Positions 1 to 64,000 of a stretch of 64,000 nt of DNA are shown in pieces. A program made the translations under genes and the position numbers. The DNA lies in the NCBI RefSeq assembly GCF_001642835.1, contig NZ_LXEI01000004.1, positions 62,001-126,000 on the forward strand. The letters run 5' to 3'. Position 1 is the stretch's first letter, and every line of letters starts with the position of its first letter. Under the pieces are notes generated by a model. That model saw only the letters and a list, made by a program, of their open reading frames with translations. It was not told where the DNA came from and did no database searches. Source of the stretch: Pseudotamlana agarivorans (GTDB lineage Bacteria; Bacteroidota; Bacteroidia; Flavobacteriales; Flavobacteriaceae).

Positions 1-1470
1 GCAGCCCACACAACTTGAACGTACAATATTTTCGCCTTTTTGAGCATAGGCACGTACATCGATACCCATCTCACAATAGGTGGAGCAATTTCCGCAGGAT
101 ATACATTGTCCGCCATTGGTGGTAATTCTAAATTTTGAGAACATCCGTTGCTGAAAACCTAAAACAGCCGCCATTGGGCAACCAAATCGGCACCAAACAC
201 GGTTTCCTAAAATAGGGTAGAAGCCCGTACCAATGACTCCCGAAAAAATAGATCCAATATACAAGCCGTAGGCAGAGCGTAGGACGCTAGATTTTACAAA
301 GAACAGACGTTCGCTAGTACCAGTGTAATGCATGATAAACAGCGCAGCAATAATAACAAAGAAACCTAAAGCACCATATTTAGCGTCTTTACCCAATTCA
401 TGGCGCTTAAAAATCATAGTTAACGCAAATACAAGGGTTAATAAGCCGCCAACACCTATTAGGAAAGTAGATTTTGTAAGCCAATATTTAGTAGAATCAT
501 GACCTAAATAACTGTAAATAACAGCTGTCGTCATAATCACCGAAAAAACTAAAACAACATGAATTAACCAGCGTTCTAATTTCCAAGCTGATAATTTTTT
601 ACTGCTTAATTGTCTGAAGGGATCCCCAGCTGTTTCTGCTAATCCGCCGCAACCACAAACCCATGAGCAGTACCAACGTTTTCCATATTTATAAGTAAGA
701 AAAGGCGAAATGACAAATATGGAAAGTATACCAAAAATTAAAAGTGCTAGCCCAAGGTTTCCAGAATTTATAAAACCGTTTACCGACCAGCGATCAAATA
801 AATAATAGTTAAGGGGCCACATACTTTTTATATCATAATAAGGTAAATTGTATTCTGGGCTTTCGTTTAATCGGGCCATAAATTCAGGAATCAAAAAGGC
901 GAAGCCCAACTGAAAAAACATCACGGAAACCGTACGTAGTTGTTGATACCGATTATGACGGTATTTTAATATAAACTTATAACCGAATATTAAAATAGCG
1001 AGTGTGTACAAGGCACCATAAACAAACCATTGGCTCGCTGGTCGACCACTTAATAGAAAGCTTAAAGGGTCGAAAAGGGCTATGAGTCCGCTATTAGCTT
1101 CTCCCGAACTTCCTTGTCCTAAATACTGCGGAAAGAAGTATAATACCAAATAAAATCCTGTTAACACGATGCCCAAAATCCAAGCACTTACACCGCGTGA
1201 GGTTAAAGACTTAAACCAAACACCATCATTTTTTATACCCTCCAATTTGGTGGTGTACAAACTGTGGGAAAAAAGTAGGGTGCCTGCAGTGATTAAACCC
1301 AAGGACAGACTTAAAAACAACGTTTTATTAGGGAAATTGGTGTTAAAAAGCGCTAGTGCTAAAATGAACAGTCCAACAACGCCTATAAAAACGGCGATTT
1401 TTTCCTTTGTAGAAAGGCTGTACGTTTCAGAGGGTGTTAACGAAATGCTATGGTGTTGTTTGTCGTTCAT
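1..1470 (-). CDS. Membrane polyferredoxin, NapH/NosR/CcoG-like 4Fe-4S protein (3' end outside window)
   Basis: The frame is open from an ATG at 1470 to the left edge, giving 490 codons without a stop. The N-terminal half holds several hydrophobic segments. Near residue 267 there is a Cys cluster (YCSWVCGCGG), a second one (VWCRFGCPM) lies near residue 430, and a ferredoxin-type motif CxxCxxCxxxC near 454-464 is followed by a further CxxC at the edge. This is the layout of membrane polyferredoxins that pass electrons across the inner membrane. Its ATG lies 9 nt after the stop of the flavin reductase, so the two are probably co-transcribed and form a redox pair. The electron donor and acceptor cannot be read from the sequence, and NapH, NosR-C-terminal and CcoG-like roles remain possible. 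Confidence 0.8.
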   Translation of the reverse strand, partial: MNDKQHHSISLTPSETYSLSTKEKIAVFIGVVGLFILALALFNTNFPNKTLFLSLSLGLITAGTLLFSHSLYTTKLEGIKNDGVWFKSLTSRGVSAWILGIVLTGFYLVLYFFPQYLGQGSSGEANSGLIALFDPLSFLLSGRPASQWFVYGALYTLAILIFGYKFILKYRHNRYQQLRTVSVMFFQLGFAFLIPEFMARLNESPEYNLPYYDIKSMWPLNYYLFDRWSVNGFINSGNLGLALLIFGILSIFVISPFLTYKYGKRWYCSWVCGCGGLAETAGDPFRQLSSKKLSAWKLERWLIHVVLVFSVIMTTAVIYSYLGHDSTKYWLTKSTFLIGVGGLLTLVFALTMIFKRHELGKDAKYGALGFFVIIAALFIMHYTGTSERLFFVKSSVLRSAYGLYIGSIFSGVIGTGFYPILGNRVWCRFGCPMAAVLGFQQRMFSKFRITTNGGQCISCGNCSTYCEMGIDVRAYAQKGENIVRSSCVGC

Positions 1471-1479
1471 GTAGGGATT

Positions 1480-2787
1480 TTATACAGTTTGCAAGGTCTG
1501 GTCATAAGCTGAAAGGATTTCATCTTCGTAGGTTTTATAAAATTCAGGGTCGAAATTGGCTTCAGCTAAATGATTAATAACAAAATGAACATCTCGCTTT
1601 TCGGTGAGCCATTTGTCGAAGGTTTCGTGTCGCATACGAATACCAAAAGTATTAATGCCTAAAAATTGATTGGTATTTTCATCATAAGCTACCGTGATGC
1701 ATTTGGTGTCATCCTCATGTTTCCAATGGAAATGCTTTTCGTAATCAGGTTTGCCTTTATTGCCATGAACCCAGCCATAAGTTTGATATTCAATATCTAA
1801 AAATTTGGCCGAGTTAAACCAATGTCCGGGATTGTAAGCCATACGATTTCCGCAAATGGTTTGGGCTAAAGCTTCACCCATCATACGCCCTGTGTACCAC
1901 ACCGCTTCAACTGGAGGGCGTTGGCCTACGGGTTCTTTTTGTTCGGCACAATCGCCAATGGCATAAATATCAGGAATATTGGTTTCTAAAAAACGATTCA
2001 CTTTAATGCCTTTGTTGGTTTCAATATCAGAATCTTTAACAAAATCGATATTCGGTGAAACACCAGCGGTAAGTCCGACGACGTTACAAGGGATTTCTTC
2101 GCCTGTTTCTTCAATAATTACCGATTTAACCTGGCCATTTTCATCAGAAATAATTTCCCTTAAGTTTGTGCCAAGTCGTAAATCGATATGGTGATTTTTA
2201 ATGTGACGATTAATCATGTCACTTTCACCTTGCGGTAAAATACCATTCCAGAAACTTTTTTCTCGCACTAAAAAAGTAACGGGGATATTTCGAGAATTTA
2301 GCATTTCGGCAAGCTCAATGCCAATTAAACCACCTCCAACAATAACCGCCCTTTTGCAGGTTTGGTTGTTAGGAGCATGTTTTTCCAAAAGGTCTAAATC
2401 TTGTTTGTGGTACAGTCCCATAACGCCTTCCAAATCTTGCCCTGGCCAACCAAATTTATTGGGCTTGCTCCCGGTGGCTATAATGAGTTTGTCGTAATTT
2501 AGAGTTTCACCATTTTTAAAGTACAGCGTTTTTGTGTCGCTTTCAACCTTTTCAACAAATGCCTTTTTTAATGCTATGAGGTTTTTCTCCCAAAACCAAT
2601 TTTCATAAGGCTGTGTATGCTCAAAAGTCATGTGGCCCATATAAATGTACATTAAAGCAGTTCTGGAGAAAAAATATTCGGTTTCCGAAGAAATGATGGT
2701 AATCTTCTTATTAGAAAATTTACGAATATGCCTAGCCGCCGTAACGCCCGCTATGCCATTTCCTATAATTACAACATGTTCTTCCAT
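1480..2787 (-). CDS. FAD/NAD(P)-dependent oxidoreductase (NirB/rubredoxin-reductase type)
   Basis: A 435-residue pyridine nucleotide-disulfide oxidoreductase fold protein. The FAD-binding GNGIAG is at residues 9-14, the NAD(P)H-binding GGGLIGIE lies near 150-157, and the second FAD motif YAIGDCAE lies near 273-280. No CxxxxC redox-active disulfide is visible, so it resembles ferredoxin/rubredoxin/nitrite-reductase-type reductases rather than thioredoxin or lipoamide reductases. It is cytoplasmic, with no signal peptide. It is the first gene of a two-gene operon with the membrane polyferredoxin downstream (9-nt gap), which suggests that it passes electrons between NAD(P)H and that protein. The partner specificity is inference. 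Confidence 0.85.
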   Translation of the reverse strand: MEEHVVIIGNGIAGVTAARHIRKFSNKKITIISSETEYFFSRTALMYIYMGHMTFEHTQPYENWFWEKNLIALKKAFVEKVESDTKTLYFKNGETLNYDKLIIATGSKPNKFGWPGQDLEGVMGLYHKQDLDLLEKHAPNNQTCKRAVIVGGGLIGIELAEMLNSRNIPVTFLVREKSFWNGILPQGESDMINRHIKNHHIDLRLGTNLREIISDENGQVKSVIIEETGEEIPCNVVGLTAGVSPNIDFVKDSDIETNKGIKVNRFLETNIPDIYAIGDCAEQKEPVGQRPPVEAVWYTGRMMGEALAQTICGNRMAYNPGHWFNSAKFLDIEYQTYGWVHGNKGKPDYEKHFHWKHEDDTKCITVAYDENTNQFLGINTFGIRMRHETFDKWLTEKRDVHFVINHLAEANFDPEFYKTYEDEILSAYDQTLQTV

Positions 2788-3045
2788 GGATAAAAAATGC
2801 TTGTTTTTTGTATTTTGAAACTTTTAAAGCGTACTCTAGTATGCTAAAGTTGATTTATGGGTCGTAGATAAAGGTAATAACTTAAAAGTGGACTTCAATT
2901 TAGAACTGGTTTAAATTGATAAATGAGATTTTTTTGGTTCGTTTCTTTATCAATGAAAAAAAAATCAAGCGTTAAACTATTTACTTAGGACGGGAATTAT
3001 AATATTTCCTTAACCTTTCCATTTAATATTTTAAAAAGAAACTGT

Positions 3046-3053
3046 TAGTTTTG
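3046..3053 (+). promoter_or_regulatory. Candidate Bacteroidota -7 element for the phosphatase gene
   Basis: TAGTTTTG matches TAnnTTTG and ends 16 nt before the ATG at 3070. No clear TTG lies at the expected upstream distance. The rest of the 2788-3069 gap between divergent genes shows no other feature I can support. Confidence 0.4.
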
Positions 3054-3069
3054 CTGAAAACAGATAATC

Positions 3070-3804
3070 ATGAAGCGTACCATTGCTATTGGAGATATTC
3101 ACGGCGGATTAAGAGCCTTAACCCAGGTGTTAAATAAAGTTGAAGTTAAAGATGAAGATAAACTTATTTTTGTTGGTGATTATGTTGATGGTTGGAGTGA
3201 AGCCGCTCAAGTTATTCAGCTTTTAGTCGAACTTTCCGAAAAAGTAACATGTGTATGCATAAAAGGAAATCATGATGTTTGGACTGAAGCCTGGTTGCGT
3301 TCTGGAGAAGTGAATCCCGTTTGGTACATGCACGGTGGTAAAGAAACCATGGAAAGCTACGAGGGGTTTTCTGATGAAGAGAAACAGATTCACTTAAACT
3401 TTTTCGAAAACATGCCTTTGTATCATTTAGATGATGAAAACCGCTTGTTTCTTCATGCTGGATTTACCTCTGTTAAAGGTGTAGAAGCCGAAATTAATCC
3501 GGAATACTTTTACCTAGATCGTACCCTTTGGGAAATGGCTCTTACCATGAAGACCGATATTCCTGAAGACGATGCCATTTTCCCTAAACGATTAAAACTT
3601 TACAAAGAGATTTATATCGGACATACGCCTACTACAAATTTCGGTGTTGACGTTCCTATGAATGTGCTGAATGTTTGGAATATCGATACAGGTGCTGCTT
3701 TTAAAGGTAAAGTAACAGCTTTAAATATCGATACTAAGGCGTTTTACCAAAGTGATAACTTACCCGATTTATATCCAGACGAACCAGGTAGAAATAAGAG
3801 TTAG
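3070..3804 (+). CDS. Serine/threonine-type metallophosphoesterase
   Basis: A 244-residue protein of the calcineurin-like phosphoesterase (PPP/bis(5'-nucleosyl)-tetraphosphatase-like) group. The three metal-binding motifs are clear: GDIHG at residues 8-12, GDYVDG at 36-41 and GNHD at 66-69, with later histidine motifs LHAGF and IGHTP. There is no signal peptide, so it should act in the cytoplasm. It is a single gene that faces the minus-strand gene at 3807 with only 2 nt between the stops. The substrate, phosphoprotein or diadenosine tetraphosphate, cannot be decided from sequence alone. Confidence 0.85.
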   Translation: MKRTIAIGDIHGGLRALTQVLNKVEVKDEDKLIFVGDYVDGWSEAAQVIQLLVELSEKVTCVCIKGNHDVWTEAWLRSGEVNPVWYMHGGKETMESYEGFSDEEKQIHLNFFENMPLYHLDDENRLFLHAGFTSVKGVEAEINPEYFYLDRTLWEMALTMKTDIPEDDAIFPKRLKLYKEIYIGHTPTTNFGVDVPMNVLNVWNIDTGAAFKGKVTALNIDTKAFYQSDNLPDLYPDEPGRNKS

Positions 3805-3806
3805 AC

Positions 3807-5321
3807 TTACTCTATACTCTTAAAATCCTTAATGGCTTGGTTAGGTTCAATAACATTATAACCTTTCCAAAATTCGGGGTCGTAAGCAGGTAAGTACACC
3901 GGTTTTACTTTTGGTTTTTCGGTAAAAGCATCAAATTCAGCAGTTGTGAGTGCATCGTTATCAAAAATAATTAACTCGCTTTTTTCGATATTTGAGACCT
4001 CAAAATGCACATCAGTAGACAATTCATTTTGCTTTCTTCTGCCTTTTGTATTCTTGTTTTTTTCAATGATTTTTAACGGACGCTCGATCTCGAAAATGGA
4101 GCCGTCTTCTCTATCGGCGTATTTTAAATCGTAAGAGCCTTCGTTGTTTTTGGCGTAAATGATGGTGCCTTTTTTAAGATAATGTCTGTATGAAATGCCT
4201 AGTAAATTAAATTTTTTCAAAGGTTTTACATTTTCATAATCTAAGCGTACAATGGCAAAATCGTCAACATTTACATAAATAACACCTTTGTAGTCTTCGC
4301 TGCGTTTAGGGTTAAAACGTATTTTATAAACGAAATTGTCGTTTAAAAAGCTGTAATCTTCTAGTTTAAATTCGTAACGGTTGGATTTGCTAAGAAAGTT
4401 AAAATCGCTGTCTTCAAAAATAAAGCTTTCGCGCTGTAAGTCGGATATTGCAGATTTTCTATGTTTCAAAAAGTTTTCTTTACGCTCTTTTTCTTTTTTC
4501 TTTTCTGCTTCTAGCATGGCGTCTGTTTTGGCGACTTGGTCGTTGTCAATGGTATCAAAAAAAGTTGTGTCCATATCGCTTTTAGTTCCAAAAAAGCCAG
4601 ATTTTATTTTAAAGTAAGAATCGCGTTTTATATGTTTTTTTAAAATGTTATTAAACTTTTCTTCGTAAGCCTCAAAAGTCACCTCATTGCTTTTGTCGTA
4701 TAAATGGGATGCTTTAATAATGTCTAATTTCTGCTCGCTTTTAATCCCCGATTTACCGTAAATATCAGCTAAAATTTCGGTGTAATCATCGGCGTTTTTA
4801 GGTAAGTCAGATAATACGTTGTCTACAAATTGCTGGTTGAGTTCGGGAATGCTTGATTTTTTAATCTCTACGTCGTTTTTTAAAATATGATTAAAATTAG
4901 AAGCTCGATAAAAAAGTCTGCTTTTTATAGGGTTGTGGTTGTAATTACTTTCTAAGTTTTCGTTTATTTTTTCAATGATTTCCTCGGCTGAATAATTTTT
5001 ATTAGACACCAAAACTTCTTCGAGTTCGATGGATTTTTCACTTAAAAGAATGATGGCATCCTGAAAATCTTCAATCAAATACTGTTTCGTTTCATAACCA
5101 AGAGACCTGATTTTTAAGGAATCGGTTTTCGATGGTTTTTCATTCAAATACAGTAAAAAATCGCCGTTTTCATTACTAATAACACCCGCTTTTTCGTTTA
5201 CAGAAATTGTAGCGTATGGAATGGGTTTTTTTGAAACCGAATCTAATATTTTAGCCTGTATCGCTTCTTGGGCTTGTAGATAAAAAGGACCTATAAAAAA
5301 TAAAATATAAAGATGTTTCAT
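3807..5321 (-). CDS. Secreted protein with carboxypeptidase-regulatory-like domain
   Basis: A 504-residue protein. I choose the ATG at 5321 because it opens a good signal peptide (MKHLYILFFIGPFYLQAQ); an in-frame ATG 39 nt upstream would put 13 polar residues in front of it. Residues about 20-100 form a CarboxypepD_reg-like beta domain of the kind found at the N terminus of Bacteroidota outer-membrane proteins (KPIPYATISV, then a GVISNENGDF turn). The rest is a Lys/Glu-rich region followed by a beta-rich part, without a known catalytic motif. It is probably periplasmic or at the outer membrane. No function can be assigned. It stands alone between a phosphatase and the arsenosugar glycosyltransferase. 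Confidence 0.7.
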   Translation of the reverse strand: MKHLYILFFIGPFYLQAQEAIQAKILDSVSKKPIPYATISVNEKAGVISNENGDFLLYLNEKPSKTDSLKIRSLGYETKQYLIEDFQDAIILLSEKSIELEEVLVSNKNYSAEEIIEKINENLESNYNHNPIKSRLFYRASNFNHILKNDVEIKKSSIPELNQQFVDNVLSDLPKNADDYTEILADIYGKSGIKSEQKLDIIKASHLYDKSNEVTFEAYEEKFNNILKKHIKRDSYFKIKSGFFGTKSDMDTTFFDTIDNDQVAKTDAMLEAEKKKEKERKENFLKHRKSAISDLQRESFIFEDSDFNFLSKSNRYEFKLEDYSFLNDNFVYKIRFNPKRSEDYKGVIYVNVDDFAIVRLDYENVKPLKKFNLLGISYRHYLKKGTIIYAKNNEGSYDLKYADREDGSIFEIERPLKIIEKNKNTKGRRKQNELSTDVHFEVSNIEKSELIIFDNDALTTAEFDAFTEKPKVKPVYLPAYDPEFWKGYNVIEPNQAIKDFKSIE

Positions 5322-5395
5322 GAAATTCGTTTTTATAAATGTATAACGAATAACAAACACATTTGTAACATTTAATTTTTTATTAAGGAAATTTA

Positions 5396-6106
5396 TTACG
5401 TTTTAACATTTACATGTTTTTTGTAATAGTCGTGTAAATCTTGGGCAGAAGCACCAAACCACTTTTTCACATAAATGGTCCAATACAAATATTGAAGTTT
5501 CCAAACGCCATGTTTTTTATAGCAACGAGCCGATGTTTGCAACGGTTTATTAATCACCACAAACTGCTTTCTAGCAAAGAGTTCATTAATCAAGATATTG
5601 TCTTCGTAAATGATGTAATTTTCATCATAGCCACCAATCTCATCAAAAAGGGATTTAGTAATAAACTGACTTTGGTCGCCACCACGACAAGCCCGCCAGT
5701 TAAATTGGGTGAGCCAACCTGCTAATTGTAACCACCAATGGTTACTGTCAAATTGCATCCTGAAACAACCTGCGGCATGGCCCTTCTCTACTTCATTAAT
5801 AATTAGTTGGTCGAAGTTTTTAGGCGGAAATGAATCGGCGTGTAGAAAATAAAGGATATCGCCCGTGACATGTTTGGCTCCATAATTCATCTGCTTGGCA
5901 CGGCCTTTTTCAGAATTTAATAAGCGTATTTTTTTTTGAGTATATGCCGAAACTAACTTTGGGGTGTCATCGGTGCTACCACCATCAACCACTATAATTT
6001 CAGCAATATTTTCCGCGGAAGCGTTTTCTAAAAGGAGGCTTAATAGCTTCTGGATAAAAGGCGCTTCATTTAAAGCCGGAATGATTATCGAAATTTGTTT
6101 ACTCAT
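5396..6106 (-). CDS. Family 2 glycosyltransferase, TIGR04283 (arsenosugar-associated) type
   Basis: A 236-residue GT-A fold glycosyltransferase. The N-terminal ISIIIPALNE and VVDGGSTDDT are the nucleotide-sugar site of family 2, and the HADS sequence near residue 90 is the DxD-like metal site. Size and motifs fit the TIGR04283 group, which co-occurs with ArsS and ArsM and is annotated as arsenosugar biosynthesis glycosyltransferase. Its ATG overlaps the stop of the DUF547 gene by 8 nt, which implies translational coupling. It is the last gene of the run 7758-5396. The sugar donor and acceptor are not known from sequence. A GC-rich palindromic motif (6011-6023) lies inside the coding region. 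Confidence 0.82.
   Translation of the reverse strand: MSKQISIIIPALNEAPFIQKLLSLLLENASAENIAEIIVVDGGSTDDTPKLVSAYTQKKIRLLNSEKGRAKQMNYGAKHVTGDILYFLHADSFPPKNFDQLIINEVEKGHAAGCFRMQFDSNHWWLQLAGWLTQFNWRACRGGDQSQFITKSLFDEIGGYDENYIIYEDNILINELFARKQFVVINKPLQTSARCYKKHGVWKLQYLYWTIYVKKWFGASAQDLHDYYKKHVNVKT
6011..6023. repeat. GC-rich dispersed motif inside the glycosyltransferase gene
   Basis: TTCCGCGGAAGCG, a palindromic core TTCCGCGGAA, encodes ASAE in the minus-strand frame. Confidence 0.5.
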
Positions 6107-6851
6107 TGAGTTTCCAAATATAGCTTTTAAATTGAATTTTCGCTTTCGCGGAAATGGGTACAGTTGTATATTGGTTTATAAAATCGATTAAAGTGCCGCT
6201 TTGTTTGAAATCGTTTGTAAACCACTGGAATATTTTTGAAAGTTCTAAGTCATTTTCTGAAATGCTGTTCTTCGTTGAATCATTTAGGAAATCTGTAGCC
6301 GCTTGATTTAGCTGAAGCTCTAATTTGGAAGCTGTAAAGGCGCTGTTTTGGAGTTTCGGACACGATACTGCGGCACACACAATCGCGAAATGTATGCGTG
6401 GCTCATCCATTTTTCTTAAGATTTTATGTTCAATATCATGAAGGTTGTAAGTATCGCCACCCAACGTCCATAGTTTTTGTTTCCACGGGTGTTTAATGTC
6501 TTTAATGCTTTCAATAGGGTAGTTTCTAATAATAAGATCTATGGTCAAAGCATTGTAAGCGTTTATCCAATAGGCTAGTTTTTCTTCGCAACTCCATTCC
6601 GGTTGAGGTGTGTTTTTACCAAGTTGGTTGATGTAATCGTGTAATTTTTTATCATCCTTTATAAAACCTTTATAATTGACTTTACCTTGGTTTGATACAT
6701 GTTTTTGAAGTAAATCATGCCATAAACCATGATCGAAAGTATTTTGATTTTCGGTTAAAAGCGTGTTTGTTTTAGAGGGTATATCTGGGGTTTGTAAAGA
6801 AAAACAAGCCATTGTCGATACTAAACAAACCAAAAAAGTGAACCATTTCAT
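6099..6851 (-). CDS. DUF547 lipoprotein-like protein
   Basis: A 250-residue protein when started at the ATG at 6851. That start lies 4 nt after the hydroxylase stop and opens a lipoprotein-like signal ending in TMAC. The longer in-frame start would overlap the upstream gene by more than 100 nt and is disfavoured. The DUF547 core is clear: KLAYWINAYNALTI, a conserved HDIEH stretch, then AIVCAAVSCP with its paired Cys residues. The DUF547 fold has been compared with cysteine-protease or transglutaminase-like folds, but its activity is not established. Probably membrane-anchored in the periplasm. Coupled to the TIGR04283-type glycosyltransferase by an 8-nt overlap, it likely serves the same pathway. 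Confidence 0.8.
   Translation of the reverse strand: MKWFTFLVCLVSTMACFSLQTPDIPSKTNTLLTENQNTFDHGLWHDLLQKHVSNQGKVNYKGFIKDDKKLHDYINQLGKNTPQPEWSCEEKLAYWINAYNALTIDLIIRNYPIESIKDIKHPWKQKLWTLGGDTYNLHDIEHKILRKMDEPRIHFAIVCAAVSCPKLQNSAFTASKLELQLNQAATDFLNDSTKNSISENDLELSKIFQWFTNDFKQSGTLIDFINQYTTVPISAKAKIQFKSYIWKLNE
6141..6154. repeat. GC-rich dispersed motif inside the DUF547 gene
   Basis: CGCTTTCGCGGAAA, reverse TTTCCGCGAAAGCG, encodes SAKA near the C terminus of the DUF547 protein. Confidence 0.5.
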
Positions 6852-6855
6852 ACGC

Positions 6856-7758
6856 TTATTTTTTTGTTTTTTGCAATGAAGCATCACTGATGTAAATCTC
6901 TTGATTGATGAAGTCTTTTGGGAAATTTTCATCACCTTCAAAACCCAGCTCAATATCTTTTCCACTATGTGGTAAGTACTTGGTTTTAAAAAGATAGTCC
7001 CAAATGCTTAGTGTGAGTCCGTAGTTCATACCATATTTTAAATGTTTTGGTAATGATTTCGCATGATGCCAAATGTGCATTTTGGGGTTGTTCAAAATAT
7101 ATTTTAAAACACCATAGTCCCAGCCTAGATTGGCGTGATTTAAGTGTCCGATAACAATACTGAAAAAATATACGAAAGCAATATCCTTGGAACTGTAGTT
7201 TCCTATAACTGCCAACGGAATATATAGTAGCGATTTATATACAATGGGTTCCATCCAATGATAGCGCAAATGTGACGCAAAGCCCATTTCTTTAACCGAA
7301 TGATGTACTTTATGAAAATTCCATAACCATGGGACACGGTGTAATAGGCGATGGGTATTCCATTGAATAAAATCGGAAACCAGAAAGAAAATTAATAAGC
7401 CTAACCAGGTTGGTAATTGGTTAACATCGAAAATTTGAAAACTGGAAAGGGATAGCCCCAAAGTCCCCAAAAGGTCGTTCAGGATTTCGGCTGCCGTATT
7501 GGATAAGGCTATTAAAACTATAAGGTTTAAGAGGAAGAAATTGAAAAACATATAAAACGTATCCAACCAAAAGTCTTTCCTAAAAATCGATTGGTTTTTA
7601 CGCCAAGGAAACAAGATTTCTAAACCCCATACGATTAATGAAATTATAATTAAACCATAAAAATAATTGTACCAGTGGCTCGGGAAAAACACTTCGTGTT
7701 TTAAGTAATTCCAATAACCAGTATAGGCGTTTTTTATGATGTTAATGTATTTTTCCAT
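6856..7758 (-). CDS. Sterol desaturase / fatty acid hydroxylase superfamily membrane protein
   Basis: A 300-residue integral membrane protein with about four hydrophobic segments. The histidine boxes of the di-iron membrane hydroxylases are present: HRLLH near residue 136, HKVHH near 148, and HIWHH near 230. Such enzymes hydroxylate or desaturate lipid-like substrates at the inner membrane, using O2. It is tightly linked to DUF547 (4-nt gap) and then to the arsenosugar-type glycosyltransferase. This makes a lipid-linked or arsenolipid substrate attractive, but that is inference; ornithine-lipid, sterol or carotenoid substrates are also known in this superfamily. Confidence 0.85.
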   Translation of the reverse strand: MEKYINIIKNAYTGYWNYLKHEVFFPSHWYNYFYGLIIISLIVWGLEILFPWRKNQSIFRKDFWLDTFYMFFNFFLLNLIVLIALSNTAAEILNDLLGTLGLSLSSFQIFDVNQLPTWLGLLIFFLVSDFIQWNTHRLLHRVPWLWNFHKVHHSVKEMGFASHLRYHWMEPIVYKSLLYIPLAVIGNYSSKDIAFVYFFSIVIGHLNHANLGWDYGVLKYILNNPKMHIWHHAKSLPKHLKYGMNYGLTLSIWDYLFKTKYLPHSGKDIELGFEGDENFPKDFINQEIYISDASLQKTKK

Positions 7759-7762
7759 CCAG

Positions 7763-7780
7763 TTTCCGCGAAGGCGGGGA
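7763..7780. repeat. GC-rich dispersed motif (TTTCCGCGAAGGCGGGGA form)
   Basis: An 18-nt GC-rich stretch lies just upstream of the hydroxylase start. It shares TTTCCGCGAA with the motif found inside coding sequences at 6141, 6011, 42697, 51355 and 58533. The remaining spacer between the hydroxylase and arsM (7781-7897) shows nothing else I can support. Confidence 0.5.
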
Positions 7781-7897
7781 TCTTTTTGATTGTTGTTGAG
7801 GTTGTAAAAACTTTGTAAACCTTGTTTTAATTCAAAAAACGATTTAAAAATAGTTTGCCTACTACTTCCGATGGTGTTTTTTATTTCAATTTATGAG

Positions 7898-7917
7898 ATT
7901 CCTGCTTTCGCAGGAAT
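7898..7917. repeat. Perfect palindromic hairpin at the end of arsM
   Basis: ATTCCTGC and GCAGGAAT form an 8-bp perfect stem around a TTTC loop. The last base overlaps the arsM stop codon. There is no T-tract on the minus strand, so it is a dispersed palindrome or RNA-processing/stability hairpin rather than a classic terminator. Confidence 0.55.
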
Positions 7918-8885
7918 TAACAACATCCACCACCATCATAATGAAAAGTCGACTGACTAATAAAAATATCATCTCTATTTAAATTAGCTAAAGCGGCAGC
8001 GGTTTTATCACAAACGGCTAAAGGCTGATTTTTAAGTAAAACATGACCTTTTTTATCATCAAAATACTCGGATTCACCATAGTAAATAGCGGCTTTCCCT
8101 GTAAAAACACATGGGCCATCTTCTGGCATCGGGTCTTTTATAGCGGCTACTTCAATCGATTCGATATAGATTAATTCGTCAGTAGGATAATTTTTAGGAT
8201 CGAGAATACGGTAAGGTTTTCTAGCACGAATTTCAATGGTGCCAAAGCCAGCATCTGTTAATGCTTTTACGTATTCGTTAATGGGTAAACTTCCGCTTAA
8301 ACATAGGGCACGCAAGCGCTCGTCGTTACGTAAGGTATCATTCATTGGTTGTTCGCAAGTAGGGTCGCTCATTACCAGTTTGCCATGTGGTTTTAAAACG
8401 CGATACATTTCAGCAATGGCCTGCTTTAAATCTTCAGCTTTAAAAATATTAAACAAGCAGTTTTGTGCGGCAACGTCTATGCTATTATCTTCAACAGGAA
8501 GATTCATGGCGTCTCCTTTTTTCAGAGCTACAAATTCACTTTTAAACCAAGGGTTTTCGGCTTCAGCTTCAATAAAGTTTTTCCTAGAAGCTTCAAGCAT
8601 TTCATCAACTACATCAATACCTATAACACCATTTTTCTGACGATTAAAATAGGCGAATTGAAGCAATTCCATACCGCCTCCAACGCCAACATAAAGCATT
8701 TTTGGGTTGTTTGATAAATCACGCGCATGAACCGTAGAACCACAACCGTAATTCATCTCCTGCATGATTTTAGGGATTTTTAATCCCGGTAATTCCCAAA
8801 TAGGGTTAGTGGTGCAGCATAAACCTACATCTGGGGTTAATGCGGCTTCTTTATAAACGTTGTGTGTGGTGTCTAAATAACTCAT
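7917..8885 (-). CDS. arsM: Arsenite methyltransferase of the arsenosugar pathway
   Basis: A 322-residue SAM-dependent methyltransferase. The SAM site is visible as YVGVGGGMELL and VIGIDVVDEML, followed by a loop carrying DVAAQNCLFN. Cys residues expected to bind As(III) are present: a CCTTNP motif near residues 23-28, a Cys in the SAM-domain loop (QNC), and a C-terminal GGGCC tail typical of the ArsM subgroup linked to ArsS. It converts arsenite with SAM to mono- and dimethylarsenic species, the substrate for ArsS. A purine nucleoside phosphorylase lies upstream and the hydroxylase-DUF547-glycosyltransferase genes lie downstream. Short hairpins flank it on both sides. Confidence 0.85.
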   Translation of the reverse strand: MSYLDTTHNVYKEAALTPDVGLCCTTNPIWELPGLKIPKIMQEMNYGCGSTVHARDLSNNPKMLYVGVGGGMELLQFAYFNRQKNGVIGIDVVDEMLEASRKNFIEAEAENPWFKSEFVALKKGDAMNLPVEDNSIDVAAQNCLFNIFKAEDLKQAIAEMYRVLKPHGKLVMSDPTCEQPMNDTLRNDERLRALCLSGSLPINEYVKALTDAGFGTIEIRARKPYRILDPKNYPTDELIYIESIEVAAIKDPMPEDGPCVFTGKAAIYYGESEYFDDKKGHVLLKNQPLAVCDKTAAALANLNRDDIFISQSTFHYDGGGCC

Positions 8886-8895
8886 AATTTATATG

Positions 8896-8909
8896 CCCAC
8901 CAAAGTGGG
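8896..8909. repeat. Short hairpin upstream of arsM
   Basis: CCCAC-CAAA-GTGGG forms a 5-bp stem ending 10 nt upstream of the arsM ATG on the minus strand. It could be a dispersed repeat or could affect translation initiation. Confidence 0.35.
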
Positions 8910-8984
8910 AAACTTTTAATTTAAAGTTGAATATTTCAAATGAATAATAAATCGCTTTGATTATAAATTCAACCTGTTTTTCGC

Positions 8985-9797
8985 TTATAAATTTTTTATA
9001 AGCTCTTTAAATAGGGTGATCATATCTGGTTCGGCTTTATGTGCCATGGCGATGATATCCTCAATATTTACAGGTTCTAAGTGGTCTGGGTCGCATTCAT
9101 CGGTTAAAACTGACACGGCAGCCACTTTTAATTTTAAATGATTGGCCACAATAATTTCAGGAACCGTACTCATTCCAACGGCATCGGCACCTATAATTTT
9201 AAGCATGCGATATTCGGCACGTGTTTCTAATTGCGGACCAACAACACTAGCATATACACCAGAATGTAATGTGATGTTTTGTGCTTTGGCAATGTCTTTA
9301 AATTTGGTGTTTATTTCTGCATCATAAGGAGCGCTCATATCAACAAAACGTTCGCCCATTTTTTCTACGCCGTTAAAAGCAAGAGGTGAACTGCCTTGTA
9401 AATTGATGTGGTCTTCAATAAGCATAATGTCCCCTTTTTTAAAGTCTAAATTAATAGCTCCGGCCGCATTGGAAACTAATAAGGTATGAATGCCAAGTTT
9501 TTCCATAATGCGTACTGGGTAAGTCACATCCTGAAGCGTGTAACCTTCATATAAATGAAATCGGCCTTGCATAACTATAACTTTCTTTCCCTCTAGTTCT
9601 CCGTAGATTAATTTGCCTTTATGGAACTCAACAGTTGCAGTTGGAAAATAAGGGATGTGGTTATAGCTTATTTCTTTAATGATGTTGATGTGGTTAATCA
9701 GCTGTCCTAAGCCAGTACCTAGTATGATGCCGATTTCTGGTTTGTCAAATCCTTTTTCTATTAAATATTCGGTAGTTTTTTCTATCTGATTAATCAT
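8985..9797 (-). CDS. punA: Purine nucleoside phosphorylase
   Basis: A 270-residue trimeric-type PNP. Motifs seen: IILGTGLGQL with the phosphate-binding Gly loop near residues 23-32, MQGRFHLYEGY, VSNAAGAIN, and VGMSTVPEIIVANHLK with the purine-binding region. The usual activity is phosphorolysis of purine nucleosides to base and ribose-1-phosphate. Its place directly upstream of arsM suggests a second role. ArsS makes a dimethylarsinoyl-5'-deoxyadenosine-type product, and a phosphorylase could release adenine to leave an arsenoribose-1-phosphate for glycosyl transfer. That role is inference; simple purine salvage is the default reading. Confidence 0.88.
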   Translation of the reverse strand: MINQIEKTTEYLIEKGFDKPEIGIILGTGLGQLINHINIIKEISYNHIPYFPTATVEFHKGKLIYGELEGKKVIVMQGRFHLYEGYTLQDVTYPVRIMEKLGIHTLLVSNAAGAINLDFKKGDIMLIEDHINLQGSSPLAFNGVEKMGERFVDMSAPYDAEINTKFKDIAKAQNITLHSGVYASVVGPQLETRAEYRMLKIIGADAVGMSTVPEIIVANHLKLKVAAVSVLTDECDPDHLEPVNIEDIIAMAHKAEPDMITLFKELIKNL

Positions 9798-9918
9798 AAT
9801 TGTGTTTTTATAGGTTTCAAAAGAAGCTGAAATTAGAATTTTTTAATGGTTTTGATATAGGATCTATTTTAAATAACGGTTTTATAGTTTGCTTAAACCT
9901 TCAGCCATATTTTTGTTT

Positions 9919-9926
9919 TATATTTG
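9919..9926 (+). promoter_or_regulatory. Candidate -7 element for serine hydrolase / transporter operon
   Basis: TATATTTG matches TAnnTTTG exactly. A transcript starting a few bases downstream would leave about 45 nt before the ATG at 9978 and would begin next to the earlier in-frame ATG at 9933. This supports the later start. Confidence 0.5.
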
Positions 9927-9977
9927 TTATAGGTGCCTTTCGCTAAATCTTGGCAACTTAATTTAAAAGCATACCAT

Positions 9978-10898
9978 ATGGTTTTGAAAATTTCAAAAAC
10001 TACACACGCATTATTCTTGTTTTTTTTTCTAACGGTTTCTATGAGTTTTGGTCAACAGGTGTTGCCTATTAAAATCTCCAAACTGCCAGAATTAAAAACA
10101 AACAAATGTAAGGCTCTAGAGAAGAATTTAAAAGCCGAACTGTCTAGAAATGCAAAATGGAAATCACTTATAGCCAATAAGAAAATGTCTATTGCAGTGG
10201 TCGATTTAAGTCATCACGACATAAAATATGCTGGAGTTAATGGAAATAACATGATGTATGCAGCCAGTTTGCCTAAAATTGCTGTTTTATATGCGGTTAT
10301 TGACGCTATCGATAAAGGAGAGGTTAAAGATACTCCAGAAATCCGTAAAGATTTAAAACTTATGATAGCAAAGTCAAACAACGCTGCGTCAACCAGAATG
10401 ATCGATTTGGTAGGTTATAAAAAAATTGAAGCTGTATTACGTAAAGCGGGAAATTCTTTATATGATCCAGGGACAGGAGGCGGGTTATGGGTCGGAAAAC
10501 GGTATGCAGCAGCAGGAAAGCGCTATCCAGATCCTATTAAAGGGTTAAGTCATGCAGCGACCCCATATCAAGCAGCAAATTTTTATTACCATCTGGTTTT
10601 TGGTAAACTTATAAGCTTTGAGCGTTCTGCCGAAATGTTAGAAATATTAAAAGACCCAGAATTGGGGCATAAATTTGTGTATACCCTTAGAGATATTGCG
10701 CCCAATGCTAAGCTATATCGTAAATCGGGATCATGGAAAAATTATCATTCCGATTCAGTACTTGTTTGGGGGCCTGAAAGAAGGTATATTTTAGTGGCTT
10801 TAATAGAAGACCCTAGAGGGGAGCAAATCGTTAGAAATTTAGTTAAGCCTGTAGAAAAAGTTCTAAAAAATTCGAATACCTTAAATTGTTCAAAATAA
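9978..10898 (+). CDS. Exported class-A-like serine hydrolase (penicillin-recognising fold)
   Basis: A 306-residue protein from the ATG at 9978, which opens a hydrophobic signal peptide ending near SMSFGQ. The serine beta-lactamase/PBP triad of motifs is present: SLPK at 97-100 (SxxK), SNN at 133-135 (in place of SDN) and KSG at 249-251 (KTG position). It should therefore be a periplasmic active-site-serine enzyme. The Glu166-type deacylation residue of true class A enzymes is not obvious, so D-Ala peptidase or another hydrolase activity is as likely as beta-lactamase. It is followed 10 nt later by a transporter-HEAT fusion, and a distant relative lies at 13848-15095. Confidence 0.8.
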   Translation: MVLKISKTTHALFLFFFLTVSMSFGQQVLPIKISKLPELKTNKCKALEKNLKAELSRNAKWKSLIANKKMSIAVVDLSHHDIKYAGVNGNNMMYAASLPKIAVLYAVIDAIDKGEVKDTPEIRKDLKLMIAKSNNAASTRMIDLVGYKKIEAVLRKAGNSLYDPGTGGGLWVGKRYAAAGKRYPDPIKGLSHAATPYQAANFYYHLVFGKLISFERSAEMLEILKDPELGHKFVYTLRDIAPNAKLYRKSGSWKNYHSDSVLVWGPERRYILVALIEDPRGEQIVRNLVKPVEKVLKNSNTLNCSK

Positions 10899-10908
10899 AC
10901 TGCAAAAC

Positions 10909-13725
10909 ATGGTAAAGAGACTGTTTCAGAAAACCTTTCATATTCGAGAAGGTGAATTTAAGATATCCATGTTCATGCAGCTGTATATCTTTTTAGTGAT
11001 TACAGTACTGCTTTTGGTTAAGCCAACAATAAATGCCTTGTTTTTATCCCATTTAGGTGCCGAAGAATTACCTAAAGCCTATCTATTAGTAGCGTTTACC
11101 GCGGTTATAACGGCTTATTTTTATGATAAGTCCTTGCAGTTTTTTAGCATAAAAAAAATCGCCATAGTCTCTTTAGTTGGGTTCAGTTTATGCTTTTTAT
11201 TACTAGCCTATATCTTGTATAATAATTTGAGTAACGATTTTATACTATATGCTTACTATCTGAGTGTGGCTATTTTTGGAGTGGTGGTAACCTCCCAATT
11301 TTGGATTATTGCTAACATGATTTACAACGCAAGGGAGGCTAAACGTTTGTTTGGTTTAATTGGTGCAGGGGCTATAATTGGTGGTATTGTTGGGGGATAT
11401 TTAACAACCATTTTATCTCAAACTATTGGAAGTATTTATGTTATTCTGTTAGCTTCTATACTGTTGCTGTTTTGTATTCCTATAATCATGTGGGTATGGA
11501 ACCATAGATTGCATAACACTACCGATGCAGAAACAGGTAAAACGCATAAACCGACACCTAAAAAACACCATTCTGCATTAAAGGTTATTTCGAGCTCTAA
11601 ACATTTAACATACTTAGCATTAACGATTGGTGTATCGGTAATTATGGCTAAATTGGTCGATTACCAGTTTAGTGATTTTGCTCAAATAAAAATATCAGAC
11701 CCCGATGAGTTGGCGTCGTTTTTCGGTTTTTGGTTCTCTACATTTAACGTGTTGTCATTGGTTATTCAGTTGTTTTTAACCAACCGACTTTTAGCATGGC
11801 TTGGGGTTACCTCAAATTTGTTGTTACTTCCCTTGGGGATAGCAGCGGGTTGTTTATTGTTCTTAATCTTTCCTGAATTATGGGTGCTTATCCTGCTAAA
11901 AGGTATGGATGGTAGCTTTAAACAGTCTATTAATAAGGCCGCTGTCGAGTTGTCTATTATGCCAATTCCTTATGAAGACAAAAAACAAGCAAAATCTTTT
12001 ATTGATGTGGTGGTCGATAGTATCGCTACAGGTATAGCGGGTTGCTTGCTTATTTTTGTTGTAAAGAAATTAGATTTGCATTCGCATTACATCACCGTCA
12101 TCATTCTATTCTTTTTGTTTGTTTGGATTATTTTAATCTATCAACTAAAAGGGGCTTATTTCGATACCTTCAAAAAGAATATTTTAAGTGCTATAGGGAG
12201 TCATGATATAGATGGTTTGCGAACTACTAAAAAATCGCTGCATGCCTCGGTTATAAAAATCCTTAATAAAGGAACCGATCAAGAAATTATTTCCTTGTTA
12301 GAAAGCCTAGGAGATACCATTGTCGATGTACATAAACCTCATATAGTGAAACTCCTAGATCATCCTTCCAATGAAGTAAAAGCTGCAGCCATAAAAGAAA
12401 TTTATTTCTTTAAACATGGCGCTGCCGCGGATAAAGTAGCTCAACTTATTGAAACTAACGATGATGCCGAGGTGGTTTATGAAGCCATGGAGTACCTTCT
12501 GTTGCATACCCATATCGATGAAGATAAGTTGTTCAAGAAATATTTAGATCATAACAAACCCTATATAGCAGATGCCGCTCTTTTGTGTTTGGCAGAGTTG
12601 GCGATAGACAATAAAAAATTGGTTAAAAATTATAGTTTGTTTGAGCGTATTGAAAGTCGAATTATCACCATTAAAAATTCTGAGATTGAACATACTCAAG
12701 AAGAAATTGCCGAGTTTTTAGTGACCATTGGTTATGCTCGTAATCCCAAGTTTTTCGATTTCATTACGGACTATTTAAAGTCTGATAACTATTATTTGTT
12801 AAATCATGCTGTTAAGGCAGCGGGAGTATCACTTTATAAACCTTTTATAGGAACCCTTTTAACTTTATTAGAAATTGATGCTGTACGACCTGCCGTAGTT
12901 ACCGCATTAAAAAACTTCGGAAATGATGTGCCTAAATACATTATTGAGCATGATGTTTATGATTCTTTCGATATTAATATAAGAAAACATTTTCCTAAAG
13001 CGATTGCTTCTATAAGAACACAAGACTCATTAAAAGTTTTAATGCGATTGGCGCTTTCTAGTGATCCGTTTATTAGACATGAAGCTGCTAAAACTATGGT
13101 TGATTTGCATTTTAAAGAGGGTGGTATAAAAATAGATAAAGAGCGTGTTACCCAAACCGTACTTAGTGAGTGTGGGTATTATCTAGAGCATTTGGCTATT
13201 GTAAATATACTTCAGGAGTCTACATTAGTGTCAGATCCTAATAATGCCGAATTAGAAATTAGTCTAGAACAGCTAATTGGCTTATTACGTCTGGAATTAG
13301 ACTGTAGTATGAATGTGGTTTTCGAAGTGCTAGCTTTAGTGCTAAGTGAAGACGATATGGAAATCGCTTATTTTGGGTTAAGAGACGAATCGGAAAGTGT
13401 TAAAGTAAATTCTATTGAATTTTTAGACAACTTACTAAGCGTTGGTTTGAAGTCCGATTTAATGCCCATAATAGAGCATCATTTTATTCAAGAACAAGAA
13501 ATCAATGCTCTTGCTGAGGTAACAGAAGCCCTAGGAAGTGCTACAAACTGTATCAATAAGCTATTAAAGGATGGAACCATTGACGTGAAAAAGGCGGTGT
13601 TAAATTTGGTGGTTCACTTAGATGATATTAAGCCATTTAAAAACGCCTTAAAACAATTAACCCATCATAAAGATGACGTTATTTGTTCTAAGGCGTTACA
13701 GATTTTAGAAGCCAATAAGTCTTAA
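10909..13725 (+). CDS. MFS/nucleotide-exchange-type transporter fused to HEAT repeats
   Basis: A 938-residue two-part protein. Residues about 15-415 hold roughly 11-12 hydrophobic helices with a central polar linker near 200-215. The stretch KPTINALFLSHLGAEELP resembles the start of bacterial NTP/NDP-exchange (ATP:ADP antiporter-like) transporters of the MFS clan. Residues about 430-938 form an alpha-solenoid with repeated helix pairs such as HPSNEVKAAAIKEI and DPFIRHEAAKTMV, which I read as HEAT repeats. Transported substrate unknown. It shares an operon with an exported serine hydrolase (10-nt gap) and faces the hydrolase-dikinase pair on the other strand. A general MFS permease is the alternative. 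Confidence 0.7.
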   Translation: MVKRLFQKTFHIREGEFKISMFMQLYIFLVITVLLLVKPTINALFLSHLGAEELPKAYLLVAFTAVITAYFYDKSLQFFSIKKIAIVSLVGFSLCFLLLAYILYNNLSNDFILYAYYLSVAIFGVVVTSQFWIIANMIYNAREAKRLFGLIGAGAIIGGIVGGYLTTILSQTIGSIYVILLASILLLFCIPIIMWVWNHRLHNTTDAETGKTHKPTPKKHHSALKVISSSKHLTYLALTIGVSVIMAKLVDYQFSDFAQIKISDPDELASFFGFWFSTFNVLSLVIQLFLTNRLLAWLGVTSNLLLLPLGIAAGCLLFLIFPELWVLILLKGMDGSFKQSINKAAVELSIMPIPYEDKKQAKSFIDVVVDSIATGIAGCLLIFVVKKLDLHSHYITVIILFFLFVWIILIYQLKGAYFDTFKKNILSAIGSHDIDGLRTTKKSLHASVIKILNKGTDQEIISLLESLGDTIVDVHKPHIVKLLDHPSNEVKAAAIKEIYFFKHGAAADKVAQLIETNDDAEVVYEAMEYLLLHTHIDEDKLFKKYLDHNKPYIADAALLCLAELAIDNKKLVKNYSLFERIESRIITIKNSEIEHTQEEIAEFLVTIGYARNPKFFDFITDYLKSDNYYLLNHAVKAAGVSLYKPFIGTLLTLLEIDAVRPAVVTALKNFGNDVPKYIIEHDVYDSFDINIRKHFPKAIASIRTQDSLKVLMRLALSSDPFIRHEAAKTMVDLHFKEGGIKIDKERVTQTVLSECGYYLEHLAIVNILQESTLVSDPNNAELEISLEQLIGLLRLELDCSMNVVFEVLALVLSEDDMEIAYFGLRDESESVKVNSIEFLDNLLSVGLKSDLMPIIEHHFIQEQEINALAEVTEALGSATNCINKLLKDGTIDVKKAVLNLVVHLDDIKPFKNALKQLTHHKDDVICSKALQILEANKS

Positions 13726-13840
13726 TCTAACTTAAATTTTAACTCAAGGCTAATATCTTGGTTTTAATGATGTTCTTCTGTTAGTATGAGCATCGAAGGT
13801 TTTAATCTATTATCTCTACTAATCTTGTAAAACATGCTAC

Positions 13841-13874
13841 GACGAGATTAAACCTCAGGGTTTATAATCTCGTC
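13841..13874. terminator. Strong hairpin at the 3' end of the serine hydrolase gene, possible terminator
   Basis: GACGAGATTA (13841-13850) pairs with TAATCTCGTC (13865-13874). Inside, AACC-TCAG-GGTT adds four more pairs, separated from the outer stem by a two-base bulge. The left arm includes the hydrolase stop codon. No long T-tract follows on either strand (only AATTTTATT on +), so termination is plausible but not certain. The rest of the convergent gap 13726-13840 holds nothing clear. Confidence 0.45.
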
Positions 13875-15095
13875 AATTTTATTAGCTAAATTAAGGTGTT
13901 CCCATGCCGAATTTTTATTTAATACATTGGTCATTAAACAAACCATATATTTTTTGCCGTTAGGGTGTTCCACGATAATAACCGAATTCATATAGTTAAA
14001 AACGTTCCCTTGGTAGTCGCCACAACTCGGGTTTTTTGCACGATCACATTTATAGAAACTACCCGATTTAAAGTAAACAGCTGCTTCTTTTAGCTTTGGC
14101 GATTGCGCATAACGAATACGTCTATCTGTCAAATAAATAAGACGCTTCATTTCTAAGCTACTTTCTTTGTCGTGAATGTTACCCTGCTCTAAGGCAACTA
14201 AAAATTTCATTAATCCTTTAGGAGTGGCGCTACTTCCACCTTTTCTTCCTACGTATTTTGCCGAAGCATGGGTAAACATACCACCTAGCTTCCATTCGTC
14301 TTCACTAATTCCAATATCTCTTAATGGTTGATTAATAACACGATGAGCACGGTTGGTTAGGGTGTCATGACGGTTTTCTTTAAAATAGTTTAAAGCTTCT
14401 TCATCGGTAAGTTTAGGGTAATCTTTTCCAAAGTGATTCATTAACATCACCTCTCTAAAAACAACAGTAGCTGCACCATTATTACTTACAGAAACCATAT
14501 GATCCAACCATTCGTAAAGAGAAAACACATCACTAGCAACCACTTTACGTTTTACTTGACGATCTTTTTCAATGTCATAAACCGGAATCGTATGATGATC
14601 TCCAGTTCCGAAAATTCCAGAAGCGACGCGTTTATCACGCATCAATTCGGTTCTTTTATCCCATGAATCTGGATATATTTTTTTTAATTCTGAAAAGAAG
14701 GCGTTCAAAACAACAAGTTTACCCACACTTCCTGGTTGATAGCCATGGTTCTCGTTGTATGCGGCATATTTAAGATTGCTCGGATCGGTTATATCTAAAG
14801 CGGTAAGGGAGTAATTGCCGTGAGGAATCACTTTTTGAATTTCATTCGAAAACGCCTTGTCTTCAACAAGCATATCTTCTACAGATTCGCCATTACAGGA
14901 TACTAAATTGAGTTTAATATCTTCAAGTTTTAAAAGCGCTCCTTTAGGAATTCGGCTATAGCCTTTTTCACTGTTTACGGCTTTTTGCACATAGAGTAAT
15001 CGTGCTATCCCTGTCGATTCGTAACCGTCAATTGGGTAAATTAGGCTTAAAAAGCCAAGAGATAAGCCAAGGCCTAAAAATAAAAGTTTTTGCAT
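13848..15095 (-). CDS. Exported class-A-like serine hydrolase, larger paralogue
   Basis: A 415-residue protein with an N-terminal hydrophobic signal or anchor (LFLGLGLSLGFLSLI). Active-site motifs are SVGK at 123-126 (SxxK), SNN at 204-206 and KSG at 343-345. The body is longer than typical class A beta-lactamases (about 290 residues), with extra segments before the SxxK motif and between SNN and KSG. It follows the exported dikinase-like gene by 4 nt and is clearly in its operon. Motif order matches the hydrolase at 9978-10898, but overall similarity looks low. Substrate unknown; a peptide, ester or amide of the cell envelope is possible. Confidence 0.78.
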   Translation of the reverse strand: MQKLLFLGLGLSLGFLSLIYPIDGYESTGIARLLYVQKAVNSEKGYSRIPKGALLKLEDIKLNLVSCNGESVEDMLVEDKAFSNEIQKVIPHGNYSLTALDITDPSNLKYAAYNENHGYQPGSVGKLVVLNAFFSELKKIYPDSWDKRTELMRDKRVASGIFGTGDHHTIPVYDIEKDRQVKRKVVASDVFSLYEWLDHMVSVSNNGAATVVFREVMLMNHFGKDYPKLTDEEALNYFKENRHDTLTNRAHRVINQPLRDIGISEDEWKLGGMFTHASAKYVGRKGGSSATPKGLMKFLVALEQGNIHDKESSLEMKRLIYLTDRRIRYAQSPKLKEAAVYFKSGSFYKCDRAKNPSCGDYQGNVFNYMNSVIIVEHPNGKKYMVCLMTNVLNKNSAWEHLNLANKIDEIINPEV

Positions 15096-15099
15096 GGTT

Positions 15100-18021
15100 T
15101 TAAATTTTTGAATTTAGATCAACGTGTTGTTTGTAATCAATTTTTGGTGTGATTGATTTTAGGTACTCCGAACTAGAAGCTTTTTTGTTTTCTACAAATG
15201 GTCGTATTTGAAATAACCAAAGTTTATCATCTTTAAAGCCCATTTCCATATCATACGGACCTCTGTAGTCCGAGCCAGTTTGTTCTGGCATTTTTTTACG
15301 AACCTGAGCCACCATGTCTCTTACCGACTGCATGTTTTTCTCAGATAAGATAGGCGCTTCAAAGGTGGTGTATTCACGTTTGGTACCGCCTGTTTTTGGT
15401 AAGCTTAAAAAGCTTGGTTCTCTTGAAGGGGACAATAATTGGTTCGAATGACTGGCAACCATTCTTGTTTCTGCCGACTGCCCATCAACAGCACCACCAG
15501 CACCTTTACTAAAGGCTATGGTTAAATCATCTTTTCCACCAGCATTAATTCCAGTCGTTACTACCACTCCAGAATAATCTACGTTTACACCTGGGATAAC
15601 AAGAATTGAAGGGAAAACATATTCTGGGTTAAGTAAATATTTTTGACGCCATTTTAAACTTCTTTCCATATATGGTGAGGCCCAAACTTGTTTAATACCA
15701 TCAATAATGTTCTTTTCAGTAAGAACATTAAATAAGGTTAAGTTGAGTCCAGCACCGGTAAACTCTTTTAAGTCTTCCATATTAGTGTCACTTCGCAAAA
15801 ACACAGGGGTTTCTCCAATAGGTTTGTTAAAGGCTTTTTTGAAATGCTCACGTAACTGGGCAATAAAATCACGGTTTAAATCCATGTTAATGATGGCCGT
15901 TCTTAAAACACTTAGGCGACTAAACTGATAAGCTTCCACTTCATTTTCAGTTTTATTAGCCTTTTTCATGTTTTCACATTCTTGATACGTTTGTTTTAAA
16001 TATTCCCAATAGGTCATATTTTGTCCCTTCATTGGGTTGTCAAGATGTTTTCTGAAAATTCCAAAAGGAATTACAAAACCTTCAACAACGTGATCAGGAA
16101 ACATGTGTTTTAATTGTGATAAATTAGCTGCTTTTGGTCCACAAAGTTTTCCAGAATCGGAAGCATCTACTTCACGCATATTTAAAATATCGGTTTGATC
16201 TAATTGAATGCGATCTACAGGAACTGTAATTTTATTGGTGCTGCGTTCCACTTTACTGAAAAGGGCTTTTTCTTCGGAAGTCATTTGTTTTTCCGTTTTT
16301 AAAATAACATTCCCTTTTGTTGAAACAGCATAGAATACTTTTTTGCCATTGTATTTCGCTAAATCATCTAGGTTACCCTGCGAAAGTGCTGCATTAGGAA
16401 CCCCTAGGTTTCTTGCAAGTAACTGTACGTGTGAAACCAAGTTTCCTTCAGAAACTGTCATGATACCAGCTACAGGTTTTAAGCCTGAAGGTGGTCTGTT
16501 AAATACATAAATTTTATCTTTAGAAAAGTCGATGTTTTCAATAGATCCTTCTACCACGACCAATTCACCATAGGCATAACCAGGGTTTAATCCTCTAATG
16601 GTAGCTGGTTTAGAAACACCAATCACTTCATTTTTAATGGATGATTTTTCAGAGATATATTTACCTAAAATAGCCACGCTGTTACCTAAATCTAAGGCTA
16701 TGGAAGAACGAATTCTATCATCGATAAAACCATAAGCTTTAGGCTCAAACTGCGAGTAAGTTTCAACAGTTTCACTATAAACCGCTTTTACCATACCAGC
16801 ACTCCACTCTACAATACTTCTAGAGGTTCCTAAAACATCATTTAACTCGGCGATGGTTAAGTGGTTTTTGTCTTTGTATAACGTTAAATCGTGATTGGCT
16901 TTGTCGTATTCCCAAAGTTCAATAAGCCCAGTTGCAGCGGCGATGTAACTTAAATAATCTATTTTTTCAAGCATGTCACGTAGGTGGCTTGGTTGCCATT
17001 CTTGTGAAGTTTGGAAAACTGTCTTTTCAATTTTATTAGAAATATCTAAGGCATAAAGTTTGTCTTTGGCCGAACTTAAAGCATCAAAGTGTTTTCTAAT
17101 ATACATCAATACAGAGCCTAATGCAGAAATTTGTTCTTTGGCAGAAGCGTTTTCGCTGTAAGCATTTAATAACTCCGTAATTTTAGATTTATGTGTTGAA
17201 GAAAGTTTATTCGTTAGGTTTTTAATGTCTTTGATGTCAAGAGGTTTGTAGTAATCCTCCATGGTGTTTATCAACGTATTGAACTCCTTCTTTTCGTTTT
17301 CAGATAGTGTCGAACTGTGTTTAGACACATAGTCTTTTACTGAAGCGATATCTCTTTTTTCTGGATTTCCATGTATTTTAATTCTAAGCTTCATAAACGA
17401 AGGCACCTCATTACCAAGAACTTTTGATTCACTACGCATTTTTTGAGCCAAATTGGTATCTCCTGAATGCGGAATATCGGTTAAAGACTGTTTTAATAAA
17501 AAGAAATGGCCATTGGTGCGTTGGTTACTTTTTAATAACCATTCGTAAAATTCTAAGCCCCAATTCTGTTCGTCTTCCGATTGCATAGCCCCGCGATAAA
17601 ACTGTCCGCGTCTGTAAATCCAGCCGTCATCTGCATTCTGTAAAAACTTTACCAGTTGGTATTGTTTTAATCGGCTGTTGTTGTGTGCTTCATCCCAAAA
17701 GGCTTCGTTTTCATTTTGAGCAAGGATATTAGAGAAATATATATGATGATCGTTGCCTAGTTTTTCAACGTCAGTTTTAAGGCTGGCATGTTGAATACCT
17801 CCAATATTATCTGGACATGGATCTTTAGGTTCACGCATCGTGCCATCGTCGCAATACCATTTAATACGGTGGTATGGCCCTCTAACATCTTTTTTGTATG
17901 CTTCAATTTGAGATTTAATTTTTTCAATGGGTAAGTCTTGAGCAGTTACAGGCGAACTAAGTCCAAGACAACCCAATACCATGAGTTTGGTTGTAAACTT
18001 CTGGAAGGTTGGTAATTTCAT
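15100..18021 (-). CDS. Exported PEP/pyruvate-dikinase-like protein with glucan-water-dikinase domain order
   Basis: A 973-residue protein. Residues 1-28 form a signal peptide with a likely cut after PVTAQ. Residues about 29-460 are alpha-helical and not recognised. Residues about 465-575 form a phosphohistidine swivelling domain, with the motif TVSEGNLVSHVQLLARNLG placing the phospho-acceptor at His531. Residues about 618-943 form the PPDK-type ATP-grasp domain: GPKAANLSQL, VFLRSDTNMEDL near 740-751, and the final DMEMGF...LWLFQIRPF near 924-942. The swivel domain thus precedes the ATP-binding domain, as in glucan water dikinases and unlike PEP synthase. No PEP-binding barrel is seen. An ATP-using fold with a signal peptide is odd, because the periplasm has no ATP pool. 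A serine hydrolase follows by 4 nt. Confidence 0.75.
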   Translation of the reverse strand: MKLPTFQKFTTKLMVLGCLGLSSPVTAQDLPIEKIKSQIEAYKKDVRGPYHRIKWYCDDGTMREPKDPCPDNIGGIQHASLKTDVEKLGNDHHIYFSNILAQNENEAFWDEAHNNSRLKQYQLVKFLQNADDGWIYRRGQFYRGAMQSEDEQNWGLEFYEWLLKSNQRTNGHFFLLKQSLTDIPHSGDTNLAQKMRSESKVLGNEVPSFMKLRIKIHGNPEKRDIASVKDYVSKHSSTLSENEKKEFNTLINTMEDYYKPLDIKDIKNLTNKLSSTHKSKITELLNAYSENASAKEQISALGSVLMYIRKHFDALSSAKDKLYALDISNKIEKTVFQTSQEWQPSHLRDMLEKIDYLSYIAAATGLIELWEYDKANHDLTLYKDKNHLTIAELNDVLGTSRSIVEWSAGMVKAVYSETVETYSQFEPKAYGFIDDRIRSSIALDLGNSVAILGKYISEKSSIKNEVIGVSKPATIRGLNPGYAYGELVVVEGSIENIDFSKDKIYVFNRPPSGLKPVAGIMTVSEGNLVSHVQLLARNLGVPNAALSQGNLDDLAKYNGKKVFYAVSTKGNVILKTEKQMTSEEKALFSKVERSTNKITVPVDRIQLDQTDILNMREVDASDSGKLCGPKAANLSQLKHMFPDHVVEGFVIPFGIFRKHLDNPMKGQNMTYWEYLKQTYQECENMKKANKTENEVEAYQFSRLSVLRTAIINMDLNRDFIAQLREHFKKAFNKPIGETPVFLRSDTNMEDLKEFTGAGLNLTLFNVLTEKNIIDGIKQVWASPYMERSLKWRQKYLLNPEYVFPSILVIPGVNVDYSGVVVTTGINAGGKDDLTIAFSKGAGGAVDGQSAETRMVASHSNQLLSPSREPSFLSLPKTGGTKREYTTFEAPILSEKNMQSVRDMVAQVRKKMPEQTGSDYRGPYDMEMGFKDDKLWLFQIRPFVENKKASSSEYLKSITPKIDYKQHVDLNSKI

Positions 18022-18162
18022 ATACGAATAAGGGAGTTTATGTTAGTTAAATTAATTTATAAGCAAATAAAGATATAAATTTTATGGCATAGGTAGTGTA
18101 TGACCATATCACTATTTGTGAATTAGTCTAAGTTTTTGTTTTTGTAAGTGAAGTGTACTGTT

Positions 18163-18771
18163 TTACTTTTCTGAAGAAAGCAGCTTCAATAGGTGCTGAT
18201 ACGGTTTTAAATCCTCGAAAGTGTCAATGTCGTTTAAAGTTTCTAGCTTGGTAACGGAAATGTTTTTTTCTGAAAGTTCTTGTAGAGTTACTTCAAGTAA
18301 CTGCGTTTGACTCCAAGGTTTGTTTTCGAAGATGCATGCATGCATTTTACTTAGGCCAACAAGATAATATCCGCCATCTTGTGCGGGACCAAAAACAACC
18401 TCAGTTTTAAGAAGATTTTCTAAGGCATTGTTAAGGTGTTCGTTTGTTAAACTCGGTAAATCAGAACCTATTAAAACCACGCGTTGGTAGCCTTGTTGAA
18501 AGGCGTTTTGAAAGGCATTCTTCATACGTTCACCTAAATCTTGACCTTGTTGGGTGGTTTTATGAGCTCCTTTCCATAAGCTGTTGTCTATGAATTCAGA
18601 ATAATGTATGGAAACATCTGTCAAAATATTTTCAGTGGCCCTTTCTGTGATTTCTAACAAAGCTTGGTAAATTTCAACAGCTTTTTCGTTTCCAATAGTT
18701 TTGGCCAATCGGGTTTTTACTTTGCCTGGTTTAGCATTTTTAACGAAAACAATTACGAGTGCTTTATTCAT
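18163..18771 (-). CDS. TIGR04282-type glycosyltransferase (DUF2064, arsenosugar-associated)
   Basis: A 202-residue GT-A-like protein of the DUF2064 / TIGR04282 family. The N-terminal ALVIVFVKNAKPGKVKTRLA is a nucleotide-binding loop like that of MobA/CofC nucleotidyltransferases. VLIGSDLPSL and FGPAQDGGYYLVGL are the family's DxD and catalytic-region motifs. These proteins co-occur with ArsS and the TIGR04283 glycosyltransferase. A nucleotidyl transfer that makes an NDP-activated sugar is as plausible as glycosyl transfer. It overlaps the rhodanese gene by 8 nt (ATGAATAA), so it belongs to the ArsS operon 20759-18163. Confidence 0.82.
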   Translation of the reverse strand: MNKALVIVFVKNAKPGKVKTRLAKTIGNEKAVEIYQALLEITERATENILTDVSIHYSEFIDNSLWKGAHKTTQQGQDLGERMKNAFQNAFQQGYQRVVLIGSDLPSLTNEHLNNALENLLKTEVVFGPAQDGGYYLVGLSKMHACIFENKPWSQTQLLEVTLQELSEKNISVTKLETLNDIDTFEDLKPYQHLLKLLSSEK

Positions 18772-19261
18772 AAACTTTTATACCATTTTTTAACCATTTG
18801 CGCCATGATTTTGAATAGGTGTGGATGCTATCGGTTTTTTTATTTTGCTTGTTGTAAACAGGGTAGTCGTTATTTTTCCACTGAAAAATACCGCCATAGA
18901 GATTGTTTACATGGGTGTAACCTGCCTGTTTAAGTTCGTTAGCTATTTTTTCAGAACGCATACCCAAGGAGCAATACACGACAATTTCTGTTTGCTTGTC
19001 TGGGATTCTTTGAATCACAGAATCTATGCTAAAAAAATTATAGCCAACAAATATAGCGTTTTCAAGGTGACTAACTTGGTACTCCTTTTGTTCTCTAGAG
19101 TCTAAAAGCACAAATTTGTTATAATGCTTCGCAAGTGAATCAACATATAAATAGGGGATGTTATGTTGATTGTGTTTTTCTAAAAGTTTTTCTATAGTTT
19201 TTTGACCATAAAGTTGCAAACAGCTAATAAAACCTATGAAAAAAAGAAAGTGTAATTTCAT
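18764..19261 (-). CDS. Exported rhodanese-like protein
   Basis: A 165-residue protein from the ATG at 19261, which starts a signal peptide (MKLHFLFFIGFISCLQLYGQ). An in-frame ATG 63 nt upstream would overlap arsS and is rejected. The rhodanese domain is complete: LLDSREQKEYQVSHLENA, then the active-site loop VVYCSLGMRSEK with the catalytic Cys, then LYGGIFQWKN. Rhodaneses transfer sulfane sulfur or act as thiol/arsenate-reductase-fold proteins. Between ArsS and the TIGR04282 protein, it may handle thiolated or oxidised arsenic species in the periplasm; that is inference. It is translationally coupled to the next gene by the 8-nt overlap. Confidence 0.82.
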   Translation of the reverse strand: MKLHFLFFIGFISCLQLYGQKTIEKLLEKHNQHNIPYLYVDSLAKHYNKFVLLDSREQKEYQVSHLENAIFVGYNFFSIDSVIQRIPDKQTEIVVYCSLGMRSEKIANELKQAGYTHVNNLYGGIFQWKNNDYPVYNKQNKKTDSIHTYSKSWRKWLKNGIKVYE

Positions 19262-19302
19262 GTGTGCTAGACTTATATTTTGGTTACTGTTTCCACAGAA
19301 AT

Positions 19303-20358
19303 TTAAGTAACCACACCTTGGCAACTACTTCCTGCTCCAGCTGTACATCCATAACAATGTTGGGAAATCGTAATATTTCGCCCTTCTAACAAGTTTTCAT
19401 TATAATCGGAAATATGTTTCACCGGACTATTTACTGGAAGTTCCAGCATTTGGTTAAAATCGCAATCATATAAAAAACCGTCCCAACTAACCGAAATCGT
19501 GTTGGTACACATAACGCTTTTAACGGCTGTAGGGTTGTAGGCTTCCACTAAGGCGTACATATAATCTTCATAGTTTTCAGAAGCAATGAGGTAATCTAAA
19601 AACCTTGAAATAGGGAGATTGGTAATAGCAAATAAGTGATGAAAATCGATGTTGAAATCTTCTTTCAGAGCCTTTTTGAAATCTTTTTCCATCGAAGCTT
19701 GGTCGCCTGGTAAGAAGGCTCCCGATGGATTGTAAACCAAATCTAATTTTAAATCACTACCGGGCATGCCATAACCTATGGCGTTGAGGTCTTTTAATGC
19801 CTGAATAGATTTATCAAAAACACCATCACCGCGTTGTTTATCTGTCTTTCCTCTCGTCCAATGCGGCATAGAACTTACCACGTGCACATGATGTTTCTTG
19901 AAAAATTCAGGGAGGTCGTGGTATTTTTTATTGGCACGAATAATGGTTAGGTTGGAGCGCACAATAAAATCTTGAATGCCGGCCTTTGCAGCTTCTTCAA
20001 CGAACCATCTAAAATTCGGATTCATTTCTGGTGCACCACCGGTAAGGTCTAAAGTATGAGCCCCGGTTTTTTTTATAACATCCAAACACTGCTGCATGGT
20101 GTCGCGTGTCATGATTTCTTTACGGTCCGGACCAGCATCAACATGGCAATGTGCACAAACTTGGTTGCACATATAGCCTAAGTTAATTTGTAAAATCTCT
20201 AGTTTTTTTGCTTTTAGAGGATATTGTTGGGTTTCCGAAATTTTAGCCTTAAAAGTAGGTAATTCACCGTTTTGGAAAATTCCGTTAGACAGAATCTTAA
20301 GCTGTGCTTCACTTTTCTTTAAAGCGCTTTCTCGTTTGTTTAAAGACTGTATGGGCAT
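19303..20358 (-). CDS. arsS: Radical SAM arsenosugar biosynthesis protein ArsS
   Basis: A 351-residue radical SAM protein of the ArsS / TIGR04167 group. The cluster-binding CNQVCAHC (CxxxCxxC) lies near residues 64-71. TGGAPEMNP is the SAM-binding GGE-like motif. The C-terminal DUF3641 region has further Cys residues, ending in CYGCTAGAGSSCQG, the position where some relatives carry selenocysteine; here the codon is TGC, so Cys. ArsS transfers the 5'-deoxyadenosyl group of SAM to dimethylarsenite, giving the precursor of arsenosugars. It lies between an AhpD-like protein and an exported rhodanese in one operon. ArsM, its substrate supplier, is 10 kb away in the window. Confidence 0.88.
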   Translation of the reverse strand: MPIQSLNKRESALKKSEAQLKILSNGIFQNGELPTFKAKISETQQYPLKAKKLEILQINLGYMCNQVCAHCHVDAGPDRKEIMTRDTMQQCLDVIKKTGAHTLDLTGGAPEMNPNFRWFVEEAAKAGIQDFIVRSNLTIIRANKKYHDLPEFFKKHHVHVVSSMPHWTRGKTDKQRGDGVFDKSIQALKDLNAIGYGMPGSDLKLDLVYNPSGAFLPGDQASMEKDFKKALKEDFNIDFHHLFAITNLPISRFLDYLIASENYEDYMYALVEAYNPTAVKSVMCTNTISVSWDGFLYDCDFNQMLELPVNSPVKHISDYNENLLEGRNITISQHCYGCTAGAGSSCQGVVT

Positions 20359-20423
20359 TGAGATGTTTAATTTTTAGTGTAGGTTATAAATTGGCAACGA
20401 AATAAACGTAATTTCTAATCAGA

Positions 20424-20759
20424 TTACATTTCCAATTTATTCACCTTATTCATCATTTGAACCCCATGGACTAAAGTAGCCCCGCTTTTAATGGCAGCGC
20501 CTACATGTACAGCTTCCATCATTTCTTCCTTGGTGATACCGCGTTGTAAACTGTCTTTGGTATAGGCATCAATACAATAAGGACATTGTTCGGTGTGCGA
20601 AACTGCTAAAGCGATTAAAGCCTTTTCACGAGCGGTAAGCGCCCCTTCTTCAAAAACTTTTCCATAGTAATCGAAAAATTTTTCACCTAATGTTTCATTC
20701 CATTCACTTATTTTGCCAAATTTTTTTAAATCGGCTGGGTCGTAATATGATTTCTGCAT
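20424..20759 (-). CDS. Arsenosugar-associated peroxidase-like protein (AhpD fold)
   Basis: A 111-residue carboxymuconolactone-decarboxylase/AhpD-core protein. The active-site motif EQCPYCID (CxxC) lies near residues 58-65, followed by the family's HVGAAIKSGATLVHG. Proteins of this size and motif set are annotated as arsenosugar biosynthesis-associated peroxidase-like proteins because they travel with ArsS. The CxxC pair could reduce or bind an arsenic intermediate; no activity is proven. It is the first gene of the arsS run, 65 nt upstream of arsS. A 7-bp inverted repeat (AAATCCG at 20825 / CGGATTT at 20858) lies upstream. Confidence 0.85.
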   Translation of the reverse strand: MQKSYYDPADLKKFGKISEWNETLGEKFFDYYGKVFEEGALTAREKALIALAVSHTEQCPYCIDAYTKDSLQRGITKEEMMEAVHVGAAIKSGATLVHGVQMMNKVNKLEM

Positions 20760-20888
20760 AATATTTTATTGTGTCTCGAGGTAAATCTAAAATTTTAAGT
20801 CGATAAGTTACTTTTAACATAACAAAATCCGCAGTAATATTTTGAAAATAGTTACAACGGATTTATAAGTTAACCGTTAAAATGCGAA

Positions 20889-22031
20889 TTAGTCACGCGT
20901 TATACTTCTTGAGATGATGATTTTTTGAATTTCTGAAGTGCCTTCGTAAATCTGAGTAATTTTCGCATCACGCATTAAACGTTCTACATGGTATTCTTTT
21001 ACAAAACCATTGCCGCCATGTATTTGAACGGCTTCCACGGTTTGTGTCATGGCTACTTTAGAGGCGTAGAGTTTCGCCATGGCACTAGAAAAATCGTAAT
21101 TCATGCCTTGGTCTTTTTCCCATGCAGCTTTCATAACCAGGTATCTAGCAGCTTCAATTTCGGTAGCCATATCGGCAAGCTTAAAGGCTATGGCTTGATG
21201 ATTACAGATTTCAACACCAAAAGTTTTGCGTTCCTTCGAATACTTTAGTGCGAGTTCGTAAGCGCCGGCAGCAATACCAAGTGCTTGAGCTGCAATGCCT
21301 ATTCGTCCTCCCGAGAGTGTTTTCATTGCAAATCGGAATCCTGAACCATTTGGACCAATTCTGTTTTCTTTCGGAACTTTAACGTCATTAAATTGTAGGG
21401 TATGTGTGTCGCTTCCGCGGATACCAAGCTTATCTTCTTTCGGACCAATATGAAAACCTTCCGTGCCTTTTTCAACAAGAAAAACATTGATGCCGTGTGA
21501 GCCTTTTTCTTTATCAGATTGTGCCACTACTAGATATACATCGGCACGACCGCCACTTGTAATCCAGTTTTTTGTGCCATTAATTAGGTAGTGATCACCT
21601 TTGTCTATGGCTGTTGTTTTTTGTGAGGTGGCATCACTTCCGGCTTCGGGTTCGCTCAAACAAAAAGCGCCTATAAATTCACCTGTTGCCAGTTTGGTTA
21701 AATATTTTTGTTTTTGTGCTTCTGTGCCATAACATTCAATACCATAGCAAACTAAAGAGTTGTTTACTGAAACAATTACAGATGCCGAGGCGTCTATTTT
21801 AGAAAGCTCTTCCATAATGAGAACATAGGAAATAGCATCCATACCGCTTCCGCCATACTTGGGGTCTACCATAACACCAAGAAAACCAAGATCTCCCATT
21901 TTTTTGACTAATGCATCTGGAAAATGTTGGTTGTTGTCCCTTTCAATGACCCCTGGGAGTAATTCGTTTTGAGCAAAATCGCGAGCAGCATCGCGAATCA
22001 TGAGGTGTTCTTCTGAGAGTGTAAAATTCAT
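20889..22031 (-). CDS. Acyl-CoA dehydrogenase
   Basis: A 380-residue FAD-dependent acyl-CoA dehydrogenase of the short/medium-chain type. Motifs: AFCLSEPEAGSDA (flavin-binding middle domain), WITSGGRADVYLV, GGRIGIAAQALGIA, and the C-terminal QIYEGTSEIQ with the catalytic Glu. It introduces the alpha-beta double bond of acyl-CoA in beta-oxidation or branched-chain amino acid breakdown and passes electrons to ETF. It is a single gene, 129 nt upstream of the AhpD-like gene on the same strand, so read-through is possible but a shared role is not evident. Confidence 0.9.
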   Translation of the reverse strand: MNFTLSEEHLMIRDAARDFAQNELLPGVIERDNNQHFPDALVKKMGDLGFLGVMVDPKYGGSGMDAISYVLIMEELSKIDASASVIVSVNNSLVCYGIECYGTEAQKQKYLTKLATGEFIGAFCLSEPEAGSDATSQKTTAIDKGDHYLINGTKNWITSGGRADVYLVVAQSDKEKGSHGINVFLVEKGTEGFHIGPKEDKLGIRGSDTHTLQFNDVKVPKENRIGPNGSGFRFAMKTLSGGRIGIAAQALGIAAGAYELALKYSKERKTFGVEICNHQAIAFKLADMATEIEAARYLVMKAAWEKDQGMNYDFSSAMAKLYASKVAMTQTVEAVQIHGGNGFVKEYHVERLMRDAKITQIYEGTSEIQKIIISRSITRD

Positions 22032-22070
22032 AATTCGTAATTATTTAGTTTATTTAGTTGTTTTTTTTAT

Positions 22071-22078
22071 CAAATATA
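22071..22078 (-). promoter_or_regulatory. Candidate -7 element for acyl-CoA dehydrogenase
   Basis: On the minus strand this reads TATATTTG, an exact TAnnTTTG match, about 40 nt upstream of the ATG at 22031. No TTG is seen at the usual distance. Confidence 0.4.
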
Positions 22079-22126
22079 GCTTTTTAGTATAAATTATTTA
22101 ATTTGCTTTACTATTTTTACCATCAT

Positions 22127-23191
22127 ATGTTAAAGAAACAATACCACATTATAGGCGTCATGTCTGGAACCTCACTTGACGGAATTGATCTAGTTGAGCT
22201 GCAATTTAAATTAGATAAGACCTGGCAATTTCAAATTATTAATGCAGAAACGATTGCTTATACCGAAGCCTGGAAAACTCAGTTAAGCGATTTGGTGTCG
22301 CTTTCAAAAAAGGAGTTAGATGACATTGATATCGTGTATACCAACTACCTTGCTGATGTAATTAAAAACTTCATTCAGAAGTATAATATACAAGACATTG
22401 ATGCTGTTTGTTCACATGGGCATACAGCATTGCATCAGCCTGAAAAGAAGTTGACCATGCAAATAGGTAATCTACCTGAAATTGCTAAAATACTAAACGA
22501 AAAAGTGGTGTGTGATTTTAGAGTTCAGGATGTAGAATTGGGCGGACAAGGAGCGCCATTAGTTCCAATAGGTGATCATCTTTTATTTCCAGAGTATGAT
22601 TTTTGTCTCAATTTAGGAGGTTTTGTCAATGTTTCTACAGCTATAGATGACCAGCGAATCGCCTATGATATTTGTCCTATGAATGTCGTACTAAATCATT
22701 ATGTCAAACCATTAGGATTGGAATATGATGATGCTGGAAAAATCGCATCAAAAGGTTATGTTGATTATCAATTATTATCCGATTTAAATGAATTAGATTA
22801 TTTTAAAAAGCCACACCCTAAGTCTTTAGGGATGGAGTGGGTTAAAGAGGTGATTTTTCCACTTATTGATTCCTATGAGTTACGTGTTGAATACATTTTA
22901 AGAACGTTTGTAGAGCATATCGCAATTCAGGTGGCTACTGAGATTAATATTATAGATGACGCTTCCGTTTTAGTTACTGGTGGCGGTGCTTACCATAATT
23001 TCCTGTTGTATAGATTGCAGTATTATTCAGATAGCAAATTTATAGTTCCTTCTCGAGAAGTTGTTGAGTTTAAAGAGGCGCTTATATTTGGTTTTCTTGG
23101 TGTTCTAAAACTAAGAAATGAAGTGAATTGCTTACAAAGTGTTACGGGGGCTTCCAAAAATCATAGTTCTGGAAAAATTTTTCTTCCCTAA
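22127..23191 (+). CDS. anmK: Anhydro-N-acetylmuramic acid kinase
   Basis: A 354-residue protein from the ATG at 22127, which puts the family hallmark GVMSGTSLDGIDL close to the N terminus; the ATG 24 nt upstream adds eight unlikely residues. Further motifs: CSHGHTALHQPEK, VVCDFRVQDVELGGQGAPLV, NLGGFVN and the C-terminal VTGGGAYHNFLL. AnmK opens 1,6-anhydroMurNAc and phosphorylates it to MurNAc-6-P in peptidoglycan recycling. It stands alone, divergent from the acyl-CoA dehydrogenase gene. No other recycling gene is in the window. Confidence 0.92.
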   Translation: MLKKQYHIIGVMSGTSLDGIDLVELQFKLDKTWQFQIINAETIAYTEAWKTQLSDLVSLSKKELDDIDIVYTNYLADVIKNFIQKYNIQDIDAVCSHGHTALHQPEKKLTMQIGNLPEIAKILNEKVVCDFRVQDVELGGQGAPLVPIGDHLLFPEYDFCLNLGGFVNVSTAIDDQRIAYDICPMNVVLNHYVKPLGLEYDDAGKIASKGYVDYQLLSDLNELDYFKKPHPKSLGMEWVKEVIFPLIDSYELRVEYILRTFVEHIAIQVATEINIIDDASVLVTGGGAYHNFLLYRLQYYSDSKFIVPSREVVEFKEALIFGFLGVLKLRNEVNCLQSVTGASKNHSSGKIFLP

Positions 23192-23679
23192 AAATTCCAA
23201 AAAAGTAAGGTCAAAGTGTTTTGTTTTTTATATTTGTTCGGTTGATGATTTTATGAAATCGACGGTCAAATAGCTTTTATTTAGATTCAGTGTAAACAAT
23301 AATGCTGATAAGTGTCTAAAAATAAGCTGTTTTGCAAAATGATGGACTTAAAGTTATTGATGGTGTTGGGTAATAATAACAGGGATGAAATCTTTAGGTT
23401 TAAAGAAACGATTTAGGTGTTTTTTTTGATTTTTTGATCACTCTGTTAAAAAACGAGGCTATTTTTATTGAACCACAATGAATAGCACGAGTTTGATGTT
23501 ATCTTTTTAAATTGAAAAATGGCTCATGTGTTTGTGTGTTTGAGGAAGGACATATAAATAACAATTGAAGCCTTTTTTGTTGATTTATAACAAACGAATT
23601 AATAAACAAACAAAATTAAAAAGCGGAAATATGTGCTGCCGTTTTATAATAGCACACAACAAACTAACAAACAGAATTT
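23192..23679. other. 488-bp non-coding gap upstream of nhaD
   Basis: No convincing reading frame on either strand. It contains an exact TATATTTG (+ strand, 23229-23236) about 440 nt before nhaD. A small hairpin, TGTGCT (23632-23637) with AGCACA (23651-23656), ends 23 nt before the nhaD ATG. It may be a long leader or contain a small RNA; neither is shown. Confidence 0.3.
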
Positions 23680-25074
23680 ATGGAAGCAGCAATTATTTTA
23701 GTATTTGTATTGGGCTATTTAGCCATTACAATGGAACATAGTATAAAGATAGATAAACTAATCCCTGCTTTGATCATGATGGCCATATGTTGGGCCTTAG
23801 TCGCTTTAGGATTAGATATGTTTCCTAACTGGTTTGATTCATCCACACATACTTTAATAGATACTTTTGGAGGTTTCCCTTTAGAGGAGAAAAAACACCT
23901 TATGGAGGAAACCTTATTACACCATTTAGGTAAAACAGCCGAAATTTTAGTGTTTCTTTTAGGGGCTATGACCATTGTTGAAATTATCGATTATTTCGAT
24001 GGTTTCTCTACAATCAAAGGATTTATTACCACGAAGAAAAAGACTAAAATATTATGGATATTCTCAATCTTAGCCTTCATTTTATCTGCGATTATTGATA
24101 ACCTTACAGCAACTATTGTATTAATTTCTATCCTTCAAAAAATTGTAAAGGAGAAAGAAGTACGTTTATACTATGCTGGTCTAATTATTATCGCAGCTAA
24201 TGCTGGTGGGGCATGGTCTCCAATTGGTGATGTTACAACAACCATGCTTTGGATTGGTAACAAAGTAACTACAGGACACTTAGTAGGGTATTTATTTGTG
24301 CCTTCATTAATGTGTATGGCAGTACCTACTTTTATAGCTTCTTTTTTACCAGTATTTAAAGGAGAGCTTGAAACAGAGGATGGTGTAGATTCAAAACCTT
24401 CTAGATTAAGTAGTATCATGTTATATTTAGGTTTAGGAGCGATTGTTTTTGTGCCTATTTTTAAAACCGTGACGCATTTACCACCTTATGTAGGGATGAT
24501 GTTATCTTTAGCTGTAGTGGCTATTTTTGCTGAAATATATAGTAAGTCTAAATTTAGTATTACAGAAATAGATAGTGCTGAAAGTGAAGCGCATGCACAC
24601 CACAGTCCGGTACACCATTCATTATCTAAAATTGAATTACCAAGTATCTTATTCTTCTTAGGGATTTTAATGGCTGTTGCAGCTTTAGAATCGTTAGGGA
24701 TTTTATTTGGATTTGCCGGTGGTTTACAAGAAATGATGCCAATGATTGGAACGGAAATTCACAGTGGTGAAGGTGTTTCAGATCTTGTTGTTCTATTATT
24801 AGGTGTAGGTTCGGCAGTTATTGACAACGTACCTTTAGTGGCAGCAAGTTTGGGGATGTTCCATGAAGCTACAGATAATGAATTATGGCACTTTATTGCC
24901 TTTTCTGCAGGAACAGGTGGTAGTATGTTAATTATTGGTTCGGCAGCAGGTGTTGTTGCTATGGGAATGGAGAAAATCGATTTCTTTTGGTATTTAAAAA
25001 AGATTTCTTGGTTGGCCTTAATCGGTTTCTTAGTAGGATCTGCTGTATTTATGGTAACTAGAACCTTATTCTAA
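23680..25074 (+). CDS. nhaD: Sodium:proton antiporter NhaD
   Basis: A 464-residue polytopic inner-membrane protein with about 12 hydrophobic helices. Typical NhaD features: LSAIIDNLTATIVL and AGGAWSPIGDVTTTMLWIG in the first half, and GVGSAVIDNVPLVAASLGM with FSAGTGGSMLIIGSAAGVVAMG in the second. These are the two repeats of the ion transporter superfamily that carry the paired Asp/Asn transport residues. It exports Na+ in exchange for H+, as expected for a marine organism. A His-rich loop (AHAHHSPVHHS) lies near the middle. The ExbB-ExbD-TonB genes follow 100 nt later. Confidence 0.92.
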   Translation: MEAAIILVFVLGYLAITMEHSIKIDKLIPALIMMAICWALVALGLDMFPNWFDSSTHTLIDTFGGFPLEEKKHLMEETLLHHLGKTAEILVFLLGAMTIVEIIDYFDGFSTIKGFITTKKKTKILWIFSILAFILSAIIDNLTATIVLISILQKIVKEKEVRLYYAGLIIIAANAGGAWSPIGDVTTTMLWIGNKVTTGHLVGYLFVPSLMCMAVPTFIASFLPVFKGELETEDGVDSKPSRLSSIMLYLGLGAIVFVPIFKTVTHLPPYVGMMLSLAVVAIFAEIYSKSKFSITEIDSAESEAHAHHSPVHHSLSKIELPSILFFLGILMAVAALESLGILFGFAGGLQEMMPMIGTEIHSGEGVSDLVVLLLGVGSAVIDNVPLVAASLGMFHEATDNELWHFIAFSAGTGGSMLIIGSAAGVVAMGMEKIDFFWYLKKISWLALIGFLVGSAVFMVTRTLF

Positions 25075-25174
25075 TCTTATAATTTATTAAACGAATTAAA
25101 AAAGGATGAGTCGCTTTAGATTTATACTTTAACAAAAAAAGCAGCGTTATAATGTTGCAATAAACCCCAAGTAT

Positions 25175-25876
25175 ATGCTGAATATTTTATTACAAGAAAC
25201 ACCAGATGGTGTTGATGCGATTCCAGAGGGAGAATCGGTTGAAAAAACACTTTCAATTATTGAATTAATTGCTAGCGGAGGCGTAGCAGGACAGGTTATC
25301 ATCGCCATTTTGTTCTTATTGCTTGTCGCAGCTATTTACATTTATTTCGAACGTATTTTCGCTATAAAAGCGGCATCCACTATAGATGCTAATTTCATGA
25401 ATCAAATTAAAGACCATGTGAGTCATGGTAAAATTGAATCGGCACAACAATTATGTAACCAAGTTAATTCTCCGGTGTCTCGATTAATCGGAAAAGGGAT
25501 TTCTAGAATTGGAAAACCGCTTGCTGATATAAATACAGCTATTGAAAATGCTGGACGTTTAGAAATTTATGGTTTAGAAAAAAACGTTAGTGTTCTAGCG
25601 ACTATTTCTGGAGCGGCACCTATGATTGGTTTCTTAGGTACGGTAGTTGGGATGATATTAGCGATTTTCGAATTGGCAAACGCTGGAGGAAGTATTCAAA
25701 TGGATGTTTTAGCTAGTGGTTTATATACGGCTATGACTACTACAGTAGCTGGTTTAATTGTTGGTATTGTAGCCTATATGGCTTATAATCACTTGGTGGT
25801 GAAAACCGATAAGGTGGTGTATCAAATGGAAGCCCATTCTTTAGAGTTTTTAGATCACTTAAACGAGCCAACTTAG
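25175..25876 (+). CDS. exbB: MotA/TolQ/ExbB proton channel family protein
   Basis: A 233-residue inner-membrane protein with three hydrophobic helices (near residues 30-55, 135-160 and 180-205), in the ExbB pattern. Key stretch: ISGAAPMIGFLGTVVGMI, followed by TAMTTTVAGLIVGIVAYMAYN, which lines the proton path. With ExbD it uses the proton gradient to power a TonB-type protein. The next two genes (ExbD at 1-nt gap, TonB-like at 1-nt gap) complete the energy-transducing complex. The exbB name is by family; TolQ is the alternative. Confidence 0.88.
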   Translation: MLNILLQETPDGVDAIPEGESVEKTLSIIELIASGGVAGQVIIAILFLLLVAAIYIYFERIFAIKAASTIDANFMNQIKDHVSHGKIESAQQLCNQVNSPVSRLIGKGISRIGKPLADINTAIENAGRLEIYGLEKNVSVLATISGAAPMIGFLGTVVGMILAIFELANAGGSIQMDVLASGLYTAMTTTVAGLIVGIVAYMAYNHLVVKTDKVVYQMEAHSLEFLDHLNEPT

Positions 25877-25877
25877 T

Positions 25878-26270
25878 ATGAATCTTAGAGGAAGAAATAA
25901 AGTAACTCCAGAATTCAATATGTCGTCTATGACGGATATTGTATTTTTACTACTTATCTTTTTTATGATTGCTTCTACTTTAGTAACTACTAATGCTATT
26001 GATATCTTATTACCTAAAGCCAGTGGTAAAACGGAAAATAAAAAATCTATAGCGGTAAGCATCAAAAAGGATTTAACGTATTATATCGATCAAAAACGTG
26101 TTGGCGAAAGTGTCTTAGAAAATGAGCTGCTTACAGCTTTATCTTCTGCAGAAAAGCCAACTATTATTTTACGAGCAGAAAAATCGGTGCCCGTGGAAAA
26201 TGTTGTAAAGGTTATGGATATAGCCAATAGAAATAAATTTAAAGTCATTTTAGCTGTTCAGCCTAAATAA
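25878..26270 (+). CDS. exbD: ExbD/TolR family biopolymer transport protein
   Basis: A 130-residue protein with one N-terminal transmembrane helix (residues about 17-37) preceded by MTDIVFLLLIFFMI, in which the Asp is the conserved proton-carrying residue. The periplasmic domain ends in VENVVKVMDIANRNKFKVILAVQ, typical of ExbD/TolR. One nt separates it from exbB and one from the downstream TonB-like gene, so the three are translated together as a complex. Confidence 0.88.
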   Translation: MNLRGRNKVTPEFNMSSMTDIVFLLLIFFMIASTLVTTNAIDILLPKASGKTENKKSIAVSIKKDLTYYIDQKRVGESVLENELLTALSSAEKPTIILRAEKSVPVENVVKVMDIANRNKFKVILAVQPK

Positions 26271-26271
26271 C

Positions 26272-27153
26272 ATGAAATACTTAAGAACCAAACACGAACG
26301 AAATTCGGCAAAATTAACGGCGTTAATTAGTATCATTATTTTGCTGCTTTTATTTGTGGTTGGTACGAAATATATGGACCCGCCAGAGGAATATGGTGTG
26401 GCTGTAAATTTTGGTAATTCAGATTTTGGTAAAGGGGATGTACAGCCATTAAAACCTGTGAAATCAGAACCTCGAGAGGTTGAAGAACCACCACAACCTG
26501 ATGTTCCTGAAGAAGCTGAGCCAGAACCAGCACAACCTACAGAAACTAAAGAGGAGGTTTTAACAGCAGACAACTCGGAAGAAATAGCCATAAAAAAACA
26601 AAAGGAAGCTGAAGCTAAAGCAAAGGCGGTCGCTGATGCCAAAGCTAAAGCAGAAGCCGAGGCTAAAGCGAAGGCAGAAGCAGAAAAAAAGGCTAAAGAA
26701 AAGCGTGAGCAAGACGAAAAAAAGAAAAGGTTAGATGCTCTAATTGGTGGTGTGAAAAAGTCTGATGGCTCAGAAACTGGCGGAGAAGGAAATGATAGTA
26801 GATCTGGTGATAAAGGGCAATTGGATGGAAATCCGTATGCTTCTAGTTATTTTGGTGGACAAGGTTCTGGCAGTGGCGGCGTAGGTTACGGATTAAACGG
26901 TAGAGGAAAGGCCTCATTTACAATATTAAAACAAGACTGTAACGAATCGGGAATGGTCGTTGTTCAAATTGTTGTAAACCAAAGTGGTAATGTTATTGAA
27001 GCAACTCCAGGTTATAAAGGTTCTACAAATACAGCCTCTTGTTTATTGGAACCAGCAAAAAAAATTGCTATGTCCCATAAATGGAAAGCAGATCCAAATG
27101 CACCTACACGTCAAATAGGCTTCGTAAGTGTCAACTTTAAAATTAGTGAATAA
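26272..27153 (+). CDS. tonB: TonB/TolA-like energy transducer
   Basis: A 293-residue protein. One N-terminal transmembrane helix (residues about 13-33) is followed by a Pro/Glu-rich stretch at 65-100. Then comes a highly charged Ala-Lys-Glu segment (about 108-160, repeats such as AKAKAEAEAKAKAEAEKK) like the helical domain II of TolA. A Gly-rich linker with GQGSGSGGVGYGLNGRG precedes a C-terminal TonB-like beta domain (about 215-293) with two Cys residues. It should span the periplasm and couple ExbB/ExbD to outer-membrane receptors. TonB and TolA cannot be told apart with certainty here. Confidence 0.82.
   Translation: MKYLRTKHERNSAKLTALISIIILLLLFVVGTKYMDPPEEYGVAVNFGNSDFGKGDVQPLKPVKSEPREVEEPPQPDVPEEAEPEPAQPTETKEEVLTADNSEEIAIKKQKEAEAKAKAVADAKAKAEAEAKAKAEAEKKAKEKREQDEKKKRLDALIGGVKKSDGSETGGEGNDSRSGDKGQLDGNPYASSYFGGQGSGSGGVGYGLNGRGKASFTILKQDCNESGMVVVQIVVNQSGNVIEATPGYKGSTNTASCLLEPAKKIAMSHKWKADPNAPTRQIGFVSVNFKISE
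26590..26710 (+). repeat. Imperfect tandem repeat coding for the Ala-Lys-Glu helix of the TonB-like protein
   Basis: Degenerate repeats of GCTAAAGCA / GAAGCCGAG type run through this stretch and encode the AKAEAEAK helix. Compositional expansion inside a coding region, not an independent element. Confidence 0.6.
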
Positions 27154-27156
27154 TAC

Positions 27157-28374
27157 ATGAGCTATAACGATACGCTTGAGTGGATGTTTTCTCAACTCCC
27201 CATGTATCAAAAACAAGGAGGTTCAGCTTTTAGAAAAGACTTAACCAATACAGTGCTGCTTGCACAGCATTTAAACTTTCCTCATCATACATTCAAATCT
27301 ATTCATGTAGCTGGAACTAATGGGAAAGGTTCTACAAGCCACATGCTTGCTTCAATATTGCAAGAAGCAGGTTATAAGGTGGGTTTGTATACATCACCAC
27401 ATTTAAAGGATTTTAGAGAACGTATTAAAATTAATGGTCTTCCTGTTTCTGAAAACTTTGTAGTCGATTTTATTGCGAAACATAAAGCTTTTTTTGAATC
27501 GCATACGCTATCATTTTTTGAAATGACCGTGGGCATGGCATTCGAGTATTTTTCAGAAGAAAAAGTTGATATCGCTGTTATTGAAGTAGGGATGGGCGGA
27601 CGACTAGATTCTACTAATATTATTACCCCCGAACTGTCCGTTATTACCAATATAGGATTAGATCACACCCAGTTTTTAGGAGATACTTTAGAGGCTATTG
27701 CTTTTGAAAAAGGTGGTATCATTAAAGAAGATGTGCCTGTTGTGATAGGTGAAACTCAAATAGAGACTGCGTCTGTTTTTGAAGGTTTAGCTAAAGAACG
27801 TCATGCTAAAATTGTTTTTGCCGATCATCAGGTTAAAACTATTTACCCTTCCGATTTGATAGGAAGTTATCAAATAAAAAATATTAAAACCGTAGTGCAA
27901 GCTGTAGAAGAACTTCGTGAACAAGGTTTTTCTATAACCGAAACACAATTAAAACGAGGCTTGTTACACGTGGTAAAAAACACTGGGCTTTTAGGTAGAT
28001 GGCAAATTTTAAATGCCAATCCTAAGGTTGTTTGTGATACCGGTCATAACAAAGATGGACTAACAGAAGTCATGAATCAGCTTTCAAAAGAAGAATTTGA
28101 GCACTTACATATTGTTTTTGGAGTGGTTAACGATAAAGATTTGACGTCAATTGTCGATTTGTTACCTAAAAATGCCACTTATTATTTTTGCAAACCAAAT
28201 ATTCCTCGTGGTTTAGCTGCGACTGACTTAAAAGCTGCTTTTTCCGCTTACGGACTAGAGGGAGAGGCTTATAATTCTGTAAATGAGGCATATAATTCTG
28301 CTTTAAATCAGGCTAATTCTAACGACTTTATTTATGTTGGAGGGAGTACTTTTGTGGTTGCAGAAATAATTTAA
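27157..28374 (+). CDS. folC: Bifunctional folylpolyglutamate synthase / dihydrofolate synthase
   Basis: A 405-residue Mur-ligase-family enzyme. P-loop GTNGKGSTSHML near residues 50-61, then SPHLKDFRERI, VIEVGMGGRLDSTN (the family's metal and ATP region), NIGLDHTQFLGDT and the C-terminal DTGHNKDG. It adds glutamate to dihydropteroate and to tetrahydrofolates in the cytoplasm. It follows the TonB-like gene by 3 nt, so it may share the transcript, though the roles differ. It is the last gene before tRNA-Val. Confidence 0.92.
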   Translation: MSYNDTLEWMFSQLPMYQKQGGSAFRKDLTNTVLLAQHLNFPHHTFKSIHVAGTNGKGSTSHMLASILQEAGYKVGLYTSPHLKDFRERIKINGLPVSENFVVDFIAKHKAFFESHTLSFFEMTVGMAFEYFSEEKVDIAVIEVGMGGRLDSTNIITPELSVITNIGLDHTQFLGDTLEAIAFEKGGIIKEDVPVVIGETQIETASVFEGLAKERHAKIVFADHQVKTIYPSDLIGSYQIKNIKTVVQAVEELREQGFSITETQLKRGLLHVVKNTGLLGRWQILNANPKVVCDTGHNKDGLTEVMNQLSKEEFEHLHIVFGVVNDKDLTSIVDLLPKNATYYFCKPNIPRGLAATDLKAAFSAYGLEGEAYNSVNEAYNSALNQANSNDFIYVGGSTFVVAEII

Positions 28375-28394
28375 AAATTTTTTAAAAAAAGTTT

Positions 28395-28423
28395 TTGCAA
28401 AGTGAAAAAGTAGTGTATATTTG
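28395..28423 (+). promoter_or_regulatory. tRNA-Val promoter, textbook Bacteroidota type
   Basis: TTG at 28395-28397, an 18-nt spacer, then TATATTTG at 28416-28423, matching TTG-N(17-23)-TAnnTTTG. It ends 16 nt before the tRNA. This is the best promoter in the window and served as the internal standard for the others. Confidence 0.8.
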
Positions 28424-28439
28424 CAGCTCCTAATTGATA

Positions 28440-28514
28440 GGGCGCGTAGCTCAGTTGGTTCAGAGCACTTGGTTTACACCCAAGGGGTCAGGGGTTCGAA
28501 TCCCTTCGCGCCCA
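28440..28514 (+). tRNA. tRNA-Val (anticodon TAC)
   Basis: A 75-nt cloverleaf. The acceptor arms GGGCGCG and CGCGCCC pair perfectly with discriminator A. The D-arm contains AGCTCAGTTGGTTCAGAGC. The anticodon arm CTTGG-TTTACAC-CCAAG places TAC in the anticodon, reading GTA/GTG valine codons, and the T-arm has GGTTCGAATCC. CCA is not encoded. A promoter precedes it and a strong terminator follows. Confidence 0.95.
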
Positions 28515-28520
28515 CAGAGT

Positions 28521-28553
28521 AAAAAGCTTGATGATTTTTCATCAAGCTTTTTT
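28521..28553 (+). terminator. Rho-independent terminator after tRNA-Val
   Basis: A 14-bp perfect stem (28521-28534 with 28539-28552) around a TTTT loop, with T residues at the 3' arm. It starts 6 nt after the tRNA. Confidence 0.88.
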
Positions 28554-28626
28554 GTTTTTATTCCTGTCGCTATTTCAAAATAATATTGTAATTTCAAATA
28601 TTGTTGTTTTTAGAAAAAATAGTCAC

Positions 28627-29397
28627 ATGCCAAACGATAGTATTCATGATACCTATAGAGCAATTTTTAGCTCACACGGTCACCCTTCTTTAGAAAAGCA
28701 TATAGAGAAGCTTATCGAATTGGATACCTTTCTGCCTTATAGTTCTACTTTTTTCTGTATTACAAATACTCAAGATTTATCTTTCGAATACGTTAGTAAA
28801 AATATACATGCCTGTTTGGGTTTAACCAGCGAGGAAGTCAAGTCTAAAGGCATGCGTTATTTTTGGAGTCGTATGCACCCTGATGACCTAGATTTATGGT
28901 TACATGCCCTAAGTGACCTTATGAAGTTTACCTTAAATGAAATTAGTGTAGAGCAGCGTAGTAAAATGACTTACACTTGGAATTATAGGTTAAAGAATAA
29001 TTGCGATAGCTATGTAAATATCGTTCAAAATACAACGCCATTAGAATTTGATAGTGGTAATAAGCCTATTATAGGTTTAGCTCATTATACCGTTTTAGTT
29101 CCCGAAATCAGCATGCCTATTTGTGCATCGGCAAAATTGCTGAATCATAATAATGAATACGAAACGGTATACTATAATAACTTTTCTCAAAAATTACTTT
29201 CTGAAGGTATTAGTAACCGCGAACGTGATGTCATTCGTCTTTTGGTCTTAAATCATTCAAGTAAAGTGATTGCTGAAAAGCTTAATATTAGCGCTAATAC
29301 CGTAGATACTCATAGACGTAATATTCTTAAAAAACTGAATATTTCGTCTACAGGTGAATTGGTTGGTATGATTAAAATGAATACAAATCTCATTTAG
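28627..29397 (+). CDS. PAS domain-containing LuxR-type transcriptional regulator
   Basis: A 256-residue protein from the ATG at 28627. Longer in-frame starts begin inside the tRNA terminator and would add a spurious hydrophobic stretch, so they are rejected. Residues about 35-165 look like a PAS fold (FEYVSKNIHACLGLTSEEV, then MHPDDLDLW). Residues about 190-250 are a LuxR/GerE helix-turn-helix: ISNRERDVIRLLV, SKVIAEKLNISANTVDTHRR and the dimer helix NILKKLNISSTGEL. It is probably a sensor-regulator for an unknown small ligand. It has its own terminator at 29584 and no linked target gene. Confidence 0.82.
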   Translation: MPNDSIHDTYRAIFSSHGHPSLEKHIEKLIELDTFLPYSSTFFCITNTQDLSFEYVSKNIHACLGLTSEEVKSKGMRYFWSRMHPDDLDLWLHALSDLMKFTLNEISVEQRSKMTYTWNYRLKNNCDSYVNIVQNTTPLEFDSGNKPIIGLAHYTVLVPEISMPICASAKLLNHNNEYETVYYNNFSQKLLSEGISNRERDVIRLLVLNHSSKVIAEKLNISANTVDTHRRNILKKLNISSTGELVGMIKMNTNLI

Positions 29398-29583
29398 ATT
29401 CAGATCATATTCAAAGGCTTTCTTAGAAACGAATTATCCAAATAACATCTTTTTCTTATAATCGGCATTTTTGGTACTTTATCGAAAATCCCTGGATTTA
29501 CTCAATTTGAGTATTGTTATACTGTCTATATAATTGCAACTTTGAATTGCTATTAATTAGTTCTTAGGGAGAATTATTTATAG

Positions 29584-29622
29584 ATGTCTGTTTTATATTC
29601 GTTATAAGGCAGGCATTTTTTT
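29584..29622 (+). terminator. Terminator for the PAS-LuxR gene
   Basis: ATGTCTGTTTTATA pairs over 14 positions (three G-U wobbles) with TATAAGGCAGGCAT around a TTCG-containing loop, and a run of seven T follows. The gap 29398-29583 before it shows no other feature. Confidence 0.75.
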
Positions 29623-29646
29623 ATTAGGGCCTCCTTTGATTAGTTT

Positions 29647-30927
29647 TTAAAAAAGATCTAAAACGCGCTCTAAAGCCATACCTCGTGACCCTTTTATTAA
29701 CACTGTAGCATTTAAAATATCTTGTACCGGTACATTTTCTTTAAAAGTTTCGAATGAAGGGTATAAAGCCAGCTTGTCTGAATGTTCTTGTACCTTGTTA
29801 AAATTTTCACCTAAAAAATATAATTTATCAATATTAAGTGAAGTCGCAAGTTTTACAATGTCGGCATGCTCTTTATCGGCTTCTGCACCAAGTTCAAACA
29901 TATCCCCTAATATGGCTATTTTTTTACCTTCTTGTTTTTCAAAATTCAGTAGGGCAGCCTTCATACTTGTTGGATTCGCGTTATAGGCATCCAGAATAAT
30001 TTTATTTGTTGCTTTGTTTATAATTTGCGATCTATTATTTGTTGGGATATAGCTTTCAATTGCGGTTTTAATAGCACTGTCGTCGACTTTAAAATAATGT
30101 CCGATAGTAATTGCAGCTGCAATATTATTAAAGTTGTAATCACCTATAAGATGACTATGAATTGTTTTATTTTTATAAATGCAGTTTACAAAAGGTTGAG
30201 CTTCTTTAAAATCTATAGCGACATCATTGTCATGCTCTGATTTTCCGAAGGTGTATATGTGAGCGTCTTTTGTTTTTTCAATTTGAATGGGGTCATTCGT
30301 GTTTACAAATATGGTTTTGTCATACTTGATCAAATGTTGATACATTTCACTTTTCCCTTTTATAACGCCTTCAACACCACCAAAGCCCTCTAAATGGGCT
30401 TTTCCGAAATTTGTGATGTAACCATAATCAGGTTTAGCAATATTACATGAAAAAGCGATTTCATTAAGGTGATTGGCTCCCATTTCTACGATACCTATTT
30501 CCGTAGTTTTATTCATCGATAGGAGGGTTAGTGGTACACCAATATGATTGTTTAAATTCCCTTTGGTTGCTGTCGTGTTATATTTTTGTGATAGTACAGC
30601 GTTGATAAGTTCTTTGGTTGTTGTTTTACCATTGCTACCGGTTAAGGCCACAATAGGAACACCTAAATAACTACGGTGATAAGAAGCGAGCTCTTGAAGT
30701 GATTCAAGGACATTGTCTACTAAAATTGTTTGTTCAGAATTATGTGTGGATGCCTCGTCTATAACTGCAAATTTAGCTCCTGATGCTAAAGCTTGGCTAG
30801 CATAGTGGTTTCCGTTAAAATTATCACCTTTAAGGGCGAAAAACATATCGTTTGATTTTAGTGTTCTTGTGTCTGTACAAACCCCGTTACAGGTTAAAAA
30901 TAGATTATGTAATTCTGCTGTTTTCAA
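29647..30927 (-). CDS. murF: UDP-N-acetylmuramoyl-tripeptide--D-alanyl-D-alanine ligase
   Basis: A 426-residue Mur ligase. Motifs: P-loop ALTGSNGKTTTKELI near residues 93-107, EMGANHLNEI, FGKAHLEGFGG, the ATP-region DAYNANPTSM and ILGDMFELG in the C-terminal domain. It joins D-Ala-D-Ala to UDP-MurNAc-tripeptide, the last cytoplasmic step of the peptide stem. It lies downstream of gldJ on the same strand, but the terminator between them (30954-30989) suggests largely separate transcription. Confidence 0.93.
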   Translation of the reverse strand: MKTAELHNLFLTCNGVCTDTRTLKSNDMFFALKGDNFNGNHYASQALASGAKFAVIDEASTHNSEQTILVDNVLESLQELASYHRSYLGVPIVALTGSNGKTTTKELINAVLSQKYNTTATKGNLNNHIGVPLTLLSMNKTTEIGIVEMGANHLNEIAFSCNIAKPDYGYITNFGKAHLEGFGGVEGVIKGKSEMYQHLIKYDKTIFVNTNDPIQIEKTKDAHIYTFGKSEHDNDVAIDFKEAQPFVNCIYKNKTIHSHLIGDYNFNNIAAAITIGHYFKVDDSAIKTAIESYIPTNNRSQIINKATNKIILDAYNANPTSMKAALLNFEKQEGKKIAILGDMFELGAEADKEHADIVKLATSLNIDKLYFLGENFNKVQEHSDKLALYPSFETFKENVPVQDILNATVLIKGSRGMALERVLDLF

Positions 30928-30953
30928 AAGGAAAGATTTTATTAAAATAAATG

Positions 30954-30989
30954 TATAAAAAAAGTCCTAACAACGGGCGTTAGGACTTT
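30954..30989 (-). terminator. Terminator of gldJ
   Basis: AAAGTCCTAAC (30961-30971) pairs with GTTAGGACTTT (30979-30989), an 11-bp stem. On the minus strand the stem is followed by a run of seven T. It lies 23 nt after the gldJ stop. Confidence 0.82.
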
Positions 30990-31012
30990 AATTTATTGTT
31001 TAAAAACTAGAA

Positions 31013-32701
31013 TTAGTTTTTCGTTTTGTTTTTCGTTTTACTTTTTGATCCAACTCTAGACATTGCACATCTAAATCCGATGTAGTCTGTTGCCATATCT
31101 TGAGGGAAGTAACGTCTTTGAGCAGGGTCTAACCAGTACTCTCTGTCTTTCCATGAACCTCCTTTGTATACACGTACTTCATCATTAATTAAAGATGTTC
31201 TGTGTGATGCTTTGTCATACTCTCTGATAATGTTACCTAATGAATCTCTTGAAATAGAGTGTTTAGGAGAGTTGTACATTTGTCTGGTTTCAGCTTCTGG
31301 GTCTTTTCCAAGGTTTTCATCATTGAAGCTCTCAAAATAACGAGAAGAACGTTTATCACCATCACGGTAGTTAATGTGATTACTTCTATCGAAGTTAGTT
31401 CTTAAGTATGTTTCGTTTTCATCAACTGGAACTTGTAAAATCTCACCTGGTAAGTCTCTTGCGATAACTCTACCGTTAGATAAAGTGTCATAAACAATAT
31501 TTCCTGGAGTGACGATTTTTACAGTACCATCATCGTTAATAGCGTTTTTAGTATAAACGTTTCCACGGTAGTAGTTGAAATCGTTAAATTCATCATCGAT
31601 AATCGGACGGTAAACATCAGATACCCATTCAGCAACGTTTCCAGCCATGTCATATAAACCAAAATCATTTGGATCGTATGATTTTACAGCATTTGTGATA
31701 TCGGCTCCATCATCAGACCATCCTGCGATTCCACCATAATCTCCTTTTCCTTGCTTAAAGTTAGCCAATTGGTCACCACGTATTTGACGTTTTCCAGAAC
31801 GTGTGTATTGTCCATCCCATGGGTATTTTTTACGACCACGGTATAAGTTGTAATCTCTAATTTCACTTAATCCTAAAGCAGCATATTCCCACTCTGTTTC
31901 GGTTGGTAGTCTGTATTTAGGAGAAAGGATACCTGTTTCACGTGTAGCGTATACACCTGTTTCATTACCTTCTTCATCTACTCTTGCATTTCTACTTCTT
32001 GCACGACCATCATGAATTTCTTCATTTCCGCCATAAGTACTTGAAGGGGAGTTGATATAAGTGTCGGTGCTAAAAGTTTGGTCTGCTGTTACTTCTGTGA
32101 TTTTTGAATCACGTTGTAAATAACCGGAATCTTCTAAATTTTTCTCATTAACACGATCAGATCTCCAGTTTGCAAATTCAACAGCTTGAATCCAGCTAAC
32201 ACCAACTACAGGGTACTCACCATATCCTGGGTGACGTAGGTAGTTGTTTGTCATTACTTCATTAAACCCTAAACGATTTCTCCAAACTAAAGTATCTGGT
32301 AAAGCACCATTATAAATAGCTCTAAAGTTTCCTTCTGATGGTGGATAAACACGTTTTAACCAATCTAAGTACTCCATGTACATCATGTTGGTTACCTCAG
32401 TTTCATCCATGTAAAAAGATTGGACATGTTGTTGACTTGGACTGTTGTTCCAATCGTGCATTACATCGTCCTGAACACGTCCTTTTGTGAAAGTTCCTCC
32501 CTCAATAAATACCAATCCTGGAGCAGTTTCTTGTTCTCTAAAATTTGTATTGTACTGAAAGCCACCCTCTCGAGAATTTAGTTGCCATCCAGTAGCTCTT
32601 GAACTATTTCTAGAGCTCGAAGATTTTGAACAACTCGTTGAAGCTATAGCCAGTGCTAATACCGCTAAAACTTTGCATGCGACTACTTTTTTCATATCCA
32701 T
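31013..32701 (-). CDS. gldJ: Gliding motility lipoprotein GldJ
   Basis: A 562-residue lipoprotein with a signal peptide ending in the lipobox ASTSC (Cys near residue 24). The rest is a formylglycine-generating-enzyme/sulfatase-modifying (SUMF1) fold: VFIEGGTFTKGR, FYMDETEVTNMMYMEYLDW, PVVGVSWIQAVEFANWRS, YRLPTETEWEYAA, DMAGNVAEWVSDV and the C-terminal RVYKGGSWKDREYWL with IGFRCAM. This is the GldJ/GldK family. GldJ is an outer-membrane lipoprotein needed for gliding and for stability of the type IX secretion core with GldK. The divergent porU gene supports the assignment; F. johnsoniae has gldJ, porU and porV adjacent. A second ATG two codons later (32695) could be the true start. Confidence 0.93.
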   Translation of the reverse strand: MDMKKVVACKVLAVLALAIASTSCSKSSSSRNSSRATGWQLNSREGGFQYNTNFREQETAPGLVFIEGGTFTKGRVQDDVMHDWNNSPSQQHVQSFYMDETEVTNMMYMEYLDWLKRVYPPSEGNFRAIYNGALPDTLVWRNRLGFNEVMTNNYLRHPGYGEYPVVGVSWIQAVEFANWRSDRVNEKNLEDSGYLQRDSKITEVTADQTFSTDTYINSPSSTYGGNEEIHDGRARSRNARVDEEGNETGVYATRETGILSPKYRLPTETEWEYAALGLSEIRDYNLYRGRKKYPWDGQYTRSGKRQIRGDQLANFKQGKGDYGGIAGWSDDGADITNAVKSYDPNDFGLYDMAGNVAEWVSDVYRPIIDDEFNDFNYYRGNVYTKNAINDDGTVKIVTPGNIVYDTLSNGRVIARDLPGEILQVPVDENETYLRTNFDRSNHINYRDGDKRSSRYFESFNDENLGKDPEAETRQMYNSPKHSISRDSLGNIIREYDKASHRTSLINDEVRVYKGGSWKDREYWLDPAQRRYFPQDMATDYIGFRCAMSRVGSKSKTKNKTKN

Positions 32702-32735
32702 ACTTTTAAGTAAGCTAAATCATGTTTTGGTGCTG

Positions 32736-32764
32736 CAATATAAGAATTATACCGAATATTGCAA
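32736..32764 (-). promoter_or_regulatory. Candidate gldJ promoter
   Basis: On the minus strand, TTG (32764-32762), a 19-nt spacer and TATATTG form a near match to the Bacteroidota consensus, about 35 nt upstream of the gldJ start. Confidence 0.4.
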
Positions 32765-32893
32765 GCTATTAATTACATTTTGACTAAAAAAACGTGTATT
32801 TCGTCCTGTTTTTTGCGCCTTACAACGATGATTTTATCTGTTTTCCGTTGCCTTTTGTGTTATGTTAACGAAGGTTTAACAAATTTATTATTG

Positions 32894-32901
32894 TATTTTT
32901 G
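32894..32901 (+). promoter_or_regulatory. Candidate -7 element for porU
   Basis: TATTTTTG matches TAnnTTTG, 64 nt before the porU ATG. No TTG lies at the ideal distance. The 32702-32965 divergent gap holds this and the gldJ promoter. Confidence 0.4.
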
Positions 32902-32965
32902 AACTACTTTATAAAAATGTTATTTGTTTAAATAATAACATATTGTTAATGACGTTATTTTATCG

Positions 32966-35900
32966 ATGAAAAATAATTTTTTCCTTTTAATACTGCTAAC
33001 CACAGTTGGGTTGTTTGCGCAACAAAAAAAATATACGATTACATGGGAAGGCACTCAAACCATATCTGGAACGGGCTTTTCTTTTGAAGTGCCTCATTTT
33101 AATTCAGAAAACTTTACTTTTTCAGAGGATGGTCTGCTCTTTACAGATCAGTTGGTAGCTTCAAATCTCGTTAATGAAGCATCAGCTACACTTAGTCAGG
33201 TAGTTTATGAAGTCATTAGTGCTTCAGAATTAAAAGATCTTGATGTAAGTAGTGTTCCAGGAGCCTTAGAATTTCAATTAAAAAATACTGCCGCTAGGAA
33301 CAAGCGTTATGTTAGTTTTCAGTTAAAACCAATCATTAAGGATGCCAATGGAACTTATAAGAAAATTGTTTCTTTTCAATTGAACTATAGTTTGGGTGCC
33401 GTCACCAATAGAAGGGCATCCCAAAAGAATTATGTATCGTCAAAAGTTTTGACTAATTCAGTTTTGAATTCTGGAAAATGGTACCGTTTCTACGTTGATA
33501 CCACAGGGGTTTTTAGGTTATCTAAAAGTTTTTTACAACGTCTGGGTGTCGATGTGAATAATGTGAACCCTAAAAGAATTCGTTTGTTTGGTCATGGGGG
33601 CGATATGATTCCATATTCTAATGCTGAACCGTATCCATATGATGTTCCAGAAAATGCTATAAAGTTTGTTGGTGAAGAGGATGGGGTTTTTAACGATCAG
33701 GATTATATATTGTTTTATGCTCGCGGTCCGCAAGGGTTTAATGCTGAAAGCAATACGCATATTAATTGTTATGCTGATAAGACCTATTATTATATAAATG
33801 TGGGTTCTACAGAAGGAAAACGTATTCAGAATTTTGCTCAGCCTTCGGGTACTCCTGATTTGGTTATTGATAATTATGAAGCGTATCAGTTTCATGAGCT
33901 AGATGATTATAATTTAATTTCCTTAGGGAGGCGCTGGTTTGGTGATCGTTTCGATGTTGAAAATCGCCAGGTTTTTGACTTTGATTTTCCGAATATTATT
34001 ACATCTGAGCCCATTCAGCTACAAGTTTTAGTAGGCGCCGTTAATAGTACCACATGTTCGTTTGATGTTGATGTAAATGGTGCTGCTTTGTCTACCATTA
34101 CTTTACGTGGTGTTTCTAGTCCGAATTTGGCCTCGGGTAGTTCGCTTAATAGAGCGGTTGATGTGAGTAGTTCTAGGATATCGGTTGGGCTTAATTTCAA
34201 TAATCAAGGAAATCCAAGTATTGAATCCTATTTAGATTATATTGCCATTGAAGCTAAATGTTCCTTAAGTTTTTCAGGAAAACAATTTCAGTTTAAAAAC
34301 AGTGCTGTAGAATCTGTATCTGGTATAGCACAGTATAATATATCTAACGCTACGGCAGTTTCGGAAGTGTGGGATGTTACCGATTTGTATAATGTTTCTA
34401 GTGTTGCAAACACCCAAAATGATGCTGTATTTAGTTTTACGTCAACCATGGGGAGTTTAAAAACTTATGTGGCCGTAACAGCATCCGATTATTTTACGCC
34501 TCAAGTAGATTCGAAAACCGAAGTCGTTAATCAGGATATCAAAGGGAATATATTTAAAAATGCTCAAGGGGATTTTCAAGATATTGACTATATCATTGTA
34601 GCGCCAAATAATATGCTTAATCATGCAGAACGTTTAGCAGGTATTAACCGAGAGCAGAATGGTTTGCAAGTTAAAGTGGTAGGCCTAGATGAAATTTATG
34701 CCGAATTTAGTACAGGCAATCAAGATGTTGGTGCTATTCGAAATATGGTTAAATATGTATATGATAATGCCAGTGAACCTAGTAAAAGATTAAAGTACTT
34801 ATGTTTGTTTGGGGATGGCTCTTTCGATTATAAAGATCGTATCCCTAATAATACTAATATAGTGCCTTCTTGGTATTCTTATAACAGTTTTAGTTTGGCT
34901 AATTCTTATGTGTCTGATGATTTTTACGGTATGATGGGAGACAATGAAGGGAGTATGGCTTCAACCGACATGTTAGACATTGCAGTGGGCAGAATTGTTG
35001 CCGATTCTCAACAGCGGGCCAAAGAGCTTGTTGATAAAGTGGCTCAGTATTACGAAAAGGAATCTTTTGGAAGTTGGCGCAATAATTTTGTAGTGATTTC
35101 AGACGATGTCGATGCCGATTGGGAAGGTATTTTACAGGAAACAACCGATAATGTAGGTAATTTGGTTGCTGAGAAAAAGCCTTTTATAAATGTTGTTAAA
35201 ATTCATAGTGATTCTTATCAGCAAGAAACTTCAGCAGGAGGAAACAGGTATCCTACCGTTAATACGGCAATATCTAATGCAGTTGACAATGGTGCATTGG
35301 TTGTTAATTACTTTGGTCATGGGGGGGAAGAAGGTTTAGCCCAAGAGCGTATTTTGGATAAAGTAAATATCGAAAATTTCAGAAATTATAATAAACTCAA
35401 CTGTTTTGTTACGGTAACTTGTGAGTTTACCCGTTTTGATAATCCATATCGTGAAACTGCTGGAGAGTTTACTTTTTGGAATAAGCAAGCGGGGGCTATT
35501 GGTTTAATAACTACAACCAGACAAATTTATGTAAGTTTTGCCATTTCGTTTAATAATATTCTTGGGCAATATTTGTTTTCATATAACGAAAATGACAATT
35601 ATGGAGATTATGAGTATCCATCTATGGGCGAATCTTTGAGGCTTGCGAAATCCGATCCCGCTGTGTCAAATAACAATCAGCGAAGATTGGTGTTTTTTAT
35701 TGGTGATCCGGCCATGAAATTAAGCTTTCCTAAACCTAGCATCCGATTAACCAAAATTAACGATGTGCCATTAGCGCAATCAACGGATACATTAAAAGCC
35801 TTAAGTAAGGTTAAATTGTCGGGCGAGGTGGTCGATCTTTCTGGGAATGTTTTAAACGATTATTCGGGATTGCTCTCTACTACTATTTATGATAAATATA

Positions 35901-36847
35901 TTGATAGAAGTACTTTGGGGAACGATGGTACACGTTTAAATGGAGAGTTGGTTATTTTAGATTTTAAAACTTTAGGAGAGATTATTTTTAGAGGTCAGGC
36001 TTCAGTAAAAAATGGTGCATTTGATTTTGAGTTTGTAGTGCCTAAAGACATTGGTATTCCTGTAGGTTTTGGAAAAGTGAGTTTTTATTCGAAAAATGAT
36101 GAACTCACTATCAACCAAACTGGAGCTAGTGAAAATACGGTTAAAATTGGTGGTTTGGATGAAAATGCTGCTGAGGACAATATTGGTCCGGTGATTAATC
36201 TTTACATGAATGATGAAAACTTTGTGTCTGGAGGCATCACTAACGAATCGCCAACCTTATTAGTGAAATTACAAGATGATAATGGTGTAAATACCGCCAG
36301 TGGTATCGGTCATGACATTGTAGCTATTATTGATGGTGATGAAAAAAATCCTATTATTTTAAATGATTATTATCAAACCGAAGTTGACGATTATACGCGT
36401 GGTGTTGTTAGTTTCCCAATGAGAGATTTAGAGCCAGGATTGCACACCTTAACCCTTAAGGCTTGGGATGTATACAATAATTCTTCTATTTCCGAAATTC
36501 AATTTATAGTGCATGATCAAAATCAAGAATTGGTTATTAATAACGTTCTTAATTACCCAAATCCGTTTGTGAATTATACCGAATTTTGGTTCAACCACAA
36601 TAGTTCGGAGTCTTTAAGCGTTTCAATACAGATCTTTACGGTGTCTGGAAAACTTGTACGCACTTTAAATGGGAGAACTTCAGGAGGTGCTGTGACAAAT
36701 AGTTCCTTGTCGCGAGATATTGTTTGGGATGGACGTGATGATTTTGGAGGTAAAATAGGGAAGGGTGTATATGTGTATAAACTTAAAGTGCATTCCGAAT
36801 TATTGAATAAAACCGTAGAAAAAATAGAGAAACTTGTAATACTGTAA
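32966..36847 (+). CDS. porU: Type IX secretion system sortase PorU
   Basis: A 1293-residue protein with a short signal peptide (FFLLILLTTVGLFAQ). The peptidase C25 (gingipain-like) domain lies at about 540-930. Catalytic residues fit His785 in NYFGHGGEEG and Cys819 in VTVTCEFTRF. The N-terminal part is beta-rich, and the C terminus (about 1195-1293) has a FlgD-like/CTD beta sandwich with NYPNPF and a final KGVYVYKLKV. PorU cuts the C-terminal signal from T9SS cargo on the cell surface and joins the product to anionic lipopolysaccharide. It is followed by porV, which has its own promoter. Confidence 0.93.
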   Translation: MKNNFFLLILLTTVGLFAQQKKYTITWEGTQTISGTGFSFEVPHFNSENFTFSEDGLLFTDQLVASNLVNEASATLSQVVYEVISASELKDLDVSSVPGALEFQLKNTAARNKRYVSFQLKPIIKDANGTYKKIVSFQLNYSLGAVTNRRASQKNYVSSKVLTNSVLNSGKWYRFYVDTTGVFRLSKSFLQRLGVDVNNVNPKRIRLFGHGGDMIPYSNAEPYPYDVPENAIKFVGEEDGVFNDQDYILFYARGPQGFNAESNTHINCYADKTYYYINVGSTEGKRIQNFAQPSGTPDLVIDNYEAYQFHELDDYNLISLGRRWFGDRFDVENRQVFDFDFPNIITSEPIQLQVLVGAVNSTTCSFDVDVNGAALSTITLRGVSSPNLASGSSLNRAVDVSSSRISVGLNFNNQGNPSIESYLDYIAIEAKCSLSFSGKQFQFKNSAVESVSGIAQYNISNATAVSEVWDVTDLYNVSSVANTQNDAVFSFTSTMGSLKTYVAVTASDYFTPQVDSKTEVVNQDIKGNIFKNAQGDFQDIDYIIVAPNNMLNHAERLAGINREQNGLQVKVVGLDEIYAEFSTGNQDVGAIRNMVKYVYDNASEPSKRLKYLCLFGDGSFDYKDRIPNNTNIVPSWYSYNSFSLANSYVSDDFYGMMGDNEGSMASTDMLDIAVGRIVADSQQRAKELVDKVAQYYEKESFGSWRNNFVVISDDVDADWEGILQETTDNVGNLVAEKKPFINVVKIHSDSYQQETSAGGNRYPTVNTAISNAVDNGALVVNYFGHGGEEGLAQERILDKVNIENFRNYNKLNCFVTVTCEFTRFDNPYRETAGEFTFWNKQAGAIGLITTTRQIYVSFAISFNNILGQYLFSYNENDNYGDYEYPSMGESLRLAKSDPAVSNNNQRRLVFFIGDPAMKLSFPKPSIRLTKINDVPLAQSTDTLKALSKVKLSGEVVDLSGNVLNDYSGLLSTTIYDKYIDRSTLGNDGTRLNGELVILDFKTLGEIIFRGQASVKNGAFDFEFVVPKDIGIPVGFGKVSFYSKNDELTINQTGASENTVKIGGLDENAAEDNIGPVINLYMNDENFVSGGITNESPTLLVKLQDDNGVNTASGIGHDIVAIIDGDEKNPIILNDYYQTEVDDYTRGVVSFPMRDLEPGLHTLTLKAWDVYNNSSISEIQFIVHDQNQELVINNVLNYPNPFVNYTEFWFNHNSSESLSVSIQIFTVSGKLVRTLNGRTSGGAVTNSSLSRDIVWDGRDDFGGKIGKGVYVYKLKVHSELLNKTVEKIEKLVIL

Positions 36848-36863
36848 GAAAAATTTATATTTG
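36834..36863 (+). promoter_or_regulatory. porV promoter inside the end of porU
   Basis: TTG at 36834-36836, a 19-nt spacer, then TATATTTG at 36856-36863. It ends 18 nt before the porV ATG and overlaps the porU stop region. It suggests independent expression of porV. Confidence 0.6.
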
Positions 36864-36881
36864 CTAACTAAACTATATTTC

Positions 36882-38123
36882 ATGAAGAATAAACTATTGT
36901 TATTATTAGCTTTTGTGTTTATTTATAAACTAGAGGCCCAAACGACTACTTACATTGAACCAAATAGTAATGATACTAGAGTTATCACCACCGGAATGCC
37001 TTTCTTATTAATTGCAGGTGATGCGAGATCAGCGGGTATGGGTGATATGGGAGTAGCAACTTCTGTGGATGCCTTTTCTCAGCAATGGAACTCATCAAAA
37101 TATGCCTTTTCAGAGACTAAGTCTGGAATAGGTGTGAGTTATACCCCTTATTTAGGGAAATTAGTTAATGATATTTTCTTAGGGAATTTAACGTATTACA
37201 ATAGATTAGACGAGCGTAGTGCATTTGCTGCTAGTTTAAGATATTTTTCATTAGGAGATATTGAATTTACCGATAACGAATTTGCTACACCATATATCCA
37301 GAGGCCTAATCAATTTGCTCTAGACGCCTCTTACGCATTACGATTAAGTGAGCGCTTTTCTATGGGTGTTGCTATGCGATATTTAAGATCTGATTTAAAG
37401 TTGAATGATGGAACCAGCGACACAACGCCAGCGAATACTTTTGGTGTTGATATTTCTGGTTACTATCAAAGCGAGGAAGAAGCTTATGCCGATTTTAACG
37501 GAAGGTGGCGTGGTGGTTTTGCTATTCAAAATATAGGTCCAAAATTTAAATATGATGAAGGCGGACAGGAAAACTTTCAACCTACAAATTTAAGACTTGG
37601 TGGTGGGTTTGATTTTATTTTCGACGATTATAACAAAGTATCAATTACGGCGGAGTTTACAAAACTACTGGTGCCAACCCCTCCAATTTTAGGAGATGAA
37701 TACGAATTCGTTGATCTTAATGGTAATGGAGAGTATGATGCAGATACAGAGACTAGAAACCTAATCCAGGAAGATGTTATTTACAAAGGTAAATCTGACG
37801 ATGTAGGCTTCTTTAAAGGGATGTTCCAGTCTTTTGGTGATGCACCAGGTGGATTTAAAGAAGAGATGCAAGAAATTACCTGGGCTTTAGGGGCTGAATA
37901 TATGTACCAAGATGCGTTTGCATTTAGAGCTGGATATTTTCATGAATCACCAGAAAAAGGAGCTCGACAATTCATGGCTTTAGGTGCAGGATTTAAAGCT
38001 AGTGTTGTTAATATAGATTTGTCTTACCTGTTTTCAACGTCTCAAGTTCAGAGTCCATTGGAAGGAACTTTACGTTTCACTTTAACCTTTAATATTGGAG
38101 CAGGAACATATACAGAATACTAA
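36882..38123 (+). CDS. porV: Type IX secretion outer-membrane protein PorV
   Basis: A 413-residue protein from the ATG at 36882, which opens a signal peptide (MKNKLLLLLAFVFIYKLEAQ). The ATG 21 nt upstream would lie inside the promoter's -7 element, so it is rejected. The body is a FadL/PorV-type beta barrel: LIAGDARSAGMGDMGVAT near the N terminus, an alternating aromatic beta pattern, and a C-terminal strand GTLRFTLTFNIGAG. PorV recognises T9SS cargo C-terminal domains and shuttles them from the translocon to PorU. It is followed by a strong terminator. Confidence 0.93.
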   Translation: MKNKLLLLLAFVFIYKLEAQTTTYIEPNSNDTRVITTGMPFLLIAGDARSAGMGDMGVATSVDAFSQQWNSSKYAFSETKSGIGVSYTPYLGKLVNDIFLGNLTYYNRLDERSAFAASLRYFSLGDIEFTDNEFATPYIQRPNQFALDASYALRLSERFSMGVAMRYLRSDLKLNDGTSDTTPANTFGVDISGYYQSEEEAYADFNGRWRGGFAIQNIGPKFKYDEGGQENFQPTNLRLGGGFDFIFDDYNKVSITAEFTKLLVPTPPILGDEYEFVDLNGNGEYDADTETRNLIQEDVIYKGKSDDVGFFKGMFQSFGDAPGGFKEEMQEITWALGAEYMYQDAFAFRAGYFHESPEKGARQFMALGAGFKASVVNIDLSYLFSTSQVQSPLEGTLRFTLTFNIGAGTYTEY

Positions 38124-38146
38124 TAGATATTATACTTAGAAAGAAG

Positions 38147-38175
38147 AAAACTATTGTGAGAGCAATAGTTTTTTT
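38147..38175 (+). terminator. Terminator of porV
   Basis: AAAACTATTG (38147-38156) pairs with CAATAGTTTT (38163-38172) around a six-base loop, and the T-run reaches 38175. Confidence 0.85.
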
Positions 38176-38218
38176 GTTTCTAGGACTTTCTTAAATTGTA
38201 GAAACAAATGAAAGCTTA

Positions 38219-38704
38219 ATGAAAAAAGTAAAAAAAGAGTCTACCATATATGTTTTTGATGATTTGCAAGAGTTACCAAAAGATGTAGCCTATTTAATGG
38301 AAAAAGCGATTGAGGCCAGAAGTCGTGCCTATGCTCCCTATTCAAATTTTGAAGTTGGTGCCGCGTTGTTACTCGATAATGACGAAATCATTACAGGTAA
38401 TAATCAAGAAAATGCTTCATACCCTTCAGGACTTTGTGCCGAGCGTACCGCAATTTACTATGCTGGATCGCAATATCCAGAAGCTAAAGTAATTCGAATG
38501 GCGATTTCAGCAAGTTCAAAAATCACCTCAACCGAAACTCCAATTCCGCCTTGTGGTGCCTGTAGACAGGCTATGGTAGAGTATGAAATTAAACAAACAC
38601 ATGCTATCGAGGTGTATTTTATGGGCTCAAAAGGAGCTGTCGCTAAGTCAAACTCGGTAGTAAATTTATTGCCTTTTGTATTTGATAAAACGGCGCTTTT
38701 TTAA
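38219..38704 (+). CDS. cdd: Cytidine deaminase
   Basis: A 161-residue zinc-dependent deaminase. APYSNFEVGAALL, then CAERTAIY (zinc Cys, catalytic Glu) and PPCGACRQ (two further zinc Cys). It converts cytidine and deoxycytidine to uridine and deoxyuridine in pyrimidine salvage. The first 20 residues are a basic/polar extension before the fold. It lies between the porV terminator and pdhA, with its own spacer on each side (202 nt to pdhA). Confidence 0.93.
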   Translation: MKKVKKESTIYVFDDLQELPKDVAYLMEKAIEARSRAYAPYSNFEVGAALLLDNDEIITGNNQENASYPSGLCAERTAIYYAGSQYPEAKVIRMAISASSKITSTETPIPPCGACRQAMVEYEIKQTHAIEVYFMGSKGAVAKSNSVVNLLPFVFDKTALF

Positions 38705-38866
38705 CTTTTTAGTCAGAATCTGCTTATAGATTACCGGCTTAAATTGAAAAAAAATGAAAAATAAGGTGAATAATTGCAGAATAATCAGCGGAGGTTCTAA
38801 TCACTAGAATTTTAATTTTTTTCTCACTTTAGTGAATTTGAGTTTTCCCATTTCTCCACAATGTGT

Positions 38867-38874
38867 TACTTTTG
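38867..38874 (+). promoter_or_regulatory. Candidate -7 element for pdhA-pdhC
   Basis: TACTTTTG matches TAnnTTTG and ends 32 nt before the pdhA ATG. A TTG 26 nt further up (38838) is a little too far for the consensus. Confidence 0.4.
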
Positions 38875-38906
38875 TAGTCGCTTATAAATTATCATAAAAT
38901 TATTCC

Positions 38907-39905
38907 ATGCAAAAAATAACAAAAGAGGTTTACCTCAAATGGTACGAAGACATGTTATTCTGGAGAAAGTTTGAAGACAAACTAGCTGCGGTTTACATTC
39001 AACAGAAAGTAAGAGGATTTCTTCACTTATATAACGGACAAGAAGCTGTATTAGCAGGAGCTTTACACGCAATGGACTTAAGTAAGGATAAAATGATTAC
39101 TGCTTATCGTAATCACGTACAGCCTATAGGTATGGGAGAAGATCCTAAACGTGTTATGGCAGAATTATACGGAAAAGTAACAGGAACATCTAAAGGTATG
39201 GGTGGTTCTATGCATATTTTTTCTAAGGAATTTAGATTTTATGGTGGTCACGGTATCGTAGGAGGACAAATTCCTTTAGGTGCTGGTATTGCTTTTGGTG
39301 ATAAATACCATGGTAGCGATGCGGTAACACTATGTTGTTTTGGTGATGGTGCTGCAAGACAAGGGTCACTTCATGAGGCTTTTAACTTAGCAATGCTTTG
39401 GAAATTACCAGTTATATTTGTTTGTGAGAACAACGGATATGCGATGGGAACTTCTGTTGAGCGTACTGCAAACCACACTGATATCTGGAAGTTAGGTTTA
39501 GGATACGATATGCCTTCTTCTCCGGTTGATGGGATGAACCCTGTTAAGGTTGCTGAAGCATTTGATGAAGCTATCCAAAGAGGACGTCGCGGTGAAGGAC
39601 CAACTTTCTTAGAGTTAAAAACTTACCGTTATAGAGGGCACTCAATGAGTGATGCTCAACATTATAGAACAAAAGACGAAGTTGCTGAGTACAAGAAAAT
39701 TGATCCTATCACGCAAGTGAAAGATATTCTTTTAGAGAAGAAGTACGCAACTGAAGACGATATTAAAGTAATTGATAAACGTGTTAAAGATCGCGTTGCA
39801 GAATGCGAGAAGTTTGCAGAAGAATCGCCATTCCCAGAAAAGCAACAGCTTTACGATATGGTCTACGAACAAGAAGATTATCCATTCATTCAACACAAAA
39901 TATAA
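38907..39905 (+). CDS. pdhA: Pyruvate dehydrogenase E1 component, alpha subunit
   Basis: A 332-residue thiamine-diphosphate enzyme subunit. GKGTSKGMGGSMHIF-type active-site loop (here VTGTSKGMGGSMHIFS), IVGGQIPLGAGIAFG, and the ThDP motif GDGAARQGSLHEAFNLA with VCENNGYAMGTS. RYRGHSMSDAQHYRTKDEV near the C terminus is the phosphorylation-loop-like region. With E1-beta it decarboxylates pyruvate and acylates the E2 lipoyl group. The E2 gene follows by 3 nt, but no E1-beta or E3 gene is in the window. Confidence 0.95.
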   Translation: MQKITKEVYLKWYEDMLFWRKFEDKLAAVYIQQKVRGFLHLYNGQEAVLAGALHAMDLSKDKMITAYRNHVQPIGMGEDPKRVMAELYGKVTGTSKGMGGSMHIFSKEFRFYGGHGIVGGQIPLGAGIAFGDKYHGSDAVTLCCFGDGAARQGSLHEAFNLAMLWKLPVIFVCENNGYAMGTSVERTANHTDIWKLGLGYDMPSSPVDGMNPVKVAEAFDEAIQRGRRGEGPTFLELKTYRYRGHSMSDAQHYRTKDEVAEYKKIDPITQVKDILLEKKYATEDDIKVIDKRVKDRVAECEKFAEESPFPEKQQLYDMVYEQEDYPFIQHKI

Positions 39906-39908
39906 GCT

Positions 39909-41540
39909 ATGGCAGTAGTAGTAAATATGCCGCGTTTAAGCGATACCATGGAAGAAGGTACCGTAGCGGCTTGGTTAAAAAAAGTAGGAGATAAAATAGA
40001 AGAAGGTGATATTCTAGCTGAAATCGAAACCGATAAAGCAACAATGGAATTTGAATCTTTTAATGAAGGAACCTTATTACATATTGGTGTTCAAGAAGGT
40101 GAAACTACTAAAGTAGATGAGCTTTTAGCTATTATTGGTGATGAAGGTGAAGATATTTCAGGTCTATTAAATGGTGGAGGTAGCGCTGATGCTGCTCCAG
40201 CAACTGAAACTAAAGAAGAAGAAACCTCTGAGGCGGCTCCTTCAGAAGCCTCTGCGCCAGCTGCTGAATTACCAGAAGGTGTTATCGTGGTTACTATGCC
40301 GCGTTTAAGTGATACCATGGAAGAAGGTACTGTAGCCACTTGGTTGAAAAAAGTTGGAGATACGGTTGAAGAAGGTGATATCCTAGCTGAAATCGAAACG
40401 GATAAAGCAACTATGGAATTTGAATCATTCCAATCAGGTACTTTATTAGAAATAGGATTACAAGAAGGAGAGTCTGCAAAAGTAGATTCTTTATTAGCAA
40501 TTATTGGCCCTGCAGGAACCGATGTTTCTGGAGTTGCAGATAACTTTGGTGCTGCACCTGCTGCCGCTCCTGCTAAGGCTGAAGCCCCTAAAGCTGATGC
40601 TCCTAAAAAGGAAGCGCCTAAAGCAGCTGCACCAAAACAAGCTGCTGCACCTGCACCAACTGCTGTTCCAGAAGGAGGCCGTGTGTTTGTGTCGCCGTTA
40701 GCGAAGAAAATGGCCGAAGAAAAAGGATTTAATATTGCAGATATTCCAGGATCAGGAGAAGGTGGAAGAGTTATTAAACGTGATGTTGAAAACTTTACTC
40801 CTAAAGCTGCTGCACCTGCTGCCGCTGCCGGAGCTCCTGTAGCATCAGTTGTAGGAGAAGAGAGTTTTGAAGAAATTAAAAACTCTAACATGCGTAAGGC
40901 TATTGCTAAAAACTTAGCAAAATCTAAGTTTACAGCACCTCACTATTACTTAAATGTTGAGTTTAACATGGATAATGCTATTGCATTCCGTAAGGAAGTA
41001 AATGCTGTTCCAGATACTAAAGTTTCATTTAACGATATCGTGGTTAAAGCTTGTGCTATGGCATTAAAGCAACATCCTCAAGTAAACTCTCAGTGGTTTG
41101 ACGATAAAATGAAATTAAATCACCATGTACATATTGGTGTGGCTGTGGCTGTAGAAGATGGTCTTGTAGTACCAGTTGTTAAATTTGCCGATGAGCAAAA
41201 GTTAACAAACATTGGAGCTGCTGTTAAAGATTTTGCTATTAAAGCTAAGTCTAAAAAGCTATCACTTGAAGAAATGGAAGGTAGTACATTTACTATCTCT
41301 AACTTAGGTATGTTTGGAATCGATAGTTTTACTTCTATCATTAATCAACCTAATTCAGCGATTCTTTCTGTTGGAGCCATTGTTCAAAAACCAGTTGTAA
41401 AGGACGGTGAAATTGTAGTAGGAAATACAATGAAACTATGTTTAGCTGCCGACCATAGAACGGTTGATGGTGCTACAGGTGCTCAATTTCTTCAAACCTT
41501 AAAAGGATTTATTGAAAACCCAATTTCAATGTTATTGTAA
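39909..41540 (+). CDS. pdhC: Pyruvate dehydrogenase E2 (dihydrolipoamide acetyltransferase), two lipoyl domains
   Basis: A 543-residue protein. Two lipoyl domains: residues 1-78 and about 124-200, each with the lipoylated Lys in ETDKATMEFES. Ala/Pro-rich linkers follow each domain. A peripheral-subunit-binding domain (VFVSPLAKKMAEEKG to GGRVIKRDVENF) lies near 257-295. The catalytic acetyltransferase domain (about 315-543) carries LAADHRTVDGATGAQF with the catalytic His and Asp. It forms the core of the complex. It follows pdhA by 3 nt and is ended by a strong terminator. Confidence 0.95.
   Translation: MAVVVNMPRLSDTMEEGTVAAWLKKVGDKIEEGDILAEIETDKATMEFESFNEGTLLHIGVQEGETTKVDELLAIIGDEGEDISGLLNGGGSADAAPATETKEEETSEAAPSEASAPAAELPEGVIVVTMPRLSDTMEEGTVATWLKKVGDTVEEGDILAEIETDKATMEFESFQSGTLLEIGLQEGESAKVDSLLAIIGPAGTDVSGVADNFGAAPAAAPAKAEAPKADAPKKEAPKAAAPKQAAAPAPTAVPEGGRVFVSPLAKKMAEEKGFNIADIPGSGEGGRVIKRDVENFTPKAAAPAAAAGAPVASVVGEESFEEIKNSNMRKAIAKNLAKSKFTAPHYYLNVEFNMDNAIAFRKEVNAVPDTKVSFNDIVVKACAMALKQHPQVNSQWFDDKMKLNHHVHIGVAVAVEDGLVVPVVKFADEQKLTNIGAAVKDFAIKAKSKKLSLEEMEGSTFTISNLGMFGIDSFTSIINQPNSAILSVGAIVQKPVVKDGEIVVGNTMKLCLAADHRTVDGATGAQFLQTLKGFIENPISMLL
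39924..40510 (+). repeat. Two near-identical lipoyl-domain coding repeats in pdhC
   Basis: Copy one is 39924-40140 and copy two 40293-40510, each starting with ATGCCGCGTTTAAG. Protein repeats differ by few residues (for example VAAWLKKVGDKIEEGD versus VATWLKKVGDTVEEGD), which points to a recent internal duplication or gene conversion. Confidence 0.8.
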
Positions 41541-41580
41541 ATTAGTGTAATCTCGAAGAGGTCATCTAATTATAATATAA

Positions 41581-41615
41581 AAACCTGTTTCAGTAAAAAG
41601 AAACAGGTTTTTTTT
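41581..41615 (+). terminator. Terminator of pdhA-pdhC
   Basis: AAACCTGTTTC pairs with GAAACAGGTTT around an eight-base loop, followed by eight T. It ends 11 nt before the next ATG, so the peptidase gene needs its own promoter or read-through. Confidence 0.88.
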
Positions 41616-41626
41616 ATCTTTATTCC

Positions 41627-42613
41627 ATGGTAAAAATATACGGATTGCTTTTAGCACTTGCAGTTTCAAGTTGCGGGGCACATAAAGAACAGAATGATTT
41701 AACTGATAACAAATCAGTTTCAAACAGTGAAAATATTACAGGGCCGATAGCGCTTAAAAGTATAAAGCACAGTGTACATCATTTGGCTTCAGATGGGCTT
41801 ATGGGACGCAAGACAGGAAGTGAAGGCCTTGAAAAAGCTGCGGTTTATATCGAGAATTTTTTCAAGGATAACCAAGTTAAACCTTATTTTGAAACCTATA
41901 GAGATAGCTTTCAAACTAAAGAAAACTTTATTGGCTATAATGTTGTTGGCTATATTGAAGGTCAAGATCCCGTGTTAAAAAATGAATTTGTTATCCTTGG
42001 TGCGCACTACGATCATATTGGTACTGCTACTGCGGTTCAAGGTGATGTGATTGCTAATGGAGCTAATGATGATGCTTCTGGAACAGTTGCTGTAATGGAG
42101 TGGGCTAAGTATTTTCAGGAAATGAAAAACAATAAACGTAGCATACTATTTACGCTTTATGATGCTGAAGAAATGGGTTTATTAGGCTCTCGTCATCTGG
42201 CAAAAAGATTAAAAGACGAAAATTTGGATCTTTACACGATGATTAATTTTGAAATGATTGGTGTGCCTCGTAACCCGGATCAATCTATGGGCTACATCAC
42301 TGGATACGATCTTTCTAATATGGGAGAAAAACTCAATGTTTATGCAGAGCAAAAGATACTCGGTTATCTAGAAAAAGCTAAGGCTTATAACCTTTTTCAA
42401 CGTTCCGATAATTTCCCTTTTTATGAAGTCTTCAATATTCCTGCACAGGCTATTTCAACTTTCGATTTTGCTAATTTTGAATATTACCATCATGTAGATG
42501 ATGAACCTGATAAAATAGATTTTGATCATATGACAACGTTTATCAATAAAATGATTCCGGCGTTAGAAGGGATGATAAATGCACCAACTAAAGAGATTAA
42601 ACTACATGAGTAA
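41627..42613 (+). CDS. M28 family zinc metallopeptidase, lipoprotein
   Basis: A 328-residue protein with a lipoprotein signal (lipobox AVSSC, Cys16). The M28 zinc ligands are visible: GAHYDHIG (His), NGANDDASG (bridging Asp), DAEEMGLLGS (Glu pair), NFEMIG (Glu at the site that is often Asp) and YYHHVDDEPD (His). It should be an aminopeptidase-like enzyme anchored on the periplasmic side. The next gene begins inside its last codons (8-nt overlap), so translation is coupled. The start follows the pdhC terminator by only 11 nt. Confidence 0.88.
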   Translation: MVKIYGLLLALAVSSCGAHKEQNDLTDNKSVSNSENITGPIALKSIKHSVHHLASDGLMGRKTGSEGLEKAAVYIENFFKDNQVKPYFETYRDSFQTKENFIGYNVVGYIEGQDPVLKNEFVILGAHYDHIGTATAVQGDVIANGANDDASGTVAVMEWAKYFQEMKNNKRSILFTLYDAEEMGLLGSRHLAKRLKDENLDLYTMINFEMIGVPRNPDQSMGYITGYDLSNMGEKLNVYAEQKILGYLEKAKAYNLFQRSDNFPFYEVFNIPAQAISTFDFANFEYYHHVDDEPDKIDFDHMTTFINKMIPALEGMINAPTKEIKLHE

Positions 42614-43289
42614 AAACATCATCATCACGGGAACAAGTCGCGGTATAGGCTTCGAATTGGTGCAATTATTCGCTAAGCAAGGCCATCAGGTGTTAGCGCT
42701 TTCGCGGAATGACAAACCTATTTGTAACCTTAACTTATCTAATGTAACGTGCTTTTCTTTTGATTTGACCGATGCGAATGCCTATTTAAGGATAGAAGAT
42801 TTTATCAAAGAAAATTGGACTCAAGTAGATGTGTTAATCAATAACGCAGGCGCCTTGCTGAATAAGCCGTTTTCAGAAATCTCTATGAAAGATTTTGAAA
42901 ACATATACAGAACCAATGTTTTTGGGGTTGCCGAATTAACCCGTGTGGTATTACCGTTTATGGTAAAGCAAAGCCATGTGGTAACCATTAGCTCTATGGG
43001 CGGGGTGCAAGGGAGTATGAAATTCCCAGGGCTAGCAGCCTACAGTTCAAGCAAAGCAGCCGTAATTACTTTAACCGAATTACTAGCCGAAGAATACAAG
43101 GAATCTAGAATTTCCTTTAATGTTTTAGCTTTAGGTGCCGTTCAAACCGAAATGCTCGAAGAAGCCTTTCCAGGTTATCAGGCACCCATAACAGCTTTAG
43201 AAATGGCAGAGTACATCTTCGACTTTGCACTCAATGGCAATAAATATTATAACGGAAAAATGCTTCAGGTATCTAATTCAACACCTTGA
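42606..43289 (+). CDS. Short-chain dehydrogenase/reductase
   Basis: A 227-residue SDR from the ATG at 42606; this ATG overlaps the peptidase stop in the form ATGAGTAA, and the next in-frame ATG upstream adds nine poor residues. TGTSRGIGFEL is the cofactor-binding Gly motif, NNAGAL the structural motif, and Ser...AAYSSSKAAV the YxxxK active site. It is an NAD(P)H-dependent oxidoreductase of unknown substrate. The reading frame contains one copy of the GC-rich motif CGCTTTCGCGGAA (42697-42709). It converges with the DUF4242 gene (8-nt gap). Confidence 0.85.
   Translation: MSKNIIITGTSRGIGFELVQLFAKQGHQVLALSRNDKPICNLNLSNVTCFSFDLTDANAYLRIEDFIKENWTQVDVLINNAGALLNKPFSEISMKDFENIYRTNVFGVAELTRVVLPFMVKQSHVVTISSMGGVQGSMKFPGLAAYSSSKAAVITLTELLAEEYKESRISFNVLALGAVQTEMLEEAFPGYQAPITALEMAEYIFDFALNGNKYYNGKMLQVSNSTP
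42697..42709. repeat. GC-rich dispersed motif inside the SDR gene
   Basis: CGCTTTCGCGGAA, encodes ALSRN in the plus-strand frame, a different frame from other copies. Confidence 0.5.
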
Positions 43290-43297
43290 TTCTTTTA

Positions 43298-43711
43298 TTA
43301 GCGTCCTTTTATGGCCGTATCTAAAGCAGATGCTGTACTGGGGTCGATAACGGTAGCAACTTCAGAGATGGTATTACAAGGAAATCCGCCTTTTTCGGCA
43401 TGTGCTTTTACCAGGTCTTTGTTTTTGGCTAAATACACGCAATATAATTTGTCTCCAGTTACATAACTATGCAGCCAAGTAATATCGCTTCCCATAGTAT
43501 CTAGGACGCTACATGATTTCTTGGAAGCCCCGGTTAAATCGGCCATAGACCAACTACCAACATTCGGAATATCTCTTTCAATAACATACATGTTTTGGTT
43601 TTCAAGGTTGGTTTGACTTCTTAAGGCTTCAGGAACAACACTTTGCTGCGCGTTTAATTGAAAAGTAATCAGACTTAATGTTAATGCAAAAATAAAATTT
43701 AAAACTTTCAT
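43298..43711 (-). CDS. Secreted DUF4242 (SCO4226 nickel-binding-like) protein
   Basis: A 137-residue protein with a signal peptide (NFIFALTLSLITFQLNAQ). The body is a DUF4242 domain: MYVIERDIPNVGSWSMADL, then DITWLHSYVTGDKLYCVYLA and AHAEKGGFPCNTISEV. The family relates to the nickel-binding SCO4226 fold (dimeric ferredoxin-like). It has His and Cys residues that could bind metal (LHSY, AHAEKGGFPC). The next gene upstream on the same strand is a regulator with its own N-terminal DUF4242 domain, so the two probably act in one circuit. Role unknown. Confidence 0.78.
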   Translation of the reverse strand: MKVLNFIFALTLSLITFQLNAQQSVVPEALRSQTNLENQNMYVIERDIPNVGSWSMADLTGASKKSCSVLDTMGSDITWLHSYVTGDKLYCVYLAKNKDLVKAHAEKGGFPCNTISEVATVIDPSTASALDTAIKGR

Positions 43712-43829
43712 AATAACTTGATTTTAAGTGGTTAATGTTTTGTGTTTAACCAAAATTAGTATGAAAAAAGTATAAGTATTTGCACAAATAATTCAAAAAA
43801 GAGAAAAATTATTGCATGTTACAAAAGTT

Positions 43830-44915
43830 CTAAGCCTGGTTTAGGTCTTGAATGTATGCCGAAGGAAGCATATTAAATTTGTTTTTAAAACACTTAGAAA
43901 AATAGGCGAGACTGTTAAATCCTGTTGAAAATGCAATTTCTGAAATATTGCCTTGTTGCTGTTCTAATAAGTTTAAGGCCTTCTCTAGTTTATAATCTCT
44001 AATAAAAGTGTTGGGTGATTTGCCTGTAAGTGCCATTAGTTTACGGTATAATTGTGATTTGCTGTAACCTAATTCTTTACAAAATGCATCAAGGTTAAAG
44101 GAAGGGTTTTGCCAAGAAGCTTCTACAACATCCATAACTTGCAAAAGAAATTTTTCTTCGAGGGGTTTTAGCGCTCGTGTTTTTTCATTGAGTGATAATT
44201 TTGTACACTTTTCCTTTTCAAAAAGCTTTTTAACCTCATGTGATATGATGATTTCTGCATTAATGTGTTCACACATGTGACTGGCAAGAGAAATGGCATC
44301 TTCAAAGAAACTGGCTTTTTGAGCCACAGGCAATCCTGATGCAATGCCTATTTTTGCTTTATTAAGCGGTGTTTTTTTATAGTGCTCTAAAAGCGATTCG
44401 GTATTAAAGGCGCATTGGATAGCTTCTTTAGCCGATTCGAATGAAATTAAATAATTGGTACTGTCTTGTTTTACTAGTGTGCCTTGATGAGTTTCTATTT
44501 GTTTTAGTAGCTCTTTGTCAAAATCACCTTGTCCTGTAGCTAGTGTTTTAGAAGGGGGATTTGGTGAAATTGGTAAGCGAATCAACATGATAATTCGAAA
44601 AGGGGATTCGTCAATAAAACCATTTTGTGGATCAGGGTCGGAGATTCTACCTAAAAAAGATTCTACTAGATTGGGCTCTACTTCAATAATGGTATTCGGA
44701 ACATTGCCGTGAGCATGTTTGTGCATATGCTCTATGGCCTCTCTACTTGGAGCTTCAATGAGACAGAAAACGTTTTTACGCTTATTGTCGAACCAATACG
44801 TAAAACCACGGCATCCAAATTCGTGTTCAATTTTTAAGTCTTCTTGATGTATTTCCGCTAAAAGTTCTGGCGAAACGTTTTCAGGTACATCGTGGCGATC
44901 CATGAATATCGGCAT
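43830..44915 (-). CDS. AraC-family regulator with DUF4242 and degenerate cyclase-like domains
   Basis: A 361-residue protein in three parts. Residues 1-90 are a DUF4242 domain (FMDRHDVPENVSPELL, then HMHKHAHGNVPN). Residues about 105-235 match class III nucleotide cyclases in pattern (LISFESAKEAIQCAFNT, AKIGIASGLPV, AISLASHMCEHINAEIIISHEV). The metal-binding Asp residues of active cyclases are not in place, so I take it as a non-catalytic domain. Residues about 250-358 are an AraC helix-turn-helix pair (LDAFCKELGYSKSQLYRKL, ISEIAFSTGFNSLAYFSKCFK). It is likely a transcription factor that senses a ligand or metal and may control the secreted DUF4242 gene 118 nt downstream. Confidence 0.8.
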   Translation of the reverse strand: MPIFMDRHDVPENVSPELLAEIHQEDLKIEHEFGCRGFTYWFDNKRKNVFCLIEAPSREAIEHMHKHAHGNVPNTIIEVEPNLVESFLGRISDPDPQNGFIDESPFRIIMLIRLPISPNPPSKTLATGQGDFDKELLKQIETHQGTLVKQDSTNYLISFESAKEAIQCAFNTESLLEHYKKTPLNKAKIGIASGLPVAQKASFFEDAISLASHMCEHINAEIIISHEVKKLFEKEKCTKLSLNEKTRALKPLEEKFLLQVMDVVEASWQNPSFNLDAFCKELGYSKSQLYRKLMALTGKSPNTFIRDYKLEKALNLLEQQQGNISEIAFSTGFNSLAYFSKCFKNKFNMLPSAYIQDLNQA

Positions 44916-45129
44916 AACACAACTGTTTTGTACACAAATTAAAGATTTTTAGTGTGTTATGCAATTTTGTTCGTTCATCGGTCAGCTTATAAATACATAA
45001 TGATGATTGTTGTAGCTTATAAACTTTACTATCTTTAACCTAAATTATGCATTAGGAATCGTAATGAGGGTTTCAGGCCGTAATAGATTTTATAATGCAT
45101 ATTTTGGCTTTAATCCTAAATTACATGTT

Positions 45130-45771
45130 ATGAGTAATTACAAGTGCGTCATTTTCGACTGCGACGGCGTATTGGTCGATAGTGAACCTACAAGTATTCA
45201 AGTTTTGGTTGATATCGCTAATGAATATGGAGCCAACATTGATTTAAATTATGGAATGAAGCATTTTAAAGGCAGTTTTTTTACAGCTTGTAAGCAAATG
45301 ATAAGTGATTTAACCCAAAAGGAGCTTCCGGATAGTTTAGAAGCTGAATACCGAGACCGTAGTTTTGAAGCCTTTCAGAAAAAAATGGAACCTGTTGAAG
45401 GCGTAAAGGATGTTATTGAACATTTAAATTTACCGTTTTGTGTGGCTTCCAGCGGTCCTGAATCTAAAATCAGACTTAATTTAGGTCTAGCTGGTTTATT
45501 ACCTTTTTTTGAAGGACGGATTTTTAGTTGTTATGCATTAGAGAAGTGGAAACCCGATCCTGCTGTGTTTTTATGGGCAGCAAAAACCATGGGCTTTAAA
45601 CCTGAAGATTGTTTGGTTATAGAAGATAGTCTTTCTGGCGTAAAAGCAGCCAAAGCAGGTGGATTTGATGTTTTTGGTTTCACCGCGCACGATCCCGATA
45701 ATGAATTAAAATCTTTTGCAACGAAAACATTTTCTAAAATGAGTGACTTGTTGGAGCTTATTGAGGGGTGA
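45130..45771 (+). CDS. HAD-superfamily phosphatase (beta-phosphoglucomutase-like, IA)
   Basis: A 213-residue protein from the ATG at 45130. Upstream in-frame starts would add 22 residues before the fold, so this one is preferred. FDCDGVLVDSEPT carries the nucleophile Asp and the acid/base Asp. ASSGPESK is motif II, and WKPDPAVFLWAAKTMG followed by VIEDSLSGVKAAKAGG gives motifs III and IV. Substrates of such enzymes are sugar phosphates or phosphoglycolate; not decidable here. It is a single gene, convergent with dinB. Confidence 0.85.
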   Translation: MSNYKCVIFDCDGVLVDSEPTSIQVLVDIANEYGANIDLNYGMKHFKGSFFTACKQMISDLTQKELPDSLEAEYRDRSFEAFQKKMEPVEGVKDVIEHLNLPFCVASSGPESKIRLNLGLAGLLPFFEGRIFSCYALEKWKPDPAVFLWAAKTMGFKPEDCLVIEDSLSGVKAAKAGGFDVFGFTAHDPDNELKSFATKTFSKMSDLLELIEG

Positions 45772-45801
45772 TGGCTTTACGTGATGTTTGCCTACAGTTT
45801 A

Positions 45802-47019
45802 TCACTGCCGTCTATTAGGCAATAAAGGAGGCGGTTCGCCCGAAAAAGGATTCCAACGGCTAATACTTTTGGCTCCCATTCCTGCAGCACTTATAACAGC
45901 ACGGTCACCATAGCGTTCGCGCATTCTGTCTATAGCATCCGAGAGGTTTAATTGTTTTTCATTGTCTTCAAACAAATTAATTTGATGTCCTCCAGCAACC
46001 AAATGGCTAAACTTTACACCAATAAGACGCACCAGCATGCGGCGGTTGTAAAGTTTATCAAACAAATCTAAAATCACCGGAATAATGTTATGATCCATAG
46101 CGCTGTAAGGAATACGTTGTTGTTGGGTATAAGTTTGAAAATCGGAGTAGCGAATTTTAAACGTCACACAGGCTGTTAACTTATTACCGCGGCGTAATTG
46201 ATAGGCCAAATTTTCGGTCATTGCTACAAGAATACCTCTTAACTTCACCACATCAATCGTATCTTTATTAAAAGTGCGCTCGGTTGAAATGGACTTGCGT
46301 TCGTGATACTGCACCACAGGGTTCGAATCGATTCCATTCGCTTTCTTCCAAATCGTGAGTCCGTTTTTACCCAGCACACGCTGTATGACATCCATAGGCA
46401 TACCTTGTATGGTTTTAATCTGTTTCACGCCTAAATCGCATAAGATTTTATAAGTGACCTCGCCTACCATAGGAATTTTTTTTACCGAAAGCGGCGCTAA
46501 AAAAGGTTTTTCCTGACCTGTTAAAATTCTAATTTCGTTATTAGGCTTGGCTTCACCTGTAGCAATTTTAGAAACCGTTTTGTTAACCGATAAACCAAAT
46601 GAAATGGGTAATCCTGTTTCCTTTATAATACGTTGCCGTAATTCGGAAGCCAGTTTATGACAACCAAAAAACTTATCCATTCCGGTAAGGTCGATATAAA
46701 ACTCATCGATAGAGGCCTTTTCGTAAAGCGGTACACTTTCTTTAATCACCTCGGTAACATCTTTGGAAAAATTACTGTAAACTCCCGCGTTTCCACGCAG
46801 TACAACAGCCTCAGGACACAGCATTTTTGCCATACGCATGGGCATGGCCGAATGCACACCAAATTTTCTAGCCTCGTAACTACAAGAAGCCACGACACCC
46901 CTGTCGGAAGTACCACCAATAAGCACTGGTCGCCCAATTAAACGGCTGTCTAACAAACGCTCGCAAGACACAAAAAAAGTGTCTAAATCCATGTGAACTA
47001 TAGCTCTTTCTTTTAACAT
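45802..47019 (-). CDS. dinB: Y-family DNA polymerase (Pol IV-like)
   Basis: A 405-residue translesion polymerase. HMDLDTFFVSCER near the N terminus has the first catalytic Asp, YSIDEFYID-type motif (ASIDEFYIDLTGMD) the second Asp and Glu. FGLSVNKTVSKIATGEAKPN is the nucleotide-binding finger/palm region, followed by helix-hairpin-helix VKKIPMVGEVTYKIL and a little-finger domain. It synthesises DNA across lesions with low fidelity. The start overlaps the end of the DnaE gene by 7 nt, so the two polymerases are co-translated. It lies in a two-gene operon that resembles mutagenesis cassettes. Confidence 0.9.
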   Translation of the reverse strand: MLKERAIVHMDLDTFFVSCERLLDSRLIGRPVLIGGTSDRGVVASCSYEARKFGVHSAMPMRMAKMLCPEAVVLRGNAGVYSNFSKDVTEVIKESVPLYEKASIDEFYIDLTGMDKFFGCHKLASELRQRIIKETGLPISFGLSVNKTVSKIATGEAKPNNEIRILTGQEKPFLAPLSVKKIPMVGEVTYKILCDLGVKQIKTIQGMPMDVIQRVLGKNGLTIWKKANGIDSNPVVQYHERKSISTERTFNKDTIDVVKLRGILVAMTENLAYQLRRGNKLTACVTFKIRYSDFQTYTQQQRIPYSAMDHNIIPVILDLFDKLYNRRMLVRLIGVKFSHLVAGGHQINLFEDNEKQLNLSDAIDRMRERYGDRAVISAAGMGAKSISRWNPFSGEPPPLLPNRRQ

Positions 47020-49991
47020 GATGCTGCAATGGTGTTTTTGGTTTCGGCGTATCTAGGATCCTGAATGATTCCACACTTAACCATAGAAATCACTTCTATA
47101 TTGATGCAGCCAAATTCATTTAAAACCTTTCCTGTAATGGAATAAACACCTTTACCTCTAAAAGGAAATTTACTGGCTATAGGTGGAAAGTGTACGGTAT
47201 CTAAAAAATGACCCTTCCGATCTAAAAAGGTACCGAAATACATGACTTTCTGATTTTTTGTTACACTGTATTTTGTGGTCACTAAATAACCTTCAACCGT
47301 AACGATTTTACCTGTGAAATTCATCAAATCTGAAGCCAGCCATACGGGGTTTGAAGGTGTTTCTAACAATTCAAAAGGATGACAAAGAGGAAAACCTAAA
47401 AGCTCTAATTCTTCAAAAGCATTTTCTAATAATGAACTTGATAGTTTGGGTATTGTATATTGAACTTTTGCGGTGGTAAACAGTGCTATTGTGGTGTTTT
47501 CTGTAGGTGCTTTTTTATTTTTTAAATGTGCTTCCCAGAGTAATTCTCGTTTATTAACACCTGTAAAACGAAAGGCATTAATTTTTATGAGAATAGAAAT
47601 TTGCTCGATGGAAATAGGCAGGCGCTCTATAAAATCATCCAAACTTTTAAAAACACCATGTTTTGTACGTTCAGCGTGCAACATTTTAATGGTATTTTGC
47701 TCTAAAGCATGCAAAAACATGAAACCTAAATAAATGGTTTTACCCTGAATATAAGCTTCATTAAAGCTCGTGTTTACACAGGGCGCTTCAATAGTGGCAC
47801 CGTGCATTCTGGCCTCATGTACATAAAACTCGGTTTGGTAAAATCCGCCAAAATTATTAATGGTTGCCACCATATACTCTAAAGGGTAGTAGGCTTTTAA
47901 AAATAGGCTTTGATAACTTTCTACAGCATAAGACGCCGAGTGCCCTTTAGCAAAAGCATAACCCGCAAAACTTTCTATCTGGTTCCATATTTGATGTATA
48001 ACTACTTCGGGTTCCCCTTTTTGTATACAGTTATGGAAAAACTGCTGTTTAACACTTAAAAACGCTTTTTTAGAACGCAATTTTCCCGACATGCCTCGGC
48101 GCAAAATATCGGCTTCGGCCAAAGACAATCCACCATAATAATGCGCTACTTTTATCACATCTTCTTGGTACACCATAACCCCATAGGTTTCGGGCATAAT
48201 TTTAAGCAGTATAGGGTGTGCTGTTTTGCGGCGCTCGGGGTAACGGTGACGTAAAATAAACTCGCGCATCATACCAGAACGCGCCACTCCGGGGCGAATA
48301 ATGGAACTCGCTGCTACCAAACTCAAATAATTATCGACTTGTAATTTTTTAAGGAGCATACGCATGGCGGGCGATTCCACATAAAAACAGCCAATAGCCT
48401 TCGCGTTTCTAAGCAAATCTTTAATTTTTTCGTCTTGCTTAAATTTTTTTATATCGTGTATGTCTACAGGTGGCTTTTCGGGATGATTGTAAGCTATAAT
48501 TTCTACGGCTTCTTTAATTTTTCCTAGGCCACGCTGACTCAAAATATCGAATTTATATAAGCCTATATCCTCGGCAGTAATCATATCAAACTGCGTGGTT
48601 GCATAACCTTTAGGAGGTAAAAACGTGGCGGTATAATAATGAATAGGCTTCTCTGAAATGATAATACCACTGGCATGAATACCCAAATAATTGGGGAAAC
48701 CTTGAATATATTTACTGTAAACCAGTACCAGTTTAGATAATTTGTCTAAATCTTTCTCTTGGTATCGACGTTTTGTAAGTCTGTCAATTTCAGCTTTTGG
48801 CAATCCAAATACTTTACCCAATTCGCGTACCGATGCTTTAAATTTAAAGGTGTTGTACACGGCTAATAAGGCGGTGTTTTTGAAATTTTCAAATATAAAT
48901 CGCGTGATATCATCGCGGTCTTTCCATGAAAAATCGATATCAAAATCTGGCGGATTTTTACGATATAAGTTGATAAACCGCTCGAAATATAAATCCAATT
49001 CTATAGGATCGACATCGGTAATTCTTAATAAATAGGCCACAATACTATTGGCGCCACTGCCACGCCCTACATAAAAATAACCTTTATTCCGTGCGTAGTC
49101 TAAAATTTTCCAGTTGATTAAAAAGTAGGATACAAAAGCCTTTTCTTTAATAATTTCTAATTCTTTTTTGATGCGCTTATACACCGCTTCATCGGGATTT
49201 TTATAACGATACGGAATACCTTCATAGGTTAGTTTTTTGAGCAATTGATAATCGGAGCTTTCACTTTCTGTATAGGATTTCTGATTATTAGGTGTTTCTT
49301 TCGAGAAGTCGAAATTAATGTGACAAGATTTTAAAAGCGTTGCTGTATTTTCTAAAAGCTCAGGGAATTCACTATAGGTTTTATATAATGTTTTGTACGG
49401 TAACATGTAATGGTTTGCCTTGCCTTCTTCACTTTTAGGTAACTTACTTAACAACGTATTATTAGCTATGGCACGCAATAAACGATGGGTATTGAAATCC
49501 TTTTTACTTTCAAAAGAAACGGTTTGTAATACCACCAATTTATCTCTTAAATGTTTCCACTGTGAAAACTTAAGCGCATTTAAATCTGCTGGTTTTATGC
49601 CTAAAAATTCGTGGTCCTCCAGATGAAATACCCGCTGATTGCGATAAGGATAAACCGTGAAAACACCGTCTAAAACAGGTGCTTTCTCTGGAATTTCTAA
49701 ACGGTTATCATGCAAAAACTGCGACAAATACCGGTTAATATTTTGAAACCCTTTATTGTTTTTAGCCAACAAAATAAACTGCTGTTGGGCTCCATTTCTA
49801 AAATCGACACCAAGTACGGGTTTTACATCATATTGGTCTGATAATCGTGCAAAATCTAAGCAGGCCGAAGTGCTATTAATATCGGTAAGTGCTAAGGTTT
49901 TAAATCCGTTTTTAGCCGCTATAGCAAGCAGTTGTTCTGGCTTTATAGTGCCGTAGCGTAAGCTGTAATATGAATGACAATTAAGATACAT
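47013..49991 (-). CDS. Second, short DNA polymerase III alpha subunit (DnaE2/ImuC-like)
   Basis: A 992-residue DnaE. Residues 1-~215 are a PHP domain with changed metal ligands: CHSYYSL where replicative forms have HVHSDYSL, and LTDINS where they have LTDHGN. The polymerase palm carries PPDFDIDFSW (two catalytic Asp) and KFDILSQRGLGKI (third Asp). A helix-hairpin region and a C-terminal OB-like domain (VTVEGYLVTTKY to ITGKVLNEFG) follow. Replicative Bacteroidota DnaE is generally much longer, so this looks like the error-prone paralogue. dinB overlaps its 3' end by 7 nt. An inverted repeat near its promoter may be an operator. Confidence 0.85.
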   Translation of the reverse strand: MYLNCHSYYSLRYGTIKPEQLLAIAAKNGFKTLALTDINSTSACLDFARLSDQYDVKPVLGVDFRNGAQQQFILLAKNNKGFQNINRYLSQFLHDNRLEIPEKAPVLDGVFTVYPYRNQRVFHLEDHEFLGIKPADLNALKFSQWKHLRDKLVVLQTVSFESKKDFNTHRLLRAIANNTLLSKLPKSEEGKANHYMLPYKTLYKTYSEFPELLENTATLLKSCHINFDFSKETPNNQKSYTESESSDYQLLKKLTYEGIPYRYKNPDEAVYKRIKKELEIIKEKAFVSYFLINWKILDYARNKGYFYVGRGSGANSIVAYLLRITDVDPIELDLYFERFINLYRKNPPDFDIDFSWKDRDDITRFIFENFKNTALLAVYNTFKFKASVRELGKVFGLPKAEIDRLTKRRYQEKDLDKLSKLVLVYSKYIQGFPNYLGIHASGIIISEKPIHYYTATFLPPKGYATTQFDMITAEDIGLYKFDILSQRGLGKIKEAVEIIAYNHPEKPPVDIHDIKKFKQDEKIKDLLRNAKAIGCFYVESPAMRMLLKKLQVDNYLSLVAASSIIRPGVARSGMMREFILRHRYPERRKTAHPILLKIMPETYGVMVYQEDVIKVAHYYGGLSLAEADILRRGMSGKLRSKKAFLSVKQQFFHNCIQKGEPEVVIHQIWNQIESFAGYAFAKGHSASYAVESYQSLFLKAYYPLEYMVATINNFGGFYQTEFYVHEARMHGATIEAPCVNTSFNEAYIQGKTIYLGFMFLHALEQNTIKMLHAERTKHGVFKSLDDFIERLPISIEQISILIKINAFRFTGVNKRELLWEAHLKNKKAPTENTTIALFTTAKVQYTIPKLSSSLLENAFEELELLGFPLCHPFELLETPSNPVWLASDLMNFTGKIVTVEGYLVTTKYSVTKNQKVMYFGTFLDRKGHFLDTVHFPPIASKFPFRGKGVYSITGKVLNEFGCINIEVISMVKCGIIQDPRYAETKNTIAASC

Positions 49992-49995
49992 AAAG

Positions 49996-50003
49996 CAAAA
50001 TTA
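49996..50003 (-). promoter_or_regulatory. Candidate -7 element for the dnaE2-like/dinB operon
   Basis: On the minus strand this reads TAATTTTG, an exact TAnnTTTG match that ends 4 nt before the ATG at 49991, leaving almost no leader. It abuts the inverted repeat at 50004-50040. Confidence 0.4.
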
Positions 50004-50040
50004 GCTACAATAAATAGTTATTATTGCTTGTATTTGTAGC
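50004..50040. promoter_or_regulatory. Inverted repeat upstream of the polymerase operon, candidate operator
   Basis: GCTACAA (50004-50010) and TTGTAGC (50034-50040) are perfect 7-bp arms with 23 nt between. A second, nested repeat TTGCT (50024-50028) / AGCAA (50038-50042) overlaps the distal arm. The position next to the -7 element would suit a repressor of a damage-inducible operon. Confidence 0.4.
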
Positions 50041-50225
50041 AAAAAGTGTTAAATTTTGAGATGGATGAATTGTATTAATATAGGCTGTATGTTAGATCTT
50101 CCTTGCCCATACCTTGAAACTTTGCAGCTTTGAAACTTTAAACCTCTACTGATTCATATCATTTACACGACCAAACATTCAATAAATAAACAATTATCCG
50201 ATTTAACAATTAAACATAAATCCAT

Positions 50226-50233
50226 TACTTTTG
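50226..50233 (+). promoter_or_regulatory. Candidate -7 element very close to the SprT-like start
   Basis: TACTTTTG matches TAnnTTTG and ends only 5 nt before the ATG at 50239, so the transcript would have almost no leader. The rest of the 49992-50238 gap holds the polymerase operon's candidate control sites. Confidence 0.35.
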
Positions 50234-50238
50234 CTTTA

Positions 50239-50835
50239 ATGCAGGACACACTTCAAAATTACATTCCCAAAAAAGCAGTACCTCAAATTTTACAGCTTTT
50301 AGAACATGAGCATTTAACGGTAAAAATTAAAAACGAACGTAAAACCCGTCATGGTGATTATAAACGTTTACCTAACGGCAAGCATCAAATTACGGTAAAC
50401 TCCAATTTGAATTGCTACCGATTTTTAATTACTTTGGTTCATGAAATCGCCCATTTAGAGGCTTTTAATACTTATGGGAAGTATATTAAACCTCATGGTA
50501 AAGAATGGAAGTATACTTTTCAGCGATTAATGTTGCCATTTTTAAATCCAGAAGTTTTTCCTATGGATTTACTCCCTTTATTGGCGAGACATTTTAAAAA
50601 CCCAAAGGCGAGTAGTGATACAGATGCGCATTTATCATTAGCACTAAAACAATTTGATGAACCTAATGATAAAACCTATATTTTTGAGGTGCCTATGGGG
50701 CATAATTTTAAAATTTATAATGGTAAAATTTTCAAAATGATAAAAAAACGTGTAAAGCGTTTTGAATGTGTGGAAGTTAAATCAGGTAAAGTATATTTGT
50801 TTAGTCCGAATGCCGAAGTAGAACTTTTAAATTGA
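50239..50835 (+). CDS. SprT-like zinc-metallopeptidase domain protein
   Basis: A 198-residue protein. LVHEIAHLEAF near residues 72-82 carries the HExxH zinc site; a further His in KPHGKEW follows at the position of the third ligand of SprT-like proteins. The C-terminal third is a basic beta-rich segment (FKMIKKRVKRFECVEV) in place of the usual zinc ribbon. SprT/Spartan-type proteases act on DNA-protein crosslinks in eukaryotes; the bacterial role is not settled. Its position beside an error-prone polymerase operon (divergent) is suggestive. It is followed 29 nt later by manC. Confidence 0.82.
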   Translation: MQDTLQNYIPKKAVPQILQLLEHEHLTVKIKNERKTRHGDYKRLPNGKHQITVNSNLNCYRFLITLVHEIAHLEAFNTYGKYIKPHGKEWKYTFQRLMLPFLNPEVFPMDLLPLLARHFKNPKASSDTDAHLSLALKQFDEPNDKTYIFEVPMGHNFKIYNGKIFKMIKKRVKRFECVEVKSGKVYLFSPNAEVELLN

Positions 50836-50864
50836 AAATATTTAAATATTAAAAAAATAATAAG

Positions 50865-51944
50865 ATGAAGAAGAATTATTACGCGATATTAATGGCTGGA
50901 GGTGTCGGATCACGATTTTGGCCTGTGAGCACCGAGGAGTTTCCTAAGCAATTTCACGACATGCTAGGAACCGGCGATACGCTTATTCAGAAGACTTTTC
51001 ACCGTTTAGCAAAACTGATACCTCAAGAGAATATATTTATTTTAACCAACGAGCGTTATAACGACTTGGTTTTAGAGCAGCTACCAGAGGTGACGCAACG
51101 CCAGGTTGTTTTGGAGCCTGCCATGCGAAATACAGCGCCTTGTATTTTATATGCTTCATTAAAAATCCAGAAAGAAAATCCGGATGCCGTAATGATTGTA
51201 GCTCCAAGTGATCACTGGATTGAAGATGAAGACACCTTCTCTAAAAATGTAGAACAAGCCTTTGAATTTTGTTCTGAAAACGATGCGCTTATGACATTGG
51301 GCATTCAACCTACATTTCCAAACACAGGTTATGGTTATATTGAATACGATAAGGCTTCCGCGGAAGCGATAAAACCCGTAAATCAATTTAGAGAAAAACC
51401 AGATTATGAAACGGCTAAAGCCTTTATATCTCAAGGTAATTTTCTTTGGAATGCAGGAATATTCATGTGGAGTGTAAAAACGGTATTGAATACGTTTCAG
51501 AAAAATCAACCAGAATTGTTCGAGCTTTTTGAATCTGGAATCAGTGCTTATAACACCGATGCTGAAACCGATTTCATAAAAGAAAACTATCCGAAGGCCG
51601 AAAACATATCGGTAGATTATGCCATTATGGAAAAGTCTAAAAACGTGTATGTGATTGCAGCAGAATTCGACTGGAACGATTTAGGGACCTGGGGTAGTTT
51701 ATATGATAAACTTGATAAAACTAAAAATGGGAATGCCGTTGTAAACGCTAGAGTTTTACCTGAAGATGCTTCTGGAAATATGATTCGCACCAAAAAGGAT
51801 AAAATTGTGGTTGTAGACGGTTTACAGGATTATATTATTGTAGATAAAGAAGAAGTTTTGCTTATCTTTCCTAAGTCTAAAGAACAGGATATTAAAAAAG
51901 TGCTCCAAAATGTGAAAGATGAATTTGGAGAACAATATGGTTAA
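50865..51944 (+). CDS. manC: Mannose-1-phosphate guanylyltransferase
   Basis: A 359-residue nucleotidyltransferase. MAGGVGSRFWPVSTEEFPKQF is the GTP-binding signature (residues 11-31); later motifs are VLEPAMRNTAPC, APSDHWIED, FREKPDYETA and FLWNAGIFMW. It makes GDP-mannose for surface polysaccharide or glycoprotein. The phosphomannose-isomerase cupin domain of the long bifunctional form is absent. One copy of the GC-rich dispersed motif (51355-51368) lies inside the frame and encodes ASAEA. The DUF389 gene begins 6 nt after its stop. Confidence 0.92.
   Translation: MKKNYYAILMAGGVGSRFWPVSTEEFPKQFHDMLGTGDTLIQKTFHRLAKLIPQENIFILTNERYNDLVLEQLPEVTQRQVVLEPAMRNTAPCILYASLKIQKENPDAVMIVAPSDHWIEDEDTFSKNVEQAFEFCSENDALMTLGIQPTFPNTGYGYIEYDKASAEAIKPVNQFREKPDYETAKAFISQGNFLWNAGIFMWSVKTVLNTFQKNQPELFELFESGISAYNTDAETDFIKENYPKAENISVDYAIMEKSKNVYVIAAEFDWNDLGTWGSLYDKLDKTKNGNAVVNARVLPEDASGNMIRTKKDKIVVVDGLQDYIIVDKEEVLLIFPKSKEQDIKKVLQNVKDEFGEQYG
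51355..51368. repeat. GC-rich dispersed motif inside manC
   Basis: CTTCCGCGGAAGCG, encodes ASAEA in the plus-strand frame. Confidence 0.5.
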
Positions 51945-51950
51945 TAACAT

Positions 51951-53453
51951 ATGAGCGAAGAAAATAAATTTAGTTTTTCTGAAGAAGAAGCTGAAGCCAA
52001 GGCAAACAAGGTTGCTGAAGCTGCAGAGGCTGAAAAAGCCAAAAGTGTTGAGCAGTCTAAAGATGCCGTTAAAAAGGACGCCCAGGGGCTTTTAGAAAGT
52101 ATCAAAGTGTTTTTACGAGAGTTATTAGATTTTCGTGATGATACCGATCGAGAGGCGACTACCAAGGCTATTGTTGCCGATATTCCTTTTAAAGGGGCAA
52201 CGGCTTGGATTTTAGTCTGTTCTATTTTTGTGGCTTCCATTGGGTTAAACGCGAACTCAACCGCTGTGGTTATTGGAGCCATGTTAATTTCTCCGCTTAT
52301 GGGGCCTATTTTAGGTATAGGCTTGTCTATTGCCATAAACGATATTGATACGCTTAAAAAATCGTTGATAAACTTAGCAACCATGATTGTTTTAAGTTTA
52401 CTAACGGCTTTTCTATTTTTCTGGTTATTCCCTTTAAGTGAAGATACTTCAGAGCTTTTGGGACGTGTACGACCAGATATACGTGACGTTTTAATTGCCT
52501 TTTTTGGTGGTTTAGCTTTAATTATTGCACGAACCAAAAAGGGAACCATTGCTTCGGTTATTTTTGGTGTGGCTATTGCAACGGCCTTAATGCCACCACT
52601 TTGTACGGCAGGCTATGGTTTGGCTAAAGGAAATTTTGTGTACTTCGGTGGTGCCATGTATTTATTTACCATCAATACGATTTTTATTGCCTTAGCTACC
52701 TTTTTAGTGTTAAAACTACTAAGGTTTCCCATGCTTAAATACGCCAATTCTAAGCGTCGCCAATTCATATCTAGAGCGGCTATGTTGTTAGCTATTGTGG
52801 TTATGATTCCGGCCGTGTGGACTTTTTTAAACGTGTTGAATGAAAGTAATTTTAAGCGTGATGCTAGTGCTTTTATCCGTGAAGAGCTCACCGATTTACC
52901 TCATGGTGAATACATAAAAAATAATGCATCTTACATGTATGTTGATGACGAAAACTCGGTGATAGAACTGAATACTTTTGGGTTAGATGAAATTTCTGAA
53001 ACCACTATAACCTTGCTTCGTAATAGGTTAAAGGATTATCGTGCTTTGTCTTCAACACAATTGAATATCAATCAGAATCGCTCTAAAAACTTAGATAATT
53101 TTAAGTACATGGAAGAGCTTAGAACACGAGATTCCTTAGATCTATTATCTCAAACCGAAAAAATCAGTTATTTAGAAGAAAAGCTAAGAGGATTTTCAGA
53201 ACTTGAAAGCAGTTATATGGCTTTTGATGGTTTAACAGAAGAATTGAAAATCAACTACGAAAACATAGAACAGTTTTCTTATGGGAATGTGATTAATACC
53301 AATTTCACCAAAAAAGATACCACACCAGTTTTCTCTGTAAAGTGGAAAAAAGAGTATAAAGACGAACTACGCCAAAAGGATAAGGACAAACTTGAAAAGT
53401 GGCTAAAACTTAAACTAGATTTAGATACTTTAGTGGTACGTAGAATTAATTAA
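51951..53453 (+). CDS. DUF389 (TIGR00341-like) membrane protein
   Basis: A 500-residue protein. An acidic Ala/Glu/Lys-rich N-terminal segment (residues 1-55) precedes a membrane domain (about 70-300) with the DUF389 hallmark NSTAVVIGAMLISPLMGPILGIGLSIA and ATALMPPLCTAGYGLA. The C-terminal 190 residues are hydrophilic, partly coiled coil (KISYLEEKLRGFSELESSY). Function is not established for the family. It begins 6 nt after manC and is probably in the same operon, though no shared role is evident. Confidence 0.85.
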   Translation: MSEENKFSFSEEEAEAKANKVAEAAEAEKAKSVEQSKDAVKKDAQGLLESIKVFLRELLDFRDDTDREATTKAIVADIPFKGATAWILVCSIFVASIGLNANSTAVVIGAMLISPLMGPILGIGLSIAINDIDTLKKSLINLATMIVLSLLTAFLFFWLFPLSEDTSELLGRVRPDIRDVLIAFFGGLALIIARTKKGTIASVIFGVAIATALMPPLCTAGYGLAKGNFVYFGGAMYLFTINTIFIALATFLVLKLLRFPMLKYANSKRRQFISRAAMLLAIVVMIPAVWTFLNVLNESNFKRDASAFIREELTDLPHGEYIKNNASYMYVDDENSVIELNTFGLDEISETTITLLRNRLKDYRALSSTQLNINQNRSKNLDNFKYMEELRTRDSLDLLSQTEKISYLEEKLRGFSELESSYMAFDGLTEELKINYENIEQFSYGNVINTNFTKKDTTPVFSVKWKKEYKDELRQKDKDKLEKWLKLKLDLDTLVVRRIN

Positions 53454-53700
53454 GGCGTCATCGTTGTTTCAAACTTATTTGAAAGGTAATGCATATTCGA
53501 AAAGAATGCCATGACAATGGGTTTCGAGGATACAGGGTCTCTAAGAAATAATAAAATAGCTAGGCTAAAGCGTGTTATAGTATTATGGCTTAGAGGTCAA
53601 TATTAAAATTCCAAAAAGCTTTTTTGATTTTAAGTAGATAAAGCACGAATTAAAGCTTTATTTTAAGAGAAGTATTTTGTGTTTAGGTTAAGCTTCTGCT

Positions 53701-54468
53701 TTACTCATGATCCTCCAAGTACATCTTACGTACCTTTTTAAAGAGGTTGGAAGAGTAAACAAAATCGGTAACCACTTCGTTATCGGTTCTAAAAATAGTG
53801 TCGTTAGAGCCTTCCCAAGCTTTTAAACCATCTTTTAGAAAAACGATTTTTTCACCTATTTCCATCACCGAGTTCATGTCGTGTGAATTAATAACGGTTG
53901 TAATTTGGTATTCTTCGGTGATCTCTTGAATTAAATTATCAATAACGATAGCTGTTTTAGGATCAAGACCAGAATTAGGCTCATCACAAAACAGATATTT
54001 TGGCTTGTTTACAATGGCACGTGCAATGGCTACACGCTTTTGCATTCCTCCAGAAGCCTCACTTGGCATTTTGTTATGCGCATTTTCCAGGTTAACACGG
54101 TTTAAAACAAAGTCAACACGATCTCTCATTTCGCTTTTGCTTTGTTTGGTAAACATACGTAAAGGGAACATCACGTTTTCTTCAATGGTCATCGAATCAA
54201 ATAATGCACTTCCTTGAAAAACCATGCCTATTTCGGCACGAATGTTTCTTTTTTCATCCTCACTTAATTTGGTTAGAATTTTACCATCATAAGCGATAGA
54301 GCCGCCTTCGTAATCAAAAATACCTAATAAACATTTTAGGAAAACGGTTTTTCCTGCACCACTTTGCCCAATAATAAGACTGGTTTTTCCTTTTTCAAAG
54401 TTGGTAGTGATACCTTTTAAAATCTCTGCGTCTCCAAACGATTTGCGTAATTCTTTAACTTCAATCAT
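53701..54468 (-). CDS. mlaF: Mla-type ABC transporter ATP-binding protein
   Basis: A 255-residue ABC ATPase from the ATG at 54468, which shares its A with the stop of the permease gene (TAATG); the upstream in-frame ATG would add 20 residues overlapping the permease. Walker A GQSGAGKT, signature ASGGMQKRVAIARA, Walker B YLFCDEPNSGLDP and H-loop VINSHDM are intact. MlaF homologues drive phospholipid transport between the membranes to keep outer-membrane lipid asymmetry. The MCE-domain MlaD partner is not next to it in this window. The gap 53454-53700 shows no clear feature. Confidence 0.88.
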   Translation of the reverse strand: MIEVKELRKSFGDAEILKGITTNFEKGKTSLIIGQSGAGKTVFLKCLLGIFDYEGGSIAYDGKILTKLSEDEKRNIRAEIGMVFQGSALFDSMTIEENVMFPLRMFTKQSKSEMRDRVDFVLNRVNLENAHNKMPSEASGGMQKRVAIARAIVNKPKYLFCDEPNSGLDPKTAIVIDNLIQEITEEYQITTVINSHDMNSVMEIGEKIVFLKDGLKAWEGSNDTIFRTDNEVVTDFVYSSNLFKKVRKMYLEDHE

Positions 54469-55205
54469 TAGCTTAATAACATTTGGGTTAGTAAATAGTT
54501 TAAAAGGATGATGAAAACACTTGTCCAAACAAAAGACGTTGTACTCGCTTTACCTACTTCCAAAGCACCGCCTTTCATGTAATAACCATGGTAAGAAGGA
54601 ATTGTTGCTAATAGAAACGCGAAAACACAAGTTTTTATAAAGGCATAGGTAATGTGAAACGGATTAAAATCTAATTGAACACCAGTGATATAGTCTTCCG
54701 GCGCACTAAATCCGCCATACATACAGGCTACTAATCCCCCAACTATACCCAAAAACATTCCAATACAAATTAAAAACGGATATAACATTAAGGAAATAAA
54801 CTTAGGGAAAACCAGATAGTTTATCGAGTTAATCCCCATAACTTCCAGGGCGTCAATCTGCTCGGTAACTCGCATGGTACCAATACTAGAGGTGATAAAT
54901 GAACCTACTTTACCAGCCATAACAATCGATACGAAAGTAGGGGCAAATTCTAGTAATATGGATTGTCTGGTGGCAAAACCAACCAGGTATTTCGGGATTA
55001 ATGGATTGTCAATGTTTAATGCCGTTTGTATGGTAACCACACCGCCAACAAAAAAGGATATGAAAGCCACGATTCCTAACGACCCAATAACTAAGTCATC
55101 AATATCTTTTAATATCAGCTTTTTCATAACGCTCCACTTTGTAGGTTTGCGAAACATTTCAGCAATCATCAAAAAATAAGTTCCAATATTATGAAGGTAT
55201 TTCAT
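54468..55205 (-). CDS. mlaE: MlaE-type ABC transporter permease
   Basis: A 245-residue integral membrane protein of the MlaE/YrbE family, about five to six helices. Motifs: FVGGVVTIQTALNI, APTFVSIVMAGKVGSFITSSIGTMRVTEQIDALEVMGI (the conserved coupling region), and KTCVFAFLLATIPSYHGYYMKGGALEVGKASTTSFVWT near the C terminus, where no more than part of it is needed to recognise the family. It forms the membrane core for lipid transport with the MlaF-type ATPase. The two genes overlap by one base. Confidence 0.9.
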   Translation of the reverse strand: MKYLHNIGTYFLMIAEMFRKPTKWSVMKKLILKDIDDLVIGSLGIVAFISFFVGGVVTIQTALNIDNPLIPKYLVGFATRQSILLEFAPTFVSIVMAGKVGSFITSSIGTMRVTEQIDALEVMGINSINYLVFPKFISLMLYPFLICIGMFLGIVGGLVACMYGGFSAPEDYITGVQLDFNPFHITYAFIKTCVFAFLLATIPSYHGYYMKGGALEVGKASTTSFVWTSVFIILLNYLLTQMLLS

Positions 55206-55285
55206 ATGTAGTTTTGTAGCTGCTAAAGTAAAAAAAACTTAGTGGTATTTAACGTTAATTTTAAATTATGATGTTCTTAATTATG

Positions 55286-55293
55286 TATTTTTG
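55286..55293 (+). promoter_or_regulatory. Candidate -7 element for pafA
   Basis: TATTTTTG matches TAnnTTTG and ends 22 nt before the pafA ATG. A pho-box could not be recognised by eye. Confidence 0.4.
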
Positions 55294-55315
55294 ACCACTT
55301 ACTTAAAAATCTATA

Positions 55316-56971
55316 ATGAAAAAAATATACGTCTTACTTATCACTTTAGCTATCTTTTGCTCTACATTTAAAACCTATAGCCAGGCGAGTTCATCGTCTA
55401 ATATGGATCAAACCCCTCCAAAACTTGTTGTTGGAATCGTTGTTGATCAAATGCGCTATGATTACCTAACAAGATTTTATTCGCGCTATGGAACAGGTGG
55501 TTTTAAACGCATGATGGATGAAGGGTTTAACTGTAAAAACAATCACTTCAATTACGTGCCTACCAAAACAGCACCAGGGCACGCATCTATTTTTACGGGG
55601 AGTACACCTAAGTACCATGGAATTATTTCAAATTATTGGTATGACAAAGACACAAAAAAACAAGTTTATTGTGCCGATGATGATAGTGTGTTACCTGTTG
55701 GAACAAGTGATAAGGCAGGAAAAATGTCACCTAGCCGCATGTTAACTACCACTTTTGCTGATGAAAATAAATTGTTCACACAAATGCGAGGTAAAACCAT
55801 TGGAATTTCTGTTAAAGATCGTGGCGCTATTTTGCCAGCAGGTCATACAGCTGATGCGGCTTATTGGTTTCATGGCGACGATGAAGGGGCATGGATTACC
55901 AGTTCTTTTTATATGGAAGCACTTCCAAAATGGGTTGCTAAATTCAATGCAAGTAAGCAAGCTGCATCATATCTAAAAAAGTGGGATACCTATTATGATA
56001 TAGATACCTATACCGCGAGTGGGTCTGATTTAAATGACTACGAAGGCGGATTTAAAGGTAAAGAAACCGCTACTTTTCCTTATAATTTGAAGAAATTAAA
56101 AGATGAAAATGGCAACTTTAGTATCCTTAAAATAACACCGTTTGGAAATAGTTTAACCACCGATTTTGCTATTGCTGCCATTGAGGGAGAAGCTTTAGGT
56201 GCCGATGATATTACAGATGTTTTAACGGTGAGTTATTCTTGTACTGATTATATTGGACATAATTTTGGGGTAAATTCTAAAGAGATTGAAGATACTTATA
56301 TTCGATTAGATCAAGATTTAGAACGTTTCTTCAAAGTGTTAGATAAAGAAGTTGGAAAAGGGGAGTATGTTGTGTTTTTAACTGCTGATCACGGTGCTGT
56401 GGATGTGCCGGCATATTTACATGCTCATAATATCCCATCTGGATATTTGGATAATAAGGCTCGCAAGAAACAGTTTGATGACTTTTTATTAGCAAAATAT
56501 GGAACTGCTGAGGTAGTTGAAAATATTAGTAATGATCAAATCTTTTTAAATAAAGATAAACTACAGATTCTAGGATTAAGTGCGATTGATGTGCAAAATG
56601 CGATTGTTGAAGAACAAATGACTTACCCACACATTTCAAAAGCCTATACTAGAGAAGCTATTGTCTCTAGAGATTTCACTGAAGGGATTGAGGCTTTAAT
56701 TCAAAAAGGCTTTAACCAGAAGCGTTCTGGAGATGTGGTTTTAGTGAATGATCCTGCTTATATCTCATACGGAAAAACAGGATCTACACACGGTAGTGGT
56801 TTAAATTACGACACGCATGTACCGTTATTGTTTTTCGGAAAAGGGATTAACCATGGAGCAACTACCGAAAGAACAAATATTACCGATATCGCACCTACCA
56901 TGTCTAGTCTGTTAGGCATTAGTTTCCCAAATGCTTCTATCGGAAAACCTTTAGGATACGTTTTAAAATAA
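55316..56971 (+). CDS. pafA: Alkaline phosphatase PafA
   Basis: A 551-residue secreted phosphatase with a signal peptide (VLLITLAIFCSTFKTYSQ). Metal and catalytic motifs fit PafA: VVDQMRYDYL near 42-51, KTAPGHASIFTG with the nucleophile Thr85, ISNYWYD with Asn106, and VKDRGAI with Lys167 and Arg169. LTADHGAVDVP and GSTHGSGLNYDTHVPL hold further zinc ligands. PafA is a phosphate-irrepressible, calcium-activated phosphomonoesterase widespread in Bacteroidota. It releases phosphate from organic sources in the periplasm or outside. The next gene is a membrane-anchored nuclease, which could feed it. Confidence 0.9.
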   Translation: MKKIYVLLITLAIFCSTFKTYSQASSSSNMDQTPPKLVVGIVVDQMRYDYLTRFYSRYGTGGFKRMMDEGFNCKNNHFNYVPTKTAPGHASIFTGSTPKYHGIISNYWYDKDTKKQVYCADDDSVLPVGTSDKAGKMSPSRMLTTTFADENKLFTQMRGKTIGISVKDRGAILPAGHTADAAYWFHGDDEGAWITSSFYMEALPKWVAKFNASKQAASYLKKWDTYYDIDTYTASGSDLNDYEGGFKGKETATFPYNLKKLKDENGNFSILKITPFGNSLTTDFAIAAIEGEALGADDITDVLTVSYSCTDYIGHNFGVNSKEIEDTYIRLDQDLERFFKVLDKEVGKGEYVVFLTADHGAVDVPAYLHAHNIPSGYLDNKARKKQFDDFLLAKYGTAEVVENISNDQIFLNKDKLQILGLSAIDVQNAIVEEQMTYPHISKAYTREAIVSRDFTEGIEALIQKGFNQKRSGDVVLVNDPAYISYGKTGSTHGSGLNYDTHVPLLFFGKGINHGATTERTNITDIAPTMSSLLGISFPNASIGKPLGYVLK

Positions 56972-57042
56972 CAAAATTTTTCTTTACTTGGTTGGATTGA
57001 AACTGTCTAAAGGGAGCTAGAAATCTAACTAAATTTAAATAG

Positions 57043-57852
57043 ATGAATAAACGTAGTATATACGCCATTTTAGCCGCTATCATTATGATAGCGGTTTATG
57101 GTTATGATCATTTTTTAGACACAAAAGTTCAAGCCGATATAGTTGCTGAAGGCGGCAAGCCTAAAACACAAACCAACGAATTTTTCTTGCCTACAAGTAC
57201 TACAGGACAAGTTATTCATCATAACGGTTATTCCTTGTCTTACAGTGAAAAAGACGAACAAGCGGAATGGGTGGCTTATGAATTGAAAAAATCGGATCTT
57301 TCAAATAGTAATTTTAAACGCCCTTATTTTGAAATTGACCCTGCTGTAAAAACCGGAGCTGCCCATTGGCGTAATTATAAAAATTCGGGTTATGATCGCG
57401 GACACCTATGTCCGGCGGGTGATAGAAAATACAGCAAAGAAGCGCACGATGAAACTTTTTTAACCAGTAATATTAGTCCGCAAGAGCACAATTTTAATGC
57501 TGGAATTTGGAATACCTTGGAACAAAAGGTGCGTTATTGGGCTGCAAAATACGACGGCGTTTTTGTGGTTACTGGAGGCATACTTAAAGGGGATATGAAA
57601 ACCATTGGAACCGAAAAGGTTGCCGTGCCTAATGCCTTTTACAAAGTGCTCATAGATACCAATTCGGGCCCAACAAAAATGATAGGCTTTCTTATGCCTC
57701 ATGAAAATTCTAGCAAACCTTTATACCATTTTGTAGTGCCTGTAGATTCTATCGAGCGGTTAACAGGGATTGATTTCTTCCCACAATTAGATGATGAGTT
57801 AGAGAATAAACTAGAGGCTTCAAGCAGTTATAAAGCCTGGAGTTTTAACTAA
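57043..57852 (+). CDS. Membrane-anchored DNA/RNA non-specific endonuclease (NUC1)
   Basis: A 269-residue protein. One N-terminal hydrophobic helix (residues about 6-20) anchors or exports it. The beta-beta-alpha-metal nuclease motif DRGH (118-121) with the downstream NISPQEHNFNAGIWNTLE carrying the metal-binding Asn is complete. It should cut DNA and RNA in the periplasm or outside. With pafA 71 nt upstream it makes a plausible nucleic acid-to-phosphate scavenging pair. Its stop overlaps by 8 nt the end of the convergent glycosyltransferase gene. Confidence 0.9.
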   Translation: MNKRSIYAILAAIIMIAVYGYDHFLDTKVQADIVAEGGKPKTQTNEFFLPTSTTGQVIHHNGYSLSYSEKDEQAEWVAYELKKSDLSNSNFKRPYFEIDPAVKTGAAHWRNYKNSGYDRGHLCPAGDRKYSKEAHDETFLTSNISPQEHNFNAGIWNTLEQKVRYWAAKYDGVFVVTGGILKGDMKTIGTEKVAVPNAFYKVLIDTNSGPTKMIGFLMPHENSSKPLYHFVVPVDSIERLTGIDFFPQLDDELENKLEASSSYKAWSFN

Positions 57853-58762
57853 GTTTGGAGCGCATGCCTTTCCAACGGAGGTTTCTAATAAACTGGCCTT
57901 CTTTTTCATTGACTAGAAAATCCACTTGTTTCTTTTTTGCCTTGAAATAACCAGTCATATAATCTTTAAATAAAGACATACTCTGTTTTTTATAAGCGAG
58001 TTTTGCTGCCGAAATTAGCGTGATCATAAAACCATAACGCATTTTGTACATGGCTTCACCTTGTAAATACTTTGAAGCTTTATTGTAACTGATACCTGTG
58101 GGTTTTAAATGTTTCACATGAAGAGTTTCGTCAGTTAAAATGGTCCAACCGTAATATTTAGCCAACAACTCATCAACGGTATCCCAACCCATAGAAGGTT
58201 TAAGTTGTCCGATTTCGATGAAACACTTTTTGCGATAGGCTTTTAGTGCACCGCGAATATGATCTTTTCGGGTTAGGTTTTCAAGAATCCAACCGCCATT
58301 TTTTTCAATATAGCAAAACCCTGAAGCCATGCCTAAGTTGTTATTGGCTTCAAAATGATTGGCGAGTTGCGCTAAATAGTTTTCAGGGAAAATCAAATCG
58401 GCATCAAACTTACAAATCACATCGTAATCATCATCTAAAGTTTCAAATCCTTTATAAAAGGCATTAATGATTTTTGAACCTGGTAAATGTTTGTTGGATG
58501 ATATGGAATTAACTAAGGATATGAACGGGTACTTTTCCGCGAAAGCGCTAACAATTTTTTGAGTATCGTCGGTTGAATTATCATTCACCACCACCACACG
58601 TTTAGGCAACAGACTTTGATTGACTAACGACTCTAAGGTTTGTCCTATCGAGGTTTCTTCGTTATGTGCAGGAATGACAATATAAAAATTCAAAGTAGAA
58701 AGGTTTTGGCGTAAAGTTAAACCCTTTCGGCATAAACGATGTAATATCTGGGGGTAAACCAT
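57845..58762 (-). CDS. Family 2 glycosyltransferase
   Basis: A protein of up to 305 residues. FYIVIPAHNEETSIGQTL and VVNDNSTDDT are the family 2 nucleotide-sugar site; ICKFDADLIFP holds the DxD metal motif, and SMGWDTVDELLAKYYGW the acceptor-side ED motif. The ATG at 58762 makes a 46-nt overlap with the methyltransferase and a poor N terminus. A TTG at 58693 would start just before the fold, so the true start is uncertain. A GC-rich dispersed motif (58533-58547) lies in the frame. The sugar and acceptor are unknown; the next genes upstream are a methyltransferase and a FabH-like synthase. Confidence 0.8.
   Translation of the reverse strand: MVYPQILHRLCRKGLTLRQNLSTLNFYIVIPAHNEETSIGQTLESLVNQSLLPKRVVVVNDNSTDDTQKIVSAFAEKYPFISLVNSISSNKHLPGSKIINAFYKGFETLDDDYDVICKFDADLIFPENYLAQLANHFEANNNLGMASGFCYIEKNGGWILENLTRKDHIRGALKAYRKKCFIEIGQLKPSMGWDTVDELLAKYYGWTILTDETLHVKHLKPTGISYNKASKYLQGEAMYKMRYGFMITLISAAKLAYKKQSMSLFKDYMTGYFKAKKKQVDFLVNEKEGQFIRNLRWKGMRSKLS
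58533..58547. repeat. GC-rich dispersed motif inside the family 2 glycosyltransferase gene
   Basis: TTTTCCGCGAAAGCG; the reverse strand encodes AFAEK. Confidence 0.5.
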
Positions 58763-59241
58763 CTTAAAATAGGACGAATCCCTAATTTTTTAGTAGGGTT
58801 TGTCCATTTTTGACGGTCGATAATCTTCCAGCCTGCTTTTTCTAATAGCCAATCGAATTGCCAATCTTCAAACTCATGATAGTGTCGGTCCAACATATCG
58901 GTTTTACTTCTATAAGCGGAAGAAAACCAAAGTTTCAGCGGTACACTAGCCACTAATTTATCGGCTTTAATTGATTGAAGGACGGTAAAAGGGGAGAGTA
59001 GGTGTTCGAAAATCTCGAAGGCCGTTACCACCTCGGCTTTCGAATTTGTAATGTTTTGTGTGTCATGATCTAAATCTTCACCCTGGGTGTTTTCGACAGC
59101 ATAACCATGTTGTGTCATAATTTCAGAAAACGGATTTACAACGCCTAAATCTAAGATGGATTTTGAGGTTGGGATGTGTTTTTCTAAAAAATTAATGGTA
59201 TGCTTAAAACGTTTATTTGGAAATGTTTTTTCGTACATCAA
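58717..59241 (-). CDS. Class I SAM-dependent methyltransferase (small)
   Basis: A 174-residue protein with a SAM-binding start ILDLGVVNPFSE near residues 30-41 and the acidic GEDLDHD and TAFEIFEHLLSPF motifs of class I methyltransferases. The usual GxGxG is replaced by GVVNP, a looser form. Size suggests a minimal catalytic domain. It lies between the FabH-like gene (57-nt gap) and the glycosyltransferase (overlapping), so the three may modify one molecule. Substrate unknown. Confidence 0.72.
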   Translation of the reverse strand: MMYEKTFPNKRFKHTINFLEKHIPTSKSILDLGVVNPFSEIMTQHGYAVENTQGEDLDHDTQNITNSKAEVVTAFEIFEHLLSPFTVLQSIKADKLVASVPLKLWFSSAYRSKTDMLDRHYHEFEDWQFDWLLEKAGWKIIDRQKWTNPTKKLGIRPILRWFTPRYYIVYAERV

Positions 59242-59298
59242 TCTGTTTTATTACTTCATTGCCATGACCATGGAAATCTCAAATAAGGGCTCAACACT

Positions 59299-60357
59299 TT
59301 ATACTTCGTAAACAATAGCATTAATGTTCATGCCAGCACCTACGCTTGCAAACATAATAATATCACCTTGATTAATGGCTTGTCCTTCCATTTTTTCGTT
59401 AAGAATCAAATCGTATAAAGTAGGAACCGTGGCCACACTAGAATTTCCTAATTTTCCAATACTCATAGGCATGATGCCGTCAGGCATGTCCATATTGTAA
59501 AGCTCATAAAAACGTTTTACAATGGCTTCGTCCATTTTTTCGTTGGCTTGATGGATGAGTATTTTTTTGATTTTAGAAATATCAACACCACTTTTGTCCA
59601 AGCAAGACTTCATGGCTAAAGGTACGTTGGTTAAGGCAAATTCGTAAATTTTACGTCCGTGCATTTTAATATAGCAACGGTTGTCATCTACCTTTGGGTT
59701 ATAGGTTTCTCCAAAGAAAATGAAGTGGGCTTCTTCCAAAGAAAATGTTGCCGCTTCATGGGCTAAAATACCGCCTGATTGCTCGGTGGCTTCTAAAATT
59801 ACGGCACCAGCACCATCGCTGTAAATCATAGAGTCTCTGTCGGAAGGATCTAAGATCCGCGATAAGGTTTCGGCACCAATAACTAGGCATTTTTTTGCAA
59901 TACCCGATTTGATAAATGCTTCGGCTTGAATAACGCCTTGAATCCATCCTGGGCAGCCAAAAAGTAAATCGTAAGCTACACACTTAGGGTTTTCAATACG
60001 TAAAAGATGTTTAACACGGGAGGCAATACTAGGAACTGTATCACTTTGAATGCTATCGTGTTTGATATCCCCATAATTATGGGCAACGATAATATAATCT
60101 AAGGCTTCTCCAGAAATATCTGCTTTTTGAAGGGCTTTCTCCGCAGCAAAAGTTGCGATATCCGAGGTAGTTAAATGTGGTTTTGCATAACGCCTTTCTT
60201 TAATGCCAGTAATGGCCTTAAATTTTTTAACGATAACCTCGCTCGGGGCGTTTATTGTAGAACCATCACTATTTAAAAACTCATGATTATGAAAGTCTTC
60301 GTTTCTTTCAATATCGGCAGGAATATAGCTTCCTGTTCCTGTTATTTTTATAGTCAT
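59299..60357 (-). CDS. 3-oxoacyl-ACP synthase III family protein (FabH-like)
   Basis: A 352-residue thiolase-fold protein from the ATG at 60357; the upstream in-frame ATG adds 12 unlikely residues. The catalytic triad of KAS III is intact: Cys135 in LLFGCPGWIQ, His269 in LIHQANEK and Asn305 in GNSSVATVP. It condenses an acyl starter with malonyl-ACP or a related thioester. The extended N terminus (RNEDFHNHEFL) is unlike the housekeeping FabH, so a special lipid or polyketide role is possible. It follows gcvP (104 nt) and precedes a methyltransferase and a glycosyltransferase. Confidence 0.85.
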   Translation of the reverse strand: MTIKITGTGSYIPADIERNEDFHNHEFLNSDGSTINAPSEVIVKKFKAITGIKERRYAKPHLTTSDIATFAAEKALQKADISGEALDYIIVAHNYGDIKHDSIQSDTVPSIASRVKHLLRIENPKCVAYDLLFGCPGWIQGVIQAEAFIKSGIAKKCLVIGAETLSRILDPSDRDSMIYSDGAGAVILEATEQSGGILAHEAATFSLEEAHFIFFGETYNPKVDDNRCYIKMHGRKIYEFALTNVPLAMKSCLDKSGVDISKIKKILIHQANEKMDEAIVKRFYELYNMDMPDGIMPMSIGKLGNSSVATVPTLYDLILNEKMEGQAINQGDIIMFASVGAGMNINAIVYEV

Positions 60358-60461
60358 AAAAAAGGAAAATTGCCTGATTAAAATTAGTATCAAGCAATAT
60401 ATGAGTTTTTAAATCGTGATGGTTTCTATTTTATTAAAATTTACGATGTTCAACCGTGCTT

Positions 60462-63311
60462 TTAAGCTTCAATATAATCTTCAATCGGTGCGCAAGAGCA
60501 AATTAGGTTTCGATCACCGTATGCATCATCAACACGTCTAACACTTGGCCAAAATTTGTTTTCTTTTACATAATCTAAAGGAAAAGCGGCTTGCTCACGC
60601 GAGTATGGGAAATCCCAAGTTTCGCTAGTAAGCATGGCTAAAGTGTGAGGTGCATTCTTTAAAACGTTGTTAGTCTCATCTTTAGAGGCATTATCAATTT
60701 CACTTTTTATAGCAATTAAAGCGTCACAGAAACGATCTATTTCAGCTTTACTTTCACTTTCGGTAGGCTCGATCATTAAAGTACCAGCCACTGGGAATGA
60801 TAGGGTAGGTGAATGGAAACCGTAATCAATTAAACGTTTTGCGATGTCGGTTACTTCAATACCGTTAGCTTTAAACGGACGACAGTCTACAATCATTTCG
60901 TGAGCCGCTCTACCACGTTCACCAGAATATAAAGTGTCAAAACTACCTTGAAGGCGTTGTTTGATGTAATTAGCATTTAAGATGGCTACTTTGGTAGATT
61001 CGGTTAAACCTTCAGCACCTAACATTTTAATATAACCATAAGAAATCAAACAAACTAAAGCAGATCCAAAAGGCGCCGCTGAAATTCCAGTAATGGCATC
61101 TTTACCTCCTGTTTTCACAATTGGGTTTCCAGGTAAAAATGGTACTAGTTGTTCGGCAACACAAATTGGGCCAACACCTGGACCTCCACCACCATGAGGA
61201 ATCGCAAAGGTTTTATGAAGATTTAAATGACAAACATCGGCTCCAATATTTCCTGGGTTTGTTAAACCTACTTGGGCGTTCATGTTCGCACCGTCCATGT
61301 AAACTTGTCCGCCATTATCATGAATAATTTTGGTGATTTCTTTAATCGCAGATTCGTAAACGCCGTGTGTTGAAGGGTAAGTTACCATTAAACACGATAA
61401 GTTATCGGCGTGTAGTTCTGCCTTTTCACGTAAGTCTTCTACATCGATATTACCTTCTTCGGTCGATTTGGTTACCACCACTTTCATACCAGCCATAACC
61501 GCACTGGCAGGGTTCGTACCGTGAGCAGACGATGGAATTAAACAAATATTTCTATGATGATCACCACGAGATTCATGATAAGCCTTAATAACCATAAGTC
61601 CGGCAAACTCACCTTGAGCACCAGAATTTGGTTGTAATGATGTTGCAGCAAATCCTGTAATTTCGGTAAGTTGATCTTCTAAAGCTTTAAGCACTTTTAA
61701 ATAGCCTTTAGCTTGTTTTAAAGGCGCAAAAGGATGAATGGTTCCCCAGTTCACCGAACTTAAAGGCAACATTTCTGAAGCCGCATTTAACTTCATAGTA
61801 CAAGATCCTAGAGAAATCATAGAATGATTTAAAGATAAATCTTTACGCTCTAGCATTTTGATGTAACGCATTAATTCGGTTTCAGAATGATAGCTGTTGA
61901 AAACAGGCTCGGTAAGGAAATCTGACTCACGTTGTAAATCCGCTGCAATGTTATTATGTTGTTCAACTTCAGAAATAACAATGCTCTTTTTATTTGCAGC
62001 TTTAGCAAAAACCGAAATTAGAACGTTTAAATCTGGAATTAAAGTCGTTTCATTAATGGAAATGGCTACCGTGTTTTTGTTTGGGTAGTAGAAGTTTACT
62101 TTTTTACCATTGGCTATTTTCTCAATCTTTTTAGCGTTGGCTTTAATAAGGATGGTATCAAAAAACGAGCTGTTAACTTGTTCATATCCTAATTTTTCCA
62201 ATGCATTGGCAAGCGTAACCGCTTTATTGTGCACACGGTTGGCAATAAACTTTAAGCCTTTTGGTCCGTGATATACGGCATACATACTAGCCATAACAGC
62301 TAATAAAACTTGAGCTGTACAGATGTTAGATGTGGCTTTATCACGTTTAATATGCTGTTCTCTGGTTTGTAAAGCCATACGAAGTGCACGGTTTCCGTTG
62401 GTATCTTTGGTAACTCCAATAATACGTCCTGGTAAATCACGTTTGTAAGCTTCTTTAGTAGCAAAATAGGCAGCGTGTGGACCACCATAACCCATCGGGA
62501 TTCCGAAACGTTGTGTGGTTCCAACCACCACATCGGCACCAAATTTACCTGGCGCTTCTAATTTTACCAAGCTTAAAATATCGGCAGCCACAGCTACTTT
62601 TATTCTAGCTTCGTTGGCTTGTTCTATAAATGATTTAATATCGGTAATTTGACCTTCTTTTCCTGGGTATTGTAAAATAGCTCCGAAAAATTCTGAAGAA
62701 AAGTTGAAATCTTCTTCGTTACCAACCACTAGTTCAATACCAATTGGCGTGGCTCTGGTTTGAAGTACCGATAAAGTTTGAGGTAAAATGTTTTCTGAAA
62801 CGAAAAATTTATTAACGCCTGCTTTTTTCTGATCGCGTTCACGCACAGCAAATAATAAACTCATGGCTTCAGCAGCAGCAGTACTTTCGTCAAGTAGTGA
62901 TGCATTGGCAATTTCCATTCCAGTTAAATCAATAACCATCGTTTGGAAATTTAGTAAGGCTTCTAAACGACCTTGAGCAATTTCAGCTTGGTAAGGTGTA
63001 TAAGCTGTGTACCAACCAGGGTTTTCTAAAACATTACGTTGAATAACTGCAGGTAAAACCGTTGGGTGGTATCCTAAACCAATATAAGTTTTATAAACTT
63101 TATTTTTTAGAGACAATTTATGAATATGAAGTAAGTACTCATATTCAGTCATAGGCTCGTCTAAATTAAGCGGTTTTTTTAAACGAATATCATCAGGAAT
63201 GGTTTCGTAGATTAACTGATCTAACGAATCTACACCTAAGGTTTGTAACATTAAATTTTGGTCCTCCTGGTTAGGGCCAATATGACGCAAAGCAAACGCG
63301 TTTGTATTCAT
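60462..63311 (-). CDS. gcvP: Glycine dehydrogenase (decarboxylating), P-protein
   Basis: A 949-residue full-length P-protein with both homologous halves. [17 protein letters not shown] starts the protein. The PLP-binding Lys lies in [20 protein letters not shown], after [17 protein letters not shown]. The C terminus has [18 protein letters not shown]. It decarboxylates glycine and loads the aminomethyl group on lipoylated GcvH. A single gene here; gcvT and gcvH are not in the window. A candidate -7 element (TATTTTTG on the minus strand at 63338-63345) lies 26 nt upstream. Confidence 0.95.
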
Positions 63312-63337
63312 AAAAGTATATTTGAATAAATAATTCG

Positions 63338-63345
63338 CAAAAATA
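63338..63345 (-). promoter_or_regulatory. Candidate -7 element for gcvP
   Basis: On the minus strand this reads TATTTTTG, an exact TAnnTTTG match, 26 nt upstream of the gcvP ATG. No glycine-riboswitch-like fold was seen in the 120-nt leader region. Confidence 0.4.
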
Positions 63346-63419
63346 CTGAATATTTGTTGTGTTTTATTGCGAAAAATAGAAAGTTTTCAACCAAAAGAAT
63401 TCCTTAACATCGCATTAGT

Positions 63420-63427
63420 TACATTTG
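63420..63427 (+). promoter_or_regulatory. Candidate -7 element next to the right-edge gene
   Basis: TACATTTG matches TAnnTTTG and ends 4 nt before the ATG at 63432, implying a leaderless or nearly leaderless transcript. Confidence 0.35.
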
Positions 63428-63431
63428 TGTT

Positions 63432-64000
63432 ATGAATTTATCAAAGAAACTTCTCGAGTTTTATGTTAATAGTAGTATTCACGTGGCTTTAGCAGTGTGT
63501 GCTCTTGTGGGAGTAACTACGGTGGAGTTGGGGTTAGAGGCCGATAACGTAATCTTTTGCTTCGTTTTTTTTGCTACCATTTCGGGTTATAATTTTGTTA
63601 AATTTTTTGGCGTAGCAAAGTTTCACTACCAACGCTTAGCAAAGTGGCTTAAAATGATACAGATTTTCTCTTTTTGTAGTTTTTTATTATTGTGCTTTTA
63701 CGGCGTTCAGTTGCAGGTTGAAACTTTAGTTATTGTAGGTGTTTTTGCGGTGTTAACTTTCTTGTATGCCATCCCTTTTTTGAAGGATAAGACCAAAAGT
63801 TTAAGACATGTTGAAGGGGTAAAGGTATATGTTATCGCTTTGGTTTGGATGGGAGTTACGGTGTTTTTGCCTGTTATAGATACAGGTTTTGAGATGACCA
63901 CCAATGTCGGAATCATGGGGATTCAGAGGTTTGCCTATGTTTTAGTGCTTATGTTGCCGTTTGAAATTCGCGATTTAAGGTATGATCCTAAGGGGTTACA
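63432..64000 (+). CDS. Polytopic membrane protein, UbiA-like (3' end outside window)
   Basis: The frame runs from the ATG at 63432 to the right edge without a stop, about 189 codons. Five or so hydrophobic helices are seen (HVALAVCALVGVTTVEL, VIFCFVFFATISGYNFVKFF, FSFCSFLLLCFYGV, VIVGVFAVLTFLYAIPF and a later one). NFVKFF and the late LPFEIRDLRYD carry Asp/Asn patterns like those of UbiA-type prenyltransferases, but the classical NDxxDxxxD is not clear. A short flavobacterial UbiA relative is my best reading; the substrate is unknown. Confidence 0.55.
   Translation, partial: MNLSKKLLEFYVNSSIHVALAVCALVGVTTVELGLEADNVIFCFVFFATISGYNFVKFFGVAKFHYQRLAKWLKMIQIFSFCSFLLLCFYGVQLQVETLVIVGVFAVLTFLYAIPFLKDKTKSLRHVEGVKVYVIALVWMGVTVFLPVIDTGFEMTTNVGIMGIQRFAYVLVLMLPFEIRDLRYDPKGL

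What the first reader, a model, noticed from the sequence alone, without database searches (positions are those of the whole stretch)
15100..18021. Signal-peptide-bearing dikinase with the swivel domain ahead of the ATP-grasp domain
The protein has a clear N-terminal signal peptide, a phosphohistidine domain (His531) and then a PPDK-type ATP-grasp domain, with no PEP barrel. This order is that of glucan water dikinases. Export of an enzyme that needs ATP is unexpected; either it works outside on an imported nucleotide, uses another donor, or has lost catalysis. The N-terminal 430 residues are unrecognised.
Basis: partly seen in the sequence, partly recalled or inferred. Interest (0 to 1): 0.75.

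Follow-up and report, generated by a model that had tools for sequence, protein, structure and literature searches.

The report
Exported dikinase paired with ATP carrier
This marine-type bacterium exports a phosphate-transferring enzyme that should need ATP out of the cytoplasm, and in relatives its gene is inherited together with a gene for an ATP-carrier-like membrane protein, which suggests that some bacteria may send ATP out on purpose to power chemistry in the cell envelope.

Summary
The gene at 15100-18021 (-) encodes a signal peptide, a mostly helical domain of undetermined fold, a phosphohistidine domain (His531) and a PPDK-type ATP-grasp domain, with no PEP barrel found. Six catalytic positions are invariant in 86 of 86 aligned rows, so lost catalysis is unlikely. 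The main discovery lies next door: the gene belongs to a four-gene module, exported dikinase plus exported PBP-like serine hydrolase (BLAb), usually facing a second such hydrolase (BLAa) plus an ATP/ADP-translocase-like protein (NTT-HEAT). Among 249 Flavobacteriaceae genomes the same 48 hold full-length dikinase, NTT-HEAT and BLAb, and all 48 hold BLAa; the other 201 hold none of the first three at the thresholds used. Where the genes have moved apart they are still kept. Best explanation: NTT-HEAT supplies ATP to the periplasm for a dikinase reaction on an envelope substrate. The module is shown; transport direction, substrate and chemistry are inferred. Against: two deep-branching genomes have dikinase and both hydrolases but not the module-type NTT, and more distant exported dikinases (two with T9SS tails) occur in genomes without any NTT hit. 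Glucan water dikinase is the nearest architecture; membership is not supported.

The parts
15100..18021 (-). exported dikinase gene (DIK), 973 aa
   Evidence: ORF; PPDK_N; orthologs
17938..18021 (-). signal peptide, residues 1-28 (cleavage after about TAQ, judged by eye)
   Evidence: hydrophobic core kept in orthologs
16600..17937 (-). N-terminal mostly helical domain, residues 29-474, with invariant Cys57 and Cys69; fold undetermined
   Evidence: AlphaFold models; no clear match; both cysteines in 86 of 86 rows
16252..16599 (-). phosphohistidine (swivel) domain, about residues 475-590, His531
   Evidence: model confidence low at 512-545
15163..16200 (-). PPDK-type ATP-grasp domain, residues 608-953 (Lys630, Arg743, Glu926, Gln938, Arg940)
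13848..15095 (-). BLAb: exported PBP/class-A-beta-lactamase-like serine hydrolase, 4 bases after DIK
   Evidence: PF13354 E 1.7e-10; SxxK, SxN and KSG kept in 84 of 84 rows; downstream of DIK in 80 of 80 loci; gap <=50 bases in 81 of 88
10909..13725 (+). NTT-HEAT: ATP/ADP-translocase-like transporter domain (about 1-430) plus HEAT repeats (from about 478)
   Evidence: PF03219 E 7.5e-14 and PF13646 E 2.4e-16; matches solved carriers 9j3j (5.5e-07) and 9j3n (5.2e-06)
9933..10898 (+). BLAa: second exported PBP-like serine hydrolase, 10 bases before NTT-HEAT (start probably the ATG at 9978, residue 16)
   Evidence: PF13354 E 7.6e-20; SxxK, SxN and KSG kept in 73 of 73 rows; residues 4-10 and 17-19 are gaps in at least 97% of rows

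Best explanation
An extracytoplasmic phosphoryl-transfer module with its own nucleotide supply. SHOWN: four genes (BLAa, NTT-HEAT, DIK, BLAb) form a conserved set; DIK, BLAa and BLAb have signal-peptide-like leaders and intact active-site motifs; NTT-HEAT is an ATP/ADP-translocase-type membrane protein by sequence. INFERRED: NTT-HEAT moves ATP from cytoplasm to periplasm (probably against ADP, AMP or phosphate); DIK binds it in its ATP-grasp domain, phosphorylates His531, and the swivel domain carries the phosphate to an acceptor held by the N-terminal helical domain, giving AMP + Pi + phospho-acceptor as in water dikinases. BLAa and BLAb, PBP-fold serine enzymes, prepare or process that acceptor, most simply a cell-envelope polymer (peptidoglycan or an attached glycan; least certain step). 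TerC, a metal transporter serving exported enzymes, in some of these operons would supply the divalent metal.
For: The same 48 of 249 Flavobacteriaceae genomes hold full-length DIK, NTT-HEAT and BLAb, and all 48 hold BLAa; outside them only one strong BLAa (G173) and one weak (G036). Chance of identical 48-genome sets if independent: 1.5e-52 (ignores shared ancestry). In 80 named-genome loci BLAb lies downstream of DIK in 80, NTT-HEAT is in the locus in 70, BLAa in 69; the genomes of all 10 loci without NTT carry an NTT-HEAT elsewhere (8, 2). Genes separated but all kept in G135, G170, G171, so the link is not only hitch-hiking. G002, same genus, lacks all four. In a tree of 43 NTT domains those of module genomes, unlinked G135, G171 and G443 included, are one side of a branch (96/88) against those of genomes without DIK (exceptions under evidence against). 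The next most common neighbour family is in 18 of 90 loci. Catalytic residues intact. A TerC-type gene lies in or beside the DIK operon in 5 of 90 loci (PF03741 checked in 3 of them); TerC proteins metalate exported enzymes in Bacillus subtilis (PMC10550928, abstract and outline seen).
Against: No activity, direction or substrate is shown. G447 and G462 (deepest orthologs) have DIK, BLAb and BLAa side by side but their NTTs fall outside the module clade. More distant exported pHis-ATP-grasp proteins exist in genomes without NTT-HEAT: six of the 249 (G031, G074, G083, G150, G185, G222), and G043, G056 and G059 have no NTT hit at E<=1e-5, two of these with T9SS-tailed dikinases; so export of such an enzyme does not require this carrier. 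NTT-HEATs of a more distant kind occur without DIK in at least eight of 345 Bacteroidota genomes. Characterised NTTs import ATP or swap ATP/ADP, while a dikinase yields AMP (recalled). Swivel domain poorly modelled (pLDDT under 50 over most of 512-545).
Confidence: 0.55

Rival explanations
1. Scavenging in reverse: DIK runs backwards outside the inner membrane, making ATP from AMP, Pi and a phosphorylated environmental compound, and NTT-HEAT imports that ATP or nucleotide.
For: Same gene associations; dikinases such as PPDK are reversible and characterised NTTs import ATP (both recalled). The hydrolases could free the phospho-compound.
Against: No fifth gene, such as an outer-membrane receptor, is a constant neighbour; water-type dikinases favour ATP use (recalled).
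Confidence: 0.12
2. Exported detoxification: DIK inactivates a foreign compound as rifampin phosphotransferase does, and the two beta-lactamase-like proteins hydrolyse others.
Confidence: 0.08
3. A true exported alpha-glucan (starch/glycogen) water dikinase acting on polysaccharide in the periplasm.
For: Swivel-then-ATP-grasp order; weak GWD1_pHisD hits in 11 of 39 members.
Against: No carbohydrate-binding module in the window protein at E<=1 and no constant fifth neighbour (the rarer neighbours were not identified by family, so glycan genes among them are not excluded).
Confidence: 0.1
4. DIK works without ATP from NTT-HEAT, using ATP already outside or another donor; the four genes cooperate in the envelope in some other way (for example NTT-HEAT carries a non-nucleotide substrate).
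For: Distant exported dikinases, two with T9SS tails, live in genomes without an NTT hit; G447 and G462 lack the module-type NTT.
Against: Does not by itself explain 48 of 48 co-occurrence with an ATP/ADP-translocase relative.
Confidence: 0.15

Closest known systems
Glucan water dikinase (GWD) / phosphoglucan water dikinase
   Same: Phosphohistidine domain ahead of the PPDK-type ATP-grasp domain (GWD order recalled), essential histidine (PMC12892837, passages seen), no PEP barrel
   Different: Bacterial, exported, N-terminal helical domain of undetermined fold instead of carbohydrate-binding modules; part of a module with a nucleotide-carrier relative; substrate unknown
Rifampin phosphotransferase / PEP synthase (pyruvate, water dikinase)
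   Different: Domain order, export, no rifampin-binding or PEP-barrel domain found
NTT-HEAT nucleotide transporter fusions (Major et al. 2017, PMC5381601, passages seen)
   Same: NTT domain followed by HEAT repeats, also in free-living bacteria, function unknown
   Different: Here a clade whose genomes all carried the exported dikinase in my samples; the passages read mention no dikinase link
Distant exported PPDK_N proteins L032 (1324 aa), L034 (835 aa), L033 (628 aa)
   Same: Signal-like leader, pHis before ATP-grasp, catalytic residues kept where aligned
   Different: No module partners in the loci seen, different remaining parts, two with T9SS tails, 24-28% identity over the aligned region

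Membership tests
Dikinase superfamily (pHis + PPDK-type ATP-grasp) | ATP-grasp PPDK_N domain above curated cut-off | tested here: met
   91.7 bits against 27; 39 of 39 members hit
Dikinase superfamily (pHis + PPDK-type ATP-grasp) | Phosphorylatable histidine and nucleotide-binding residues | tested here: met
   His531, Lys630, Arg743, Glu926, Gln938, Arg940 in 86 of 86 rows; the role of each residue is recalled from PPDK
Dikinase superfamily (pHis + PPDK-type ATP-grasp) | ATP-dependent autophosphorylation | not testable with these tools
   needs purified protein
Glucan water dikinase | pHis domain before ATP-grasp | tested here: met
   order
Glucan water dikinase | GWD1_pHisD above curated cut-off | tested here: not met
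   12.7 bits against 27 in the window protein; 11 of 39 members at E<=0.5, best E 0.017
Glucan water dikinase | N-terminal carbohydrate-binding modules | tested here: not met
   no CBM hit at E<=1 in the window protein
Glucan water dikinase | alpha-glucan as acceptor | not testable with these tools
   needs an enzyme assay
PEP synthase / PPDK | ATP-grasp first, then pHis, then PEP barrel | tested here: not met
   reverse order, no barrel hit at E<=1; PEP synthase models have their best stretch on the ATP-grasp part and lie far below cut-off
Rifampin phosphotransferase | whole-length RPH model above cut-off | tested here: not met
   51.3 bits against 999, residues 612-942 only
NTT nucleotide transporters (gene 10909-13725) | TLC ATP/ADP transporter domain above cut-off | tested here: met
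   51.8 bits against 21; the NCBIfam TIGR00769 cut-off is not reached (35.6 against 387.2)
NTT nucleotide transporters (gene 10909-13725) | nucleotide transport | not testable with these tools
   needs a transport assay
Class A beta-lactamase (BLAa, BLAb) | SxxK, SxN, KTG/KSG motifs | tested here: met
   84 of 84 BLAb and 73 of 73 BLAa rows (the middle residue of SxN varies)
Class A beta-lactamase (BLAa, BLAb) | class A model above cut-off | tested here: not met
   11.9 (BLAb) and 22.5 (BLAa) bits against 200
Class A beta-lactamase (BLAa, BLAb) | omega-loop Glu166 general base | tested here: inconclusive
   no conserved Glu seen by eye at the expected place in the sequences; not structurally aligned

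The most novel reading that the evidence does not exclude
A categorically new system: bacteria that actively export ATP through a dedicated NTT-HEAT translocase to power a secreted dikinase which, with two PBP-like serine hydrolases, phosphorylates a cell-envelope polymer in the periplasm; ATP-driven covalent chemistry outside the cytoplasm with its own fuel line, which would also give a first function for a clade of NTT-HEAT proteins.
Probability: 0.45. Interest if true: 0.93.

Novelty: new variant of a known kind. Interest (0 to 1): 0.82.

Why it matters
The periplasm is usually taken to lack ATP (recalled), so enzymes there are expected to use other energy sources. The tight genetic pairing of an exported ATP-grasp enzyme with an ATP/ADP-translocase relative makes a direct test possible: is ATP exported on purpose to drive envelope chemistry? 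It would also give a functional lead for NTT-HEAT proteins, described as widespread in bacteria and uncharacterised (PMC5381601, passages seen).

Tried and rejected

Caveats on counts. The 1.5e-52 figure assumes independent genomes, which they are not. Left out of residue counts as incomplete: L068 (DIK), L037 and L068 (BLAb), L069 (NTT), L039 and L078 (BLAa). Of six deep genomes, five were used for BLAb and five for BLAa. The NTT tree used 20 of 70 module NTT rows plus 23 others, cut to the first 470 residues, and has long branches. In one search, 11 of 50 BLAa rows list in-frame stops in the matched stretch; in G013 and G019 intact ORFs of 303 and 306 aa were seen, the rest were not looked into.

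Full report

Export and activity. Orthologs in the first search (47-98% identical) and 80 loci from named genomes (52-84%) keep a hydrophobic N-terminus of differing sequence: 78 of 80 complete rows pass a crude hydrophobic-core test, and L057 and L069, whose ORF as taken starts late, have such a leader in frame upstream. BLAb passes in 78 of 79 and BLAa in 65 of 68. The test is unspecific by itself (270 of 580 other ORFs pass), so the weight is on conservation and on the block straight after it: 19 of residues 43-79 are conserved in at least 97% of rows. Cys57 and Cys69 are in 86 of 86 rows, which would suit a disulfide outside the cytoplasm (inference). His531, Lys630, Arg743, Glu926, Gln938 and Arg940 are in 86 of 86 rows, six of them from genomes outside the family. 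This looks like an exported enzyme under selection for catalysis, not a relic.

The neighbours. Four bases after DIK lies BLAb (13848-15095), a Beta-lactamase2 protein with a leader; convergent to them lie BLAa (9933-10898, also Beta-lactamase2) and, 10 bases on, a protein with a TLC ATP/ADP transporter domain and HEAT repeats (10909-13725). The latter matches the solved ATP/ADP carriers 9j3j (chloroplastic) and 9j3n. In all eight ortholog loci first fetched around full-length DIK, the same four genes are together (L024-L031), although in four (L028-L031) the outer flanks are largely unlike the window's.

Co-occurrence. I searched the same 249 Flavobacteriaceae genomes (own genome included) with each of the four proteins. 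DIK: 54 with a match at E<=1e-10, 48 full-length and 6 distant and partial. NTT-HEAT: 53, of which 48 full-length and 5 with only NTT-domain hits. BLAb: 48 at E<=1e-6. BLAa: 50 at E<=1e-6, the 48 plus one strong (G173) and one weak (G036). The sets of 48 are identical; G173 and G036 have no NTT hit. Genome G002, same genus as the window, has none of the four. The probability of identical sets under independence, 1.5e-52, ignores ancestry; the better argument is what happens when linkage breaks. In 80 named-genome loci BLAb is downstream of DIK in 80, NTT-HEAT in the locus in 70 (one cut at the locus end, L069), BLAa in 69. The genomes of all 10 loci without NTT carry an NTT-HEAT elsewhere (8; L037 and L068). 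In G135, G170 and G171 the genes lie on separate stretches or contigs yet all are present. Where NTT and DIK share a locus they are on opposite strands in 76 of 77.

Wider distribution. In 345 Bacteroidota genomes, 11 have a full-length DIK, six of them outside the family. All 11 have an NTT match, but not of one kind. Nine have a close NTT-HEAT (E below 1e-120), and no other of the 345 has such a close one; at least eight genomes without DIK have more distant full-length ones (E 1e-79 to 2e-90). In a tree of 43 NTT domains the module NTTs, with those of G135, G171, G333 and G443, are one side of a branch (96/88) and those of genomes without DIK the other; the NTTs of G447 and G462 fall with the latter (several long branches, so deep placement is unsure). 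G447 and G462 still have DIK, BLAb and BLAa side by side. So the deepest core is DIK-BLAb-BLAa, and the specific NTT-HEAT is present in the other DIK genomes that I tested for it. This counts against an absolute need for this particular carrier.

Other exported dikinases. Distant homologs with the same order and a leader occur without the module. Two (L032, 1324 aa, G043; L034, 835 aa, G059) end in a T9SS sorting domain (PF18962), and the catalytic His, Lys and Arg are kept in the aligned parts. G043, G056, G059 and G031 have no NTT hit at E<=1e-5, and six genomes of the 249 with such homologs have no NTT-HEAT. So exported swivel-first dikinases are a wider class, and some must do without this carrier.

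Mechanism. Recalled for the families: a dikinase splits ATP into AMP, Pi and a phosphohistidine, and NTTs exchange nucleotides. The simplest reading that joins the exported ATP-grasp enzyme with the ATP/ADP-carrier relative is that the carrier feeds it. The two PBP-like enzymes keep SxxK, SxN and KSG motifs (84 of 84; 73 of 73), so they are probably active acyl-serine enzymes; their fold family points to peptidoglycan or a related envelope polymer, but this is the weakest step. TerC-type genes sit in or beside the DIK operon in 5 of 90 loci (L030, L054, L059, L084 after BLAb, L134 just before DIK; a sixth, L095, is 2.9 kb off on the other strand; PF03741 confirmed in L030, L059 and L134). TerC proteins metalate exported enzymes in Bacillus subtilis (PMC10550928, abstract and outline seen), which fits an exported metal-dependent ATP-grasp enzyme; the other 84 loci show no such neighbour in the stretch held.

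Comparison and novelty. GWD shares the order (recalled; the essential histidine is in passages of PMC12892837) but neither a CBM nor the family score was met, so I do not file it there. PMC5381601 (passages seen) describes NTT-HEAT fusions as widespread and of unknown function. Two papers in the library hold the term 'NTT-HEAT', and the listings of my other searches show no exported dikinase linked to one; subscription journals and preprints are largely outside that library. The enzyme is a new variant of the dikinases; the module, if it works as proposed, would be a new kind of system.

Noticed in passing
L032:4629-8603 and L034:7017-9524: Distant swivel-first PPDK_N proteins with a leader and a C-terminal T9SS sorting domain: apparently ATP-grasp enzymes secreted out of the cell, in genomes without an NTT hit.
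   Followed up: partly
L139:3940-9657, L142:2597-6606, L145, L148: Non-module NTT-HEATs lie next to an Omp85-type barrel (PF01103 in L139 and L142) and a 560-600 aa lipoprotein-like protein with no Pfam family: perhaps another NTT-HEAT-linked envelope system.
   Followed up: partly
L030, L054, L059, L084, L134: TerC-family membrane protein inside or beside the dikinase operon.
   Followed up: partly
window 7917-9797 and 18163-20759: The module sits inside what may be an arsenosugar gene cluster: the TIGR04282 arsenosugar glycosyltransferase and its rhodanese neighbour are above cut-off; the methyltransferase, nucleoside phosphorylase and radical SAM genes were only read by eye. L028-L031 have other flanks.
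   Followed up: no
L028, L030, L054, L059, L060, L083, L084: An Amidohydro_2-type protein (PF04909 checked in L030 only) lies upstream of the dikinase, close in most, about 7 kb off in L059.
   Followed up: no
G173 and G036: BLAa-like gene without the other three (strong in G173, weak in G036), possibly a remnant or a relative.
   Followed up: no
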